From assembly GCA_022600195.1 (NCBI GenBank), contig JAHZKX010000021.1:1-64000 (forward strand): 64,000 bases of DNA, written 5' to 3'. The notes under the pieces are model-generated. The model was not told where the DNA came from and searched no databases. It saw only the letters and a list, made by a program, of their open reading frames with translations. Position 1 is the stretch's first letter. Every line of letters starts with the position of its first letter. Source of the stretch: Planctomycetota bacterium (GTDB taxonomy: Bacteria > Planctomycetota > Planctomycetia > Planctomycetales > Planctomycetaceae). The position numbers were made by a program, and so were the translations under genes. Positions 1 through 64,000 of this stretch are shown here, piece after piece.

Positions 1-41
1 GCAGGAAGTCAAACGAGACGAAGTAAGATAAGGACCAAATC

Positions 42-75
42 TTCGTCCGAATCTCCAAGCCACACATCGGACGAA
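42..75. repeat. 9-bp inverted repeat at the left edge
   Basis: TTCGTCCGA at 42-50 is mirrored perfectly by TCGGACGAA at 67-75 across a 16-nt spacer. It lies beyond the 3' end of the minus-strand gene at 136-933 and could form a hairpin in its transcript. No U-tract follows, so it is not a clear intrinsic terminator. Confidence 0.5.
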
Positions 76-89
76 TCTTTCCATAACCA

Positions 90-132
90 GCGCTACGTTT
101 TTCGACCGGCAGGCGCTACGTTTTCTGACCGG
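90..132. repeat. Imperfect 20-bp tandem direct repeat
   Basis: The unit GCGCTACGTTTTTCGACCGG at 90-109 recurs as GCGCTACGTTTTCTGACCGG at 113-132, a 23-bp period with two mismatches. It abuts the stop codon of the minus-strand gene at 136. It may be part of a longer array or a recombinase arm site that continues left of the window. Confidence 0.6.
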
Positions 133-135
133 TGT

Positions 136-933
136 TTACATTGCGATATCATGTAACTTCAGATCCTGATCAACAAGTAAATACCAGGGGACAAACAGCG
201 ACAGTCCTGCCGCTTCAGATACTTCCTCACTATACTGAGAATACCCAACTGGATTCGAATGCATGGGTAATGGTAGATGAGGCGTAGTCAATGTCTCCAA
301 GCACCAGTCATAATAAAACCGTGTATACTCTGCATAAAATGGTCTTTGACTTTTGGGAATCGGAGTCGAGCCTCCGAGTATCTTCATTGGAGGGACACTG
401 GGAAACTGACCTCGTTGTTTAATCTGACCCCACCATTCACCTATGAACTCCGCCTTACTGAGCAGAAAATCCGGACTCGATACTAACCAGCCCGCGTAAC
501 CTTTTTGCCGCTCCTGAGCCTGTAGCTTATATCTCTTTTCCTCCTCAAAATATCTTTTGGTCATGAGCTCAGAGCAACCATAGCTTCTCATGTCCTCTTC
601 AATCGTTAAACGAAGATTTTGGTCGATCCTTGCTTGATTATCCTTGAAGCGGCGAGCGTCTTCGTTGGATTGAGGGAAATATTCTTTTAGCAGGGGATAC
701 AAAAAAGGCTGTTTTAAAAAGAGCCCCATCCCGGCGATCTGATTCAGGTCATGCTCAAACTGCAGTTCTTCCTTAGTCCAGAGTCTGGGAAGATATTTTT
801 TCAGGGCTTTTATAAAACCAACCGGTAATGCGTAAATTTCATCCTTGTCTAGACACGATTGATCAGGATACCGCTTCTTCAACTCTTCCCAGGTGGCATA
901 GTTATCTACTCGACTATTCGATTTCTGAGACAC
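136..933 (-). CDS. Hypothetical protein in putative integrated element
   Basis: A 265-residue soluble protein that I do not recognise. There is no signal peptide or membrane segment; it is rich in charged and aromatic residues, with a helical, charged centre around residues 90-150. The start is GTG at 933, chosen because a strong AGGAGG Shine-Dalgarno sits six bases upstream; the ATG that also follows this site is in another frame. The gene is transcribed divergently from the excisionase/recombinase pair at 1116-2697 and may be cargo of the same element. No function is assigned. Confidence 0.6.
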   Translation of the reverse strand: MSQKSNSRVDNYATWEELKKRYPDQSCLDKDEIYALPVGFIKALKKYLPRLWTKEELQFEHDLNQIAGMGLFLKQPFLYPLLKEYFPQSNEDARRFKDNQARIDQNLRLTIEEDMRSYGCSELMTKRYFEEEKRYKLQAQERQKGYAGWLVSSPDFLLSKAEFIGEWWGQIKQRGQFPSVPPMKILGGSTPIPKSQRPFYAEYTRFYYDWCLETLTTPHLPLPMHSNPVGYSQYSEEVSEAAGLSLFVPWYLLVDQDLKLHDIAM

Positions 934-1115
934 TCATAACCTCCTTCAGCTGCACTGCTTATGTAATAGACAGAATTCTTACTTGGCATATTCTAGCAAA
1001 TCACTCTCGAAATGAGGTAAACGAATTCTAAATCGATTACCTCGATTATCCCCTACCTTCTTGAGATAGTTCCACCGGATTTAGTATTTCCCTCTTAGTT
1101 GTTCGGAATCTATCG

Positions 1116-1472
1116 ATGGGTATTGGAAAGTTGAACAATCTACGTAGTGCGCATGTGACTGAACTAAATCAGCCGCTTGAGTCTAACTCTTCGAAAAGAG
1201 TATTTCTTTCTCCAGAAGAATTTGCGCAATTAAGTGGGCTTTCGGTTCCCACCATTCACCGTTATCTAAAGTCAGGACGTCTCCCCTTTAATCAGCCGGG
1301 AGGTCATCGCTGTCGAATTCTTATTCATAAAAACGCCCTGATTTCGTCAGGAAAAACACCTTCAGTGAATTCTCTTCCCGAACCATCATGCACAAAGCAA
1401 TCCCAGACCAAGGTTTCGGGACCGGAACCTGCCTGGAAGAAAAAACACAAAATTCTTAAAAGCAAAAAGTGA
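1116..1472 (+). CDS. Excisionase-family helix-turn-helix protein
   Basis: A 118-residue protein with a MerR/excisionase-type winged helix at about residues 30-70: a phrase [20 protein letters not shown] is followed by a GRLPF wing and a basic GGHRCRI segment, the usual layout of the helix_turn_helix_17 family. Such proteins bind DNA and direct excision or help recombination. The tail is lysine-rich and probably disordered. It ends 7 bp before the tyrosine recombinase, so the two are likely co-transcribed and act as a recombination module. The start codon is uncertain, since no strong ribosome site precedes this ATG. Confidence 0.75.
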
Positions 1473-1479
1473 GGATTCT

Positions 1480-2697
1480 ATGCCGCGAAAGCGTAAAAAA
1501 CAAAAAATCAAAGCTAAATATTTTATTTGGTTGCTTTCTCAAAGAGGAAAGATATACCAAGCAGACGGACGCTCAAACACAATTAATGTTGGCCGTCACT
1601 CACTAGGTACATCGATTTACCAGGAAGCGATAGATGCAGTATATGAACTCGACAGAATCAAAGCCGTCGAGCATGGACTTCTTCATGTTGATGAACTTGA
1701 CAGTCAGGAAAAACGATCTTTATCTCTCTTAGAAGGACGTCAACACTACGAAGCAGACATATCGAGTTCGCTTCTCACTGGTGGTGTCAGACAGAGCAGC
1801 CAAAAACGCTACAAAACAGTACTCGATAAATTCATCAAGTTTTGTGAAATAGAACAAGTAACGAATTGGGAGCAAGTCGATGCTAAACTTTTAAAAAAAT
1901 ATTCCGCATATTTAGAAAATAAAGAATATGCTTGGCGCACGATTTGTCTTGAATTAAATACGATTAAACAAGTCGTTAACTGGTTAATTAAGGAAGAGTA
2001 TCTTCCAGATGGGAAAACCATTGATTTATCTCTGCCAAAGGCACAAGGAACTTCAACTTATTGCTGGAAGCGGGAAGAAGTATCGGCGATGGTAAATTAC
2101 TGTCGTAAAACCAAAGCGTTACACTGGCTGGGAGATGTTATAATTTGTCTTGCCTGCACTGGTTTACGGATCAGTGAATTAGCGTCTCTTCAATGGTCTG
2201 ATATTGATCTCAATGAAGGAATGTTGCGTTTGACAGATGAGACTATGATAAAGAAAAAGTCAAAGGCCGCTAAAAGAACTACAAAATCTGGTTATAACCG
2301 CTCGTTTCCAATACACTCAGATCTGGTTAAAGTCTTTGATGAAATGCCAAACCGTTCAGGAAAGGTCTTTCGTGGACCTCGAGGTGGACAACTCAAGCCA
2401 GATACAGTGCGAGTTATTTTGATTCGTGACGTGATCACACCATTAACAAAAACATTTCCTCAAGGAGAGGATGAAGCTGGATTTGCTGATGGCCGTCCAC
2501 ATAGCTTCCGGCATTATTTCTGTTCTACCTGTGCTAATAGTGGAGTACCGGAAAACATGGTAATGCGGTGGCTTGGGCATCGAAGCAGCGAGATGGTTCA
2601 GCATTATTATCATCTACATGATGCCGAAGCAAAACAGCGTATGGATAAGTTGAATTTTACTGGAATTTCGACGGATGTTCCGTCGAACGATGTTTGA
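1480..2697 (+). CDS. Tyrosine recombinase / integrase
   Basis: A 405-residue site-specific recombinase. The SAM-like core-binding domain lies at about 85-175 and the catalytic domain at about 195-390. Catalytic residues are visible: R230 in [10 protein letters not shown], the HxxR box H341-R344, H367 in WLGH, and the nucleophile Y376 nine residues later. A basic N-terminus ([11 protein letters not shown]) may act as an arm-binding segment. The ATG follows a GAGGATTCT ribosome site. The reading frame is intact. It sits next to an excisionase-like gene and points at the 3' end of tRNA-Ser 150 bp downstream, the classical arrangement for an element integrated at a tRNA. The attachment sites are not proven. 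Confidence 0.92.
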
Positions 2698-2751
2698 AGA
2701 AGGCGTAGGAGAACTGATGATTTCAAAGAATCGTGAGTTAATTGGACGCTA

Positions 2752-2789
2752 TTTTGTCACAGTCATTGACACAGTCGACTGTGACAAAA
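2752..2789. repeat. Perfect 13-bp inverted repeat between integrase and tRNA
   Basis: TTTTGTCACAGTC (2752-2764) is mirrored by GACTGTGACAAAA (2777-2789). The 12-nt spacer carries a further ACACAGTC copy, creating an inner palindrome at 2771-2782. The flanking bases are T before the left arm and A after the right arm, the wrong way round for an intrinsic terminator on either strand. A protein-binding site, such as recombinase or excisionase arm sites, fits better. Confidence 0.6.
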
Positions 2790-2848
2790 AAAATGGTCGC
2801 TGCAAACTGCTATTTTTAAAGCACTTACAACGACCATAGATTTGAATA

Positions 2849-2937
2849 CGGAGAGAACGGGATTCGAACCCGTGGAACCGTTTGCACGGCTCACCGATTT
2901 AGCAAACCGGCGCATTCGGCCACTCTGCCATCTCTCC
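2849..2937 (-). tRNA. tRNA-Ser(GCU)
   Basis: Read on the minus strand, this folds as a class II tRNA. The 7-bp acceptor stem pairs GGAGAGA (2931-2937) with TCTCTCC (2850-2856), and G at 2849 is the discriminator. The anticodon loop reads TTGCTAA, anticodon GCU. There is a long variable arm of serine type and a T-arm with GGGTTCGAATCCC. The length is 89 nt and no CCA is encoded. Its 3' end faces the tyrosine recombinase at 1480-2697. Confidence 0.95.
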
Positions 2938-3249
2938 TAGCCTTACCAACTGCCGTTTAGCAGGTCGGTAAGAACTCTTTATCTTAATTTTTGTGTTAAA
3001 AGTCAACGGTTTGATGCCCTGATTTTTGCAGAGACTTTCGTAAATTTCACATCACCGCGGATAGGAAGTGTATTATACCAAAAACCAGTCTGCAATCCTT
3101 TCATTCTTTCGATTATGACTGCAATTCATCGAGGAAATGGATTACTTAATGTAACTGGAACGATTCCAGAGGGAATCGTGGTTGGCTGATCACAATTCGT
3201 CAAAATGAGATAAGCCAGATTGAATATGATACCTATGGCTATTTGTGCT
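2938..3249. other. Intergenic region between tRNA-Ser and rmlD
   Basis: About 310 bp holding the tRNA promoter and its leader hairpin. The rest, up to the rmlD stop, shows no supported gene; I see no clear terminator for rmlD here. Confidence 0.5.
2978..3006 (-). promoter_or_regulatory. Sigma-70 type promoter for tRNA-Ser
   Basis: On the minus strand, TTGACT (3001-3006) and GATAAA (2978-2983) are separated by exactly 17 bp. The predicted start is near 2971, about 34 nt before the tRNA. The short leader (2942-2972) can fold into a hairpin pairing CTTACC with GGTAAG. Promoter assignment rests on box match and spacing only. Confidence 0.55.
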
Positions 3250-4107
3250 CTATTGTTCCAGATAGGTTTTCAAAGCCGACTTCCAGTGAGGGAATGAAAA
3301 GCCGCTGGCCTTCTGGAGCCGTGAACAGTCCAGTACGCTGAAGCGGGGACGATCTGCTGCAGCGTTGAATTGTTCCGTTGAGATCGCAGTCATTTTGACA
3401 TTGATTCCCGTGATCTCAAAGATTGACTGGGCAAATTCAAACCAGGTCATCTGCCCCTGGTTGGTGGCATGATAAAGTCCAAATTCGTCTGACTGAATCA
3501 AATGCGTGATGGACGTCGATAGATCGCGCGTGGAAGTGGGCGTACAATGCTGATCGTTGATGATGGAAAGTTCATCGCGTTCTTTTCCAAGACGAAGCAT
3601 GGTTTCCACAAAATTGCCATTTCCCGTTTTGCCGGCTTTTCCATAGAGACCACACGTGCGTACAACATAATGTTGTGGGCAAATCGCACGCACAAAATAT
3701 TCCCCCGCCAGCTTGCTTTGTCCGTATGCACTTAAAGGGCCGGGGGCATCGAGTTCAGTGTAGGCTGTCTGTCGTTCTGAATCTAACCCGAAGACATAAT
3801 CAGTGCTGATATGCATCAGTCGAATCTTTTTCTTTTGACAATACTGCGCCAGATTTCGCGGCCCAAATGCATTAATCGCAAAAGCTGCTTCAGGAGATGT
3901 TTCAGCCTGATCGACTTTATTATAGGCGGCCGTATTAATAATCAGATCGGGGGCATTCGCTTCAAGGGCCGTTTCAATGCTGGCCACGTCTTCAATCGAT
4001 ATCTGTTGATGGGTCAGTCCGGTCAGCTGATGTTCCTCTGCGGCCAGACTCAACATCAGATCCTGTCCCAGTTGTCCTTGAGAACCGATGACAGTGATTT
4101 GCATCAT
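3250..4107 (-). CDS. rmlD: dTDP-4-dehydrorhamnose reductase (RmlD family)
   Basis: A 285-residue extended short-chain dehydrogenase that reduces dTDP-4-keto-L-rhamnose with NAD(P)H, the last step of dTDP-L-rhamnose synthesis. The Rossmann fingerprint GSQGQLG lies near residues 8-14, the STDYVFG strand is at 101-107, and the catalytic Y128-xxx-K132 pair is in AYGQSKLAGE. The length matches the family. ATG at 4107 is preferred to the in-frame TTG at 4110 because AAAGGA precedes it; ATG at 4104 is also possible. No other rml genes are nearby. It lies 95 bp downstream of the GNAT gene on the same strand. A related NAD-dependent sugar reductase of the family cannot be excluded. Confidence 0.85.
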   Translation of the reverse strand: MMQITVIGSQGQLGQDLMLSLAAEEHQLTGLTHQQISIEDVASIETALEANAPDLIINTAAYNKVDQAETSPEAAFAINAFGPRNLAQYCQKKKIRLMHISTDYVFGLDSERQTAYTELDAPGPLSAYGQSKLAGEYFVRAICPQHYVVRTCGLYGKAGKTGNGNFVETMLRLGKERDELSIINDQHCTPTSTRDLSTSITHLIQSDEFGLYHATNQGQMTWFEFAQSIFEITGINVKMTAISTEQFNAAADRPRFSVLDCSRLQKASGFSFPHWKSALKTYLEQ

Positions 4108-4202
4108 CAAAATCCTTTTCTATCAGTGGTATTGACTACTTTGTGTTATGGGAATCGATTGCTAAATATTTCAGTCGAGTCAAAACGGTTTTTAAATGAC
4201 GG

Positions 4203-4691
4203 TCATTCACCCGTTTGTGCTGGTGAAAGCGGCGCGACAAAGTGGATCTGCTTGACGATTTCTTTGAATCCCAGTGATGTATAAAGGTGATTGCCGATCG
4301 AGTTCTGTTCCAGTGTCTCGATTTTTGCCAGGGATAAATTTAATCGACGAAACTGTTCAAGCGCATATTCGATGAGTTGCCGTCCCAGTCCCTGACCCCG
4401 GTATTCAGGCACAAATGCCATGTTGGAGATGTAACCAATTCCCGCTTCCGAATCGTGCCAGGTGGAAATATAGCCGACGATCCTGCCTGACACTTCTGCA
4501 ATGAAAATTCCCTCCGGTTCTCGTTCCGCATCGGCTTCCACATGCGCCGCTTTTCGCCATTTCCAGTCGTGGCCGTTGATTTGGCCATATTCCTGTTCGA
4601 TTCCTTCATCAATCGAAACACCTCGAAAGGCTTCCACAGTGATTTCTTTTAAGACTGCCAGATCTTCAGGTTGATAGGGGCGGATTTTCAT
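4203..4691 (-). CDS. GNAT-family N-acetyltransferase
   Basis: A 162-residue GCN5-related acetyltransferase. The acetyl-CoA pyrophosphate-binding motif A reads FVPEYRGQGLGRQLIEYAL at about residues 105-124, preceded by the typical strand IGYISNMA and followed by the LYTSLGFKE segment of motif B. The N-terminal IRPYQPEDL is the usual beginning for this family. The substrate cannot be told from sequence; small-molecule amines or protein N-termini are both possible. It precedes rmlD on the same strand, with no obvious functional link. Confidence 0.88.
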   Translation of the reverse strand: MKIRPYQPEDLAVLKEITVEAFRGVSIDEGIEQEYGQINGHDWKWRKAAHVEADAEREPEGIFIAEVSGRIVGYISTWHDSEAGIGYISNMAFVPEYRGQGLGRQLIEYALEQFRRLNLSLAKIETLEQNSIGNHLYTSLGFKEIVKQIHFVAPLSPAQTGE

Positions 4692-4856
4692 ATAAAGAAT
4701 TCAAGCGAGATTACTGGAACGAAACATCGGGTAAGACTGACGAGTGAACGGGATCTATGCTAAGATGTTTGAATGAAAATTTAAAGGAGACCGCCAAAAT
4801 CCTTTAAATAAGAGTCTTTCTCACTTAAAATCAGCGAAAACTGACAGGAAAAGTGA

Positions 4857-5426
4857 ATGACAGAATCACCAATCTATACAGCAGAACAATTATTGGAGAC
4901 CCGGCTTGAACAGCCTGAAGACGGGCGTTGGATGGAACTGGACCGGGGAAAAATAATCAACCTGGACCCTCCCGACATCGAACATGGAACCATTGTTCTG
5001 AATTTGTCCAAAATGCTCTCCGTCTATTTGCATCAAGTGGATCACGGGTATGCCTGTTTTGAATTAGGATTGTTGCTCAATCGGAATCCAGACACCGTTC
5101 GGTTTCCTGCGGTGAGTATCTTTCAAACGGGAACTCGATTTGAAGAGACCGACAAAGCAATCACAGAACGCAAGCCCACTGCGATTATCGAAGTGGCTTC
5201 AACCAATCCCAGGCGACAGGTCATGAACGATCATGTCAGTGAATATGTGAATTGGGGAGTCGAATTGATCTGGGTGATTGATCCCAAGGCAAAAGCGGTA
5301 CTCGAATATCTTCCTGCGCGAGGCAGTGAGGTCATTGATTTTAAAGGGAAGATCACCGGAGGTACTGTCATGCCTGATTTTGTCATGAAGGTGGAAGACT
5401 TGTTTACAGAGCCGGTATGGTGGTAA
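4857..5426 (+). CDS. Uma2-family protein with degenerate nuclease site
   Basis: A 189-residue member of the Uma2/DUF820 family, whose fold is that of PD-(D/E)XK nucleases and whose paralogues are abundant in planctomycetes and cyanobacteria. The family signatures are the ELDRGKIINLDPP beginning, IIEVAST at about 110-116, and GVELIWVIDPKAKAVLEY at about 133-150. The usual APDV motif reads FPAV, so the metal-binding Asp is replaced by Ala, and the position normally holding Lys in EKxxEY reads H (NDHVSEY). It may therefore be catalytically inactive. The gene stands alone between divergent and parallel neighbours. Confidence 0.82.
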   Translation: MTESPIYTAEQLLETRLEQPEDGRWMELDRGKIINLDPPDIEHGTIVLNLSKMLSVYLHQVDHGYACFELGLLLNRNPDTVRFPAVSIFQTGTRFEETDKAITERKPTAIIEVASTNPRRQVMNDHVSEYVNWGVELIWVIDPKAKAVLEYLPARGSEVIDFKGKITGGTVMPDFVMKVEDLFTEPVWW

Positions 5427-5534
5427 GAATGCGATTTCATAGTCAATTATAGTTTAATTAGTTTGTCACTGTCTGCTTGAAAAATGATAGCTCGTTCCAG
5501 CAGGTAGCGATGTAATAATCAAGGAAAGTCAGGG

Positions 5535-6935
5535 ATGTCAGAGACGCATTATGATGTGGCAGTAATTGGTACAGGCCCCGGTGGAGAAGGGGCAGCGATG
5601 CAAGCCATCAAGCAGGGGAAATCTGTCATTTCAATCGAGAAGTTCTTCGAGATTGGTGGTAGCTGTACGCATAAGGGAACGATTCCGAGTAAAGCATTAC
5701 GGTATTCGATTCTGCAAATGTCAGAAATTAATAACTACGTGCGTCAAGCGGGGAGTTCCGGAATGACTCTGAATCTGGAGTTTCCCGAACTTCGAAAATC
5801 GGCTGCTTCGGTGATCCGAAAACAGGTTTCGATGAGACGCACTTTTTATGATCGTAACGGTGTGGATTTAGTGAAGGGGGAAGCTCGGTTTTTAGACCCG
5901 CATCGAATCCGAATCGAAATTCCAAACGGTCTGACAGAAGATGTTACTTTTGATTATGCGGTCATCGCTACGGGGTCGCGTCCGTATCGTCCGGATGATA
6001 TCGACTTTTCTCATCCTCGTATCTTTTGCAGCGATACGCTGCTCGATATGGATTACACACCAAGGTCAGTCACAGTCTATGGTGCGGGAGTCATCGGCTG
6101 TGAATATGCTTCAATGCTGCGAACGATGGGCATTAAAATCAATCTGGTGAATACACGCAGTTCACTGTTAGACTTTCTGGATGACGAAATTAGTGATGCA
6201 TTAAGCTATCACATGCGCGAAAGTGGTGTTTTGCTAAGGCACTGTGAATATTATGAATCGATTGAAGGGACTGACGATGGTGTGATTATTTCACTCCAGT
6301 CCGGTAAAAAATTGAAGACTGATGCCTTACTGTTTGCCGCTGGTCGCTCTGGGAACTCGGAAAGTCTGGGATTGGAATCGTTGGAGATTCAACCCGATTC
6401 ACGCGGACAGCTCAAAGTCAATGATGATTTTCAAACTTCGCAACCGCATATCTATGCCGTGGGCGATATTATCGGGTATCCATCACTGGCCAGTGCCGCC
6501 TATGTGCAGGGACGCTATGCGGCCAGTCATCTGGATAATGGAGAATGCGAGCGTGCTTTGGTAAGCGATATTCCTACGGGCATTTATACCAGTCCCGAAA
6601 TCAGTTCTCTGGGTAAGACCGAGCGGGAATTGACAGAAGCAAAAATTCCTTACGAAGTAGGACATTCAATGTTCAAGCATCTGGCGCGTGCCCAGATTAT
6701 GAATCGTCCCACAGGTATGCTGAAGCTGTTATTTCATCGTGATACACTCGAAATTCTGGGGATTCATTGTTTTGGACCCAACGCCTCAGAAATCATTCAC
6801 ATTGGTCAGGCCATTATGTCCCAGCCTGGCGAGGCAAATACTCTGCTGTATTTCATCAACACAACTTTCAATTATCCCACAATGGCAGAAGCCTATCGTG
6901 TGGCTGCTTTGAACGGTTATAATCGACTGTTCTAA
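5535..6935 (+). CDS. sthA: Soluble pyridine nucleotide transhydrogenase
   Basis: A 466-residue flavoprotein of the pyridine nucleotide-disulfide oxidoreductase family that equilibrates NADH and NADPH pools. The FAD-binding [10 protein letters not shown] lies at residues 12-21, a [10 protein letters not shown] dinucleotide motif near 184-193, and AVGDIIG near 311. The redox box reads [15 protein letters not shown]: only C44 is present and the second Cys of disulfide reductases is T49, which is the signature of SthA rather than of lipoamide dehydrogenase or glutathione reductase. Length matches SthA. It precedes the sulfatase by 35 bp and may share its transcript. Confidence 0.92.
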
Positions 6936-6970
6936 TTAAAAAGACTTTGTTCATCTGGCAGGAGAAGCTA

Positions 6971-8425
6971 ATGTATCGCTTGCTTTCGGGAATGCTGTTC
7001 CTTTTTTTCGTGGCGTTACCTTTGAATATCAGTCTTTTCGCAGCGGAAACATCACGCCCCAATGTATTATTTATTGCCGTTGATGATTTGAATGACTGGA
7101 TCAGTTGTCTCGGCGGTCACCCCGATTGTAAAACGCCGAATATTGATCGCCTGGCATCCAGGGGAGTCTTGTTTAAGAACGCGCATTGTGCAGCGCCTGC
7201 TTGCAACCCTTCGCGGGCCGCATTGATGACCGGCATTCGCCCCTCCAGTTCCGGTGTCTATTTGAATTCGCAACCTTGGCGCCCCGTGATGCAGAATGCA
7301 GTCACACTGCCTCAACATTATCGGAAGCATGGTTATCAGGCGATTGGATCGGGAAAAATCTTTCACGGACGTTATAACGACCCCGCTTCCTGGGATGATT
7401 ATTTAAAACAGACAGGTGATCCAAAGCCGACACCTGCTGTCCTGAACGATCCTCATAGTCGTGCAGGAACAATCATCTGGGGTGTGCTCGATGTGCAAGA
7501 TCGGGAGATGAGCGATTACAAAATGGCCAATTACGCTATCGACGTTCTAGGGAAGCAGCATGAAAAACCATTCTTCCTGGCCTGTGGCATCTATCGGCCT
7601 CATATGCCCTGGCAGGTGCCTCGCAAATATTATGACAGGTATCCCCTTGATAAAATTCAGCTCCCCAATGTGCCGGAAAATGATCTGGATGATCTCCCCG
7701 CTGCTGGCGTGCGGATGGCAAGACCGGGCGGCGATCATGCCAAAATATTGAAAACCGAGAATTGGCGAAATGCCGTGCAAGCATATCTAGCCAGCATTGC
7801 TTTTGCTGACGTGCAGGTGGGACGTGTCTTGGATGCGTTGGATGCCAGTCCGCATGCGAAAAATACCATTATCGTTCTCTGGGGAGATCACGGCTGGCAT
7901 CTAGGCGAAAAACATCACTGGCGCAAATTTTCTCTCTGGGAAGAAGCAACCCGGGCGCCACTGATGATGGTCGTACCGGGAGTCACAAAAGCCGGTTCCC
8001 ACTGTGATCAGGCAATCGACTTTATGAATATTTATCCTACGTTATGTGAATTGTGTTCGTTACCTGTAGGGAAACACCTGGATGGCGTCAGTCTGGTTCC
8101 GCTTCTCAAAAAACCCGAAAAAACCTGGGACCGACCGGCTTTAACCACACATGGCCGACTGAATCATGCTATCCGCGGCAATCGATATCGTTTGATTCGA
8201 TACAGGGATGGCAGTGAAGAACTCTATGATCATAAGCACGACCCGATGGAGTGGAAAAATCTCGCTGAAGATTCAAAGTATGCAGCTGTCAAACAGAAGT
8301 TGGCTCAATGGTTCCCGAGCAATAATGCTCCCGACGCACCACACGATGCATCCCGGAGCAGCAAAAAGAAGAAAAAAAAGAAACAGCAGGGCAGAGGGAA
8401 AAAGAAATCAAATGCTGCCAAATAA
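6971..8425 (+). CDS. Secreted sulfatase (iduronate-2-sulfatase-like)
   Basis: A 484-residue type I sulfatase that hydrolyses sulfate esters, probably on sulfated polysaccharide. A signal peptide spans about 1-25. The metal site begins with AVDDLND (36-42), and the formylglycine motif is C78-N-P-S-R82 followed by AALMTG, so C78 would be converted to formylglycine. GDHGWHLGEKHHW near 300 supplies further metal and substrate residues. ATG at 6971 is chosen over the upstream TTG at 6947 because GGAGAAGCTA precedes it. The C-terminal 25 residues are a lysine-rich tail (SKKKKKKKQQGRGKKK). It converges with a formylglycine-enzyme-like gene at 8479. Confidence 0.9.
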   Translation: MYRLLSGMLFLFFVALPLNISLFAAETSRPNVLFIAVDDLNDWISCLGGHPDCKTPNIDRLASRGVLFKNAHCAAPACNPSRAALMTGIRPSSSGVYLNSQPWRPVMQNAVTLPQHYRKHGYQAIGSGKIFHGRYNDPASWDDYLKQTGDPKPTPAVLNDPHSRAGTIIWGVLDVQDREMSDYKMANYAIDVLGKQHEKPFFLACGIYRPHMPWQVPRKYYDRYPLDKIQLPNVPENDLDDLPAAGVRMARPGGDHAKILKTENWRNAVQAYLASIAFADVQVGRVLDALDASPHAKNTIIVLWGDHGWHLGEKHHWRKFSLWEEATRAPLMMVVPGVTKAGSHCDQAIDFMNIYPTLCELCSLPVGKHLDGVSLVPLLKKPEKTWDRPALTTHGRLNHAIRGNRYRLIRYRDGSEELYDHKHDPMEWKNLAEDSKYAAVKQKLAQWFPSNNAPDAPHDASRSSKKKKKKKQQGRGKKKSNAAK

Positions 8426-8478
8426 GGCTACTCGTTTTCATCTTGGAAATTGCGAACTCAGATGAGTATGGGAGCCCG

Positions 8479-11400
8479 CTATTCGAGTTCAAGCACAACT
8501 CGAAAACCAATACTGTTCGAGTAGCTTGATGGTGAGAGTTTAGAGCGATACGCGGCTCGCGCATACTGAGGAAACAAAGACCAGTTTCCACCGCGTAACA
8601 CACGAGTGGAACCCGACTCGGGTCCTCCAGGATCCATCGAAACTTTTCCCTCTAATGTTTTGTAATAGTCATCGTCATACCTGTCGCTGCACCACTCCAT
8701 CACATTGCCGTGCATATCGTAGACTGACCAGGCATTTGCTGCATAGTTCCCGACAGGAGATGTAAACGCAAAGCCATCTTGGGCTGATACCCCTTTCAGA
8801 TGAGCATAATTTCGTTGAAATTGCAGGCTGGCAGATCTGTCCCAGATATTTCCATATTGAACCAGCGCTTCTGCATCGTCTCCATGAAAATACAAACTGT
8901 TTGACCCCGCGCGACAGACATACTCCCACTCAGCTTCGGTAGGCAGCCGATATTTTGACTTGGTCCTGATACTGAGCCATTTACAAAAATTGACCGCGTC
9001 ATTCCAACTGACATTGACGACAGGATGGAAGTCATTTTTCAGCCAACCCGTTTTTACCCAGTTAAATGTGGGAATGCCGATGCTGAATTTTTGGGTTGTA
9101 TCGTCCCAGCCTGCGCCACCCCTTCCGTTTCGCTCAGATTCGGTTTTATAGTCGGTCATTTTCACAAACTGCTTGAAATCATCAATCGTGACCTCATGCA
9201 TGCCCATGTAAAAGGGCTTCGAAATCTGCACTTCATGCAGTGGGTGCTCGTTTATAAAAGAAGATGATTTGGTATTGAACTGTTTGGCAATTTCATCCGG
9301 GTCTTTACTGCTTCCCATCATGAATTTTCCGGCCGGGATCAAGGCAAAGTGCATTTCAAGAGAATTAATAAATTTGATTTTGCGAGCGAGATTTTTTGCC
9401 GTTTCATTCTGCTGTCGCTGAGAGGTTTTTTTGACAACGAGACCGGAAGTGGAACCAGGCGATGTGTTCTTGATATCGCCTGGTAGATCAATGATTAATT
9501 TATGGATACGCCCTGAAAGGCAGCCGACAATCAGAGTTCGGTTATCCGGACCAATGGCAATGTCCGATGGCATGTCATCTAAGACATAAGTTGCCAGTAA
9601 TTTGCCATTGTTAAGGTTCCACAATCTGAGAGTTTGATCCGCACCTCCGGAAACAGCCTGCACTCCATTGGGAGAAACAGCCAGACAGGCAATATCCCGT
9701 TCATGCCCTTTTAGTGAATGCAGTAGTTTATGATTCGTCAGGTCCCAGACCTTGATATCAAGTTGCTTGTTTCTGATGGCACTGGTCAGCGCGCGTTTCC
9801 CGTCGCGCGATAATGCCAGTTGACGAAGATCGCCAATCTGTTCTTTATATGTGTGCAGTAGTTTTCCACTCTCCAGATCCCACACGTTTAACTGGTTGGG
9901 TGAACCTGAAAAGATCCGCTTTCCATCTGCTGATACATTCAGACAGGTCAGTCGCGTTGTATGGTTTTCCAGTGTATGAATTAACTTGCGCGTCGTGAGA
10001 TTCCATACGTAAACGTTAAAAAATTTGCCCCGCTTTTTATTTGACCTGGAAGAGGTAACGCCGCGCGTTCCATCTGATGTAACTGCCATATCTCCATAGT
10101 TCCCCTGGGCATCAAACCTCTGGGTATTGGCACCTGTCTCAAGATTCCAGCCAAAAAATGAAGAACCGGAACTGGTAACAGCATGTTTTTCATCCGGCAT
10201 AAATGAGATCCAGAGATTATCACCGGAGTACTCTTTGATCTCTTTCACGAGTGTTCCGTTTATCAGATCCCAGACTTTCAACTCATTATAGGCTCCCGAA
10301 ACGGCTTGTTTCCCATCCGACGATATAACCACACAATTCACTTTTTGACTATGCATCTTGGGCATTAAACCGGGAGAACTGCTTAGTGGGTTCCACATTT
10401 TCAGGGTTCTGTCACGCGATCCGGAAATAATCCGTTTTCCATCGGGTGACATCACAACACACTTTACCATGTTGCGATGCCCTTTGAATGACTGGACCAG
10501 ACGACCGCTGGCGATATCCCAAACTGCCAATGTGTTCGCATAGGTTCCCCCGATCACGTGCTTGCCATCTGCAGAAAGAGCCAGGCACTCAACACTTCCC
10601 GCATGATCTTTCAGCTCAAGGGTCGGCTTACCAGTACTGAGATCCCAGACCTTGGGGCTGCTGCCACTCGAAATGATATAGTTCCCATCAGGGGGCATGA
10701 GAATATCATTGAATTCGGTGGTCTTACTTTTGATCGTTCGGATCTGTCTGCCAGTCTCCAAGTTGTAAATGATTAAGTCGGCTCCTGAGCCCGTAATCAC
10801 CTGTTTTCCATCTGAAGAGATGGCGATTGATTTCACATCAACTTTTTGACGAGTGATTGACTGAATTTCTTTTCCCGAAGTCAGATCCCAAATTTTCAGT
10901 TCTTTGCTGGATGTTCCGGAAACAACATGCTTTCCATCGAATGAAACGGCGAGACACAGTATCGAACCTGTATGCCCTTTGAGTGTTTGTACTACTTTGC
11001 CGCTTCTGAGATCCCAGACTTTCAAGGTGCGATCCCTGGAGCCGGAAATGATCTGTTTCCCGTTTGGTGTGACTGCGACACAATATACGTCGCGGGAATG
11101 ACCTTTCAGCGTTGATGCCAGGGTTCCGTTAGAGAGGTCCCAGACTTTGATGAGTCTGTCTGCTCCTCCTGAAACGGCGTACTTCCCATCGGGAGTCACC
11201 GCCAGACAATTTACATCTCGAGAATGACCTGGAATCGTTCGGATTAAATTCCCACCTACCTGATTGAATGAGAGCCAGTCGGAACGAAAAGAAATTCGCT
11301 GATCTGAAAAAATCTGAAACGCGGCAAGCTCGGGTTCCTGTCGATTCAATAACCGCGCCTGTAACTGTTCCCGCAATGCCTCCGGATGATCGCGTAGAAT

Positions 11401-12519
11401 ATGTTGTGACAGATCCAATGCAACGCCAATTGTTTGAACGAAGGGGTCATCTACGTTTCGATATTCCTCAAGTAATTTGTCGATATTAACTTGTTCCAGA
11501 CGCTGTTCTATCCAGGACGGATTAAGGTATTCCGGTTTGGTGACGACTGGGATGCTGAGAGTTTGTATCAATTCGTTGGGAAAGTTATTCAGTTTTCGTT
11601 CCCAGCTTTCATTTTCTCGTGTCAATTTGACCAGAAACCGTCCCGTCTGTTCTTTGGGTGTCAACTTGACCTGTAATTGTCCCTCGCCTTTGGAGTCTGT
11701 TTTAATGGTTCCCAGCAAAACGCGTTCACTTTTTTTGCTGCCCGGCTGATAGATTACATCCACAGTGACATCTGGCAGTTGTTTGCCCGGTTCATTGTTC
11801 AATGAATCGGCTCGTACTGTGAACCGTCCTGTAAACGCTTCGGCCGGCATGGCAAGTGGTGCTGCCGATTTGGGAACCGCTGCCACTGGTTTTTTCAGTT
11901 CAGGGTTCTTTTTTAGTGCAGCAGGCTGAGAGCTCTTGCCTGTCGCCTCTGTTGCTGATTCGACTTTTTCTACTGGTGGCTTGTTGTCAGCCATTTGGGC
12001 CGGCGTTTCGACTTCAGAATCTCCACCCATTAAGAAAATGCTAACTGTAATGATGAGAGATAAGAGAACAACCGCACCCACCGCCGCTATCAGATAGCTG
12101 ATCTCAATTCCGAGCAGGTTGAGTTTCTTTTTGTCACCCTGTTCCGGAATGAGTACCTGGTTATCGTCTGGCTGAACCGACGTGCGATGATCAGTCTTGT
12201 TCTGGCTCTGTTTCACTGAAGTGGATTCGGGACTCAATAACCCCATTTTGATTTTTAGTTTTCTGTCATAGTTGGCTTTATTTTCTGGAGCCAGCAGGTA
12301 TGCACTCGCAGCAGCAAGTTCCTTCAGAACGCGCTGGGATTGTTGTAGTTCCATTCCAAATGCATTTTGTTGAATGAACGCGATGGAATTCTCGGCAGCA
12401 GCTTTGATGATTTCGGGGTCTTCTTCAAACAATTCAATCCCGAGCAACCGATAGAGATTTGGCGGTTGGTCTACTAGAGGTATTCCAAGCCATCGTTGAT
12501 AGGGATCAAAGTTTGTCAT
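8479..12519 (-). CDS. J-like / WD40 / formylglycine-enzyme-like fusion protein
   Basis: A 1346-residue membrane-anchored protein. Residues 1-90 form the J-like domain common in planctomycete multidomain proteins (DPYQRWLGIP ... YRLLGIELFEEDPEIIKAA ... ENKANYD). A single membrane helix spans about 140-164, followed by a Lys/Pro/Ala linker. From about 430 to 1040 I count 14 WD40-like repeats (GHSRDVNCLAV...SGGADRLIKVWDL), enough for two seven-bladed propellers. The C-terminal 280 residues are a SUMF1/FGE-sulfatase domain (IPAGKFMMGS ... YRLPTEAEWEYVCRAG ... GNVMEWCSD ... GFRVVLE). The catalytic Cys pair of true formylglycine-generating enzymes is absent: the equivalent stretch reads GGNWSLFPQYARAAYR. 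It is more likely a scaffold or ligand-binding protein than an active sulfatase activator. Confidence 0.87.
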   Translation of the reverse strand: MTNFDPYQRWLGIPLVDQPPNLYRLLGIELFEEDPEIIKAAAENSIAFIQQNAFGMELQQSQRVLKELAAASAYLLAPENKANYDRKLKIKMGLLSPESTSVKQSQNKTDHRTSVQPDDNQVLIPEQGDKKKLNLLGIEISYLIAAVGAVVLLSLIITVSIFLMGGDSEVETPAQMADNKPPVEKVESATEATGKSSQPAALKKNPELKKPVAAVPKSAAPLAMPAEAFTGRFTVRADSLNNEPGKQLPDVTVDVIYQPGSKKSERVLLGTIKTDSKGEGQLQVKLTPKEQTGRFLVKLTRENESWERKLNNFPNELIQTLSIPVVTKPEYLNPSWIEQRLEQVNIDKLLEEYRNVDDPFVQTIGVALDLSQHILRDHPEALREQLQARLLNRQEPELAAFQIFSDQRISFRSDWLSFNQVGGNLIRTIPGHSRDVNCLAVTPDGKYAVSGGADRLIKVWDLSNGTLASTLKGHSRDVYCVAVTPNGKQIISGSRDRTLKVWDLRSGKVVQTLKGHTGSILCLAVSFDGKHVVSGTSSKELKIWDLTSGKEIQSITRQKVDVKSIAISSDGKQVITGSGADLIIYNLETGRQIRTIKSKTTEFNDILMPPDGNYIISSGSSPKVWDLSTGKPTLELKDHAGSVECLALSADGKHVIGGTYANTLAVWDIASGRLVQSFKGHRNMVKCVVMSPDGKRIISGSRDRTLKMWNPLSSSPGLMPKMHSQKVNCVVISSDGKQAVSGAYNELKVWDLINGTLVKEIKEYSGDNLWISFMPDEKHAVTSSGSSFFGWNLETGANTQRFDAQGNYGDMAVTSDGTRGVTSSRSNKKRGKFFNVYVWNLTTRKLIHTLENHTTRLTCLNVSADGKRIFSGSPNQLNVWDLESGKLLHTYKEQIGDLRQLALSRDGKRALTSAIRNKQLDIKVWDLTNHKLLHSLKGHERDIACLAVSPNGVQAVSGGADQTLRLWNLNNGKLLATYVLDDMPSDIAIGPDNRTLIVGCLSGRIHKLIIDLPGDIKNTSPGSTSGLVVKKTSQRQQNETAKNLARKIKFINSLEMHFALIPAGKFMMGSSKDPDEIAKQFNTKSSSFINEHPLHEVQISKPFYMGMHEVTIDDFKQFVKMTDYKTESERNGRGGAGWDDTTQKFSIGIPTFNWVKTGWLKNDFHPVVNVSWNDAVNFCKWLSIRTKSKYRLPTEAEWEYVCRAGSNSLYFHGDDAEALVQYGNIWDRSASLQFQRNYAHLKGVSAQDGFAFTSPVGNYAANAWSVYDMHGNVMEWCSDRYDDDYYKTLEGKVSMDPGGPESGSTRVLRGGNWSLFPQYARAAYRSKLSPSSYSNSIGFRVVLELE

Positions 12520-12812
12520 TACGTATTCTGTAAATGTGCCAGTGAATGTACCAGTGAAGGAAAGTAATCTCTGGGGTTTGCTTCATGAAACAGTACGAGA
12601 GCCGCCTGGTGTGTATGAAGCTTGATACTATATGTATTCACATCCCTGAGCAATTAAAAACTGGAAATTTATCCACATGTTATGCTTAATTCAGACGTAA
12701 TGCGCTGATCAGCTGGTCCTGGCAAACCAATGGATTATCACAACGGGAAAACCTGAAACGGAAGAGAAGAGGGGCGTGAGTGGGATTTTGATGCCCCCAT
12801 CCGAGAGGGCCT

Positions 12813-14798
12813 TTATTCTTTTTTCCTGCTTTGATTTTTTTCGATTAAAGCAGCCAGTTCTTCAACGGTGACGATGGCATTTTTATCTTTGTCTGCCTGA
12901 AAGAAGAATGGCAGTTCGCGGAGCGGGACCTCATCCTGTTCCAGTTTTCCGTTGGAATTTTTATCGCGCTTTCGTACGAGTCGGAACGCAATGGTCTTGA
13001 ATTCGCTTTCGGCTGATGCTTCTTTTTTCGGAATTGCAACGTTGAAATAGCCGATCATCATTTCATTCCAGGTCTGATCGCCCCAGGAAACCGACTCATT
13101 CGGGTTTGGATTCGAGAGATTACTGTCCGAATTATTAAAGTGCGCGATACAGTGAATGTAGTCACCTCTCTCTAGGGCAATTGGTTTCTCAATTTGGTAG
13201 GCAGTTTGCCAGTTAAAATCGAAGGCAGGTACATTGAGTAACACTTCTCCCGGCTGGTCAGGAGTTTTTCTCAATTCATAGCGAAATGATTTTCCACGCA
13301 GATGCATATGAGGCATAAAACTCAATAGAAGAGCATTACGGTCATTCGCAGGAGATGTACCTTCAATTTGAAAATTGTCGTCGTGCGGTTCGATGGAAAT
13401 ACGACGTCGGACAAAATCTTGATTGATGACCTGCGCGGTCACAACCTGATGGGTGACTTTTGATTCATCGGTAAAGACCAGACCGACTTTACTACGATCC
13501 AGTTGTTCGCTGCCGATGGGGGTGTAGTGCATCTGAAATACCAGCTTGGATCCCGCGGGAACTTTTTTGGCCATGCCTTTCGGCAGCATAACTTCTCGGG
13601 AGCCGGGAACGTAACCGACCAGAAACTGGTCTCCCTCCCCGAACACACGCACTCGTTTTCCCGAAGGGGGGCGCGCAAAGACCAGGATGTGATGCACGAC
13701 GGCCCGGTTTCCAGGCAGCGCCTCTGCGCCGGTCAGCCATTTGTCTTCTTTAAAACCAGGATCAACGGTGAAATACTGATATTTGACACCCCGTTTTCCG
13801 GCTTGTGCAGGTACCTTGAATGGTTTGTCACGCATATAGAATACAGCATCTGGTTTTTGAGGCAGTTTCCAACCTGCAATAAAAGTTTTCGATTCAGGCA
13901 GATCGTTCGGGTTGCCTTCTGGTGCTCCATGTTCCACCCATTGGTAGATCAGTTCTTTTTCTGCTTTACTCAGGCTGCAATCATTGGAAAATTTCCCATG
14001 CGCCGGATCCGCATGCCAGGGAGGCATTCTTTGGTCACGAACCACTTCGGCAATCGTTTCTGCCCAGCCAGCGACCTCTTGGTATTCGGTCAATTGAAAG
14101 GGGGCGATTTCTCCGTCGCGGTGGCAATCAATGCAGTGCTTCTGAAGGATGCGGGAGATCTGATTGGAATAGGTGACGGAACTTTTGGTATCTGGCTTAC
14201 GTACGCGACCAATAAAACACCCAACCGGATCAGTCGAAATAACACTCACTGGTTTGTTTGCAATGAGTTCTGTGAGCGCGACCTTCAGGTCTTCCCGCTT
14301 GGGTTCATCTCTGAGATAACCAACGCCATACTGGTCGTCCACACGACCGTGATAACGAATGGTTCGTTTTGCATCGAGAAGAAATATCTCAGGAGTCCGC
14401 CTGGCACCGAATTGATCGGCGACATGGTTGCCGGCGTCTTTGAGTACCGGAAAGGTGATTTCATGCTTCCGTGCATAAGCGGCAATTTCTGTAAGTGAAT
14501 CCTGTTGGTTGGACATGATGGCGTAAAACGAGACACCCTGATCAGCAAATTCCAGTGAAAGTTTTTGTAAGCGCCCGCCATACAATTTTGCCAGTGGGCA
14601 TTCTGTTCCCAAAAAGGCAATCACTGTGAACTTCTGCACTGTCTGATCATTCAGTGAAACAGTTTTGCCTCGAAAATCTTTGAGGCTGAAGTTCTCTACT
14701 TTGTTCCCGATCAGGGAATCAGTAGATTCTGCGAAAAGAGGAAATGCGCACAGGCAAACGGACAGGAATCCCGGGATTAGGTAACAGAAGCGTTGCAT
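12813..14798 (-). CDS. Redoxin / haem / copper monooxygenase-like / EF-hand fusion
   Basis: A 661-residue exported multidomain protein with a signal peptide at about 1-23. Residues 30-190 are an AhpC/TlpA-like thioredoxin fold with a lone active-site Cys in GTECPLAK (C67). A c-type haem motif CIDCH lies at 222-226, with MPPWHADP as a probable distal segment. From about 315 to 600 it resembles the copper type II ascorbate-dependent monooxygenase fold, with candidate copper ligands H369-H370, H424 (FQMHYTPIG) and H497/H499 (MPHMHLRG). Two EF-hand-like loops close the protein (DKNSNGKLEQDE and DKDKNAIVTVEE). This architecture recurs in planctomycetes; its substrate is unknown. It is transcribed divergently from acpS. 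Confidence 0.85.
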   Translation of the reverse strand: MQRFCYLIPGFLSVCLCAFPLFAESTDSLIGNKVENFSLKDFRGKTVSLNDQTVQKFTVIAFLGTECPLAKLYGGRLQKLSLEFADQGVSFYAIMSNQQDSLTEIAAYARKHEITFPVLKDAGNHVADQFGARRTPEIFLLDAKRTIRYHGRVDDQYGVGYLRDEPKREDLKVALTELIANKPVSVISTDPVGCFIGRVRKPDTKSSVTYSNQISRILQKHCIDCHRDGEIAPFQLTEYQEVAGWAETIAEVVRDQRMPPWHADPAHGKFSNDCSLSKAEKELIYQWVEHGAPEGNPNDLPESKTFIAGWKLPQKPDAVFYMRDKPFKVPAQAGKRGVKYQYFTVDPGFKEDKWLTGAEALPGNRAVVHHILVFARPPSGKRVRVFGEGDQFLVGYVPGSREVMLPKGMAKKVPAGSKLVFQMHYTPIGSEQLDRSKVGLVFTDESKVTHQVVTAQVINQDFVRRRISIEPHDDNFQIEGTSPANDRNALLLSFMPHMHLRGKSFRYELRKTPDQPGEVLLNVPAFDFNWQTAYQIEKPIALERGDYIHCIAHFNNSDSNLSNPNPNESVSWGDQTWNEMMIGYFNVAIPKKEASAESEFKTIAFRLVRKRDKNSNGKLEQDEVPLRELPFFFQADKDKNAIVTVEELAALIEKNQSRKKE

Positions 14799-14966
14799 TC
14801 GACCTTGAACTCACCTTTCAACTCTACTTTAATGAGGGCGCTAATGAGATGCGAAAATTATATTTACATTCTATAGGGTGAGTACCCTGCTGAATTTGAT
14901 TTCGTTTCAAATATCAGTGAAAGATTTGAATTTGATGTATTATACATGCGACCAGAAACAGGGTAA

Positions 14967-15359
14967 ATGCCAGTGATTGTCGGATTGGGTACAGATATTG
15001 TCGAGATTGAACGAATCGGTCAAATGATCGAGCGGCATGGAGAAACGTTTCTCGATCGCGTATTTACTGAAAATGAAAATAAATATTGCGGCACCAAGAA
15101 AAATAAAGAGCAGCATTATGCAGGACGCTGGGCAGCGAAAGAAGCTGTGATGAAGGCGTTAGGCACCGGTTTCATCAAGGGGATTGGCTGGAAAGAGATC
15201 GAAGTCATCAATTTAGCGAGCGGAAAACCAACGATTGTGATTTCAGGTGGCGTCGAACGTCAGGCGGGGGAAATGGGAATTACAGAAATTCTCATTACGA
15301 TTTCCCACAGCCGCGAATTTGCGACCGCAACAGCAATTGCAATGGGAACAGCCACTTAG
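14967..15359 (+). CDS. acpS: Holo-[acyl-carrier-protein] synthase
   Basis: A 130-residue phosphopantetheinyl transferase of the AcpS type, which moves 4'-phosphopantetheine from CoA onto apo-ACP for fatty acid synthesis. The signature GLGTDIVEIERI carries the magnesium ligand D10, and WAAKEAVMKALGTG carries E59, matching the D9/E58 pair of the E. coli enzyme. ISHSREFATATAIA forms the C-terminal strand. Length is typical. It is a single gene, convergent with the LOG-family gene at 15392. Confidence 0.95.
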   Translation: MPVIVGLGTDIVEIERIGQMIERHGETFLDRVFTENENKYCGTKKNKEQHYAGRWAAKEAVMKALGTGFIKGIGWKEIEVINLASGKPTIVISGGVERQAGEMGITEILITISHSREFATATAIAMGTAT

Positions 15360-15391
15360 CTTTTTCAGCAGATTTCAATATTCGTTGCCCT

Positions 15392-15982
15392 TTAAATCTC
15401 TTCGAGATCCAGGATTTTTTCAATCACAGGCAGCTCATGCCTTTGTAGATGATCAATCAACGAAGACGGGCTTTCATCAGCGATGATCAGATCCCGATAC
15501 TTGGGTTTGATAAATTCCGTTTCAATGCAATGTTCGACCATGTTCAATAAAGGGTCGTAAAATCCAGACGTATTCAACAGGCCAACCGGCTTGGAATAAA
15601 TGCCCAGTTGAACCCAGGAGACGACCTCAAACAGTTCTTCCAAAGTTCCATAGCCGCCGGGCATCGCGATGAAGGCATCCGAACACTCCGACATTTTCGC
15701 CTTGCGCGAATGCATGTCTTCCACAACATGCATTTCTGTGGCGCCGGGATGAAGCAGTTCTTTAGTTGCCAGTTGGCGGGGAATGACACCAATTACCCGG
15801 CCTCCCGAGTCAAGTACAGCATCGGCAATGATACCCATTAAACCGACGCTCCCACCACCATACACAAGCGATATGTTGCGTTGTGCCATCAAACGACCCA
15901 ATTCAATTGCGGACCGCTGAAACTGCTGATCGTTTCCTGATTTCGAACCACAAAAGACGCAGATGCTCTTCAGCTCACTCAT
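15392..15982 (-). CDS. LOG-family nucleotide phosphoribohydrolase
   Basis: A 196-residue protein of the TIGR00730/LOG (Lonely Guy) family. Members hydrolyse the N-glycosidic bond of cytokinin or purine nucleoside 5'-monophosphates. The hallmark PGGYGTLEE lies at 108-116, the conserved MHSRK at 90-94, and the Rossmann-like GGGSVGLMG at 42-50. Its start overlaps the ftsH stop in an ATGA arrangement (15979-15982), implying translational coupling to ftsH. The physiological substrate in bacteria of this group is unknown. Confidence 0.9.
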
Positions 15983-18033
15983 GCTCCCGTTCCGTCTGCT
16001 GGCTGGTCATTCTCGGCTGTGGGTTCATCCTGTTCCGAATCGCCAGTTTTTCCTTCCTGTGCGTTGCCTTTAAACGTGCCGGGTTTGATCTGAGGCCCAC
16101 GCTGATGCTCTTTCAAAATAGCCTGCAACTGTTCCATATCCATGACTTCACATTCCAGCAGGTCTCTGGTGAGATGTTCCAGTACTTCACGGCGTTCATC
16201 CAGAACTTCATACGCGGTTTTGGAGCATTCATCTATGATCCGTCTGATTTCAAGATCGATCTCTCGCAGTGTATTTTCACTGTGTGCGCCATCGGCTGAA
16301 TTTTGTGAGTCTCCCAGAAAAGGGGATCTTCTGCTTTCGCTGTAATGCACGCGACCTAATTTGGGGCTCATACCAAACTCGGTGATCATGCGGCGGGCCA
16401 GATCGGTGGCACGCTGTAAATCGTTCTGGGCTCCGGTGGAGGTTTCCTGAAAAATAATTTCTTCAGCGGCAATGCCTCCCAGCAGCACACAGATGCGGCT
16501 TTCCAGTTCACTTTGCGTCACCAGTTGCTTTTCTTCTTCGGGACGCTGCAATGTATAACCGAGCGCACCCAGACCTCGGGGGACTATCGAAATTTTATGA
16601 ACCGGATCGACATTGGGTAACGAACAGGCAACCAGAGCATGACCACATTCGTGATACGCCACTCGACTTTTTTCATCTTCATGAATCAATCTGGTTGATT
16701 TTTCCAGACCGGCAACTACACGTTCGACCGCTTCTTCACATTCAAGCATGGTTACGGCATCTTTGTTATTACGGGCGGCGAGCAAAGCGGCTTCGTTGAT
16801 GAGATTCGCAAGATCTGCGCCCACAAAACCGGGAGTGATTTTGGCGATATTCTGCAAATTCACCGTTTCATCCATTTTGATTTTAGCGCTGTGTACCTTG
16901 AGGATCGCTTCACGGCCTCGTACGTCTGGACGATCCACGAGTACATGGCGGTCAAAACGACCCGGTCGCATTAGAGCGGGATCCAGCGTTTCCGGACGGT
17001 TCGTTGCACCCATCACGATCACACTCTGGTCAGAACCAAAACCATCCATTTCGACAAGAAGCGCATTCAGCGTTTGCTCGCGTTCATCGTGACCGCCGGG
17101 CATTCCACTACCGCGCGTTTTGCCCAACGCATCCAGTTCGTCTATGAAAATAATCGCCGGAGATTTCTGGGCGGCTTGCTGGAACATATCCCGCACACGG
17201 GCGGCGCCTACTCCCACAAACATTTCGACAAAGTCAGAACCGGACAGGCCGAAAAAGGGAACGCCTGCTTCGCCAGCAACCGCCTTGGCAAGCATGGTTT
17301 TACCGGTTCCCGGTGGACCTACCAGTAAGACGCCTTTGGGGATACGACCACCGAGCGCCTGATATTTTGCCGGTGTTCTCAAAAACTCAACAATTTCTCG
17401 CAGCTCTTCGACGGCTTCTTCAATACCCGCGACATCATTGAAGGTGACTTCGATGTCTTCCTGAGCATACATCTTCCCTCGGCTGCGACCGAATGACATC
17501 GGCGAACCCGCACCACCCATTCGGCGAAACAGATAAATCACAAAAATCAAAAGCACAATCGGGAAGAATAAAACGGCGATCAGCGATTCCCATTCCGACG
17601 GTCGGCTTTCGGAATCGACGATGATATCTTTCGTTTCCAGATTGGTTTGCAGTTGAGCACGCGTTTCAGAGGCAATTCCCCAGACGGGAATGTAAAACTT
17701 CTTCGTGGTTTCGGGCAATTTCCCTTTTTCAGGCGATTCCGGATTGGGCTGATCTTGAAACGTGATATAGTCGCTGCCAAATTTCAGTTCATGAACGTTA
17801 GTCTTATTGTATTTTCCATCATCGAGACCTTTGACGAAGTCTCCAAATTTGATTTTGTCGCCCTTGTTATTATTCGAGAAGATCGAAAGTGTAATCACCA
17901 CGATCAACCCACCAACAACCAGATACCAGATGACATTGTTTTTGGGCCCTTTAGGTTCACCTTTGGGTGAGTTCTCTGGAGAGGAAGGGCGTTCTTTTTT
18001 TTGCTTTTGTGGGTCTTGGTCCGTATTTGGCAT
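15979..18033 (-). CDS. ftsH: ATP-dependent zinc metalloprotease FtsH
   Basis: A 684-residue membrane-bound AAA+ protease that degrades misfolded membrane proteins and short-lived regulators. The N-terminus is charged, with membrane helices at about 34-52 and 149-169 flanking the periplasmic domain. Walker A GPPGTGKT is at 239-246, Walker B IIFIDEL at 294-300, the pore loop FVG near 272, and the second region of homology [21 protein letters not shown] near 342-362. The protease zinc site is H461-E-C-G-H465. The C-terminal tail (about 640-684) is acidic and low-complexity. It is followed by the LOG gene with a 4-bp overlap. Confidence 0.97.
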
Positions 18034-18424
18034 GGAGACTTATCTTTTCAGAGGAATTAGCAGTTCAAATCATTTCAAATGAATAAATGAAGGGAACATA
18101 ATGTCAGGTGCAGATCTAAATGCAGGAGGCCACTTTTGCGATCAGGGATTCTTAACGCAGCGTACCTCTCTAGTTAATGTATGTGGTTTCGGCAGAGGGG
18201 TCAATCAAACGTTTGCACAGAAATCATCGTTCGGCACAAAACTCGTTCTGAAAACGAACTGTTGCAGAGTGAATGCCTCTTGCCATGTTCAATTAATACG
18301 CCTAAAATGCGGATTCGTTGGTGTTTAGGGCAAAAACTGGAACCGGGGAACGTCTTTTTTCCGCTCTTTGTGAGAATCGATAAAACAGTCATGCAAACTG
18401 ACTGGGGATGAAAAACAGGGTCGA
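18034..18424. other. Divergent ftsH-dxr intergenic region
   Basis: A 391-bp region between two divergently transcribed housekeeping genes. It contains a candidate promoter for dxr (18280-18308). A 75-codon open frame at 18101-18328 is not convincing as a gene. Confidence 0.5.
18280..18308 (+). promoter_or_regulatory. Candidate sigma-70 promoter for dxr-rseP
   Basis: TTGCCA (18280-18285) and TAAAAT (18303-18308) are separated by 17 bp, five of six matches to consensus in each box apart from one substitution. The start would be near 18315, leaving a leader of about 110 nt before dxr. Confidence 0.45.
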
Positions 18425-19570
18425 ATGAAGCGAATAGCCGTTCTCGGGTCTACGGGTTCGATTGGTACCAGTACTCTGGAAGTGATCGCCGACCATCCGG
18501 AGGAAATGCAGTTAACTGCAATTACCGCCCATAACAGTTGGGAGAAGTTAGCTGAGCAGTCAAGGCAGTTTTGTCCTCGCTGGTCTGTGCTCAGCAATTC
18601 TGAGCTGAAATCAGACATCAAGCCGGATTCATTTTCTCCTTCGACCGAGCTGCTGTTTGGAGATGACCAGATTGAACGGGTGGCTTCTTCAGATGAGGTT
18701 GACATTGTCATTTGTGGAATTGTCGGGGCGGCTGGCCTGAAGGGAGCCTGGGCAGCAATCGAAGCGGGCAAAATAGTGGGTATTGCAAATAAAGAGACGC
18801 TAGTCGTTGCTGGGCCTCTTATTATGGATTTGGCCGCTCGCACGCAGGCAACTCTGCTACCGGTAGACAGTGAGCACAATGCCATATTTCAGGCATTACA
18901 GGCAGGGCACCCGAGCGAAGTGAAACAAGTGATTTTGACCGCCAGCGGTGGTCCGTTTCGAGGAGCAACCCCTTCGGAACTGGAAAACGTCACTCCTGAA
19001 ATGGCGTTAGCACATCCGACCTGGGAGATGGGACCGAAAATTACCGTTGACTCTGCCACAATGATGAACAAAGCACTGGAAATCATTGAGGCAAAATGGC
19101 TATTCAACTTGAAATCAGATCAAATCTCGGTGGTCGTTCATCCGCAGTCGATTGTGCATTCAATGGTCGAATATGTAGATGGATCCGTTATCGCACAGCT
19201 TTCGCCTCCCGATATGAGACTTCCCATTCAGTACGCACTAACGTATCCTGATAGGCGAGAAGGATTGAATACTCCGATGGACTGGAGTCGGTCTTTTGAA
19301 TTAAGCTTTGAACCACCCGATATGGAAGCGTTCCCTGCATTGCGACTCGGTTATGAAGTAGCAGAGAAGGGGGGGACATGCGGCGCGGTGTTAAATGCGG
19401 CCAATGAAACTGCCGTTGAGCGATTTTTATCAGGTGGATTGCGGTTTTGCGATATCGCGACTTCCTGTAAACAAGTATTAGAATCACATCAATTCGATCC
19501 CAACCCAAGTCTGGAAGAACTGTTTCTACTGGATGGCTGGGCTCGCAAGGAGATAAAAAAGTGGAACTAG
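18425..19570 (+). CDS. dxr: 1-deoxy-D-xylulose 5-phosphate reductoisomerase
   Basis: A 381-residue enzyme that converts DXP to MEP with NADPH, the committed step of the non-mevalonate isoprenoid pathway. GSTGSIG at residues 8-14 is the NADPH-binding motif. PVDSEHNAIFQ near 145-155 carries metal and substrate ligands, ASGGPFRG near 177 is the conserved loop, and HPTWEMGPKITVDSATMMNK near 196-215 supplies further active-site residues. Length fits the family. Its last 10 bp overlap the start of rseP, a common dxr-rseP pairing. Confidence 0.97.
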   Translation: MKRIAVLGSTGSIGTSTLEVIADHPEEMQLTAITAHNSWEKLAEQSRQFCPRWSVLSNSELKSDIKPDSFSPSTELLFGDDQIERVASSDEVDIVICGIVGAAGLKGAWAAIEAGKIVGIANKETLVVAGPLIMDLAARTQATLLPVDSEHNAIFQALQAGHPSEVKQVILTASGGPFRGATPSELENVTPEMALAHPTWEMGPKITVDSATMMNKALEIIEAKWLFNLKSDQISVVVHPQSIVHSMVEYVDGSVIAQLSPPDMRLPIQYALTYPDRREGLNTPMDWSRSFELSFEPPDMEAFPALRLGYEVAEKGGTCGAVLNAANETAVERFLSGGLRFCDIATSCKQVLESHQFDPNPSLEELFLLDGWARKEIKKWN

Positions 19571-21570
19571 AGTTATCCAGTCTGTTATTAGGGACCTTCA
19601 TAGGCAAAGTTCTCAACATCGCCATGGTTGCATTGGGACTGGGGTTGGTGATTTTCTTTCACGAGCTGGGACACTTCGCAGTTGCCAAGTGGTGTAATGT
19701 CCAAGTCGAACGCTTCAGTATTGGTTTTGGCCCGATCATTTACAGCTTCAAATATGGCGAAACCGAATATGCGCTTTCCATCATTCCCTTTGGTGGTTAT
19801 GTCAAAATGCTCGGACAGGACGACGTGGATCCAAGTCAGTTAACAAGCGAAGAAATTGCCCTCGATCCACGTTCGTATTCTGCCAAGCCCGTTTACCAGA
19901 GAATGGGAATCATTTCGGCTGGCGTGATTATGAATATCATTACGGGAATGTTGTTTTTTGCTTTCGCGTTTCGGATGGGTGTGGAATCGATGCCCAGTGT
20001 GGTGGGCGCATCGATTTCAGGCATGCCCGCCTGGAAGGCTGGGATTCAACCCGGTGATGTGATTGAAGTAATTGATGGTGAAAAAGCGACTTCGTATATG
20101 GATATCATCCGCAGCAGTGCGTTTAGTGATGGCGATATCAGGATGCAGGGTGTTCATGTGGACGGAAAAAAATTCGACGTCAAAATTACTCCCGACCGGA
20201 CAGGCACACGGCCACAAATCGGTTTGATCCCGTCCAACAGTCTACGAATTCCTGTTTTACAGGATCCGGGAGCAAGCGTGACCAGCAAAGGGACCGCAGC
20301 CGCAAAGGCAGAACCCGGATTCTTACAGGGTGACACATTCAAAACAATCAACGGAGAACCGATTCGAAACTATGCACAGTTACAAAGAATGTTCGCAGCA
20401 AAAAGTAACCAGGTTTTGAAAACAGGAGTGGTTCGAAAAGGGACACCAGATTCCGAAATTGTGGAAATCACCGTAGGTAATAATCCCTTTCGGACTTTAG
20501 GCCTCTGGATGGACATTGGCCCGATTGAAGCGATCCAGGATGGTTCGCCCGCCGCTCGCGCCGGTTTGAAGGTGGGAGACAAAATCACGCACATCGATGG
20601 AAAAGATGTTGGGAAAGCTCTCAATCCATTGCAATTACCAAATTACTTTACTGATAAAGCGGGCGAAACAGTTTCGGTGATTGTGAAACGTGAGCAAGAT
20701 GGAGCTGATCCTACCGAAGTCAGTCTGAATGTGGTTCCGCTCGACAGTCCCGCCTGGCTCGAACATCCAATCTATTCAAATACTCCCTTAGCCGTTGGTT
20801 CTGTCGGCATTGCCTTTCATGTGATTCCGTCAGTTCTGAAAGTCGAAGAGGGCAGCCCGGCTGCTCAGGCGGGAATCAAACCTGATGAGCACATTAAAAA
20901 AATCAAAATCATGCTGCCTGAAAACGACAAACTTGCCGACTGGGGTGGAATTCCGGAAGTCAGCTATGAATTCGATGATAAAAATATGAACTGGGCCAAT
21001 GCATTCTGGGAGATGCAAGTGCGCCCCGGCTGGCCTGTCGAGTTGACCATCAGTAACAAAAAACAAATCAGAGAAGTCAAACTGATGCCCTGGGTCAATA
21101 CAAATCAGAAACCGGGAGAACAATGGTCATTACCCGTTCGGGGAGTCAAGATGGAGTTGTTACGCGAAACGCAAAGGGCGGATACGATGGGTGAAGCTTT
21201 GGGAATGGGCATCGAATACACTACCAATTCCGCAAAAGATATTTATCTCACTCTACGAAGCCTCTTCACCGGGCGCGTTTCACCTCTCGAATTGAGCGGC
21301 CCGATCAAAATCGCTTCTGTTGCCTATGAGGTTGCCCATCAGGGTTATTCGGAACTCCTTTTATTCCTCGGGTTTCTCAGTGTGAATCTGGCAGTCTTGA
21401 ACTTCCTGCCGATCCCCGTTCTCGATGGAGGTCATATGGTGTTTTTGTGTTGGGAAGGAATTACCCGCAAAAAGCCGAACGAACAGGTGCTCGCTGCCGC
21501 CACTTATCTTGGAATGATATTCGTTCTGGGACTGATGCTCTTTGTGCTGTATCTGGATATTTTCCTTTAG
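19561..21570 (+). CDS. rseP: Site-2 protease RseP with several PDZ domains
   Basis: A 669-residue intramembrane zinc metalloprotease that cleaves anti-sigma factors and other membrane substrates. The zinc motif H34-E-L-G-H38 lies in the first membrane helix, and the second active-site motif NFLPIPVLDGGH lies near the C-terminus, followed by the last helix. Between them are at least two, probably three, PDZ-like segments (GMPAWKAGIQPGDVI, GSPAARAGLKVGDKI, GSPAAQAGIKPDEHI). E. coli RseP has about 450 residues, so the periplasmic part is expanded. The start is GTG at 19561, preceded by AAGGAG, overlapping dxr by 10 bp. Confidence 0.94.
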   Translation: MELELSSLLLGTFIGKVLNIAMVALGLGLVIFFHELGHFAVAKWCNVQVERFSIGFGPIIYSFKYGETEYALSIIPFGGYVKMLGQDDVDPSQLTSEEIALDPRSYSAKPVYQRMGIISAGVIMNIITGMLFFAFAFRMGVESMPSVVGASISGMPAWKAGIQPGDVIEVIDGEKATSYMDIIRSSAFSDGDIRMQGVHVDGKKFDVKITPDRTGTRPQIGLIPSNSLRIPVLQDPGASVTSKGTAAAKAEPGFLQGDTFKTINGEPIRNYAQLQRMFAAKSNQVLKTGVVRKGTPDSEIVEITVGNNPFRTLGLWMDIGPIEAIQDGSPAARAGLKVGDKITHIDGKDVGKALNPLQLPNYFTDKAGETVSVIVKREQDGADPTEVSLNVVPLDSPAWLEHPIYSNTPLAVGSVGIAFHVIPSVLKVEEGSPAAQAGIKPDEHIKKIKIMLPENDKLADWGGIPEVSYEFDDKNMNWANAFWEMQVRPGWPVELTISNKKQIREVKLMPWVNTNQKPGEQWSLPVRGVKMELLRETQRADTMGEALGMGIEYTTNSAKDIYLTLRSLFTGRVSPLELSGPIKIASVAYEVAHQGYSELLLFLGFLSVNLAVLNFLPIPVLDGGHMVFLCWEGITRKKPNEQVLAAATYLGMIFVLGLMLFVLYLDIFL

Positions 21571-21699
21571 ACAAAACACAAAATTAAAATTTTGTAGTGC
21601 GGAATGATTTGCTCTCATGTTATCATGGAGGCGAGTCGTTGTATGAGAAGCAGAACTCGATCATTGGTCAGTTAGTGCACTACATCGGAGGAGCAAGCA

Positions 21700-22137
21700 A
21701 TGACATCCGGTCGGTCCCCTCATGGGTCGGGAGATCAGGCGGCAGCCTGGTTGGCAACAGTGTTTACACTGGCTGGGGGATTGTTTGCCTGTATCTTCGT
21801 CGTCGTCACCAGTGGAGAACCTCCCGGCAAACCCATGCTGATTGCGATCAGCATGATCATAGTACTCTTGCTAACGCTCTGGCTCTTACGTGACAAACCA
21901 CCAGAGGCACGCCAACAGTCACTTAGACTATGGCACTGGTGGAAAAAGAAAGAGTCAGACAGTTACGAATACGAACCACGACCACGTAAACGTTCCCGAT
22001 CTGCTGATTATGGGACACAGGCACCACCGACTCTGGAATCGATCCGTGAGCGAGTCGACGAACAAAGGACATGGGTTCCTTCAATACGAAACTTGAAGGA
22101 GAGTGGTGGCGACTCTACCATGTCTGAAGAAGACTGA
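21700..22137 (+). CDS. Hypothetical small membrane protein
   Basis: A 145-residue protein with two membrane helices at about 20-38 and 47-64, then a basic, arginine-rich linker (RPRKRSRS) and an acidic tail. I do not recognise a family. ATG follows a GGAGGA site at a suitable distance. It lies 130 bp after rseP on the same strand and could be carried on the dxr-rseP transcript. The cytoplasmic, charged C-terminus suggests a partner-binding role, but that is inference only. Confidence 0.65.
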   Translation: MTSGRSPHGSGDQAAAWLATVFTLAGGLFACIFVVVTSGEPPGKPMLIAISMIIVLLLTLWLLRDKPPEARQQSLRLWHWWKKKESDSYEYEPRPRKRSRSADYGTQAPPTLESIRERVDEQRTWVPSIRNLKESGGDSTMSEED

Positions 22138-22153
22138 GCAGGGATCACCTGAG

Positions 22154-23650
22154 TTATCGAAACCGGGAAAATCGGCGGCGTCGAGCCTGTCGTGTAGGTT
22201 GATTGTTATTCTGTTGATATCCTGACTGGTATCTTGATTGAGCCGCATTTTTCTGTTGCTGAAGAAATTGCTCTGAATAACCTATAATCGGTTCCGAAGC
22301 GACCGGCTGCACAAAGACCTTTTGTTTTGCCAGCACTTCCAGCTGCCTGGCATACTGCGGTCGAGTTCGTTCACGATAAATCATAAGCGAGTCGATAGCG
22401 TGATACATGCCCCCTGGTTCAAGAGGCTGCTTTTTATAGTCAATAAGATCCCTGGCAATCCGAGAGACAGCACTTCTGACCCACGGTTCATTCAGTCGAT
22501 TTTGAGGCAGGCCTTCAATAATGAATTCCAGAGTATGACCGGTTGTGGAGACCCGTTTATTCACATCACTCGCGTATTCAGGACCTTCAAAATAATTGGC
22601 GGAAAATGAACCGTCCTGGTTTTGCATGGATCGTGCATACTCAATATATTGACGCACTCTCATGCTGGCTTCCAGCCAGGTGCCTCTTAACTGTTTTTGG
22701 TCTTTGATATAATTATTGACCGAGCTGGCTAACGCAAACAACCCATGCGTGCCCCCGCAGGCCGACTTCGTGGGGTCTGATTGCATCTGCACCCGAACCA
22801 GAGTTTCCATGTTCCATTGTTCGCCCTTGTTGCTGACCCATTCAGTATCCCAGGGCAGATAGCGGGAAAACGCCCACAGCGTCCAGGTGATTTCTTCATC
22901 GGTATTCACTTCTGCTTTGGCATTGCGAATCATGCTGGCAATTGTGATGGTTTTAGATCCTGCCTTGAATTTATGATCAAGAGGCAGACCAGCCATCGCG
23001 TAGAAGGCCAGAAACTGATTTGGGTGCCCTTCAAATGCATAGGGTTCAGTAAAGGGGTGACCTTTACCACCATGCTCAGTGGTGATAAACCAGGGACGAT
23101 TTCGAAAGTTGGGTCCGGTAGAGACCCAGTCGATGGCTCTGACTCGTTTGTTGTTCTGATAAAGTGTGTATTCCCATCGAAGAGCCAGTATCCCATGTGC
23201 AATCTGCCACGGAGTATGTACCTCGGTGGAAAGCATTCTGCGATGAGAGACCTCAATCGCTTCATCCACCAGTTTGTCCAGAGGGTCAACTATCTTGGGT
23301 ATTTCAGGTACCGTGGGTTTTTTCGGTGTGGGTGTCGTTTTTTTAGCAATGCCCCGAAATGGTCTTGGCTCGGGCATGGACTTTTTATTCTTATTATTAT
23401 CTGTGGCCTCTTCCGCTACCAGATTTGGTTTGCGTGCTACGATACTCAAATCTGGCTTGCGAGCAACCAGAGGCAATTCCTCTGATGAGGTTTTTACCTG
23501 TTTTATTTTGACAGGTTGACCGTCTAATGCCGGTACTAGCAGTTTGGGACCTGGATCTCCCTGTGCATCACAGGCAACTTGGATCACAGTTGAAAAAACG
23601 ATTAATGTTGAGCATTTAATCCAAAGGTGGGCAGTCATCCTTGAATTCAT
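22154..23650 (-). CDS. Planctomycete-type secreted protein, possible alpha/alpha toroid
   Basis: A 498-residue protein with a hydrophobic N-terminal export signal (about 8-28). A proline/lysine-rich linker at about 45-115 contains a near-repeat (VARKPDLS, VARKPNLV). The folded region, about 120-440, is rich in Trp and helical and contains phrases such as HGILALRWEY, ACGGTHGLFALAS and NQDGSFSANYF, reminiscent of alpha/alpha-toroid proteins such as prenyltransferase or squalene-cyclase-like folds. I cannot name the family with confidence. The tail is Gln/Asn-rich and ends in RRRRFSRFR. It converges on the 145-residue gene with 16 bp between. Confidence 0.7.
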   Translation of the reverse strand: MNSRMTAHLWIKCSTLIVFSTVIQVACDAQGDPGPKLLVPALDGQPVKIKQVKTSSEELPLVARKPDLSIVARKPNLVAEEATDNNKNKKSMPEPRPFRGIAKKTTPTPKKPTVPEIPKIVDPLDKLVDEAIEVSHRRMLSTEVHTPWQIAHGILALRWEYTLYQNNKRVRAIDWVSTGPNFRNRPWFITTEHGGKGHPFTEPYAFEGHPNQFLAFYAMAGLPLDHKFKAGSKTITIASMIRNAKAEVNTDEEITWTLWAFSRYLPWDTEWVSNKGEQWNMETLVRVQMQSDPTKSACGGTHGLFALASSVNNYIKDQKQLRGTWLEASMRVRQYIEYARSMQNQDGSFSANYFEGPEYASDVNKRVSTTGHTLEFIIEGLPQNRLNEPWVRSAVSRIARDLIDYKKQPLEPGGMYHAIDSLMIYRERTRPQYARQLEVLAKQKVFVQPVASEPIIGYSEQFLQQQKNAAQSRYQSGYQQNNNQPTRQARRRRFSRFR

Positions 23651-24309
23651 TCCGGATTCTTTCCAAGTCTACATATTGTGTACTGAGTTTTGCAGAAAAT
23701 ATTTAAGAGCCGCTAAATTGCCTGCATCATTCTGGATGGTGTTATTGATTTCGTCGGGAGTAAAAAGCGTTCCAACTTAATATGAAGACAAAATCTTCGC
23801 CAGAAGGGCTTGGTTTTGAGACTCTTCAAAGCCTTGGAAATCACTTCTTTTAAACACTTTCGAATGCGAGACAATGAAAATTGAGAGACTTGATTCGTAT
23901 TCGAAGGAGTTTGAGGTAGTCTGAGATTAAGTTACTGGGATGAATAATTTATCGGTAGAAGTAATTAGTTCTGTTGACTGGGGTTTGGGAGAAAGTAGCA
24001 TCTTGGCCAACTTTTGGAAAAAGTAAGTACCAGTTATGTAAAATGGTGCATATATTTCTCATTGAACTATTCTTATGATGTATTCAATGAAAATTTGAGT
24101 TTTTCTGCTTTGACTTGATTCTGTCTACAGGAAGAGAGGAATGCTGAAAAATTCCAAATTTCTTTGTTTTTTGGTAAAGTTAGTTCTACGAAATTGAAAT
24201 AAGCTGAGATCAGATTGTGATTTTCTGATCTGTAATCAATAGTCGGTTCGTCCTGGAAACAAGTGATCCCCATTGAGTTACGGTTGAAGTAATAGATAGA
24301 CCAGAAGCC
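23651..24309. other. 659-bp AT-rich intergenic region
   Basis: This lies between two divergent genes and is markedly AT-rich compared with its flanks. No RNA gene or convincing open frame is visible; the 80-codon minus-strand frame at 24073-24315 reads as chance. It carries one clear dyad at 24207-24231. Confidence 0.5.
24207..24231. repeat. 8-bp perfect dyad upstream of prepilin peptidase gene
   Basis: AGATCAGA (24207-24214) and TCTGATCT (24224-24231) are perfect inverted arms around a 9-nt loop, ending 78 bp before the ATG at 24310. No U-tract follows. It may be an operator or a leader hairpin. Confidence 0.4.
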
Positions 24310-25470
24310 ATGCAACTGATGTTAGTTCATTCTACAAGTATTAACTTGTGGGTTTTGGAGGTGTTCACTGCAGCCTGGTGCTTCGTGATGGGATCAGTGA
24401 TTGGCAGTTTTTTGAACGTCGTCATTTACCGCATGCCTTTAGGGTTGAATATCTCCAAACCCAAGTCCCGTTGTCCCGTATGTGAAACCCCCATTCGGAC
24501 CCGCGATAATCTTCCAATTTTTGCCTGGATTTTATTGAGGGGAAAATGCCGGTACTGTCAGTCTTCCATTTCCATGCGCTATCCGATAGTAGAAGCCATC
24601 GTCGGCATTTTTTTTCTAATGTTGTATCTGGCGCTGGTACATTCCGGTGGTCAGTTTTTGCCCTATCGCAATCCCAACAGGTTTTCGGGCGTGTATCAAA
24701 TTATGGAAGGGCGGACTTGGGATCTGATCGCCCTGGATCTCTATTACAGTTATTTATTTATTGTTGTTTTAGCTGCTGCTTATATTCAGTTTGATCGTCA
24801 GATCATCCCGCGCCGTCTGCTGATCTGGTGTTTTCTGGCAGGCATCATCGCTGGTGTTTTCCTTCCAGAATTACATCCTGTACCAGCGTTGATTCCGGTT
24901 GACGCTGTTTCCTCTACAGTCCTGTCTGGCGACAACATATTAAGTGAAAATCGCGACCATGGTACACTGCATTTGGGGTTTGAAGTACAAACTTTGATCA
25001 CAGTGGGCTGGGGGCTTTTTTATGGAGCCGTTGCGGGAATTCTGTTTAGTTGGCCTGTTCTGTTTCAAACACAAAAACCAGGCACATTGATTCAGCCGGG
25101 GACTACTTCTCTGTTAATATTGATCGGCCTCTATCTGGGTTGGCAGCAGGTCATCAGTGTCTGTTTTCTTGCTGCACTCTGTCTGGCTTGTTGTGTGATT
25201 CTCGTTAGGAAAAGAAATTCAGAAAGTCTGCCACTTCCTGCCTCCGCTTTTATTGCTGCCGTTTTAGCATTACAGATGTTACTGGGAAAATATCTGACGA
25301 TTCTACCGGATGACTTCGGATACCCTTCGTATCTCATGCTGACAGGAGGGCAGATTATTGCCATTCCCCTGCTGGTGGGCGTAGCGCATTACATTGTTGG
25401 TAACAGAAATATTCAACGTAACACACAGGATCAAATTCCCTTTGACGAAACATCAACAATCACATCTTGA
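24310..25470 (+). CDS. Prepilin peptidase-like protein, second Asp missing
   Basis: A 386-residue polytopic membrane protein of the type IV prepilin peptidase (GspO/PilD, A24) family. GSVIGSFLNVVIYRMP at about 28-43 and the two zinc CxxC pairs (C55/C58 and C80/C83) are intact. The first catalytic Asp is D162 (QFDRQIIPRR). A hydrophilic insert of about 60 residues (183-245) separates the halves. The second catalytic motif, normally GxGD before KLLAAIGAWLGW, aligns with PGTTSLLILIGLYLGW at 263-278, so T265 replaces the Asp. The protein may have lost peptidase activity or keep only methyltransferase activity. No pilin genes are adjacent. It overlaps the next gene. Confidence 0.83.
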   Translation: MQLMLVHSTSINLWVLEVFTAAWCFVMGSVIGSFLNVVIYRMPLGLNISKPKSRCPVCETPIRTRDNLPIFAWILLRGKCRYCQSSISMRYPIVEAIVGIFFLMLYLALVHSGGQFLPYRNPNRFSGVYQIMEGRTWDLIALDLYYSYLFIVVLAAAYIQFDRQIIPRRLLIWCFLAGIIAGVFLPELHPVPALIPVDAVSSTVLSGDNILSENRDHGTLHLGFEVQTLITVGWGLFYGAVAGILFSWPVLFQTQKPGTLIQPGTTSLLILIGLYLGWQQVISVCFLAALCLACCVILVRKRNSESLPLPASAFIAAVLALQMLLGKYLTILPDDFGYPSYLMLTGGQIIAIPLLVGVAHYIVGNRNIQRNTQDQIPFDETSTITS

Positions 25471-26689
25471 GTTCACATTACCGGCCGAAGTCGTGCAGGC
25501 ACTCAATGCAGGGGCCTGTATTCAGTTGGTGCTAAGCAAACCGGTCGATAAAAAATCGTCGGTCGGGCAAAAGGTCACGTTGCGGCCCGTGACTATCAAG
25601 GGCAAGCCACATTATCAGCTGGCGCTCACTCGGGGACAGCAGGAAGTTCATGAAAATCTTACTTGCTCCGAAACGATTGAACGAATAACAAAACTCTGGG
25701 CCGATCATTTTCGGGAAGGCTATCTCTATACGCAGCAAGCGGATCATCATTTTCAAAAGACAAAACAGGGAACGGTGCGTCTGAAAAAACAACCGCCAAC
25801 AAAATCAAATTCCCCGCTGGTTGAATCGCATGACAGGGTCAAACAGTATCTTATTCCAGAAGCATCCCCCTGTGCTTTTCTGGAAGCCATTGGAGTGATG
25901 ACACCAGCTGGTAAAGTGAAAGCAGCTCAATACCGCAAGTTTCGGCAAATTAATCGTTATCTGGAATTCATCAACGATATCGTACCCGGCTTGCCAGAGA
26001 GTGGGGAACTCAGAATTCTCGACTTTGGTTGCGGAAAAAGTTATCTCACATTTGCGACTCATTATTTATTTACCGAAATATTGAATCGCGACGTAAGTAT
26101 CACCGGACTTGATCTGAAGGAATCTGTTGTTGCAGATTGTCAAAGCATCGCAGATCGGCTGCAGTGCAAAGGACTATCCTTTAAAACAGGAGATATTTCC
26201 CAGTTCAATTCCGGTTCCCGCAAATGTGATCTGTCCATCTCGCTGCATGCCTGCGACACAGCCACCGATGCCGCCATTGCCTCAGCGATACAGGCTGACG
26301 CTTCCGTCATCATGGCGGTCCCTTGCTGCCAGCATGAAATCTTTCAGCAAATCTCCAGCGAAACTCTGACTGGATTAATGCAACATGGCATTCTAAAAGA
26401 AAAAACAGCCGCGCTGGTCACAGATGCATTGCGGGCACAAGTTCTGGAAATTTGCGGATATCGCACTCAGGTTGTAGAATTCATCGATACAGAACATACT
26501 CCCAAAAATCTATTGATCAAAGCGGTCAAACGACCATCGGAATGGAATCCGGAAGAATTACAAATTACACTGCTGCAATATGAGTCGTTGAAAAATCAGT
26601 TTGGAATTCAGTCGTTTTATCTGGAACGCGCTTTAGGAAAACATTTTCAGGAACTATGCAGGCTGGCAAGAAAAGAGGGGACAGATTAA
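25442..26689 (+). CDS. Class I SAM-dependent methyltransferase
   Basis: About 415 residues. The methyltransferase domain occupies roughly 175-330, with motif I ILDFGCGKSYLTFAT, motif II-like ITGLDLKESV, and a characteristic VPCCQHEIF segment. This matches the PF13679-type family, related to proteins that modify RNA or unknown substrates. An N-terminal region of about 130 basic residues precedes it and may bind nucleic acid. The start is uncertain: TTG at 25442 is preferred over TTG at 25394 because it lessens the overlap with the prepilin peptidase gene, but no ATG is available early in the frame. Its stop abuts the next ATG (TAAATG). Confidence 0.8.
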   Translation: MTKHQQSHLEFTLPAEVVQALNAGACIQLVLSKPVDKKSSVGQKVTLRPVTIKGKPHYQLALTRGQQEVHENLTCSETIERITKLWADHFREGYLYTQQADHHFQKTKQGTVRLKKQPPTKSNSPLVESHDRVKQYLIPEASPCAFLEAIGVMTPAGKVKAAQYRKFRQINRYLEFINDIVPGLPESGELRILDFGCGKSYLTFATHYLFTEILNRDVSITGLDLKESVVADCQSIADRLQCKGLSFKTGDISQFNSGSRKCDLSISLHACDTATDAAIASAIQADASVIMAVPCCQHEIFQQISSETLTGLMQHGILKEKTAALVTDALRAQVLEICGYRTQVVEFIDTEHTPKNLLIKAVKRPSEWNPEELQITLLQYESLKNQFGIQSFYLERALGKHFQELCRLARKEGTD

Positions 26690-27559
26690 ATGATGCCAGA
26701 GGAACCCGAACAGAGTCTTCGAAGAGCCAAACGCATCAGACCCGGTATCCTCTTGACTGTGATTGTGGTGATCGTCTCTGCTCTATTAATTTATAAAATT
26801 CAAAGCATGGAGTCAGATCGTCCATACACCGAATCGTCGTCCCGACAGACAGCACAGAGGAAATCCACGTCAGCCCTGTCGCCAGAAAATACAAAAACGC
26901 ATCGAGACGAAACAGGTTGGTTCGAAGAGAAGCCGACTCCAGTATTAGATCCTGTCACACCAGAGCCGGATCTTGTTCTCACGCTAACGACTAATCGACA
27001 GCCATTGTTGCCAGATGTGAAAACAGTCGAAGAAGGCGAACTCAATTCGACCAGTTGGCAAAACCCGTTTTACAACCTGTTCTGGAAAAGCAAAGGTTGG
27101 CAGTTCACAGAAGCAGGAATGGTTTCGACAGCCGGACATATTTCAACGGCGACTTTTGTAAGACCATATAAAAAAATCAGTGTTAGTTTTCGCGTCGATG
27201 TGAAAGAGAACTTCCCTTCGTTCGAATTACATTTACTTACCAGAGATCCGGCGAATCCCGAAAAAGTGCTCATCGCCAGCGCGATCGTTTTTCAGAACGA
27301 TACGCTCAGCGTCTTCGCGGTAAAGCAGGGGGTGAGCAAAACGCTGAAACAGGTCAAACTGGATCTGAGCACAACCGATGCATCGTCGGTCAGCATTCGA
27401 TTTGTAGGAACGGGAAACCGATTTGTCATCAGTGTCGGCGGACGTCGCGTTCTGACATGCACTCAGCCTGCGCTGCAGTCGGGGCGAGAATGTTTCTTGA
27501 GCTTTCTGACCACGAAAGACCAGGTCCAGATTTCTGCCTTACGCATTGAAGGCGAGTAA
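26690..27559 (+). CDS. Hypothetical membrane-anchored beta-rich protein
   Basis: A 289-residue protein with one membrane helix at about 19-41 after a basic N-terminus, then a disordered Ser/Thr/Pro linker (45-110). The C-terminal domain (120-289) is beta-rich with regular alternating strands (KISVSFRVDVKE, SVSIRFVGTGNRFVISVGG), suggestive of a concanavalin/LamG-like or DUF1080-like sandwich. That is a fold guess, not a family match. It starts directly at the stop of the methyltransferase, so the two are translationally linked. Confidence 0.7.
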   Translation: MMPEEPEQSLRRAKRIRPGILLTVIVVIVSALLIYKIQSMESDRPYTESSSRQTAQRKSTSALSPENTKTHRDETGWFEEKPTPVLDPVTPEPDLVLTLTTNRQPLLPDVKTVEEGELNSTSWQNPFYNLFWKSKGWQFTEAGMVSTAGHISTATFVRPYKKISVSFRVDVKENFPSFELHLLTRDPANPEKVLIASAIVFQNDTLSVFAVKQGVSKTLKQVKLDLSTTDASSVSIRFVGTGNRFVISVGGRRVLTCTQPALQSGRECFLSFLTTKDQVQISALRIEGE

Positions 27560-27807
27560 AAGTCCTGCGGAATTCGTTACAGATTGTTATCACAGGCTTT
27601 TAACGCGGTACGCGCAACAAAAACTTGCAATCTGCTTCTCACGCTGGTAACCTGATAATATAATTAATATACCTTAAAAATAGAGCCTTCCACGCTTCTC
27701 CAGCAATTGCGATTTGAAGTATCGTATTAAGCAAGTATCGAATCCAGGGAGAGACGATGCTGATTGACGATCTCATTAATTCGGTTCACTTTTGATTCAG
27801 GTTTACC

Positions 27808-30800
27808 ATGCGGAATTTGTTTAAACGAGTGACAACCTTCGCCATTACCATGCTGATGATGGTGCAGTCTGGGATTGCAGCCGAGAAGAAATCAGTCATC
27901 GATTTTGAAAAACAGATTCGTCCTTTATTAAAACAGCACTGTTATGACTGTCACTCTCAGGATGAGGAAGAATCAGGATTGCGCCTGGATCATGGAGCCA
28001 ATATTCTCAAAGGGGGAGACCGGGGACCGGCAGTGATTCCCGGTAAGAGTGCGGAAAGTCTTCTCTTTCTGAGTCTGTCGGGACAAGGCAAAATTCCCCG
28101 CATGCCCCATGATCTGTCTCCCTTGAAGAAGGCAGAAATTTCAATCATTCAGCAGTGGATCGATCAGGGAGCCAAGATCCCGGAAGCAGAAAAAACATTG
28201 AAAGTGGTTCAGAAAACTTCAGACCACTGGGCTTTTCTACCGATTCGGCAGCCTGAACTTCCAAAAGTAAAACAGCAAAAATGGATCAGAAATCCTGTCG
28301 ATGTCTTTATCTTAAATCATCTGGAACAGAATCAATTAAAACCATCAGCAGAAGCGGATCGCAACACTCTGATTCGTCGCCTGAGCCTGGACTTGACGGG
28401 GCTGCCTCCCTCTGTCGATGAAGTTCAAAAATTTCTCACCGACAAACGACCGGACGCCTATGAGCAGTTGGTTGATCGACTCATGGCCTCGCCTCATTAT
28501 GGAGAACGCTGGGCGCGACATTGGCTGGATGTCGCCCGGTATGCTGACTCGAATGGCTTTACCATTGATGGTCCACGTTCAATCTGGAAATATCGTGACT
28601 GGGTGATTCAGGCCATCAATCAGAACATGCCCTTTGATCAATTTGTAAAAGAACAGTTGGCGGGAGACTTGCTGCCGAAACCGACAACAGACCAGTTAAT
28701 TGCAACAGGCTTTCATCGGAATACCCTCATCAATCAGGAAGGGGGAACCAATCCGGAACAGTTCCGTGTGGAAGCAGTCGTGGATCGGGTCAATACGACC
28801 GGTGCTGCATTCCTTGGTCTGACTGTTGGGTGTGCGCAGTGTCATAAACATAAATACGATCCCCTGACGCAACGGGACTTCTATCAACTCTATGCGATCT
28901 TCAATAGTACTGCTGATATCAATAGCGCGCCACCCACATTATCACTGCCAACCGCCGCACAGGAAACGAAACTCACAGGTTTCAAGAAAGAGCTCACAGA
29001 ATTGAAGAAACAACTGGCAGAACGCCAAAAAATGTTGGAACCTCAATTCAAAGCGTGGAAAGAGACTATTCAGAAAAGGTTGAAAAAATCGGAGAAACAG
29101 TGGTCGATACTACAGACGCAACAGGCAAAATCGGTCAATGGAGCGACGATTACAATTCAGAAAGATCATTCTCTCTTAGTGGGAGGCAAGATTCCCAATA
29201 ACGATACCTACATCGTCGAAACCGCGAACATCCCTTCAGGAACGACGGGACTGCGTCTGGAAGTGCTCACCCATGCAAGTCTTCCCAAAATGGGCCCAGG
29301 TTGGGCCGGCAATGGGAATTTTGTACTGGATGAAGTGACCGTCGAAGTGGCAGAGCAGGCAAAAGCGGATTGGTCGAAGTTCAAACCAGTAAATCTGGCG
29401 GAAGCCACTGCCGACCATTCGCAGCAGAAATTTCCGGCCAGTAATCTTGTTGACGGTGATCTCAAAACCGGTTGGGCGATTAACGTGAAGACAGGGGAAA
29501 TGAATGTCAATCGTCGTGCCATCATCAAATTAAAAACGCCATTGAAGTCTGACTCACCTCTGAAATTACGGGTTACCCTCAAGCAGACACGCGATTCAAA
29601 ATACAATGTAGGACGTTTTCGCCTGTCAGCAACCACTGTAAACCCCAGTGTGTTAAATGTAGATCCTGCAATTTATGCCATTTTGAAACAGCCCGAAGAG
29701 AAATGGGATGCAAAACAAAAAACGACGGTAGAACTGGCGTTTCATAAATCAGACGTGCAATGGTCAGATCAAAATCAGCAATTGACAAAGCATAACGCAG
29801 AACTCAACAAATTGAATAAGAAGATCGTGACAACCATGGTCATGAAGGAGCTTCCCAAGCCACGCGAAACTTTTATTCTGCTTCGCGGCAATTTTCTGGC
29901 ACCCGGCGCACGAGTGAGCCCCGGTGTTCCCGATGTATTACCACCGATGCCTTCCACTGTGAAATCACCCACACGCCTGGACTTTGCAAACTGGCTTACC
30001 AGTAAGCAGCAGCCATTGACGGCGCGAGTCACCGTAAATCGATATTGGCAACGCTTCTTCGGCAAAGGCATTGTAGAAACCGAAAATGATTTTGGAACGC
30101 AGGGAACTGCACCTTCTAATCCGGAACTCCTGGACTGGTTGGCTGCGGAATTTATGAATCTGAACTGGGACGTAAAAAAACTGCACCGACTGATTGTGAC
30201 ATCAGCCGCTTATCGTCAGTCATCTGACTTCAACCCGACTTATCAGGAACAGGATCCTCGCAACCTGCTCCTTTCCAGACAGAACCGCTATCGGATCGAA
30301 GCCGAATCGATTCGAGATCTGTTTCTTGCCAGTAGTGGTTTGTTAACGCGGAAAATTGGAGGCCCCAGTGTCTATCCACCGCAGCCGGAAGGCATCTATG
30401 TCTTAACTCAGAACAAAAAGAGCTGGCCTGAAGAGCAAGGCGAAAATCGTTTCCGTCGAGGCATGTATACTTACTTCTGGCGCTCAAGACCTTATCCGAT
30501 GTTACCAACATTCGATGCGCCCAACAGCAATACCACCTGCACCCGTCGCGTCCGCTCAAATACTCCTTTGCAGGCTCTGACGCTGGCCAATGATCAATCC
30601 TTATTTGAATTGATTCAGGGACTCGCAGTACGTATTCTGCAGGAAGGACCCGATTATGACGAAGGTCGCTTGAGACATGCCTTTCAAATCTGTTTGTCCA
30701 GAACCCCCACTGATCATGAACTGGGTGTCTTAACGAGTCATCTGGCAGAACAAAGAGCACATTTTAAAAAATCACCAAAGGAAGCAGAACAGTTTGCTTC

Positions 30801-30900
30801 TCAACAGTTACCGGAAAAAGTCACAGCTACCGAAGCCGCCAGTTGGACGGCAGTGGCACGCGTTCTAATGAACCTGGATGAATTTATCACACGCGAATAA
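27808..30900 (+). CDS. Planctomycete-type cytochrome C / DUF1549 / DUF1553 protein
   Basis: A 1030-residue exported protein with a signal peptide at about 1-24. A PSCyt1-type haem domain carries CYDCH at about 45-49, followed by LKGGDRGPAVIPGKSAESLL. The DUF1549 domain covers about 155-365 (RRLSLDLTGLPPS, GERWARHWLDVARYADS, CAQCHKHKYDP, giving a second CxxCH). A middle region of about 390-670 includes a beta-rich carbohydrate-binding-like segment. DUF1553 fills the C-terminal third (RVTVNRYWQRFFGKGIVETE, RRGMYTYFWRS, RRVRSNTPLQALTL). Such proteins are paired with DUF1501 proteins throughout planctomycetes; their biochemical role is unknown. Confidence 0.93.
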   Translation: MRNLFKRVTTFAITMLMMVQSGIAAEKKSVIDFEKQIRPLLKQHCYDCHSQDEEESGLRLDHGANILKGGDRGPAVIPGKSAESLLFLSLSGQGKIPRMPHDLSPLKKAEISIIQQWIDQGAKIPEAEKTLKVVQKTSDHWAFLPIRQPELPKVKQQKWIRNPVDVFILNHLEQNQLKPSAEADRNTLIRRLSLDLTGLPPSVDEVQKFLTDKRPDAYEQLVDRLMASPHYGERWARHWLDVARYADSNGFTIDGPRSIWKYRDWVIQAINQNMPFDQFVKEQLAGDLLPKPTTDQLIATGFHRNTLINQEGGTNPEQFRVEAVVDRVNTTGAAFLGLTVGCAQCHKHKYDPLTQRDFYQLYAIFNSTADINSAPPTLSLPTAAQETKLTGFKKELTELKKQLAERQKMLEPQFKAWKETIQKRLKKSEKQWSILQTQQAKSVNGATITIQKDHSLLVGGKIPNNDTYIVETANIPSGTTGLRLEVLTHASLPKMGPGWAGNGNFVLDEVTVEVAEQAKADWSKFKPVNLAEATADHSQQKFPASNLVDGDLKTGWAINVKTGEMNVNRRAIIKLKTPLKSDSPLKLRVTLKQTRDSKYNVGRFRLSATTVNPSVLNVDPAIYAILKQPEEKWDAKQKTTVELAFHKSDVQWSDQNQQLTKHNAELNKLNKKIVTTMVMKELPKPRETFILLRGNFLAPGARVSPGVPDVLPPMPSTVKSPTRLDFANWLTSKQQPLTARVTVNRYWQRFFGKGIVETENDFGTQGTAPSNPELLDWLAAEFMNLNWDVKKLHRLIVTSAAYRQSSDFNPTYQEQDPRNLLLSRQNRYRIEAESIRDLFLASSGLLTRKIGGPSVYPPQPEGIYVLTQNKKSWPEEQGENRFRRGMYTYFWRSRPYPMLPTFDAPNSNTTCTRRVRSNTPLQALTLANDQSLFELIQGLAVRILQEGPDYDEGRLRHAFQICLSRTPTDHELGVLTSHLAEQRAHFKKSPKEAEQFASQQLPEKVTATEAASWTAVARVLMNLDEFITRE

Positions 30901-30915
30901 CAAATTCCTCAATGT

Positions 30916-30938
30916 GGGTGATAATCGATTGATCACCC
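30916..30938. repeat. Intergenic hairpin before the DUF1501 gene
   Basis: GGGTGAT (30916-30922) and ATCACCC (30932-30938) form a perfect 7-bp stem with a 9-nt loop. The stem ends against the GGGAG ribosome site of the gene starting at 30951, so it could modulate its translation or mRNA stability. Confidence 0.45.
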
Positions 30939-30950
30939 AGGGAGAATCGG

Positions 30951-32378
30951 ATGAGTTTCGACGACTTAATGCTACGGGATCAGACACGACGCCACTTTTT
31001 TGAAACTTGTGGCATCGGCGCAGGTGCGATTGGACTTGCGACTTTGATGCAGTCTGAAAAACAGGCGCAAGCAAGTCCTTCTACACTGGGCAAAACGCAC
31101 CATCCTCCCAAAGCAAAAAACGTCATCTATCTCTTCATGGCCGGAGGACCAAGTCAACTCGAGATGTTTGACTTCAAACCAAAACTGCAGGAACTGGAAG
31201 GCAACGTCATCCCAGAGTCCTATGTAAAAGGCAAGCAGTTTGCGTTTCTGAAAAAAGATGCCAAATTGCTGGGGACACGTCGGAAATTCAAAAAGTACGG
31301 GAAATCGGGCATACAAATTTCGGATGCCTTACCGCATCTGGCAACCGTCGTGGATGACATTACCATTTTAAAGAGTATGAAAACGGATGTATTCAATCAT
31401 GGACCAGCCAAGCTGTTTATGAATACAGGCACGCAGCAGTTTGGGCGTCCCAGTATGGGTTCCTGGATTACTTATGGTATCGGCAGCGAATCGCAAAATT
31501 TGCCTGGCTTTGTGGTTCTGCAGTCAGGACCCCGTGGACCTCGCGGCGGCGCACCTTTGTGGGGCAGTGGGTTTTTACCAACCACCTATCAGGGAGTCCC
31601 TTTTCTGAATGGCGCTGATCCGATCTTGAATTTATCGAACCCCAAAGGTATTGACTCGAAAAGACAGTCAGATTTTATTAATACGGTCAACCAACTGAAT
31701 GGTCTTCGGCTTGAAAAAACGAGAGATCCTGAAATCTCAACGAGGATCTCCGCTTATGAAATGGCATACCGCATGCAGTCCAGCGCGCCGGAACTGATGG
31801 ATCTTTCGGGAGAAACCAAACAGACCCTTGATCTCTATGGCGTTGATCCAGCGAAGCCCTCATTTGGCCGTAACTGCCTGCTGGCACGTCGGTTAATTGA
31901 AAAAGGTTCACGCTTCGTTCAATTGTACCATACTGATTGGGACCATCATGGTAATAAAGGAACCGATTTGGCTGACGCACTGGATGCGCGCTGCCTGGAA
32001 ACAGATCAGGCTTGTGCAGCGCTCGTCAAAGATTTGAAACAGCGCGGCCTTCTGGATGATACGCTGGTAATCTGGGGAGGTGAATTTGGACGCACACCTC
32101 AGGGAGAACCACGAGATCTGATTGGTCGCGATCATCACATCGATGCTTTCTCAATGTGGGTCGCCGGCGGTGGCTCAAAACCGGGTGTCACAATAGGAGA
32201 AACTGATGAGTTAGGATATTACACAGTGGAAGATACAATCCATGTCCGTGATTTTCATGCGACGGTACTCCACCTTTTAGGAATCGATCACCGCGAACTT
32301 TCCTATTTTTACCAGGGGCTCGATTTCCGCTTAACAGGCGTGGAAGAAGCACACCTCGTCTCGAAAATGCTGGCCTGA
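30951..32378 (+). CDS. DUF1501 family protein
   Basis: A 475-residue protein of the planctomycete DUF1501 family, related to the alkaline phosphatase/sulfatase superfamily. The N-terminus TRRHFFETCGIGAGAIGLATL looks like a Tat-type signal with a twin-arginine. Family hallmarks are KNVIYLFMAGGPSQLEMFD near 48-66, HGPAKLFMNTG near 150, LLARRLIEKGSRFVQL near 310, and GGEFGRTPQ near 375, where the metal site is expected. It lies 50 bp after the DUF1549/DUF1553 gene, forming the standard two-gene unit. The substrate is unknown. Confidence 0.92.
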   Translation: MSFDDLMLRDQTRRHFFETCGIGAGAIGLATLMQSEKQAQASPSTLGKTHHPPKAKNVIYLFMAGGPSQLEMFDFKPKLQELEGNVIPESYVKGKQFAFLKKDAKLLGTRRKFKKYGKSGIQISDALPHLATVVDDITILKSMKTDVFNHGPAKLFMNTGTQQFGRPSMGSWITYGIGSESQNLPGFVVLQSGPRGPRGGAPLWGSGFLPTTYQGVPFLNGADPILNLSNPKGIDSKRQSDFINTVNQLNGLRLEKTRDPEISTRISAYEMAYRMQSSAPELMDLSGETKQTLDLYGVDPAKPSFGRNCLLARRLIEKGSRFVQLYHTDWDHHGNKGTDLADALDARCLETDQACAALVKDLKQRGLLDDTLVIWGGEFGRTPQGEPRDLIGRDHHIDAFSMWVAGGGSKPGVTIGETDELGYYTVEDTIHVRDFHATVLHLLGIDHRELSYFYQGLDFRLTGVEEAHLVSKMLA

Positions 32379-32573
32379 AAGCGAGACGTCGGCTTCAACT
32401 GGTAAAAACTTGAGCGAATTATTCAGAAATCCTCTGGACAGAATTTGAAGATTTCATTATCACTCCCCTCTCTCTCACATCTCCAAATCTCAAATCTCAA
32501 ATCTAAGTCACTCACTTCTTTACTTTTCTGTCAAACCTACCCATTTCCTTAACCGTATGTCACGGAGGCATGG

Positions 32574-34694
32574 ATGCCACCGGAGTCCAACACCGGTCTA
32601 TCCGGATCTATTATGCGCCATACCGGACTGATTTTCCCACTCGTCATTATGGGTTCAGTTCTGGTAATCATTGCGCCGTTGCCTCCGTTCGTGATGGACT
32701 TCCTTCTGTCATGTAATATTACGGTTTCCGTGGTCATTTTGCTCACCACTATTTACGTCAAACGCCCGTTGGAATTTAGTGTATTTCCTGCCATTCTGCT
32801 GGGTACGACATTGGCACGACTGGTGCTCAACGTTGCCAGTACACGTTTGATTTTAACACGTGGTGCCACCGATGGGACGGCTGCTGCCGGAGGCGTGATT
32901 GAGGCCTTTGGTCAGTTCGTTGCCGGCGGTCAGTTGGTTGTGGGACTGATTATCTTTGTGATTCTGGTCACAATTCAATTCATGGTCATCACCAAAGGTG
33001 CCACCCGTATCAGTGAAGTGGCAGCGCGATTTGCATTGGACAGTATGCCCGGTAAACAAATGGCGATTGACGCTGATTTGAATGCGGGGCTGATCAGTTC
33101 CGATGAAGCAAAATCTCGCCGTAATGAAGTCACCGAACAGGCTGATTTCTATGGGTCAATGGATGGTGCCAGTAAGTTCGTCCGTGGCGACTCGATCGCC
33201 AGTATTATTATCACACTGATTAACGTAGTTGGTGGTCTCTATGTGGGTATGGTCGATCATGGAATGGAACTTTCCAAAGCGGCTACCGTATTTACCACTC
33301 TGACAATTGGCGATGGTCTCGTCACCCAGGTTCCTGGATTCTTGATCTCACTGGCAGCCGGTTTGATTGTGACGCGTACTTCCGTTGAAAGTAATCTGCC
33401 CCGTGATGTTGTTAAACAGTTTTCAGGTCATCCCGAAGCCTTGTTTCTGGCGTCGACTTTTCTGTTTGCCCTGGCGTTTACCGGACTGCCAGCGGGTCCG
33501 ATGCTGGCCTTAGCCGTCGGCTGTGCCATCACGGGAACACTTCGGAAAAAGGGACAACAGGTCGCCGCAGTGAAAAAACAAAAAGAAGAAACACAACAAC
33601 AGACTCCAACCCAACCCGAACCCAAGCCCGAAGATCATCTGTTTGTTGATCCTCTGGAATTAGAATTGGGTGTTGGTTTATTGCGGATGGCCGATCCGGC
33701 AACCGGCGGCGATTTATTGGATCGCGTGACCCGCATCAGACATAAAATAGCGCAGGAACTCGGAATTATTCTTCCGAAGGTGCGAATTCGAGATAACATT
33801 CGACTGGGACAACGCGATTACCAGATTAAAATTCGTGATGTTTCGGTAGCCTGGGGGTCAATTTATCCCGATGGGTTGCTGGCCATTGATACCGGTGCCA
33901 CAAATGGAGATATTCCGGGCGTCGATACTGTTGAGCCAGCTTTTGGTCGACCCGCAAAATGGATTGAACTGGGACAAAAAGAACGCGCTGAACTGATGGG
34001 CTTCAATGTTGTTGAACCATCGGCGGTTGTGATCACTCATCTGACCGAAGTCGTCCGAGAACACAGCAGCGAACTGTTAACCAGAGAGCAGGTACATGCA
34101 CTGGTTGAAAATCTTAAGGAAACATCCCCCAAGGTGGTCGAAGAGCTGATCCCCGATGTCTTAAAAATTTCACAAGTGCAGCATGTCCTTTCCAATCTGT
34201 TACGAGAACGTGTACCCATTCGTGATCTGGAAACGATTTTGCAGTCTCTCGGTGATTATGCGGATCGAACCAAAGAGCCCATGATCTTGACCGAGTATGT
34301 CCGCAATGGTCTGGCCCGTTCGATTTGCCAGCAGTACCGTGACAATAAACGGCTGTTGAGAGTCGTTACCTTGGATCCAGAACTCGAAGATGTGCTCATG
34401 TCGGGCATTGATTACAACGAAAATGGTCTCGTGATCAAACTGGCTCCTCAGACCGGAGAAATGATTACACAGGCTATTGCTGATCAGATTGAACCACTGG
34501 TTGCATCAGGCGGACATCCGATTGTCTTATGCAATCCGCAAGTCAGAGCGGGCTTGAAACAAATTACCTCTCCCTTGTTGCCGCGTCTGGTGGTTTTAAG
34601 TTTGAATGAAATTACTCGAGACACAGATGTAGAAGCGGTAGGACAAATCTCAGTCAATCATACACAAGCAGGAAATGTTGTGGGAGCAGCCTGA
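32574..34694 (+). CDS. flhA: Flagellar biosynthesis protein FlhA
   Basis: A 706-residue core component of the flagellar type III export gate. About eight membrane helices occupy residues 15-325, including the highly conserved FHIPEP-family stretch around FALDSMPGKQMAIDADLNAGLI and SRRNEVTEQADFYGSMDGASKFVRGD. The cytoplasmic domain follows from about 360, with LELELGVGLL, VRIRDNIRL and a long C-terminal export-substrate platform. ATG follows GGAGG. The tandem ATG three codon-frames away is out of frame. It heads the flhA-flhF-flhG block. Confidence 0.96.
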   Translation: MPPESNTGLSGSIMRHTGLIFPLVIMGSVLVIIAPLPPFVMDFLLSCNITVSVVILLTTIYVKRPLEFSVFPAILLGTTLARLVLNVASTRLILTRGATDGTAAAGGVIEAFGQFVAGGQLVVGLIIFVILVTIQFMVITKGATRISEVAARFALDSMPGKQMAIDADLNAGLISSDEAKSRRNEVTEQADFYGSMDGASKFVRGDSIASIIITLINVVGGLYVGMVDHGMELSKAATVFTTLTIGDGLVTQVPGFLISLAAGLIVTRTSVESNLPRDVVKQFSGHPEALFLASTFLFALAFTGLPAGPMLALAVGCAITGTLRKKGQQVAAVKKQKEETQQQTPTQPEPKPEDHLFVDPLELELGVGLLRMADPATGGDLLDRVTRIRHKIAQELGIILPKVRIRDNIRLGQRDYQIKIRDVSVAWGSIYPDGLLAIDTGATNGDIPGVDTVEPAFGRPAKWIELGQKERAELMGFNVVEPSAVVITHLTEVVREHSSELLTREQVHALVENLKETSPKVVEELIPDVLKISQVQHVLSNLLRERVPIRDLETILQSLGDYADRTKEPMILTEYVRNGLARSICQQYRDNKRLLRVVTLDPELEDVLMSGIDYNENGLVIKLAPQTGEMITQAIADQIEPLVASGGHPIVLCNPQVRAGLKQITSPLLPRLVVLSLNEITRDTDVEAVGQISVNHTQAGNVVGAA

Positions 34695-34774
34695 GTGATA
34701 CCGGAACAGAAAAAACTTCTGCTATAAAAATTATACGAGCCAAACGAAATAGTTAATTAGAGGAAACGTAAACC

Positions 34775-36130
34775 ATGGAAGATGTTCGCACTTTTAAAGC
34801 CACATCCATGCAGGAAGCACTGACTCTCGTTCGAGAGGAGATGGGTAGCGATGCCGTTATCCTCCAGACCAAACAGATTCCTGGTCGTAAAAGCCTGCTG
34901 CCCTGGTCAAAGTCGAAGGAAGAATTCGAAATTACTGCCGGGCTTGGCATCAATGTACGAACTCCAGAAGCGATCAATAAAAAACCACACTCAGCCGGAA
35001 TTCGACACCGGGCCTCAAATTTACAACCAGCAAAGAGTCTTGCAGAATCGACCTCCCCACCCGATACATTCACTCGGACTACCACCCCGGTTCGACAGAA
35101 GACAGGACCTCGATTTCAGCCCAGGCAGCCTACTCCGGCTGATCAGCGGCCAGTACAACGTCGATTTGATCAAAGAGATTTGGAAACCGTTCCACGACAA
35201 ATCAGTCCGGAACAGAAAAGACCGGAACAGAAAGCCTATGATCCCACGGAAGAGTTCGCGGAAAAACTCAACGCCATTCAAGAGATGTTGGAATCGCTGG
35301 AACGCCGTACTCGATCACAAAGATCTACAGATGTTCCTTCAGAGTTGTTCCACATCTATACCGATTTGATTGATGCGGAAGTCGATGAAAGTGTTGCCCA
35401 TCAGTTGATCACGAAACTCAAAGCAAATTCCACACCCGAACAATTAAAAGATACAACAGCCAGTAAGGCGCTCCTGGCAGCGTTAATTGAATCGCAATTA
35501 CAATGTGCCCCCCCGATTAGTCCTGTTCCCGGTCAACGAAAAATAGTGGCGCTGGTTGGACCAACGGGCGTCGGTAAAACGACAACCATTGCAAAACTCG
35601 CAGCAAATTTTCGCTTACGCGACAATATTAAAATGGGACTGGTCACTGTAGACACGTATCGGATTGCCGCCGTCGAACAGTTACGCACCTACGCGGAAAT
35701 CATTGACCTGCCTATGAAAGTCGTCAGTAATCCCAAAGAGATGCAACAGGCTCTGGATGAACTGGTAGGGCTGGATCTGGTGCTGGTAGACACCGCCGGT
35801 AGAAGCCCCAGCGATGATCTCAAAATTAAGGAACTCGAAAGCTTGTTCCGCGAAGTGCCCATCGATGAAGTTTCACTGGTTATGAGTATGACCTCCAGCG
35901 CAAAGAGCCTTGAAGCAATTGCCAGGCGATTTCAGGTTGCCAAACCAACATCAATGATTCTGACCAAACTGGATGAAGCACCCGTGATGGGGAGTCTGCT
36001 GGCATTAAGCCAGAATGTAAAACTTCCCGTTCGTTACCTGACGACAGGTCAGGATGTACCCGATGATATCGAACCGGCAAATGCGGCCCGTATGTCACGT
36101 CTCATTCTGGGAGAAGATCGGTTGCTGTGA
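34775..36130 (+). CDS. flhF: Flagellar biosynthesis GTPase FlhF
   Basis: A 451-residue SRP-type GTPase that sets the polar site of flagellum assembly. The basic N-terminal B domain (1-60) starts with the family phrase TFKATSMQEALTLVREEMGSDAVIL. A Pro/Gln/Arg-rich linker spans about 70-160. The N domain lies at 160-250, and the G domain follows with GPTGVGKTT at 262-270, DTYRIAAVEQLRTYAEI and DTAGRSP. It works with FlhG, encoded next, which stimulates its GTPase. Confidence 0.95.
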   Translation: MEDVRTFKATSMQEALTLVREEMGSDAVILQTKQIPGRKSLLPWSKSKEEFEITAGLGINVRTPEAINKKPHSAGIRHRASNLQPAKSLAESTSPPDTFTRTTTPVRQKTGPRFQPRQPTPADQRPVQRRFDQRDLETVPRQISPEQKRPEQKAYDPTEEFAEKLNAIQEMLESLERRTRSQRSTDVPSELFHIYTDLIDAEVDESVAHQLITKLKANSTPEQLKDTTASKALLAALIESQLQCAPPISPVPGQRKIVALVGPTGVGKTTTIAKLAANFRLRDNIKMGLVTVDTYRIAAVEQLRTYAEIIDLPMKVVSNPKEMQQALDELVGLDLVLVDTAGRSPSDDLKIKELESLFREVPIDEVSLVMSMTSSAKSLEAIARRFQVAKPTSMILTKLDEAPVMGSLLALSQNVKLPVRYLTTGQDVPDDIEPANAARMSRLILGEDRLL

Positions 36131-36223
36131 TCGTGCGTGTGTAGAGACGATGTCTCTTAAAAAAGATGACTATAAGTGAATCAAAAATATATCGACATAA
36201 ATATCAGAGAGAAGGTTAGCCAG

Positions 36224-37222
36224 ATGGCTCCAGCTGTCAACGAAAATTTACTAAAACAGGCGGAAGCGGAATCCACAGCCAGATTGACTGAGAATCCGTC
36301 GGTTGCTCTCCCATCGCGGAGTGATCAGGCGAAGGTTCTACGTGGCATGATGGAAAAACGTCAGCCGGGGATCTTCGATCCAGAAGGCAGCCAGAAAGAC
36401 AAAACAACTCGCTGTCGTACCATTGCATTTTGCAGCGGAAAAGGGGGAGTCGGGAAATCGGTCATTTCATTGAATCTGGCATTAGCTTTAGCACAATCGG
36501 GAGCATCCGTTTGTCTGATGGATGTGAATCTCGCTCTGGGAAACATTGACCTGTTGTGCCGTCTAAATGGTTACTGGAATCTCTCTCACGTCGTTAGTGG
36601 TGCCCGCTCTCTGAAAGAAATTCAACTCCAAGGTCCATTGGGAATCAATGTCGTAACGGGCGCCAGTGGCTTAACAGATCTGGCAGACTGTTCGGAAGCC
36701 GTTCGAAAAGACGTTCTCGGACAAATGCAGGAACTTGAGGCAACTCACGATTTTCTGATTCTCGATAACGGAACTGGCATTCATCGAAGTATCAGACAGT
36801 TTGTGACATCGGCAGACGAAGTGCTGATTGTCACCACACCTGAACCAACGGCAATTGCAGACGCATATGCCACGATCAAATCACTGTCGACGATTCAATC
36901 ACTGGAAATACAGACTCTGGTCAATCAATGTACCTCTACCGCGCAGGGTGAAAATGTATTTCAACAACTTAAGAAAACAACAGAATTATTTTTACATACC
37001 GGTTTAATTCAAGCCGGGCAGATTCCTCATGATATCAATGTTGTGCAATCCATTTATGATCGGGACCCCGTTATTTTGAGTCATCCGGGATCACCTGCAG
37101 CAGAAGCTATCTTGGAGTTGGCCCAACATCTGATGAATTTAAAAAAATCAAAAGAACTGAAAAACAAACAAGAGTCTTACTTTCCGCGGCTTTGGAAGCG
37201 ATTGCTTAGCGAAGCCGCGTAA
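36224..37222 (+). CDS. flhG: MinD-like ATPase FlhG
   Basis: A 332-residue P-loop ATPase of the MinD/ParA class that controls flagellar number with FlhF. The deviant Walker A SGKGGVGKSV is at 71-80, MDVNLALGNIDLLCRL follows as the switch-like strand, and TTPEPTAIADAYATIK near 215 is typical. The N-terminal 20 residues (ENLLKQAEAES) may hold the activation helix. I choose ATG at 36224, preceded by AGAAGG, over an upstream in-frame GTG at 36176. A basic C-terminal tail could act as membrane anchor. Confidence 0.92.
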   Translation: MAPAVNENLLKQAEAESTARLTENPSVALPSRSDQAKVLRGMMEKRQPGIFDPEGSQKDKTTRCRTIAFCSGKGGVGKSVISLNLALALAQSGASVCLMDVNLALGNIDLLCRLNGYWNLSHVVSGARSLKEIQLQGPLGINVVTGASGLTDLADCSEAVRKDVLGQMQELEATHDFLILDNGTGIHRSIRQFVTSADEVLIVTTPEPTAIADAYATIKSLSTIQSLEIQTLVNQCTSTAQGENVFQQLKKTTELFLHTGLIQAGQIPHDINVVQSIYDRDPVILSHPGSPAAEAILELAQHLMNLKKSKELKNKQESYFPRLWKRLLSEAA

Positions 37223-37593
37223 AATAGAAAATAAGGTTGGAAATCACAGAAAACTCTCTCTCATCTCTCTCTCGTTTTCTGTTCTTTCCCACGCCTGAAT
37301 CACGTCACTTTATCATCCCTTAACAATTAATTTTAAACTGGCACGCAGACACTGGTCTGTCGTGACGTAATTTGACCATTGGAAATGCTGTACTTAAGGC
37401 TTTTCCATCAGGTTCGCCTTACGCAAACAGGAAATTTTAAAATGTTAGATTTTAACGGTTAATTAAATTGTAGGAGAAAGGTTAAATATTCTGAAGCAGG
37501 ACGCCGATATAAACAGATAGAGACGCGAAGGTCTCTTCAAACTGAAGTTGATTTCATTTTGAAAGTTTTTCAATCTCGATCCGGGAATATTCT
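37223..37593. other. Intergenic region flhG to small membrane protein
   Basis: A 371-bp spacer with a pyrimidine-rich tract right after flhG (CTCTCTCATCTCTCTCTCG), an AGAGAC/GTCTCT hairpin at 37519-37536, and no convincing promoter. A TGGCACG string near 37340 recalls the -24 element of sigma-54 promoters but lacks the matching -12 element. Confidence 0.45.
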
Positions 37594-37815
37594 GTGGCCC
37601 TGCATTATGCATTTCGTTTATCGCTAATCGCTTTTGCGACTGAATCAGTCAGAGGCATTCTCTCTCATTCTGATTTCATCGGCGCGACTCAATCTGCACT
37701 TTTTGCTGCGGTCATATTTTTTGGTCTCGGCCTTGTATTAGGAGAAATAGCGACTCGTCTGGTTGAAGAATCAGAACGGGCGATATTTGAAAAATGGAAA
37801 AATAATCTCGACTAA
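37594..37815 (+). CDS. Small membrane protein in the flagellar block
   Basis: A 73-residue protein with a hydrophobic stretch at about 29-52 (GATQSALFAAVIFFGLGLVLGEI) and a charged C-terminus (ESERAIFEKWKNNLD); the N-terminal 20 residues may be a second weak helix. It starts with GTG. It lies between flhG and the flagellar sigma factor gene on the same strand, so a link to motility or sigma-factor control is suggested by position only. I know no functional family for it. Confidence 0.6.
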   Translation: MALHYAFRLSLIAFATESVRGILSHSDFIGATQSALFAAVIFFGLGLVLGEIATRLVEESERAIFEKWKNNLD

Positions 37816-37888
37816 AATAAATAGTTTAGCTTCAGTCGTTTCAATTTTAGCCGGTTGAAATGCTCGTATATTGATCACGGAGGAATAA

Positions 37889-38665
37889 ATGGCCATCAAA
37901 GCCAGTGAAGAAATCGCAGAAGTCTGGAAGGTTTTCAAACAGGACCAATCTAATCAGGCATTGCGCAACAGATTAATCGAACAGTATGTTCCCCTGGTTC
38001 GATATAATGCTGAAAGAGTATGGGCCAAATTACCTGAAGGTGTGGATTTAAATGATTTGATTTCGGCTGGCGTGTTTGGATTAATGGATGCCATCAACGC
38101 ATTTGATCTGGAACGTGGAGTCAAGTTCGAAACTTATTGTGTTCCGCGTATTCGTGGTGCAATGCTGGACGAACTGCGTACAATGGACTGGGTGCCTCGC
38201 CTGGTTCGCAGTAAAGCCAGTAAGTTGGAAGCAGCCAGGAAATCCGCCGAAGCAGAATTCGGTCGCCCCCCTGCCGACGAAGAAATTGCACGTAAAATGC
38301 AATTGTCGCGCAAAGAGTTTGATAAACTCAAAAATGAAGCCAACGCCGTCGGGCTGGTAAGCTTAAATAAGAAATGGTATGAAACCGACAGCTATAAAGA
38401 TGTCCGCGAAGTCGATATTCTCGAAGATGCGAAAGGGGAAGATCCCACTAAAAGCATCCAGAAACGGGATCTGATGCGTCTGGTTACCAAAGGTCTCAAC
38501 CGCAATGAGCGTTTGATTATCATTCTTTATTATTATGAAGAACTGACAATGAAGGAGATCGGAAGCACTTTAGGCTTGTCAGAATCTCGGGTCAGCCAGA
38601 TGCATTCCAGCATTGTGAACCGACTCAAAGAACAGTTGGGTCGACGACGCCCGGAATTTGCGTAA
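37889..38665 (+). CDS. fliA: RNA polymerase sigma factor FliA/WhiG family (sigma-28)
   Basis: A 258-residue sigma-70 family factor that directs transcription of late flagellar genes in homologous systems. Region 2 covers about 35-105 (LIEQYVPLVRYNAERVWAKL, DLNDLISAGVFGLMDAINAF, FETYCVPRIRGAMLDELR), region 3 about 110-170, and region 4 about 195-250 with ERLIIILYYYEELTMKEIG and a helix-turn-helix LGLSESRVSQMHSS. ATG follows an excellent GGAGGAATAA site. The next feature is a strong terminator, so this gene ends the block. No anti-sigma FlgM is seen in the window. Confidence 0.93.
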   Translation: MAIKASEEIAEVWKVFKQDQSNQALRNRLIEQYVPLVRYNAERVWAKLPEGVDLNDLISAGVFGLMDAINAFDLERGVKFETYCVPRIRGAMLDELRTMDWVPRLVRSKASKLEAARKSAEAEFGRPPADEEIARKMQLSRKEFDKLKNEANAVGLVSLNKKWYETDSYKDVREVDILEDAKGEDPTKSIQKRDLMRLVTKGLNRNERLIIILYYYEELTMKEIGSTLGLSESRVSQMHSSIVNRLKEQLGRRRPEFA

Positions 38666-38690
38666 AAACAGTCATTAGTATCAAATGCAC

Positions 38691-38721
38691 AAGGCCTCCA
38701 GTTTTATGGAGGCCTTTTTTT
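38691..38721 (+). terminator. Intrinsic terminator after fliA
   Basis: AAGGCCTCCA (38691-38700) and TGGAGGCCTT (38707-38716) form a perfect 10-bp stem around GTTTTA, followed by a run of T to 38721. It lies 26 bp after the fliA stop and should end the flagellar transcript. Confidence 0.93.
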
Positions 38722-38908
38722 ATGGCACAGACAAATCCAAATTCATTCAATTTGGAAAAACCTTGCAGTTCTTGACTCAGATACTCGAAATCGGAACCGG
38801 GTTGGATTTAGAATAAACGATTCAGGGAGCAGCAGTTCCGAACAGACGACTTCCAAATCGTTTTTGATTTACTTACTCCAGATAGACAGTCAGGGTTACG
38901 GTTCATTC

Positions 38909-39868
38909 ATGGATGTTTCTCAAATCGAAGATTACTACCAACGCTCCTTGACCGAAGTAGGGAAAGTCCTCATGGGTCAGGAAGATCTGGTAGAAGGAGT
39001 TTTGATTGCATTATTCTGTGAAGGAAATGTGTTAATTGAGGGTGTGCCCGGTCTGGGAAAGACGCTCCTGGTCAATGCACTCAGCCATGTGTTGTCGAGT
39101 CAGTTCCGACGGATTCAGTTCACGCCCGATTTGATGCCTTCCGATATCACAGGACACTCCGTGTATGACATGCACGAGAAATCGTTCACATTTAATCAAG
39201 GGCCATTGTTTACAAATCTGTTGCTGGCTGATGAAGTCAACCGCGCTCCTGCCAAAACTCAGTCTGCGCTTCTGGAAGCGATGCAGGAACGGCAGGTTTC
39301 TGTAGATGGCAAAACCTATGCACTGGATCGTCCCTTCATGACGATCGCCACGCAGAATCCATTGGAGCAGGAAGGAACCTACCCGCTCCCGGAAGCACAA
39401 TTAGACAGGTTCATGTTTAAACTCATCGTGGACTATCCGACACAGATTCAGGAAAATGCGATTCTCAATTTGTACGCGGCTGGTAAAGATAACCGTGATC
39501 TGAGTAGTTTTGGCATGGAGGCCATTCTCAATACCGAAACAGTTCTTGCCATTCAGAAACGTGCGACGGAAATTATTGTTGAACCTTCCATCATCCAGTA
39601 CATCACATCCATTGTTTCTCGTACGCGCAGTTGGCACACCATCGAAGTCGGCGCAAGTCCTCGTGCCAGTGTGAATCTTCTGATCGGTTCGCGTGTCATG
39701 GCTGCCTGCCAGGGACGGGATTTCGTCGTACCCGATGATGTCAAAGAACTCTCATTACCAGTTCTACGCCACCGTATTCGACTGCATCCCGAGGCGGAAA
39801 TCGAAGGTATGAATGTCGATGATGTCATTTGGGAAATCCTGGAAAGCGTCGAGGCACCTCGCCAATGA
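38909..39868 (+). CDS. MoxR-family AAA+ ATPase
   Basis: A 319-residue chaperone-like ATPase of the MoxR group. Walker A GVPGLGKT is at 45-52, Walker B LLLADE at 104-109, NRAPAKTQSALLEAMQE follows, and the sensor ATQNPLEQEGTYPLPEAQLDRFM matches the family. MoxR proteins act with VWA-domain partners in maturation of complexes. The frame opens earlier with a TTG at 38864, but ATG at 38909 gives the standard N-terminus. The stop overlaps the DUF58 start (ATGA, 39865-39868), so the pair is coupled. Confidence 0.93.
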   Translation: MDVSQIEDYYQRSLTEVGKVLMGQEDLVEGVLIALFCEGNVLIEGVPGLGKTLLVNALSHVLSSQFRRIQFTPDLMPSDITGHSVYDMHEKSFTFNQGPLFTNLLLADEVNRAPAKTQSALLEAMQERQVSVDGKTYALDRPFMTIATQNPLEQEGTYPLPEAQLDRFMFKLIVDYPTQIQENAILNLYAAGKDNRDLSSFGMEAILNTETVLAIQKRATEIIVEPSIIQYITSIVSRTRSWHTIEVGASPRASVNLLIGSRVMAACQGRDFVVPDDVKELSLPVLRHRIRLHPEAEIEGMNVDDVIWEILESVEAPRQ

Positions 39869-41175
39869 TGCCTCGCCTGCCGTTAATATTCTTGTTCGCG
39901 ATGGCCATGATTCCTTTTGCTTTGGGAACTGTCTGGCAGGAAGCGACTCAAGTGGGAGTTTTAGTCTGTCTGGGAGTCTTCCTGTTATCCCTGGTTGATC
40001 TGGCGGTGACACCTTCCCTGTTAGCTGTGGAAGTTCATAGAGATGTCAATGAAGTTCTCAGTGTGGGCACACCAAACAGCGTGAAACTCTGGTTTATCAA
40101 TCGTGGTACGGTCCCGTTATCGATTCATGTACATGATGAGCCACCACTACCCTGTCATTATTCTAATCTGCCCTTTGATATCCAACTCGTACCGAACAAG
40201 CATCAATACTGCATTTATCATGTAGAACCACATCATCGTGGGAAAAACCGGTTTCGACGTGTCTTTCTCCAGATGAAAAGCAAACTTAAGCTCTGGACGG
40301 TTTATGATGAGAAAGACATTCATCAGGAAGTCCGCATCTACCCGGATATCAAAGCGGTGCGTGGTGTTGAGCTGTTGGCTCGTAGAAATCGATTGGCGGA
40401 AACAGGAATCAAACTTTCCCGGCTAAGAGGCAGAGGCACCGAGTTCGACCGCCTGCGAGAATACCGTCGGGGTGATGAATTCCGCAGTATTGACTGGAAA
40501 GCGACCTCGCGCCATCAGGAATTAATCAGTCGAGAATATGTCATCGAAAAGAATCAGAACATCATTTTTCTGATCGACTGTGGGCGATCCATGTGCAACG
40601 AAGAGGGGGGAGTGACTCACTTTGATCGTGCCTTAAACGCCGCGATTTTATTAAGCTATGTGGCTCTTAGACAGGGAGACACTATTTCGCTGATGGCTTG
40701 TTCAAACAAGGTCGAACGCTGGGTACCACCCATCCGAGGCGCCGGTTCGATTCAGAAACTGATCAGACAGGTTTATGACCTGGAGCCCATTTATGAAGCC
40801 TCCGATTATCAAATGATGTCAGAACAACTCCAACTGCGTTATCGTAAACGTTCGCTGGTTGTGGTGCTGACACATGCACTTGATGAAGTACATCTAAGTC
40901 ACCTGGGCGACGCCCTGCAGCGCATGCGTTGGCCTCATCTGGTTTTGTCAGCGTTCCTGAGAAATGTCCCATTACAGAATCGTATGAATGCGATCCCGGA
41001 AACCGACCGCGAAGCATTCCAGATCTCTGCCGCCGTCGATATCGTTTCCACGCAGACGACTCAAATAGCGGCCCTGCAAAAATCGGGTCTCCTGGTACTC
41101 GATACTCTCCCGGAAAACCTCTCTGTCAATCTTGTCAGTCGCTACCTGGAGATTAAAGCAAGGCAACTGCTATAA
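39865..41175 (+). CDS. DUF58 domain protein (MoxR partner)
   Basis: A 436-residue protein with two membrane helices near the N-terminus (about 5-40) and a beta-rich segment to about 170. The DUF58 signature is GRGTEFDRLREYRRGDEFRSIDW around 190-212, followed by a von Willebrand-A-like fold (IIFLIDCGRSM, with D-x-G-x-S in place of the usual DxSxS MIDAS). MoxR-DUF58 gene pairs are widespread and the two products are expected to interact. ATG at 39865 overlaps the moxR stop. Confidence 0.9.
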   Translation: MMPRLPLIFLFAMAMIPFALGTVWQEATQVGVLVCLGVFLLSLVDLAVTPSLLAVEVHRDVNEVLSVGTPNSVKLWFINRGTVPLSIHVHDEPPLPCHYSNLPFDIQLVPNKHQYCIYHVEPHHRGKNRFRRVFLQMKSKLKLWTVYDEKDIHQEVRIYPDIKAVRGVELLARRNRLAETGIKLSRLRGRGTEFDRLREYRRGDEFRSIDWKATSRHQELISREYVIEKNQNIIFLIDCGRSMCNEEGGVTHFDRALNAAILLSYVALRQGDTISLMACSNKVERWVPPIRGAGSIQKLIRQVYDLEPIYEASDYQMMSEQLQLRYRKRSLVVVLTHALDEVHLSHLGDALQRMRWPHLVLSAFLRNVPLQNRMNAIPETDREAFQISAAVDIVSTQTTQIAALQKSGLLVLDTLPENLSVNLVSRYLEIKARQLL

Positions 41176-41350
41176 GTCTTTGCTGATTTCAATTTCCTCA
41201 ACGAGATTTAGAAATCTGGGAACTTCTCTGGTTCTGCTAACGTCTTCTTCCATAAAGTAAGCAGAGGCAATCCATGCGCCAGCTCAAGGTTCATTCAGAT
41301 CTCAATCAACGGGTCGCTCTATTCTTCACTCTTAAAAAGGAATTCCTAAT

Positions 41351-41971
41351 ATGAAACCTCTCATCACTTCATTGATGACTTTAATTTTCACCTGCTTTGT
41401 AGTTCATGTTTCTGCTGAAGAGTCATCAATTGCAAACGACGAACTTCAGGAATTGAGAACACGGGTCAAGCTGCTCGAAGCAGAGGTCCAAAATCTGAAG
41501 TATGGAAAACAAGCCGATACTACACGAAATACCAATTCACTGGCTGCTGCCATAAAACGTTTTAATACACGTTCAGCGAAAGATCAAATTGGTCGCACTC
41601 AACCCGAATTGACCCTTTCTGAAGTCATTGCAGCCATCAGATGGCTCCAGCCAGACGATGTTTCCGTCACTGCTGAGGAATTCGCCGCGTTTAAGAAAAT
41701 CGCTGAGACTCAGGAGCTGCCACCTGAAGCAAAGCTCGAAGTAATCAGCAGTTTCATTCCGAACGACAAATTTAAATTTAAGGCGTGGTCGGTTCGACTA
41801 CGAGTACCACGCTCTGCAATGAAAGGATGGACCTACGCTTTCCCGATCCGCCAACGATGGATTTCTTCCGCGCCATTAACAGATCGTAGTGACGGGTTAA
41901 AGCAGCTAAGGGGATCTACATTGGATATAATCTTGCCACCCGCTCTAGAGGAATCGTTGAGACTCCCTTGA
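41351..41971 (+). CDS. Hypothetical exported coiled-coil protein
   Basis: A 206-residue protein with a signal peptide (about 1-22, cleaved after VSA), then a short heptad region (LQELRTRVKLLEAEVQNLK, about 32-50) that would form a coiled coil. The rest (70-206) is a compact alpha/beta region without a family I recognise. ATG follows AAAAGGAATTCCTAAT, an acceptable ribosome site. It lies alone, 175 bp after the DUF58 gene. Confidence 0.65.
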   Translation: MKPLITSLMTLIFTCFVVHVSAEESSIANDELQELRTRVKLLEAEVQNLKYGKQADTTRNTNSLAAAIKRFNTRSAKDQIGRTQPELTLSEVIAAIRWLQPDDVSVTAEEFAAFKKIAETQELPPEAKLEVISSFIPNDKFKFKAWSVRLRVPRSAMKGWTYAFPIRQRWISSAPLTDRSDGLKQLRGSTLDIILPPALEESLRLP

Positions 41972-42364
41972 GACGACTCAATTGTCTGCGATCATCTTTC
42001 ATCGAAAAGCCTTGAATGTCGTCCTTCCACCAGATTTATACCATGTACGGTAGTGCGGGTTATAAGGGCATTATTGATTGTAAGTGGTGCTGTCCACGTC
42101 GTTTTTGAAAGTTGGTAAAATTAAGTTTTTTCTTTTTCTCACTAAAAATTGTAAGATCTCATCTGACTGAATAGTGTGCATATCCTGAAATAGCCGATAT
42201 TTAAAGATATCGAAGAGTATGAAGTTTTCATGAAAATCCGAGAGGGAAAGCAGTGAATTCTTCTCGACTTGTCGGACCTCTGCCTTTTTTCTTTTACTTG
42301 CTTTAGAACAATCCGTATAATAGCAGTTCAATATGTTTGTTAACGCTACTGACTGGAGTTGTTT
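41972..42364. other. Intergenic region upstream of the FHA gene
   Basis: A 393-bp AT-rich spacer. It holds a CGATAT/ATATCG dyad (42195-42212) and the promoter described below. An 86-codon minus-strand open frame at 42071-42331 starts with TTG inside the promoter and is not accepted as a gene. Confidence 0.5.
42293..42321 (+). promoter_or_regulatory. Sigma-70 promoter for the FHA gene
   Basis: A perfect TATAAT (42316-42321) lies 17 bp after TTTACT (42293-42298). Initiation near 42328 would give a leader of about 37 nt before the ATG at 42365. Confidence 0.6.
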
Positions 42365-42943
42365 ATGGCTGTCTGCTTAGTCCCGGTGAATCAGGGTCGC
42401 CCTATTGTTCTTGATAAGGCGATCATTCTTGTTGGACGTCATCCAGATTGCGATATTGTCATTTCGGACAGTCCCAAAATTTCTCGGAAGCATTGCTGCC
42501 TGGCCATTGTGAATGATCGACCGATAATCCGCGATCTGGGAAGCATGAACGGCGTTTATGTAAATGGGAAAAAGGTTGAAAAGCAGGCGTGGCTCAAACT
42601 AAATGATGAGTTGAAAATCGGAAACGTTGCTTATCATCTGGAAAATATTGGTGCAGAATCCCAGAAAAAGAATGATGACGCTGAAATCTCGAGCAGCGGA
42701 GAAGATTCTCCGACGAAAGCTCCTTCGGTGCAGCATTTTAAAAAGCCAAACAAAGACGTCGACATCTCACAACAATTTCCCATCGCGATCTCGGATAGCG
42801 GGCAAAGTGTTAAAATCAATGAGATGCTGCCCATTGATGATCTGGAAAGTGTTGAAGAAGACGAAGATGACGATGATGAAAATTATTCAGACAGCCACCG
42901 ATTCGAAGGCTCTGGCTCGCACGTTGAATTTATTTCTTCTTAG
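42365..42943 (+). CDS. FHA domain protein with acidic tail
   Basis: A 192-residue cytoplasmic protein. The forkhead-associated domain spans about 1-95, with the phosphothreonine-binding residues G24-R25, S40-RKH (40-43) and SMNG (60-63) all intact, so it should bind phosphothreonine peptides made by Ser/Thr kinases, which are numerous in planctomycetes. The C-terminal half is disordered, with a strongly acidic segment (ESVEEDEDDDDENYSD). ATG at 42365 is preferred over TTG at 42359, with GGAG upstream. It is a single-gene unit. Confidence 0.9.
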   Translation: MAVCLVPVNQGRPIVLDKAIILVGRHPDCDIVISDSPKISRKHCCLAIVNDRPIIRDLGSMNGVYVNGKKVEKQAWLKLNDELKIGNVAYHLENIGAESQKKNDDAEISSSGEDSPTKAPSVQHFKKPNKDVDISQQFPIAISDSGQSVKINEMLPIDDLESVEEDEDDDDENYSDSHRFEGSGSHVEFISS

Positions 42944-42947
42944 CCGT

Positions 42948-45140
42948 TCAATCTGGCTTCGCTTCGATAACCCGGTTTTTCATTTGAAATAAGACCGGAT
43001 GCCAAAATCGGAAGTGCGCTATCAACAACAGAATCAACAGTGTCACGCAACTGATGATCGCCCCAATCAAAAACCATCCCGATTGATACGCCCAGATTAC
43101 TTCGTGTTTGCCGACAGGGATTTTGACGCCACGATATATGCCATCAATCAGTTCTGCCTCAGCGGGTTTTCCGTCCACATAAACTTTCCAACCAGGGTAA
43201 TACAGGTCCGTCAGAATTAATGTGTCTTCCGTTGGCGTTTCTGCTTCAATAATCACTTCATTCGCCCGGTACGCTTTGATCGTCGCTGATTGATTTACCT
43301 CCGGTTGTGTCCAGGCGAGACGACCACGGCTCCCTTGAAGCTCATAAAAATAAAGTGGTTCATCGAAGCGTCCCCAGGCAGGATTGAGTACTGCATCATA
43401 GTCACTCCAGATTGGCTTGACCGGCCATTGGTCCAGTTTCAATGGATGCTGACTGAGGATATGAGTCACTCCTGCTTTCTGTAACCATTCAATTTGTTCG
43501 TCTGTCGGTTGGTCTTCTTCCTTGAAAGGCAGTGGCTCTGGCATCGCCAGCTTCGGATCAAAATACTGTTCCGGACCTATACCCAGATATACGGGAGTCG
43601 AAGACACGCCGATTAATGTTGGCAAGTTTGCTCCCGGGGCAAACAGTCGCACTGGCTTTCCAAATTCTTGAACGATTTTTCTGAGGGCACTTTTTTGAGC
43701 CTGCTTGATGGGAGGATTCGGAATAATGGTGGCATAAGTCACATAACGACTGACAACCCAGAAATCAGTGACTGTAAACAGACAGACGAGAGACACAATC
43801 AAAAGTTGAATGTGTTTGTTCCAGTTCACAATCAGGCGTTCCAGACTCACGCCGGCAATTACCGCAACTGAGAATGTCGTCACGATGCCATAACGCCCCG
43901 GTCCCGTAAAGAAACTAAAACCGGGTAGGTGTTTCGTCAAAGGCAGGAACCAACCTGGCGTATAAAGTAATGCCAACAGTCCGATCACCGCCAGTAGAAC
44001 AAGTCGTCGATCTCCGGTCCAAACGCGGCGCCAAGTGCCGAAAATCAGCAGCAATACAGCAGCAATTCCGAAATAGAGGTGTGCTTCCACCTGATTGGTC
44101 GCGTCTGCACCCGGTGCAAGACCCGCGTCGAGGTTGACTTCATACGGATACCAGGACCAGGGGGCGACAACTTGGGATAGATACCAGACTGGAATATGTC
44201 CGTAACCGGGTTGATGTGATGACTCACCGACTTCCGCTCGCTGGCTTAACTGCTTCAATTCCCACGTTGGTCCCAGCTGCACAGCCGACAGAGCATAAGC
44301 GGAGACAAAAGCCAACAGCAACAAAATGACGGTAAAACGCCGAATGGGTTTTAATTGCTCAGTTGTTTCATCGCGACTCAGCCAGATTCGGGCGGGGATA
44401 TAAACGAGTAACATCAACTGTGTAATAAACGCCAGATTGAAATGCCCCGGCAAGATCTGCATGGCTAAGGCAAAACAGAGGAGAATCGGGTAGCGCCAAT
44501 TACGGGTTTGAAAAAACGATTCGACGCACCACAGTGCCAAAGGCAGCCAGGCACCACCGATGATGGCCCATTCCAGACAGATACGTGAGGGGAACCAGCC
44601 GTATGTGTAAACCAGTCCTGCAAATAGAGCTGCGATCAGGGAATATCCCAGACGTCTCACATACAGCGCGGTAAACACAAACGCCAGAATGTAATGCAGA
44701 ATCTGAACAAAGTTGTAAGCTGTATTGACTGGAAAAAAACGGTAAGCAAAATAATTGAATGGATAAAAAGCGCCGGTCTGGCTCTCTGCAACTAAGGGGA
44801 AACCATGGCCGATATTGGAATTCCAGAGGGGAAATTCACCCGCCTGCAAGCGTTCGGCAAAGAACGTTTTTTGTGGGAAAAAGTAAGAATAAAGATCGCC
44901 TCCAATCAGACCGCCGCCCGACCAGAGACCATTCCAGAAGATCCACGTCAATCCAACTGACGCCACTAAAATGATGACAGTAAATACAGATGCACTGAGG
45001 GGAGCAGCTTCTTCCGGTCGAGGCGGTTTGGTTTTCTTTTTCCGGGAATGACTCAAGCAACTGAACCTTGTGTTGACGAAAGGGATAGCGTCTGACTGGC
45101 AAGGTTCTATTCTAGGCAGCCCACGATAATGTCTCAACAC
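42948..45140 (-). CDS. YfhO-like polytopic membrane protein
   Basis: A 730-residue membrane protein with an N-terminal cytoplasmic segment, about 12 hydrophobic helices between about 52 and 500, an extracytoplasmic beta-rich domain (about 510-690), and a last helix near 695-715. GGDLYSYFFPQKTFFAERL, the first-loop acidic motif, and VDGKPAEAELIDGIYRGVKIPVGKHEV near the C-terminus match the YfhO/GT-C glycosyltransferase-like family, which transfers sugars from lipid carriers. The start is a GTG at 45140. It follows the TIM-barrel gene by 15 bp, so it may be the distal gene of the microcompartment transcript, though a functional link is doubtful. Confidence 0.82.
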   Translation of the reverse strand: MLRHYRGLPRIEPCQSDAIPFVNTRFSCLSHSRKKKTKPPRPEEAAPLSASVFTVIILVASVGLTWIFWNGLWSGGGLIGGDLYSYFFPQKTFFAERLQAGEFPLWNSNIGHGFPLVAESQTGAFYPFNYFAYRFFPVNTAYNFVQILHYILAFVFTALYVRRLGYSLIAALFAGLVYTYGWFPSRICLEWAIIGGAWLPLALWCVESFFQTRNWRYPILLCFALAMQILPGHFNLAFITQLMLLVYIPARIWLSRDETTEQLKPIRRFTVILLLLAFVSAYALSAVQLGPTWELKQLSQRAEVGESSHQPGYGHIPVWYLSQVVAPWSWYPYEVNLDAGLAPGADATNQVEAHLYFGIAAVLLLIFGTWRRVWTGDRRLVLLAVIGLLALLYTPGWFLPLTKHLPGFSFFTGPGRYGIVTTFSVAVIAGVSLERLIVNWNKHIQLLIVSLVCLFTVTDFWVVSRYVTYATIIPNPPIKQAQKSALRKIVQEFGKPVRLFAPGANLPTLIGVSSTPVYLGIGPEQYFDPKLAMPEPLPFKEEDQPTDEQIEWLQKAGVTHILSQHPLKLDQWPVKPIWSDYDAVLNPAWGRFDEPLYFYELQGSRGRLAWTQPEVNQSATIKAYRANEVIIEAETPTEDTLILTDLYYPGWKVYVDGKPAEAELIDGIYRGVKIPVGKHEVIWAYQSGWFLIGAIISCVTLLILLLIAHFRFWHPVLFQMKNRVIEAKPD

Positions 45141-45155
45141 TCAAGACAGGAGTTC

Positions 45156-46349
45156 TTACTCGCCAAACGTGCGATTCAGACGATTCCGATGGTAAGCCAA
45201 CCGTTCTTCGGAACTCATTGAAGCAAAATCAGGAGCCTCAGTGACGTTTTTCGCTGATTTTTCCTGTGTGGGTTTCCCATTTTTTTGTTGTGTGGGAAAG
45301 CTGAAGGTTTTGCCATCTTCACCACCATAACTCATCACTGCAGTCTGATAGGTGAGATCGACGTCTAAACTGCGCGTCGGTTTAATGTCCAGTTCCTGCA
45401 GTACGCCATGATAGGCTTTTACCGCTTCGATCGGCTGAATTTTGTCTTCTACCAGAAACCGCAAAAACTGAATGAACGCCAACTGGTGCTCGGCTTGATT
45501 GATTTTTCGTCCGAACAATGCCACGCGTGCCCCATATTTACGGGCATCATAGATTAATTGGAACGCATCCAGTGTGGTTCCCGCTGAGCCACCCAGAATT
45601 CCGACAATCAAATGCGGATCATAGGCAACCAGTTCTTGCATGGCCCGTGGTCCATGATAAACCATCTTCAAAAATGTAGGCCGCCCTGCTGAAGCGACAC
45701 CTGCCAGAGTACGGGCAATCAAATCGTTGATAAATCCGGGAGCCATATCCGCGGAGACCGCATTGCTGATATTAGGGTCAAAAATTTCCAGGAAGTGGCG
45801 GAACTTTTTGCGTTCAGCCTCTTCCCGAAACTCTTTATAGCGTTCCAGCGTTGCAAGATCTTCTTCAAGATTATTGTTAAATGTGACTGAGTACAAACCA
45901 AGATCAGCGCCATAAGCGCGTTCTTCCGGTTTACAGTCCAGATGCCCACACATGATGTGATCCAGACTCGCAGAGCGAAATGGCTTGGCCGGCGATAAAT
46001 GAACGACGCCTCCACGCGGTACATGTACGTCGGTCGTATCATTGGCTCGTGCCGCTGGTGTAATCGGCGAATTGTCAAATAAGCGTTCGTCGATTGTCAG
46101 TTTTTCACTCGTGCTGGCTGACATCAAAACAATATCTACGATTTCCTGCTGGATCACTTCACGAATCTGCTGCCGGTATTCGGCCAGCGTTTTATATTTG
46201 AGTTCCTGATCATGCCGTTCAGGAGATAACCCAGGCGCACCAATTCCAAACGCCATATCAGCGTCCTTGGCATCGGCAATGATAAACTCTTTCGAACCGC
46301 TGGGATCAGCGTGAATCGATCGAATTTTTCTATCAAGTGATTTTTCCAT
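45156..46349 (-). CDS. Aldolase-like TIM-barrel protein of the BMC operon
   Basis: A 397-residue soluble protein. The C-terminal two thirds resemble DeoC/LacD/DhnA-type class I aldolases: FLKMVYHG with K228 as candidate Schiff-base lysine, LIVGILGGSAGTTLDAFQLIYDARKYGARVALFGRKI split around 247-282 as the phosphate-binding glycine strand, and the usual helix ending. The N-terminus is unusual, and the C-terminal 45 residues are polar. It lies 75 bp downstream of the lactate/malate dehydrogenase on the same strand. If active, it could cleave or form a sugar phosphate related to the pathway. No encapsulation-type helix is visible. The assignment is by fold pattern only. Confidence 0.65.
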   Translation of the reverse strand: MEKSLDRKIRSIHADPSGSKEFIIADAKDADMAFGIGAPGLSPERHDQELKYKTLAEYRQQIREVIQQEIVDIVLMSASTSEKLTIDERLFDNSPITPAARANDTTDVHVPRGGVVHLSPAKPFRSASLDHIMCGHLDCKPEERAYGADLGLYSVTFNNNLEEDLATLERYKEFREEAERKKFRHFLEIFDPNISNAVSADMAPGFINDLIARTLAGVASAGRPTFLKMVYHGPRAMQELVAYDPHLIVGILGGSAGTTLDAFQLIYDARKYGARVALFGRKINQAEHQLAFIQFLRFLVEDKIQPIEAVKAYHGVLQELDIKPTRSLDVDLTYQTAVMSYGGEDGKTFSFPTQQKNGKPTQEKSAKNVTEAPDFASMSSEERLAYHRNRLNRTFGE

Positions 46350-46424
46350 CAGACATTCATTTCAAATTAAAACGCAACAAAAATAGAATCAAATGTAATT
46401 TTTAGGACACCGCTTTCGCGTTGA

Positions 46425-47351
46425 TCAGCCAAGAACCTTCCTCAGCGTTTCCCCCAGCACTTTTCCAGACTGAGTCAGCGCCAGTTGTTCTTTCGGCCAG
46501 AGATCGATCTCAATATGTTTTACTACTCCGGAACGACCCATGACTGTGGGTACGGAGATACAAACATCTCGCAGACCAAAGGCTCCGCTCTGTAATGAAG
46601 AAACAGGGAGAATTCGCTGTTGATCCAGGGCAATGCAATGTACAACATCAGCAATACTGACACCGACCGCAAAACCGGCTCCCCCTTTTTTCTTGATGAC
46701 TTCAGCTCCACTGCCGCGAGTTTTCTTTTCTACTTCAGCAATCAGTGAGGGGCTACTGCCGGGAAATTTATCCAGAGGCAATCCACCCACTTGAGCAGCC
46801 GACCAGATCGGAACCATACTGTCGCCATGTTCTCCGAGAATCAACGTGGAAACCTGAGAGGGCGGCACATCCAGACGGGCAGCCAGCATGCTGCGCAGTC
46901 GCGTGGTATCCAGAACAGTGCCGAGACCAATCACCTGCTCCGGTGGTAGTCCCAGTTCTTTCATTGCCAGATAAGTCAACACGTCAACCGGATTCGAAAC
47001 AACAAATACAATCGCATCCGGTTTCGTTCCCACACGCTTTACGTCAGCCAGAATGTTTTTGAATAATTCCACATTCCGGTTAATTAAATCGAGACGGCTT
47101 TCTTCTGGTTTACGACGCAGACCGGCGGTGATCACAATCACGTCGCTGTCTTTGACGAGCTCCGTTCCACCAGCGTAAATTTTCTGGTCTGCGGTTAACG
47201 AGCTGCCATGCAACAAGTCCAGAGCCTGGCCTTCGACCAGATCCTGGTTCACATCGACCAGCGCAATTTCCCGGACTATGCCTCCGGCCTGTAATGCAAA
47301 GGCGGCACAAGAACCAACCAGTCCACCTCCACCGATAATACTTACATTCAT
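46425..47351 (-). CDS. Lactate/malate dehydrogenase family protein (BMC operon)
   Basis: A 308-residue NAD-dependent 2-hydroxyacid dehydrogenase. The Rossmann GGGGLVG is at 7-13, the active-site loop ITAGLRRKPEESRLDL at about 74-89, D148/R151 and the catalytic H175 in LGEHGDSM. The specificity position that is Gln in lactate dehydrogenases and Arg in malate dehydrogenases is R80, which favours a dicarboxylate substrate on family rules. In PVM operons this gene is thought to help recycle NAD for the aldehyde dehydrogenase. It follows the aldolase by 59 bp. The true substrate (malate, lactate or another) is open. Confidence 0.88.
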   Translation of the reverse strand: MNVSIIGGGGLVGSCAAFALQAGGIVREIALVDVNQDLVEGQALDLLHGSSLTADQKIYAGGTELVKDSDVIVITAGLRRKPEESRLDLINRNVELFKNILADVKRVGTKPDAIVFVVSNPVDVLTYLAMKELGLPPEQVIGLGTVLDTTRLRSMLAARLDVPPSQVSTLILGEHGDSMVPIWSAAQVGGLPLDKFPGSSPSLIAEVEKKTRGSGAEVIKKKGGAGFAVGVSIADVVHCIALDQQRILPVSSLQSGAFGLRDVCISVPTVMGRSGVVKHIEIDLWPKEQLALTQSGKVLGETLRKVLG

Positions 47352-47410
47352 GATCTATTCTTTTCTATATGACGATGTAATGTGTCTTTTTTGAAAACAG
47401 GGAAATCAGA

Positions 47411-48301
<891 letters not shown>

Positions 48302-48373
48302 TGTCTCTACTCCAAACATTTAATAAAAAAATTGTGTTTTCAGTAACTGTGATTCAATTGGTAAAATGTAGTC

Positions 48374-48655
48374 TTAGTAAACTTCAACCTGATCCAGGAT
48401 TGCCGATACATAGGCGTCGATCGGTTTGGCATCAGGATGAAAGGGAGCGGATGCTTCTGCGCCTTCGCTGACAGCAATCTGGCAGCCAGACGAAGCACCC
48501 AACTCATCATAAATAACAAATGGTTCTGTTGTCTTTTTCTTGTTCGTGTTCAGTTCATTACTCTTTAAAGGAATCGCAACCAGCCAACGGGCACTATCCA
48601 GACTGGGGTGCTTGCGTGAAAGCGTTACTTTTCCAATCACTTCTGCGATTTTCAT
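48374..48655 (-). CDS. BMC-P shell vertex protein (EutN/CcmL family)
   Basis: A 93-residue pentameric shell protein that caps vertices of the microcompartment. IGKVTLSRKHPSLDSARWLVAIPL is characteristic, split here as VIGKVTLSRKHPSL (6-19), and the C-terminal AYVSAILDQVEVY matches the family's VVAIVDxV ending. It carries a slightly longer polar central loop (KSNELNTNKKKTTEP) than its two paralogues. The ATG overlaps the previous gene's stop by 4 bp (48652-48655). This is the last of the three BMC-P genes in the operon. Confidence 0.94.
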   Translation of the reverse strand: MKIAEVIGKVTLSRKHPSLDSARWLVAIPLKSNELNTNKKKTTEPFVIYDELGASSGCQIAVSEGAEASAPFHPDAKPIDAYVSAILDQVEVY

Positions 48656-49344
48656 AATTCATTTCCATTTGCAGGCACGCCTGCATTTACAAATGTTTTG
48701 ATCAAATTTCTCAGTTCGATAAACGATTTCTGTAACGGGTTAACACAAATCAGATTTGGGCTCATTTGTGAAAGAACGTTTCTTAACTGGTTCATGTCCT
48801 GAATCGAGGCAGCTCGAATTTTCTGATTACGATTCGCCAGACAGGCCGCCTTCTCTGCTGCTTCAGCAAACAGAATAATTCCTGTAGCATCCGCACGACA
48901 CAAACTGCTGATCGCATCATTTACTGACTCTTCCAGTGAAGCACTCAATTCCTGTGACCAACGTGTATTGGTCTGTTGCTCAATCGTCTCCAGTGCATTT
49001 TCAACCGTAGATGAGTTTGATAAAACAATTGCCCGCCAGGGTGTTCCCTGCTCTTTTGAAGAGGCAACAGCAGCTGCACGATGGATGCTGATATTAAACT
49101 CACGCAGATAATCTTTCGCAGATGGAGTCAGGATCGATCCGGCAGCAATACCGACGACTGATTGACCTTTTATCTTTTCTGCCAGTAAATCTGCAGTAAT
49201 GACTTTGTCTGACAATACAACCGAAGAATCAGGCGTGGAATCAGATGGTGCGATTCCCGATGATTGCCTGCCACTTCCCATTTGGGAAATGGTCGACAAT
49301 ACATTGGCGACTACCTGATTGACCAACTCTTCAGAAAACTGCAT
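48652..49344 (-). CDS. BMC operon protein of unknown function with targeting-like helix
   Basis: A 230-residue protein. The N-terminus FSEELVNQVVANVLSTISQ (3-21) is an amphipathic helix like those that target PduP or PduL to the lumen, followed by a Ser/Gly-rich linker. The body begins with VITADLLAEKIKGQSVVGIAAGSILTPSAKDYLREFNI, similar in phrase to the LTPSAxDYLxE segment found in ethanolamine/propanediol cobalamin adenosyltransferase-like proteins, then an alpha/beta region with no catalytic motif I can name. It is flanked by two BMC-P genes, and its stop overlaps one of them. Cargo status is inferred from the helix and position. Confidence 0.75.
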   Translation of the reverse strand: MQFSEELVNQVVANVLSTISQMGSGRQSSGIAPSDSTPDSSVVLSDKVITADLLAEKIKGQSVVGIAAGSILTPSAKDYLREFNISIHRAAAVASSKEQGTPWRAIVLSNSSTVENALETIEQQTNTRWSQELSASLEESVNDAISSLCRADATGIILFAEAAEKAACLANRNQKIRAASIQDMNQLRNVLSQMSPNLICVNPLQKSFIELRNLIKTFVNAGVPANGNEL

Positions 49345-49376
49345 TACGTTATAATTGACTTTTCTAGTATCTAAAA

Positions 49377-49634
49377 TTAACGATCAATAACACCGAGAGT
49401 GGCCCAGCGAACGGGAGTATTATTCACACCCACCATTTCTCGCACAGCTGCTCCGTCTGAAGTCAGCAGGACAGTATCACCCTTGCCACACCCCAGTTGA
49501 TCGATGACCAACTCAGGAAATCCCTCAGCGTTGCCTTTGATGTCGAGTGTTTGAACCAGCAATAATCGCCAGCCATCCAGACTGGGATGTTTGGCGGTTG
49601 CCGTTGCTCGTCCTATGACTCGTCCTGTCAACAT
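49377..49634 (-). CDS. BMC-P shell vertex protein (EutN/CcmL family)
   Basis: An 85-residue vertex protein. LTGRVIGRATATAKHPSLDGW at the N-terminus and LGVIDR at the C-terminus are family hallmarks. The central DQLGCGKGDTVLLTSDGAAVREMVG supplies the glycine-rich pore-side loop. I start at ATG 49634 because EutN/CcmL proteins begin within two residues of GxVIG; the frame extends upstream to 49709 without another family residue. It lies between the aldehyde dehydrogenase and the unknown targeting-helix gene. Confidence 0.93.
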   Translation of the reverse strand: MLTGRVIGRATATAKHPSLDGWRLLLVQTLDIKGNAEGFPELVIDQLGCGKGDTVLLTSDGAAVREMVGVNNTPVRWATLGVIDR

Positions 49635-49718
49635 TTGATTTACATTCCTGAGCAGAAAATTTGTTGTTCCCAATAATTTATTATTCAATGACAGATAAAC
49701 TTCCGCCAATGTTCTGAA

Positions 49719-51149
49719 TTAAATCACTCGTAAGTGTCCTACTGTGGTAGAACGACGGAAGCGAGTGAATGTCAGTGGGTTCGTGACTCCCTCACCGGTC
49801 GGAGTCGCAATACTGAAGGATGCATAACCTTCGCCACCGTTGCCCAGAGCGGCTCCACAGGGACCATTCTGCACAAACAATGTCGTGTCCATGATGCGAC
49901 CCATTTTTGTGATCGCTTCAATATTTCGTGAGTGAATCATGCTGGTGTGGCGGAATCCGTGTTCGAATTCTTTGGCCAGCTCAATTCCATGATCTGCATT
50001 TCGGCAACGAATAAAGGGTACAAAAGGCATCATCTGTTCTTCAGGCACGAACGGGTTGTTCGTGTCGGTTTCGCCGTAGAGCAATTGTGTTCCAGGTGGG
50101 ACACTTACTCCGACCATACCAGCCAGCACGTCTGCATCTTTTCCAATCAGATCACGGTTCAGAACAGCGTGTCCACCCGGTTCTGTAGGAGCCGAAAATG
50201 CCAGCGATGTCAATTGAGCGGTCTGTTGAGCATTCAACTGGTAACCACCATGACGTCCCATTGCTGACATGAGTTCGTCAAAGATACTGTCAACAGCGAA
50301 GACCTCTTTTTCGCCAATGCACAATAGGTTGTTGTCGTAGGCAGCTCCAATGATGATCGATTTGGCAGCGTTGTCGATATCAGCCGTTTCATCAACCACA
50401 ACTGGTGGATTACCGGGGCCAGCAACAATCGCACGCTTTTTGGCAGCCAGAGCAGCACGGGCGACTCCCGGACCACCGGTCACGCATAAGAGGGGAATTC
50501 CCCGATGATTGAAAATTTCATCGGCGGTTTCCAGAGTGGGAGTTCCCAAAATGGTTACCAGGTTCTGTAAACCAGTTGCCTGATAGATGGCCTGGTTGAA
50601 ACGTCGTACCCCTTCGCAGGCAATTTTTGCGCCGCCAGGGTGCGGGTTGACGACCAGCGTATTGCCGGAAGAAACCATGTTCACAAAGTTGCAGGCCAGT
50701 GTGGGAAGCGAGTGAGTCACTGGAGTGATCGCTCCGATGACACCGAAGGGAGCGTATTCGGTCAGACTGACCCCGTAATCTCCAGAAACTGCTTCGGTCT
50801 TCAGAAATTCCATACCGGGTATGTTTTTGATCAGATGCAGTTTTTCAATTTTATGATCGAGGCGACCAATATTGGTCTCTTCCAGTTCCAGGCGACCCAG
50901 TTCATCGGCCTGTGTAGCGCAAATCTGTCGTACAATTTCAACTGCCTTCGCTCGATCTTCCATAGAGGCATTCAACAGTTGGTTTTGTCCCTCGGTCGCA
51001 GCAGCCACTGCCTGATCGACGCAACTGAATACACCCCAGTCCCCGTCTTGGTTCGCTGCGGGCGAAGTGGAACCGTAACCACCACGCTGTTTCAGTTGTG
51101 CTAAAACTTCCTGTACGACACTTCGAATGGCTTCTTCAGTCGCCTGCAT
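49719..51149 (-). CDS. CoA-acylating aldehyde dehydrogenase with targeting helix (PduP-like)
   Basis: A 476-residue enzyme that oxidises an aldehyde, here probably lactaldehyde, to acyl-CoA with NAD. Residues 1-20 ([19 protein letters not shown]) form an encapsulation-type amphipathic helix followed by a Gly/Ser linker. The catalytic C277 lies in [12 protein letters not shown], the cofactor loop is [12 protein letters not shown] (223-234), and the early [10 protein letters not shown] segment matches EutE/PduP. An excellent GGGGAG site precedes the ATG. It is the central oxidising enzyme of the microcompartment. Confidence 0.94.
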
Positions 51150-51219
51150 AATTTATTTCTCCCCGAGTCGTCTGACTTTGAGCTTGAACACTCAACGCCA
51201 CCGTCTCAGTCTTTCAAAA

Positions 51220-51747
51220 TCAGTTTTGGTTTTCCAGGTTATAGTTTTCCATCTGGTTGCGAATCCATCCGTCCAGTTTTGTCTTCGTTGGTATCGAGAA
51301 GATCATTCCCAAAAGTAAAATTGCAACTGGGATAAAAGCCAGCCTTTGATTTTCCACCATCACGGCGACGAGATTGAGCATGGCGGCACCTTCCAGTAAC
51401 GCCATTCCAATAATCAATCGAACCATGAAAACCTGATAGAAGTTTCCCAGCATCTGTTCTTCATCGTTGTTCGCTTCTGTTTTTGCAGTTTGCATGGTTT
51501 GTGCAAACTGCGTGCGGGCAATGAGATTTGGAATAATAAATCGCAGAACCAACATCAATGCCGCCATTCCCATGCCTGCAAAAGTGAGGACTGGTAAACC
51601 GGCATCCGGTTTCATTCCATTGATTTGAATACTGACCACAACCCCAAACACAACCACACCAACAATCATGGCGAACCAGATGATCATCATGACGCGATGT
51701 CGTTCTTGCAGAGTTGGCTGTGGTAATGGACTGGACATGGAATACAT
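51220..51747 (-). CDS. Four-helix membrane protein inside the BMC operon
   Basis: A 175-residue integral membrane protein with hydrophobic helices at about 20-42 (MMIIWFAMIVGVVVFGVVVS), 55-78, 103-128 and 135-152, a charged loop (AKTEANNDEEQ) between the second and third, and a short polar C-terminus ending in NLENQN. I know no family for it. ATG at 51747 is chosen; ATG at 51738 is equally possible, and the longer frame up to 51891 overlaps the BMC-P gene. It sits between a shell gene and the aldehyde dehydrogenase. A role in transport or in tethering is conceivable but unproven. Confidence 0.7.
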   Translation of the reverse strand: MYSMSSPLPQPTLQERHRVMMIIWFAMIVGVVVFGVVVSIQINGMKPDAGLPVLTFAGMGMAALMLVLRFIIPNLIARTQFAQTMQTAKTEANNDEEQMLGNFYQVFMVRLIIGMALLEGAAMLNLVAVMVENQRLAFIPVAILLLGMIFSIPTKTKLDGWIRNQMENYNLENQN

Positions 51748-51761
51748 ATTCTTAAGAGCGA

Positions 51762-52076
51762 TTATTTTTCCGTTGAGTTGAAAATTTCGTTTGTTCCAAT
51801 GTGAACCTGATCGATGATGCCCACGATGGCCGCGTCGATGGGCAATGTTTTGGTCTCTTTTGTGAAACGGGCCGATGACCCTTGCACACACAGCACGACC
51901 TCACCCTGCCCTGCTCCCACGGTATCAACGACGACAAAAGATCGTCCTGTGGGAGTCAGATCACTCTGGTCTTTTTCGTTGACGCGCAACGGCTCGACAA
52001 TGAACAGCGTCTGGCCTACCATCGCTTCGACTTTCTGTGACGAAACGATGCTACCGGTAATACGTCCTATAAACAT
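51762..52076 (-). CDS. BMC-P shell vertex protein (EutN/CcmL family)
   Basis: A 104-residue vertex protein. The N-terminal FIGRITGSIVSSQKVEAMVGQTL and the C-terminal VGIIDQVHI are family hallmarks, and DTVGAGQGEVVLCVQGSSAR is the conserved pore-side loop. It has a 12-residue polar extension after the last strand. The ATG follows GAGGAG. It is the first BMC-P gene of the operon, 49 bp after acetate kinase. Having three divergent BMC-P genes suggests mixed or specialised vertices. Confidence 0.94.
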   Translation of the reverse strand: MFIGRITGSIVSSQKVEAMVGQTLFIVEPLRVNEKDQSDLTPTGRSFVVVDTVGAGQGEVVLCVQGSSARFTKETKTLPIDAAIVGIIDQVHIGTNEIFNSTEK

Positions 52077-52125
52077 CGAACCAACTCCTCAAAAATCCTG
52101 AAAAGGATGACCGTCACTTCCGGCG

Positions 52126-53316
52126 TTAAGAACGACCTTCGATGACTTCCACTGTTTGTCTGCCGACCACAATTTCTTCATTGGTCGGTACAACCCAGAT
52201 TTGCACCTGACTGTCGTCTGCCTGGATCTGCGCTTCGTTAGAAGCGACTTTGTTCCGTTCGGCATCTAGGCGGATTCCCGCCCATTCCAGATTGCTACAA
52301 ACTTTTTCTCGTAAACTCACGCTGTTTTCACCGATTCCACCCGTGAAAACAATCGCATCCGCTCCACCAAGTACCGTCAGGTAAGCTCCCAGGTAATGTC
52401 GGATTGCAGAGTGAAACACGCTAAGTGCCATTTCTGCCCGTTCGTGACCGTTGGCTGCCGCTTCCTCCAGATCGCGACAGTCGCCACTTAATCCGCTCAT
52501 TCCCAATAGACCACCCTTGCTTGACAGGTCTTCCAAAAGTTCCGCTAGAGATTTTCCAGTGGCTTTTATCAAAACTGGCAAAGCAAACGGATCAAAATCA
52601 CCCACACGGTTATTGTGAGGCAATCCTGTTTGGGGACTCATTCCCAGACTGTTGGCTTTGGAAACACCACCTTGCATGGCACATAAAGAACTACTTCCCC
52701 CCAGGTGACAGGAAATCACCCGCAGGTCATCCCTGCCAGTTAACTCGGCCATACGAGTGCCGATATAACGGTGACTGGCACCATGAAAACCCCACCGCTT
52801 GACTTCGTATTCTTCCTGCCATTCAAAAGGTATGGCATAGGTACGATTTTCTGCAGGGATGGTTTCATGGAAAGCCGTTTCCAGTGCGGCAACTAACGGA
52901 ATTTCAGGAAAGGCCTGACGCAGTTGTCGCATGGCTCGGGCATACGGAGGGTTATGAGCAGGGGCTATATCTGCCAACGCCTCCATCTTGGTCAGTAATT
53001 CTTCATCTACCAGACGAATGCCACTTAAGTTTCCGGCAAAGACCGCTTTGAAACCAATTCCCGCGACTTCATCTGCTGAACTGAGACAACCCCATTCGGA
53101 ATTGGTCAATTGAGACAGACATAAGTTGACGGCGGCTGCATGGTCGGGAACATTTTCTGTGTTTTCCTCCCGATGCTCGCCAATTTCGACAAAGCAATGG
53201 CTTTGTGCTTCGCCAATACGATCGATGCCCCCACGTGCAAGCTGCACTTCAGCGGGCATATCGAACAGGCGATATTTGAAACTGGTGGAACCTAAATTGG
53301 CAACTAGTACTTTCAT
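52126..53316 (-). CDS. ackA: Acetate/propionate kinase family protein (BMC operon)
   Basis: A 396-residue ASKHA-fold kinase that turns acyl-phosphate plus ADP into acid plus [18 protein letters not shown] opens the protein, HNPPY lies near 120, the signature [12 protein letters not shown] near 179-190, CHLGGSSSL near 210, and [10 protein letters not shown] near 327. There is no encapsulation-type helix, so it may act outside the shell on lactyl- or acetyl-phosphate made by PduL. It lies between a BMC-H and a BMC-P gene and is clearly part of the operon. Confidence 0.94.
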
Positions 53317-53416
53317 TGCAGGAATCCATTCTGTGACATAAAGACTGGTGTTTCAACGTCCTTTTTCCCGATCGGCACAACGCATGATTTTCGGGAAGAA
53401 CCAACAGTACATTCTC

Positions 53417-53686
53417 TTACATAAAGTGTGACATCAAACTTTCAGCGGGACGTGCAATCACGTGGGCTCCTACCAGTTCTCCAATTTGAGAAGCAGCAGA
53501 TGCACCGGCATCAACTGCAGCGCGAACTGAGCCGATATCCCCTTGAATAACTGTGGTCACGTACGCACCACCAATTTGAATCTGGTCAACCAGAGTCACG
53601 TTAGCGGCTTTGAGCATGGCATCGGATGCTTCAATTTGAGCAACCAAACCTTTTGTTTCAATCAGACCAATTGCTTCTGAACTCAT
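53417..53686 (-). CDS. BMC-H shell protein (second copy)
   Basis: An 89-residue hexameric shell protein that tiles the facets. EAIGLIETKGLVAQIEASDAML opens it, and GDIGSVRAAVDAGASAASQIG and HVIARP complete the domain. The pore-loop region reads QIGGAYVTT, different from the KVGSGLVTG of its neighbour, so the two pores may pass different molecules. I use ATG at 53686 with GAGG seven bases upstream; the frame remains open to a TTG at 53809, giving a 41-residue extension that I do not believe. It follows the first BMC-H gene by 141 bp. Confidence 0.94.
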   Translation of the reverse strand: MSSEAIGLIETKGLVAQIEASDAMLKAANVTLVDQIQIGGAYVTTVIQGDIGSVRAAVDAGASAASQIGELVGAHVIARPAESLMSHFM

Positions 53687-53827
53687 TTTGTCCTCATTTT
53701 TTTTAATTGTGATGGGTTGAGCTGAATTTCCTGTGGCTTCATACCAGTTAAACGTCAACTGGTTATGATCTTCGTCGAGTCGATCAGATTCAGGATTTTC
53801 AGCCGTCAATGTTGGTAACCCGTAAAG

Positions 53828-54127
53828 TTATTTCTTGGCAGCAGTAGAATTTTTCGGCAGAATGCTGGCAAGTTCTTCGTGAGGACGTGGAATGACTTGA
53901 ACGCTAACCACTTCGCCCACTTTACTGGCAGCAGCAGCACCCGCATCCACGGCAGCTTTGACAGCAGCAACATCACCGACAACAAAACCGGTGACCAGTC
54001 CGCTACCCACTTTTTCCCAGCCAATCATTTGTACGTTGGCAGATTTCAACATTGCATCGGCGGCTTCAATCAGGCTGATCAGCCCTTTTGTTTCCACCAT
54101 TCCCAGGGCTTCCATTGCTTTCGCCAT
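53828..54127 (-). CDS. BMC-H shell protein (first copy)
   Basis: A 99-residue hexameric facet protein. [23 protein letters not shown] opens the BMC domain, followed by the pore loop [33 protein letters not shown] and the C-terminal [10 protein letters not shown] short basic tail (KNSTAAKK) extends past the domain. A good AGGAGAACTGACTC site precedes the ATG. It is 132 bp downstream of pduL, a gap long enough for a promoter or a processing site that could raise shell-protein expression. Confidence 0.95.
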
Positions 54128-54259
54128 GAGTCAGTTCTCCTTTTAGAGATAGTTAAAAAAACAGTTCATTATTTACTCAGAATCGAAATTCAATCCTGAA
54201 ACAGGTATCAAGCAAACTCGCTGATAGAGTGATCAGACCAATTTGCTTCAGATTTTGTG

Positions 54260-54964
54260 TTAGCTGTGTTTACATTTACAGCCTTCAGGTACAAACAGTG
54301 TGACGGAAGAGGCATGATCCAGGTCAACTGCGTTTCCTTCATCGGTATCGATGTGAACTTCCAGCTTGACTTCCGGATTTTCGCGAACCACGACATCTTC
54401 CAGAACTGTAGTGCAACCCTGCGATTCAATTCGCAGGTGTAACTGGTCACCGTTGGCACATTTGTAAAAAGCACAGTCGGCAGGCGACATGTGTACGTGT
54501 CGGGCAGCACGGATGACTCCTTTATCCAGCTCGACAACACCTTTAGGGCCCATCAATACACAACCGGGTGTGCCTTCAAGGTCACCACTGATCCGGATGG
54601 GAACATCCAGTCCCAGTGAAATCGTGTCGGTAAAAGCCAGTTCTACCTGAGTATCACCGCGGCATGGTCCTAAAACGCGTACATTGGGAATCATTCGGCG
54701 ACGCGGCCCGACAATGGCCACGGTCTGTGTCGCTGCAAAGTAGCCATCCTGATACAGATCTTTCTGTACCTCAAGTTGGGCCCCTTTACCAAACAGAACC
54801 TCAAGATGTTCTTGCGAAAGATGAATATGTCGGGCAGAGATATTCACAACCAGTGGATTCGGTGCACCAGTGGTGGCTGCTCCACCTCCCAGTTGCTGTG
54901 TCAATGCTTGACGAACCAGTTGTTCTACCTGAGTGCGTGATATTGAATTTGTAAGTTGTGTCAT
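54260..54964 (-). CDS. pduL: PduL-type phosphotransacylase with targeting helix
   Basis: A 234-residue enzyme that swaps CoA for phosphate on an acyl group, regenerating CoA inside the shell. Residues 4-26 ([20 protein letters not shown]) form an encapsulation-type amphipathic helix and linker. The two beta-barrel PduL repeats follow, with the zinc-site phrases [10 protein letters not shown] (41-50) and AARHVHMSP near 154, and [15 protein letters not shown] between them. The C-terminus CKCKHS is Cys/His-rich. It is the first structural gene after deoR, 59 bp downstream. Confidence 0.94.
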
Positions 54965-55023
54965 AATAAACGGATCTCAATTTCTTGAATTGGATTAGTT
55001 GTATCTGCGAAAATAACTATGTG

Positions 55024-55785
55024 TTATGTTTCTACGATCGTCAGTTCAATTCCTGCTTTTTGGATGACGGACTTCCATTTCTCCGAGATTCCATCATCGA
55101 CTACAATATGGTCTACCTTGTTTAACGGACATAAATGAGCGAGGGCTGAGTGGCCAAATTTGGTGCTGTCTGTCACAACAATTACTTCTTCTGCTGCTTC
55201 AAACATTTGTTGTTCCGTTTCCACCAGCAGCATGTTGCTGTTGTAAAGTCCGTTCTCTGTTATGCCTCCAACACTGATAATCAATCGCCTGACATGTACG
55301 CTTTTCAGCGAATCAACTGCCGTCTTGCCTAACGCGACTCCTGTTTTGGGAAACAGAAAACCGCCAATCAACATCAGATCGATATGAGGCTGATTCACCA
55401 ACAGGTTGGCGATTGGCAATGAATTCGTCACGACCTGAAGTTGTTTTCCCGCTAGTTGACGTGCCACTTCCAATGTCGTTGTGCCGCCATCCATGAGCAC
55501 AGCCTCTCCTGGAGAGATCATGTCGGCTACAGTTTGTGCAACCAACCTCTTTTGCCCAGAAGACATAAAAGAGCGATCTTCAAAGGTTGCCAATGACTCA
55601 CCACTATAAGCAGCTCCGCCACGGGTTCGACGTATCTGACCGATTCCGTCAAGATACTCCAAATCCCTTCGAACAGTAGATTCAGAAGCACCTACAGAAT
55701 CCATTAAATCCACAAGAGACACATATCCCTTGTTTTCGACAATCTTTAAGATGCTTTCCCGTCTTTCGTCAAGCAACATTGACAT
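55024..55785 (-). CDS. DeoR-family transcriptional regulator of the BMC operon
   Basis: A 253-residue regulator. The N-terminal helix-turn-helix (1-57) reads DERRESILKIVENKGYVSLVDL and SESTVRRDLEYL, the DeoR signature. The C-terminal sugar-phosphate-sensing domain includes MDGGTTTLEVARQL near 98-111, VTNSLPIANLL, and VVTDSTKFG near 200. DeoR members are mostly repressors released by a phosphorylated sugar, so a fucose/rhamnose-derived phosphate is a plausible effector. A very strong AGGAGGAG site precedes ATG. It heads the operon on the same strand and probably controls itself through the boxes at 55856-55982. Confidence 0.93.
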   Translation of the reverse strand: MSMLLDERRESILKIVENKGYVSLVDLMDSVGASESTVRRDLEYLDGIGQIRRTRGGAAYSGESLATFEDRSFMSSGQKRLVAQTVADMISPGEAVLMDGGTTTLEVARQLAGKQLQVVTNSLPIANLLVNQPHIDLMLIGGFLFPKTGVALGKTAVDSLKSVHVRRLIISVGGITENGLYNSNMLLVETEQQMFEAAEEVIVVTDSTKFGHSALAHLCPLNKVDHIVVDDGISEKWKSVIQKAGIELTIVET

Positions 55786-56235
55786 GCAAACTCCTCCTGA
55801 GACGATATAATTCCCTGAAGAGTATGCCTCTCAATTCACCAGGTATCAATCAATATTTCCAAATTATCACCATAAACTTTCAAAATCAATCATTATCTGT
55901 CAGTTGTTTCGATATTTCCTAAATACTTCATCTTTCCTAAAGGAAATCTTCATATTGAGTGGGAAATCACTAAAGGTTTCCCAGATACCCTGTTTTGAAT
56001 TGGTTGATGGCTCTAAAAAGAGCTGAGATGAAGGATTCGATGAGGGGTTGAGTCAATGAAATCGACAGCCTCTTATTTTTCGTATCCGTATTGATAGCTA
56101 CCGTATCTTCTCCAATCGGCAACGGCACACATTGAGAAGAGTGTCAGTCTGACTCTTGAGACGTGATAATGATGTGATAATACAGAGTCGGCAGATGCTT
56201 TGAATCACCAAGAGGAATGTCGGCTCTGGAAAAAA
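55786..56235. other. Regulatory region upstream of the BMC operon
   Basis: A 450-bp gap between deoR and purN. Its deoR-proximal third is AT-rich and contains the TTTCC/GGAAA cluster. The purN-proximal part (about 56000-56235) contains no supported gene and no clear terminator. Confidence 0.6.
55856..55982. promoter_or_regulatory. Candidate DeoR operator cluster (TTTCC/GGAAA boxes)
   Basis: TTTCC occurs at 55856-55860, in TTTCCTAAA at 55915-55923, and in the perfect dyad TTTCCTAAAGGAAA at 55933-55946. A second, wider dyad GGGAAA ... TTTCCC spans 55961-55982. These boxes lie 71-197 bp upstream of the deoR ATG, where an autoregulated operon promoter is expected. Binding is inferred. Confidence 0.5.
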
Positions 56236-56886
56236 TCACTCTTCAATCACAACTCTTTGATCGACTAGTCTGATTTTGCCTTCAACGAAGAGTTGGATCA
56301 TTTGAGGATAGAGTTCACATTCTGCCTGGAAGACGTTGGCCGCAACCTGATCCGGAGTGTCGGTGCCTTTGACGGGAACCGATTTCTGGCCGATGATCGG
56401 CCCGTGATCATATTCATTATCAGCAAAGTGTACGGTACACCCACTGATTTTGACTCCGCGTTCAACAACGGCTTCATGGACTTTGTGGCCGTAGTATCCC
56501 TGTCCACAAAATGCCGGTATGAGTGCCGGATGAATATTCATCACGCGGTACTCATAATCTTCGGGAATGTGTATCAGTGATAGATACCCGGCCAGAGTAA
56601 CCAGATCGATTTCTGCTTCACGACAGAGATCAAAAACGGCAGCGCTGAAATCATGTCTGTTTTCATAATCGCGTCGACAGATGACTTCGCAGCGTAGTCC
56701 TGCGGCTTGCGCCTTGGCAATACCACCACAATCGGGGCGACTGGCGATGACCAGTGGAACCTCAATATCCAGTTCTCCCGCGGCCTGTTTTTCCAGAAAA
56801 TTGGTAAGTGTCGTCCCACCACCAGAAATCAGAACTGCCAGTTTTAAAGGGCGTTTCAAGCTTGAAGAAGGCATGTCTGCATTCAT
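56236..56886 (-). CDS. purN: Phosphoribosylglycinamide formyltransferase
   Basis: A 216-residue enzyme that transfers a formyl group from 10-formyl-tetrahydrofolate to GAR in purine synthesis. KLAVLISGGGTTLTNFL is the substrate-phosphate loop; the catalytic Asn and His lie in MNIHPALIPAF, and the catalytic Asp in DHGPIIGQKSV. The remaining length is typical. ATG at 56886 is preferred to TTG at 56895. It follows the OB-like membrane protein gene by 32 bp and may share its transcript. Confidence 0.93.
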   Translation of the reverse strand: MNADMPSSSLKRPLKLAVLISGGGTTLTNFLEKQAAGELDIEVPLVIASRPDCGGIAKAQAAGLRCEVICRRDYENRHDFSAAVFDLCREAEIDLVTLAGYLSLIHIPEDYEYRVMNIHPALIPAFCGQGYYGHKVHEAVVERGVKISGCTVHFADNEYDHGPIIGQKSVPVKGTDTPDQVAANVFQAECELYPQMIQLFVEGKIRLVDQRVVIEE

Positions 56887-56918
56887 TTTAATCAATTCAA
56901 GTTTGCTAAAGAGATAAG

Positions 56919-57806
56919 TTATTGCGGGCTTTGCTTGTCAGACTCTGGTTTTGATATTGTTGATTCCGGTTTCGATTCAAGCTGATCAAAACTGACCTGG
57001 CCCTGATTGGTCTGCAGTCGTTTTTCTTTGAATTCTTTATCTTTCTGCATGACGCGCCACATTACAAATGCAACACCTGCGATCAAGATCATCAGGCCAC
57101 ATGCCAACAGTTGAGAAAATAGTTGGCTTCCTTTTTCGTCGACGGTTTGCGGGGACCATATCAGTTGCTTCGCCAGAATCAAAGGAGCAACCCGTGTGTC
57201 ATCCTGTGCATTGTAAGCATACATCTTGAAGAGGTAGCCTGTCACAGTGACATGATCAATTATCTCAGTTCCTTTGGGAAGCCCTTCCTTGAGTGCTGGC
57301 GGAACCTCCGTGCAAACAACAACGGTGGGATTCTGTTGAGAGTCGTCTGTAAACAGCCACGCTTCATAAAGTGTCTTGATGCCGTAATCATTTTCCTCAG
57401 CAGGATAATGAATCAGTTTTCTCACGCGGCCCGTTAATGTGACCAGTCTGCCTTTGTAACGGCTGCTGTTCTTGAAGATGTCAGGAAACAGGGGGAGTTT
57501 GAGTTGGGGGTGCTCTTTAAACGTTTTCAGTTCTGATCGCCTTTGTTGCAGGTTAAATTCGGCGGCCTGTTTTTGATCCTTCAAGCTGGTTTCCTGAAGG
57601 TGTTTGAGCACTTGGTAATACAGCGTTTTTTCTTCAGGAACGATGCCTCGAAAGTCACGGTCCAGAACTTCATTGAAGATCGAAGGATCCAGTTGTTCCG
57701 GAAAAGGTTGAAAGGGATCACTGGCGGGCTCTTCAGCATTCACAGAAAGAAAGGCGTACATTCCGATGAGTCCGGTCAGTATCAGAGTTCTGATGTAAGA
57801 CTGCAT
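56919..57806 (-). CDS. Hypothetical exported protein with C-terminal membrane helix
   Basis: A 295-residue protein with a signal peptide (about 1-24, ending SVNA), a helical charged region (50-110), then a beta-rich segment (YKGRLVTLTGRVRKLI, about 115-210) that resembles an OB-like barrel. A membrane helix lies at about 226-246 (LLACGLMILIAGVAFVMWRV), followed by a Lys/Gln/Ser-rich tail. I know no functional family. I begin at ATG 57806, where the signal peptide starts, not at the frame start 57854. Confidence 0.65.
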   Translation of the reverse strand: MQSYIRTLILTGLIGMYAFLSVNAEEPASDPFQPFPEQLDPSIFNEVLDRDFRGIVPEEKTLYYQVLKHLQETSLKDQKQAAEFNLQQRRSELKTFKEHPQLKLPLFPDIFKNSSRYKGRLVTLTGRVRKLIHYPAEENDYGIKTLYEAWLFTDDSQQNPTVVVCTEVPPALKEGLPKGTEIIDHVTVTGYLFKMYAYNAQDDTRVAPLILAKQLIWSPQTVDEKGSQLFSQLLACGLMILIAGVAFVMWRVMQKDKEFKEKRLQTNQGQVSFDQLESKPESTISKPESDKQSPQ

Positions 57807-58186
57807 GATCCGCGCCTGCCTCTCTACTTCATTAAGTTGTTTAATATAATACAATTATGGCAATTAAATGCTGACTGTATTCTGTCGTCGGAGACACAAT
57901 TTGTCGAGCTTAAAAATTATTGATGTCTGGATGTTGTACGTGGCGTAATTCCTTATTTGATAAGACTTTTTGTCATCAGAGGCCTCTCAGAGAGCATTGA
58001 CACAATACAGAGGATCTCTATAATTCCCTACTGCAATGAGCGCTAAGATGAATATCTTCTTATTTTTTCAGGGATTAGAGCGATCCTGAAATTAGTGAAA
58101 TCTGTCCATGCAGGGTAGTCGAGACGATTTTCTCTGCTTTTTTTCAAAATAAATATCAAATCCAATAGTAACGGAGACAACCAGTA
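57807..58186. other. Divergent region upstream of trxA
   Basis: A 380-bp region between the OB-like gene and trxA, which are transcribed divergently. It holds the strong trxA promoter and otherwise no supported gene. Confidence 0.5.
57997..58024 (+). promoter_or_regulatory. Consensus sigma-70 promoter of trxA
   Basis: A perfect TTGACA (57997-58002) and a perfect TATAAT (58019-58024) are 16 bp apart. Initiation near 58031 would give a leader of about 155 nt before the trxA ATG, unusually long for a small housekeeping gene. Confidence 0.8.
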
Positions 58187-58513
58187 ATGGCTGAAAATGT
58201 CTTGGAATTTACTGATGCCAACTTCCAGTCTGAAGTCTTAGAAGCATCGGAACCTGTATTAGTCGATTTCTGGGCTCCCTGGTGTGGCCCCTGTAAAATG
58301 ATGATGCCAACGATTGAAGAAATTGCCAGCGATTACTCAGGTCGTGTTCGTGTTGGAAAATTGAATACAGATGAAAATCCAGGCATTGCTTCCTCAAGCA
58401 GTATCAGTGCCATTCCCACTGTAAAGCTTTATAAAAACGGTGAAGTCGTTGAAACATTCGTAGGCGTAACGGCCAAAGATAAATTTGCGACTTCACTGGA
58501 TGGCCAGTTATAA
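58187..58513 (+). CDS. trxA: Thioredoxin
   Basis: A 108-residue disulfide reductase. The active site WCGPC is at 32-36 with C33 and C36, preceded by DFWAPW, and the cis-proline segment IPTVKLYKNG lies near 75-84. Length and all core residues are typical for classical thioredoxin. A consensus promoter precedes it and an intrinsic terminator follows, so it is monocistronic. Confidence 0.96.
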   Translation: MAENVLEFTDANFQSEVLEASEPVLVDFWAPWCGPCKMMMPTIEEIASDYSGRVRVGKLNTDENPGIASSSSISAIPTVKLYKNGEVVETFVGVTAKDKFATSLDGQL

Positions 58514-58558
58514 ACCCAGCTAATAATCGCTGTGCAAACCGCGATTTGATCTCATAGT

Positions 58559-58599
58559 GGGCAGAGAGGACATTTACTTTATCCCTTTCTGCCCTTTTT
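58559..58599 (+). terminator. Intrinsic terminator after trxA
   Basis: GGGCAGA (58559-58565) pairs with TCTGCCC (58588-58594) across a 22-nt loop and is followed by five T residues. It lies 46 bp after the trxA stop. Confidence 0.75.
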
Positions 58600-58716
58600 G
58601 CAGTTTAATTGATTTGCATTGACGATCTCAAATTCGTCATAAGGAACTGAATTCCTTAACTTTGATCTACGATCAGGTAATGCAACGTTCCGCTTTTCAG
58701 GGGAAGGAATCCCGGC

Positions 58717-60750
58717 ATGAGCGATGATACTCGGCCTGACCAGAAAATAGAGTCTCCGTCTCCCTTTTCTGGCGTGAAACCAGACAGTGGTGATCTGACG
58801 AACGCTCGTCCTCTTTCCGGTCCCTCAGGTGTTGAACGTCGGGCCGACCAACCGCATACTGCGCAGGAAACCCATACACCAGAAGAGCATTCTTTTTTCA
58901 GTGCCCAGAAACAGGCAGAGCTGGAAAAACGTTTTTCTTTTGCAGCGATTGCATCAGAGATGCAGAGTCAGGGGGCAGAAGAGGCGGGGGCATCTTTGAC
59001 CGGCGCAGAGCTTTTGTCTCAAGCTGGTGACATTGCCAAATACCTCAAAGCACAATTTGCTGAAATCAGCCGCCGCGAGCAGTTATTAAATAGCCAGCTC
59101 AACGAACTCGATAATGAACGACGAAAAATTCGTATGTGGGTTGGTCAGATTGAAGATCAGTATGACGAACGTGAAGCCGGCATTCGAGAAAAAGAGACCG
59201 AACTAATACGCAAAGCCGTCGAGTGTGAAAAACTCGCAAAAACAGTACAGCATGAGCAGGAAAAAGTTTTTGAATCCCAGGCAGCACTGGATCAGGAACG
59301 TGACGCGATGCGGGATGAAATTCTGGTCGAGTTTGCGCAACAACAGGAAGCGTTAGAGAAACAACGACAGGATCTGGACAATGAACGCAATCGAATTCAT
59401 CAAGAGGTGCTTGCATCACTGACGGCACAACGCAGCGAATTGAGTCGCGATCAGGAAGAGTGGCAAGGGGAAAAGCAGACAGAACTGAATCAACTGAAAA
59501 AAGAACGTGAATATCAAGAAACGACTATCAAAAAAGTTGAAGAAGAACTTGCATCACAAAAAGAAAAATTCGAGCTGGAGTTGAAAACACAGCAGACAGA
59601 ATGGGAGTCTCAACGGCAGTTGGAGACAGAACGTCTGGAGTCTCAGAAACGGGATTTTGTGATTCGTTCAGAAGAAATCGAACATCAGCTGAAAATTCAA
59701 CGCGAAGATCTTGAGCGTGAATATGGGTCACGCGAAGAAGAATTTGATCAGAAACGAACTTTAATCGAGAACCGGATCAAATTTCAGGAAAATCATCTAC
59801 TACGTTTGCGGAATCAAATTGAAGAGGATCAGCATGATTTCCAAAGACAACAGCAAATCCAGCAACAGCAACACGAACAGAACGAGCGCATTCATATATT
59901 AAGAATGAAACAACTTGATCGATTTCGTGATTTATTACAACAGCGTGAAGCGTCGCTCAGCAAAGAGCGGGCTTTACATACAGAACTGCGTCGTTCGGTA
60001 GAGCGTTACGAATTGAATCAGAAGCAGCATATGTCAGATGAGTATGAAATCTGGCAAAAAGAACGCGACGCCCAAAAGGCGGAACTGCGACGTCAACAGG
60101 ATATGCTGTCTTTACACGCGGAAAACCTGGAACACCGTCGCGAGCGACTGGATACCCTTCGGTCTGAAGTGGAAGAAACACATCGGGGGACACTGGAAAT
60201 GCGACTGGCGCTGGAAGAAGGCTGGGCGCAATTAACTCAGGAGGAAGGTGAAGAGGCAGCTCGTTCACGACTGGAAAAAGCCCGTGAGGCACTTGCTGCT
60301 CATTACCGACAATTGCGTGAAGCTTTGTCGGTTGAAAGACAGGAACTGGATCACTCACAAGAACTATTTCATCGACACAGAGATGAGTTTCGTCAGGAAC
60401 GCCAGGACCTTTCAGAGTGGGTGTCCGAGCGTGATGAACAATTAAGACTGCGAAGCGAACAGTTACGCTTTGAAGCAGAAAAATTGGCGATTCATGATGC
60501 GGCCTGGGACAAGAAACGGGAACTCTGGCTTCAGGAAAAAGTACAGGCCGAACAGATCATTCGCGATTTACTACAGCAAATGACAGATTTAACGGGCATT
60601 GAAGGTGTCGAGGATGAGGCAGCCATGCTCTCCAACGCTGAATCGCCCGATCAATGTCTAGACAAAACGCCCGAAGAAAACTCCGTTGAAGCGCTTGACC
60701 TGGATATTACAGCAGATGGTCAATCTGCTGAATTCGATCCGCGGGATTGA
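58717..60750 (+). CDS. Long coiled-coil protein
   Basis: A 677-residue cytoplasmic protein. After a disordered Ser/Pro/Asp-rich N-terminus (1-65), the region from about 105 to 620 is almost unbroken heptad-type sequence very rich in Glu, Gln, Arg and Leu (for example LNSQLNELDNERRKI, RQDLDNERNRIHQEV). A single long coiled coil, possibly several hundred angstroms, is expected. The tail is acidic. No motor or membrane motif is seen. Such proteins can be filament-forming or scaffolding. ATG follows GGGGAAGGAATCCCGGC. Confidence 0.82.
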   Translation: MSDDTRPDQKIESPSPFSGVKPDSGDLTNARPLSGPSGVERRADQPHTAQETHTPEEHSFFSAQKQAELEKRFSFAAIASEMQSQGAEEAGASLTGAELLSQAGDIAKYLKAQFAEISRREQLLNSQLNELDNERRKIRMWVGQIEDQYDEREAGIREKETELIRKAVECEKLAKTVQHEQEKVFESQAALDQERDAMRDEILVEFAQQQEALEKQRQDLDNERNRIHQEVLASLTAQRSELSRDQEEWQGEKQTELNQLKKEREYQETTIKKVEEELASQKEKFELELKTQQTEWESQRQLETERLESQKRDFVIRSEEIEHQLKIQREDLEREYGSREEEFDQKRTLIENRIKFQENHLLRLRNQIEEDQHDFQRQQQIQQQQHEQNERIHILRMKQLDRFRDLLQQREASLSKERALHTELRRSVERYELNQKQHMSDEYEIWQKERDAQKAELRRQQDMLSLHAENLEHRRERLDTLRSEVEETHRGTLEMRLALEEGWAQLTQEEGEEAARSRLEKAREALAAHYRQLREALSVERQELDHSQELFHRHRDEFRQERQDLSEWVSERDEQLRLRSEQLRFEAEKLAIHDAAWDKKRELWLQEKVQAEQIIRDLLQQMTDLTGIEGVEDEAAMLSNAESPDQCLDKTPEENSVEALDLDITADGQSAEFDPRD

Positions 60751-60789
60751 AGGTGCTTTTCCACATTGAGGTGTAAACTGATTGCAGAG

Positions 60790-60978
60790 CTATCGCAGGT
60801 CCTGCCAGGCATCCCAGCAGAGAAACAGAACCAGACTGGCAGAGATGAGAAACATGATGTCCATCATGGTACTACCACGAAAAGGTATCCCAATAATCAT
60901 GTCGACCAGAGCAAGTACCACCACGATTCCGGAAACGGCCATTGAGCCAATGATCATTTTTTTGGGTGCATCCGTCAT
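60790..60978 (-). CDS. Small membrane protein
   Basis: A 62-residue protein with two membrane helices (about 8-28 and 38-56) separated by a short GIPFRGSTMMD loop. The composition is strongly protein-like and the frame fills the gap between convergent neighbours. Function unknown. The ribosome site is weak, so the call is moderate. Confidence 0.5.
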   Translation of the reverse strand: MTDAPKKMIIGSMAVSGIVVVLALVDMIIGIPFRGSTMMDIMFLISASLVLFLCWDAWQDLR

Positions 60979-61273
60979 TGCAATCTCTGTCCCTCTCTAC
61001 TCTTTCTGAAGCTGTACGATTTCTGGATCTCAGTGCAAACTCAAACTTTGCTGAAACTCTCTCTGGTAGTTGTCAGACTGCCGCTCTTTTTGCTTTGAAG
61101 CAGGACTTGAAAAAGACGAGCCACATGCCTTAGTTCCAAGTATACCGTAACGATTGGTGGAATATCCAGTCGATTTTGTCCCTGATGATCGGTTAAGAAT
61201 TTCTTGTGACATCTTTCAGAAAGAACACCCGAAAAATCGTTAAAATAATGATATTCTGATGGGCAATTGTCAC

Positions 61274-61687
61274 TCAAGCGACCGAGCAAAGTTCAATAAT
61301 GTGACCATCCGGGTCATTCACGAATGTTTGTGTTGCGCCATCGGGCCGAGATTTGGGAGGCGAAACAATGGGAATTCCCTGGCTGACCGCCGTTTCATAG
61401 GCCTGTTTTGCATCGTTAACCTGAAACGCAAAGTGATGTGTTCGCGTATTTTGGTCGGGATCGGTTTTCCCTGCCCTGCCCGACTCATCATGCTCAAGAA
61501 TCAAATGGATTTGTTGATTCCCAATCTGAAACCAGTGGCCATCAAACGAAAACGCTGGTCGTGGGACGTGATCCATGCCCAAAAAATCAACATAAAACTG
61601 GCGAGATGCTTCGAGGTCTTTCACCACAAGAGTAATGTGATCAAAAGACTGCACTTGCAGATGATCAGAAATGGCAGAATCATTCAT
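61274..61687 (-). CDS. VOC-family (glyoxalase-like) protein
   Basis: A 137-residue vicinal-oxygen-chelate fold protein. VQSFDHITLVVKDLEASRQFYVDFLGM opens with the first metal His (in FDHITL), HHFAFQV starts the second beta-alpha-beta-beta-beta unit, and DPDGHIIELCS near the C-terminus carries the last metal Glu. The reaction cannot be told from sequence; glyoxalase, dioxygenase or fosfomycin-resistance-like functions all share the fold. It is a separate transcription unit. Confidence 0.88.
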   Translation of the reverse strand: MNDSAISDHLQVQSFDHITLVVKDLEASRQFYVDFLGMDHVPRPAFSFDGHWFQIGNQQIHLILEHDESGRAGKTDPDQNTRTHHFAFQVNDAKQAYETAVSQGIPIVSPPKSRPDGATQTFVNDPDGHIIELCSVA

Positions 61688-61813
61688 GGGTACCTGTTGC
61701 TCCTGAAATGAAATTGTTCGAAATCTGAATTATGGTAGAGATTCCTGAACGACATCAGTCGTAGCGACTTGAAAATGGAATGTTTTGTTTTCGTTGAAAG
61801 TGCTCTGTATGTC

Positions 61814-62959
61814 TCAGGAAACAGCAGAAGTCAAAATGGGTTCTCCCACTCTCCAGGCAGCGCCCTCTCTCACAACATGACGGTAAAGAGTATCGCGTTC
61901 TACGGGAATGCGACCTGCTTCCTCAATCAGTCGGTGGAGTTGATCGACGGTTAAGCCTTCGGGAGTTTGGGCACCAGCATCATGATAAATCAGTTCATGG
62001 ACGACGGTTCCATCCAGATCGTCTGCTCCAAAACTTAATGCGGTTTGTGCCGTTTTCTCGCCGAGCATAATCCAATAGGCTTTGATGTGGTCGAAGTTGT
62101 CCAGCATGATGCGCGAAAGAGCAATCACTTTGAGGTCCATCAATCCCGATGCTTTACGAATTTCTGACATGCCTGTATTTTCCGGGTGGAATGCCAGTGG
62201 GATGAATGTTTGAAAGCCTCCGGTTTCATCCTGCAAGTCTCTAAGTTGACAGAGATGGTCGATTCGGTGTCTGGCTTGTTCATAGTGACCGTACAGCATC
62301 GTCGCATTACTTCTTAAACCAAGACGATGGGCATCACGGTGAATGTCGATCCAGTTCTTGCCGTCCGCCTTGTGTTCGCAAATTTGTTCGCGCACTTCGG
62401 GGTGAAAAATTTCAGCCCCACCACCGGGCATACTGGAAAGACCCGCTTCCATCATCTGCTCCAGAACCCAGCTGTTTGACTTTTTGGTCATGAAGCTGAA
62501 CCAGTTGATTTCCACAGGAGTCCAGGCTTTGATATGCAATTCGGGATATTCTTCATGAATCACACGGATCACATTCAAATACCAGTCAAACTTTTTCTGA
62601 TGATGCAGGCCGCCCACAACATGAATTTCCGTCGCGCCGGTAGCCCGTGCCTCCTGTACGCGTTCCCGTATCATTTCGTCGGTGAAGGTGTAACCCCGCG
62701 GTGATTTCAGGTCGGCTCGAAATGCACAAAACTTGCAGTGGTAGACACAGACGTTCGTTGGATTCAGATGAATGTTGGTATTATAAAATGCGAAGTTGCC
62801 GTTCTTACGTTCGCGAATCTGATTTGCCAGATCTCCTAACGTGAGAACATCGACTTTCTCATCCAGAAAAATTCCTTCGTCGAAACTGATTCGCTCTCCG
62901 GCTTCAACTTTGCCAGTTATGGAATCCAGCAGTTCCTGTTCGTTTTTATTCAGATTCAT
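61814..62959 (-). CDS. mqnE: Aminodeoxyfutalosine synthase MqnE (radical SAM)
   Basis: A 381-residue radical SAM enzyme of the futalosine menaquinone pathway that joins 3-(1-carboxyvinyl)oxybenzoate with a SAM-derived adenosyl group. The cluster-binding C71-x3-C75-x2-C78 lies in NVCVYHCKFCAFR. THIS family's phrases NTNIHLNPTN before it and GGGAEIF later (about 195) fit MqnE better than MqnC. It is followed 109 bp upstream on the same strand by the prenyltransferase MqnP gene, supporting the pathway call. Confidence 0.9.
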   Translation of the reverse strand: MNLNKNEQELLDSITGKVEAGERISFDEGIFLDEKVDVLTLGDLANQIRERKNGNFAFYNTNIHLNPTNVCVYHCKFCAFRADLKSPRGYTFTDEMIRERVQEARATGATEIHVVGGLHHQKKFDWYLNVIRVIHEEYPELHIKAWTPVEINWFSFMTKKSNSWVLEQMMEAGLSSMPGGGAEIFHPEVREQICEHKADGKNWIDIHRDAHRLGLRSNATMLYGHYEQARHRIDHLCQLRDLQDETGGFQTFIPLAFHPENTGMSEIRKASGLMDLKVIALSRIMLDNFDHIKAYWIMLGEKTAQTALSFGADDLDGTVVHELIYHDAGAQTPEGLTVDQLHRLIEEAGRIPVERDTLYRHVVREGAAWRVGEPILTSAVS

Positions 62960-63068
62960 CGGACCCAGGGTTGATTCTTTTCAGCTGATTGATGTTTTCT
63001 AATTCGGTTGTTGCGGTCTTGAAGAGCGCACAATACGAGACACAACTATTATTACGATTCAACCCCGC

Positions 63069-63932
63069 TTATGCGAGCCAGACGTCGATCAATCCCACAA
63101 AGAACAATCCAATACTGATCACGGCATTCACGTGAAAAAATGCCAGATTCACTCGATTCAGGTTCTCGGGGTTCACCAGCAGATGTTCGTAGATCAAAAG
63201 GCAAGATACAGCGAGAATGCCAATCAAAAACGGAATTCCTAAGCCTGCCACATACCATAAACTGAACAGACAGACCAAGGTCATGAAGTGACTCAGCATC
63301 GCAAAACGGAGTGCCTTTTTAATTCCCCAGCGTGAGGGAATACTGGAGAGCCGCTTTTCCTGATCAAAATGCACATCCTGACACGCATAAATGATGTCAA
63401 AACCACCAACCCAGAAGAAGACAACCAGTCCCAGGAGGAGCGGCTCTATTGAAAGACTACCCCGGATAGCAATCCAGGCTGCCAGAGGAGAAAGCATCAG
63501 GGCGGCAGAGAGCCAGTAATGACACCAGATAGTAAAGCGTTTGGCGTAGGAATAACCCAGCAGAAACAACAAAACCGGAACCGAAAGAAACAGCGGCCAG
63601 CGATTGGGTAAAAACAGAAGCGTCGAAGCAATAAATGCCAGTGAAGTCAGAAGTGTGAAGAGGAACACGGCGCGCACACTGATCAGCCCTGCGGGAAGAT
63701 GACGAGTTTGTGTACGCGGGTTTTGTGCATCGATGTCCCGGTCGACGAGCCTGTTAAACGCCATCGCCGCCGAGCGCGCAAACAACATGCACAGTAGGAT
63801 GCCAGCCAGATCTTGCCAGCGAAAGGGCTGGTCACGCCAGGCTAACACCGCTGACAATAAAGCAAATGGGAGGGCGAATATGGTATGACTGAAGCGAATG
63901 AGTTCCAGCAACAGTCGCAGTCGGGCCAGCAT
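63069..63932 (-). CDS. mqnP: UbiA-family prenyltransferase, probably MqnP
   Basis: A 287-residue polytopic membrane enzyme with about eight or nine helices that attaches a polyprenyl chain to the menaquinone head group. The first Asp-rich motif is NRLVDRDIDAQNPRT (about 61-75), and the second is YACQDVHFDQEKRLSSIP (about 181-198). The sequence resembles the 4-hydroxybenzoate-octaprenyltransferase-like branch used in the futalosine pathway. It lies directly upstream of mqnE on the same strand. The ATG at 63932 lies 68 bp from the window edge and the frame looks complete. Confidence 0.87.
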   Translation of the reverse strand: MLARLRLLLELIRFSHTIFALPFALLSAVLAWRDQPFRWQDLAGILLCMLFARSAAMAFNRLVDRDIDAQNPRTQTRHLPAGLISVRAVFLFTLLTSLAFIASTLLFLPNRWPLFLSVPVLLFLLGYSYAKRFTIWCHYWLSAALMLSPLAAWIAIRGSLSIEPLLLGLVVFFWVGGFDIIYACQDVHFDQEKRLSSIPSRWGIKKALRFAMLSHFMTLVCLFSLWYVAGLGIPFLIGILAVSCLLIYEHLLVNPENLNRVNLAFFHVNAVISIGLFFVGLIDVWLA

Positions 63933-64000
63933 CGAAACGAATCCAATATCTTAAAAAGATGACGTCAGTCGGCATGATCAGGGGAAAACACCAGACGAGC

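What the first reader, a model, noticed from the sequence alone, without database searches (positions are those of the whole stretch)
42948..55785. Complete PVM-type bacterial microcompartment operon
Seen: fourteen co-directional genes with two BMC-H, three BMC-P, PduL, aldehyde dehydrogenase, acetate kinase, class II aldolase, a lactate/malate dehydrogenase and a DeoR regulator. Known: PVM microcompartments of planctomycetes degrade fucose/rhamnose-derived lactaldehyde. Inferred: the same here. No sugar kinase or isomerase is in the window, so those steps are encoded elsewhere.
Basis: partly seen in the sequence, partly recalled or inferred. Interest (0 to 1): 0.8.

Follow-up and report, generated by a model that had tools for sequence, protein, structure and literature searches.

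The report
Planctomycete sugar-degrading microcompartment operon with extra aldolase
This looks like an ordinary planctomycete gene set for a protein-shelled compartment that breaks down fucose- and rhamnose-type sugars; its last gene encodes a widespread second aldolase-like protein whose tail tracks with the compartment and whose role is untested here.

Summary
Fourteen same-strand genes (55785 down to 45156) encode a PVM-type metabolosome in a Gimesia-like planctomycete: DeoR, PduL, two BMC-H, AckA, BMC-P, a membrane protein, AldDH, BMC-P, PvmL, BMC-P, class II aldolase, LDH/MDH and a 397-aa protein (here ALD1). The first 13 are collinear with the locus of a genome whose contig lengths equal those I recall for Planctopirus limnophila. 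The ORF at 42948-45140 (YfhO-like) is a genus-level neighbour. As a PVM locus this is ordinary. Two points go further. (1) ALD1, not named in the finding, looks like a divergent class I sugar-phosphate aldolase. It is in 123 of 198 genomes of the class, 121 of which carry BMC-P, and in some Verrucomicrobia, but has no match in the P. limnophila-sized genome. A linker plus C-terminal tail is on every operon-encoded copy examined and absent from the three copies in genomes without BMC-P. (2) PvmL is an encapsulation-type helix joined to a decayed RpiB-like domain. The fucose/rhamnose reading rests on homology. A rhamnulokinase lies elsewhere; four isomerase families gave no match, but the P. limnophila-sized genome also lacks the fucose isomerase family, so that absence is weak evidence.

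The parts
55024..55785 (-). DeoR-family regulator (PvmA-like)
   Evidence: PF00455/PF08220; collinear with G077
54260..54964 (-). PduL phosphotransacylase with N-terminal encapsulation-type helix; Tyr at the PVM-typical position
   Evidence: PF06130 235 bits; alignment to 5cuo
53828..54127 (-). BMC-H shell protein 1
   Evidence: PF00936 95.4 bits
53417..53686 (-). BMC-H shell protein 2 (ORF opens at 53809; likely ATG at 53686)
   Evidence: PF00936 89.1 bits; start by my reading
52126..53316 (-). Acetate/propionate-family kinase (AckA)
   Evidence: PF00871; TIGR00016 over cut-off
51762..52076 (-). BMC-P shell protein 1
   Evidence: PF03319 99.5 bits
51220..51747 (-). Small membrane-type protein of unknown function (membrane nature read from the sequence), also at this place in G077
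   Evidence: no Pfam/NCBIfam match; 36% match in L091
49719..51149 (-). CoA-acylating aldehyde dehydrogenase with N-terminal encapsulation-type helix
   Evidence: NF011927 581 bits over cut-off; helix moment
49377..49634 (-). BMC-P shell protein 2 (likely start 49634)
   Evidence: PF03319 82.7 bits
48652..49344 (-). PvmL: N-terminal encapsulation-type helix, short PDU/EUT-like motif, decayed RpiB-like C-terminal domain
   Evidence: TIGR02536 piece; profile A5 hits RpiB structures, best E 2.4e-9; 15 of 19 members hit PF02502 at E<1; Foldseek top hits RpiB/LacAB
48374..48655 (-). BMC-P shell protein 3
   Evidence: PF03319 70.1 bits
47411..48319 (-). Class II fuculose/rhamnulose-phosphate-type aldolase with C-terminal encapsulation-type helix; signature enzyme
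   Evidence: PF00596 169 bits; fuculose-phosphate aldolase structures among hits
46425..47351 (-). Lactate/malate dehydrogenase family; Arg where 1a5z L-LDH has the Gln of 'QKPGETR'
   Evidence: PF00056/PF02866; alignment to 1a5z
45156..46349 (-). ALD1: 397-aa divergent class I aldolase-like TIM barrel + linker + C-terminal tail helix

Best explanation
It is a PVM-type metabolosome operon. By homology, a class II aldolase cleaves 6-deoxyketose-1-phosphates (from rhamnose and/or fucose) to DHAP and L-lactaldehyde inside a BMC-H/BMC-P shell; AldDH makes lactyl-CoA, PduL makes lactyl-phosphate, AckA makes lactate plus ATP, the LDH/MDH-family protein regenerates NAD+, and DeoR controls expression. 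All these steps are inferred. The confidence below is for this part. A second part, which I hold at about 0.45: the organelle also has a second aldolase, ALD1, a Schiff-base (class I) ketose-phosphate aldolase whose C-terminal tail ties it to the compartment and which lets further ketose-1-phosphates feed the same AldDH-PduL-AckA core. PvmL is probably a non-catalytic core or adaptor protein derived from an RpiB-type isomerase.
For: PVM type: full gene set; 13-gene collinearity with G077; PduL Tyr. ALD1 fold: of 31 rows (L014 and L024 are the same gene) 25 hit ADH-synthase model NF005556 and 18 hit TIGR01949 at E<=0.01; AlphaFold TIM barrel, pLDDT 72.6, best PDB matches ADH synthase with DHAP/FBP, LsrF, archaeal FBP aldolase and YihT; D26, K28, D29, K228 and R281 invariant in the 31 rows. 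ALD1-BMC link: 121 of 123 ALD1 genomes have BMC-P, against 37 of 75 without ALD1; ALD1 within 10 kb of the printed BMC-P in 71 of 110 genomes; same place in 7 of the 15 verrucomicrobial loci fetched. Tail: on all 34 tree rows labelled operon-linked, absent in the three genomes without BMC-P; 33 of 33 strong tail hits in 59 genomes lie in the ALD1 frame. Substrate class: some untailed or unlinked copies sit by sugar kinases, a D-lyxose-type isomerase or an aldehyde dehydrogenase.
Against: No expression, growth or microscopy data. No match for four fucose/rhamnose isomerase families in the genome. ALD1 has no credible Pfam match (31 rows) and sits far below NCBIfam cut-offs; profile and sequence searches found no sound PDB relative. 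The ALD1 tail helix is polar (mean hydrophobicity about -0.5), unlike the PduL, AldDH, PvmL and class II aldolase helices, and its helical moment is no higher than that of ends with no expected targeting role, such as the LDH C-terminus. 37 of 158 BMC-P genomes lack ALD1, so it is dispensable. 7 of 10 untailed copies are in genomes that have BMC-P. Neighbours of unlinked ALD1 are mixed. The association test ignores phylogeny, and BMC-P presence was not typed as PVM genome by genome.
Confidence: 0.8

Rival explanations
1. ALD1 is an ordinary cytosolic class I FBP aldolase or DHAP-handling enzyme that merely clears the DHAP made by the pathway; the tail has another role.
For: Closest folds include archaeal FBP aldolase and ADH synthase bound to FBP/DHAP; 2 of 31 rows hit NF040816 class I FBP aldolase weakly; the tail is more polar than the other helices of the operon.
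Against: Co-occurrence with BMC-P in 121 of 123 genomes; absent in 75 of 198 genomes, so not housekeeping; tail missing in the three genomes without BMC-P. Whether the genome has another FBP aldolase was not searched.
Confidence: 0.3
2. ALD1 is not catalytic in the compartment but a structural or regulatory protein that kept the barrel.
For: Very low similarity to characterised enzymes; another cargo-like protein, PvmL, has lost RpiB catalytic residues.
Against: K228, R281 and the 26-29 cluster are invariant in 31 rows, including an alphaproteobacterial one at 40% identity.
Confidence: 0.15
3. The locus mainly serves a sugar other than fucose or rhamnose (for example pentuloses giving glycolaldehyde), since no known rhamnose/fucose isomerase was found.
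For: No PF02952, PF06134, TIGR02629 or TIGR02635 match; xylulokinase on the same contig; lyxose-isomerase family plus ketohexokinase beside ALD1 in L039 and L054, and by clustering in L055.
Against: The P. limnophila-sized genome G077 is not among the PF02952 matches either, although that species is reported to use fucose and rhamnose (PMC11958385, passages); a rhamnulokinase over its cut-off is present; PduL carries the lactyl-type Tyr.
Confidence: 0.15

Closest known systems
PVM BMC of Planctopirus (Planctomyces) limnophila, pvmABDEGHIJKLMNO
   Different: ALD1 is the 14th gene here; G077 has no ALD1 match at E <= 0.001
PVM-type loci of Verrucomicrobia
   Same: Same core genes with ALD1 after LDH or aldolase in 7 of 15 verrucomicrobial loci fetched
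   Different: A BMC-H copy after AckA and DeoR on the other strand where that end is in view (6 of the 7); no PvmL match
SPU and SPU-like BMCs
   Same: SPU pairs a PF01791 class I aldolase with RpiB; SPU-like pairs a class II aldolase with RpiB-like, PduL, AldDH and AckA (passages of PMC4207490 and PMC8217296); here ALD1 and PvmL are distant counterparts
   Different: Neither protein reaches the Pfam families; the PvmL catalytic Cys/His positions are changed; shell set and core are PVM
ADH synthase / LsrF / archaeal class I FBP aldolases
   Same: Fold and lysine-strand region of ALD1
   Different: About 15% identity in the structural alignments, scores far under cut-offs, extra linker and tail

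Membership tests
PVM-type metabolosome | Class II aldolase PF00596 signature enzyme | tested here: met
   169 bits
PVM-type metabolosome | DeoR regulator, acetate kinase, LDH/MDH-family dehydrogenase in the locus | tested here: met
PVM-type metabolosome | AldDH and PduL core | tested here: met
[quoted passage not shown]
PVM-type metabolosome | Gene order of the characterised cluster | tested here: met
PVM-type metabolosome | Tyr/Phe for Gln77 in PduL (majority of PVM loci) | tested here: met
   Tyr by alignment to 5cuo; numbering matched by me
PVM-type metabolosome | Shell proteins in PVM subclades of published trees | not tested
   the published subclade models are not among the libraries on hand
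PVM-type metabolosome | Induction and polyhedra on fucose/rhamnose | not testable with these tools
   needs culture and microscopy
SPU metabolosome | PF01791 aldolase and PF02502 isomerase | tested here: not met
   ALD1: no PF01791 match in 31 rows; window PvmL: PF02502 13.1 bits against cut-off 24.7
Class I (DhnA/LsrF-type) aldolase | TIM barrel with Schiff-base lysine | tested here: inconclusive
   fold met; K228 invariant and in the stretch aligned to ADH synthase; its role is inferred
Encapsulation peptide | Terminal amphipathic helix on a flexible linker, BMC-linked | tested here: inconclusive
   low-confidence linker 338-370 and helix 380-395 in the model, linkage, but low hydrophobicity and an undiscriminating moment
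RpiB isomerase | Catalytic Cys and His | tested here: not met
   window PvmL has Ala and Gln at the aligned places (residue roles recalled)

The most novel reading that the evidence does not exclude
Most PVM-type microcompartments of the window's class (planctomycetes) and some of Verrucomicrobia are two-aldolase organelles: besides the zinc aldolase they carry a Schiff-base ketose-1-phosphate aldolase (ALD1) held to the compartment by its own type of tail, which widens their diet beyond fucose and rhamnose. The model strain in which PVM was worked out lacks it, and PvmL is the fossil of an SPU-like RpiB partner.
Probability: 0.3. Interest if true: 0.65.

Novelty: new member of a known kind. 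Interest (0 to 1): 0.4.

Why it matters
The locus itself is a textbook PVM operon. The useful part is a conserved, BMC-associated, aldolase-like protein without a Pfam family that gave no match in the genome I take for the strain in which PVM function was tested, so the published pathway may be incomplete for the planctomycetes and verrucomicrobia that carry it. It also gives a testable link between PVM and SPU-type compartments.

Tried and rejected
Rejected: YfhO (42948-45140) as part of the system (seen only beside Gimesia-type loci among 48). Rejected: filing the locus as SPU (Pfam not met). Rejected: prokaryotic ketohexokinase as a general partner of ALD1; 5 of 198 class genomes have PF25270 over its cut-off and the own genome has no match. 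Rejected: absence of FucI as evidence against fucose use, because G077 and G057 are not among the matches either. Rejected: the tail as a general planctomycete tag; 33 of 33 hits with E <= 2.1e-6 in 59 genomes lie in frame in or just after the ALD1 match, and a pattern scan of the fetched loci showed no convincing other carrier. Nowhere: PDB sequence searches for ALD1 and two untailed homologues; promoter/terminator scan (18 vs 13.3 and 13 vs 11.2 in shuffles); literature searches for PvmN/PvmP names and a second PVM aldolase, of which I saw only the top 10, 15 and 12 listings of 130, 75 and 69. Erbilgin 2014 is not held and the supplement of Sutter 2021 was not readable (no look-ups allowed); its methods say unassigned proteins were also clustered, so ALD1 may already be drawn there as an unknown.
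Full report
Observation. Fourteen genes on the - strand between 55785 and 45156 form one co-directional unit. Pfam and NCBIfam identify DeoR, PduL, two BMC-H, acetate kinase, three BMC-P, CoA-acylating aldehyde dehydrogenase, class II aldolase and an LDH/MDH-family protein. Three members have no strong family: a small membrane-type protein (51220-51747), PvmL (48652-49344) and a 397-aa protein (45156-46349) that I call ALD1. The own-genome search gave three BMC-P matches, all here. The window belongs to a Gimesia-like planctomycete: its ALD1 is 88-90% identical to loci L044-L046, two of which are titled Gimesia, and groups with them in the tree.

Type. Axen 2014 (PMC4207490; [quoted passage not shown] All are met. 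Genome G077 has contigs of 5,423,075 and 37,010 bases, which I recall as the sizes of P. limnophila DSM 3776; its locus L091 carries the window's first 13 genes in the same order at 34-80% identity, matching the 13-gene pvmABDEGHIJKLMNO described in PMC11958385 (passages). PMC4784909 (passages) reports that most PVM PduLs have Tyr or Phe in place of Gln77; the window's PduL has Tyr where 5cuo has the Gln of PGQFA (residue numbering matched by me).

Upstream steps. The genome has three FGGY kinases over the cut-off: a glycerol-kinase-like one (named from its sequence only), a xylulokinase on the window's contig, and a rhamnulokinase on contig C83 (532 bits against a cut-off of 527.95). No FucI C-terminal domain, RhaA, TIGR02629 or TIGR02635 was found; other isomerase families were not searched. 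PF02952 gave matches in 69 of 198 class genomes, and neither G077 nor G057 is among them, so its absence here does not argue against fucose use. The isomerase remains unidentified.

ALD1 distribution. A search with the window protein found ALD1 in 123 of 198 genomes of the class; BMC-P was found in 158 of the same 198. 121 of 123 ALD1 genomes have BMC-P against 37 of 75 others (Fisher p 2e-17; phylogeny not corrected; the BMC type of these genomes was not checked one by one). Of the 123, BMC-P places were printed for 110: ALD1 is within 10 kb in 71, on another contig in 28, and farther on the same contig in 11; 11 places were not printed and 2 genomes have no BMC-P match. G077 has no ALD1 match. 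A scan of named genomes gave 28 loci: 7 of the 15 verrucomicrobial ones have ALD1 at the end of a PVM locus (several of the other 8 lie on short contigs), and one is from an alphaproteobacterium, Celeribacter, at 39% identity. Of 27 of those 28 genomes searched, 26 have BMC-P; Celeribacter does not.

ALD1 nature. Single-sequence scans give weak matches to LsrF and ADH synthase; of 31 rows (two, L014 and L024, are the same gene) 25 hit NF005556 and 18 hit TIGR01949 at E <= 0.01, and Pfam gives nothing credible. The AlphaFold model (mean pLDDT 72.6, pTM 0.73) is a TIM barrel, then a low-confidence linker (338-370) and a helix (380-395). Foldseek puts ADH synthase complexes with DHAP or FBP, LsrF, archaeal class I FBP aldolase, tagatose-bisphosphate aldolase and YihT in its top 50 (E 8e-10 to 5e-7). 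D26, K28, D29, K228, R281 and H314 are invariant in the 31 rows; that K228 is the Schiff-base lysine is inferred from its place in the stretch aligned to ADH synthase.

The tail. The consensus PDFAxMTSxERLAYHRxRLxRxFG closes ALD1 after a linker of variable length. The tree has 69 rows: 58 with the tail, 10 without, one cut by a contig end. Dropped before the tree: L004 (the window's own copy), L067 (cut by a contig end), L014, L015 and L019 (same genes as L024, L025, L026) and L016-L018, which are separate genes and all have the tail. Two of the 58 (L029, L053) were assigned by eye and L110 by a widened pattern. All 34 rows that I labelled operon-linked have the tail, and so do L017, L018 and L021, which lie within 10 kb of BMC-P (L021 was labelled lone in the script). 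Of the 10 untailed rows, nine have no pvm genes in the DNA fetched around them; the tenth, L068, starts at a contig edge, so its linkage is unknown. L051 looks frame-shifted at its end. Three untailed rows come from genomes with no BMC-P match (L038, L039, L069) and seven from genomes with one (L037, L040, L051, L068, L103, L104, L105). The label needs 5 changes on the tree against a mean of 9.5 in shuffles. A tail profile searched in 59 genomes gave 33 hits with E <= 2.1e-6, and 33 of 33 lie in frame in or just after the ALD1 match. Against a standard encapsulation peptide: the helix is polar (mean hydrophobicity -0.54 to -0.55), whereas those of PduL, AldDH, PvmL and the class II aldolase range from -0.29 to +0.29; the helical moment does not discriminate, since the C-terminus of the LDH scores highest.

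Substrate hints for ALD1. In L039 (no BMC-P in its genome) ALD1 is followed by a D-lyxose-isomerase-family gene and a PF25270 ketohexokinase; L054 has the same pair upstream, and L055 too (its isomerase by clustering with the other two, not scanned). Celeribacter has ALD1 in a run with an FGGY kinase, a GlpD-like enzyme, an ABC sugar transporter (read from sequence) and a sugar-binding regulator. L037 has an aldehyde dehydrogenase 41 bases downstream, L038 a PfkB kinase upstream, L034 a galactokinase-family gene upstream. Other unlinked copies have unrelated neighbours. This suggests, but does not show, a ketose-phosphate aldolase.

PvmL. Its profile matches RpiB structures (best E 2.4e-9), 15 of 19 members hit PF02502 at E < 1 (best 5.6e-8; the window's own protein only 0.097), and the model's top Foldseek hits are RpiB/LacAB (mean pLDDT 71.9). 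At the aligned catalytic Cys and His (roles recalled) the window protein has Ala and Gln. With its N-terminal helix it looks like a non-catalytic core protein of isomerase descent. SPU loci pair a PF01791 aldolase with RpiB, and SPU-like loci pair a class II aldolase with an RpiB-like protein, PduL, AldDH and acetate kinase, so PVM may be a relative of these; this is inference.

Verdict. The locus is a new member of a known type. The parts worth a second look are ALD1 and PvmL. I could not check whether the supplement of Sutter 2021 or the paper of Erbilgin 2014 already shows ALD1; the listings that I saw did not point to it.

Noticed in passing
window 46425-47351: The LDH/MDH-family protein has Arg where L-LDH 1a5z has Gln in the QKPGETR motif, a change that I recall as malate-type specificity; how such an enzyme would reduce lactaldehyde is unclear.
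   Followed up: partly
window 51220-51747: A small membrane-type protein lies inside the operon between BMC-P1 and AldDH and has a match at this place in the P. limnophila-sized genome (L091) and some others; no family found.
   Followed up: no
L069 2531-11919 (Celeribacter): An untailed ALD1 homologue in a sugar-transport gene run with FGGY kinase, GlpD-like oxidoreductase and a sugar-binding regulator: an unassigned sugar or polyol pathway.
   Followed up: partly
L039 8426-11163; L054 8137-11254; L055 504-4719: ALD1 + D-lyxose/mannose-isomerase family + PF25270 ketohexokinase: a possible ketose-1-phosphate aldolase pathway outside the BMC operon.
   Followed up: partly
G021:C1:3679045-3680079: ALD1 copy with an in-frame stop and no strong tail hit, far from the BMC-P gene: possibly a decaying gene.
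   Followed up: no
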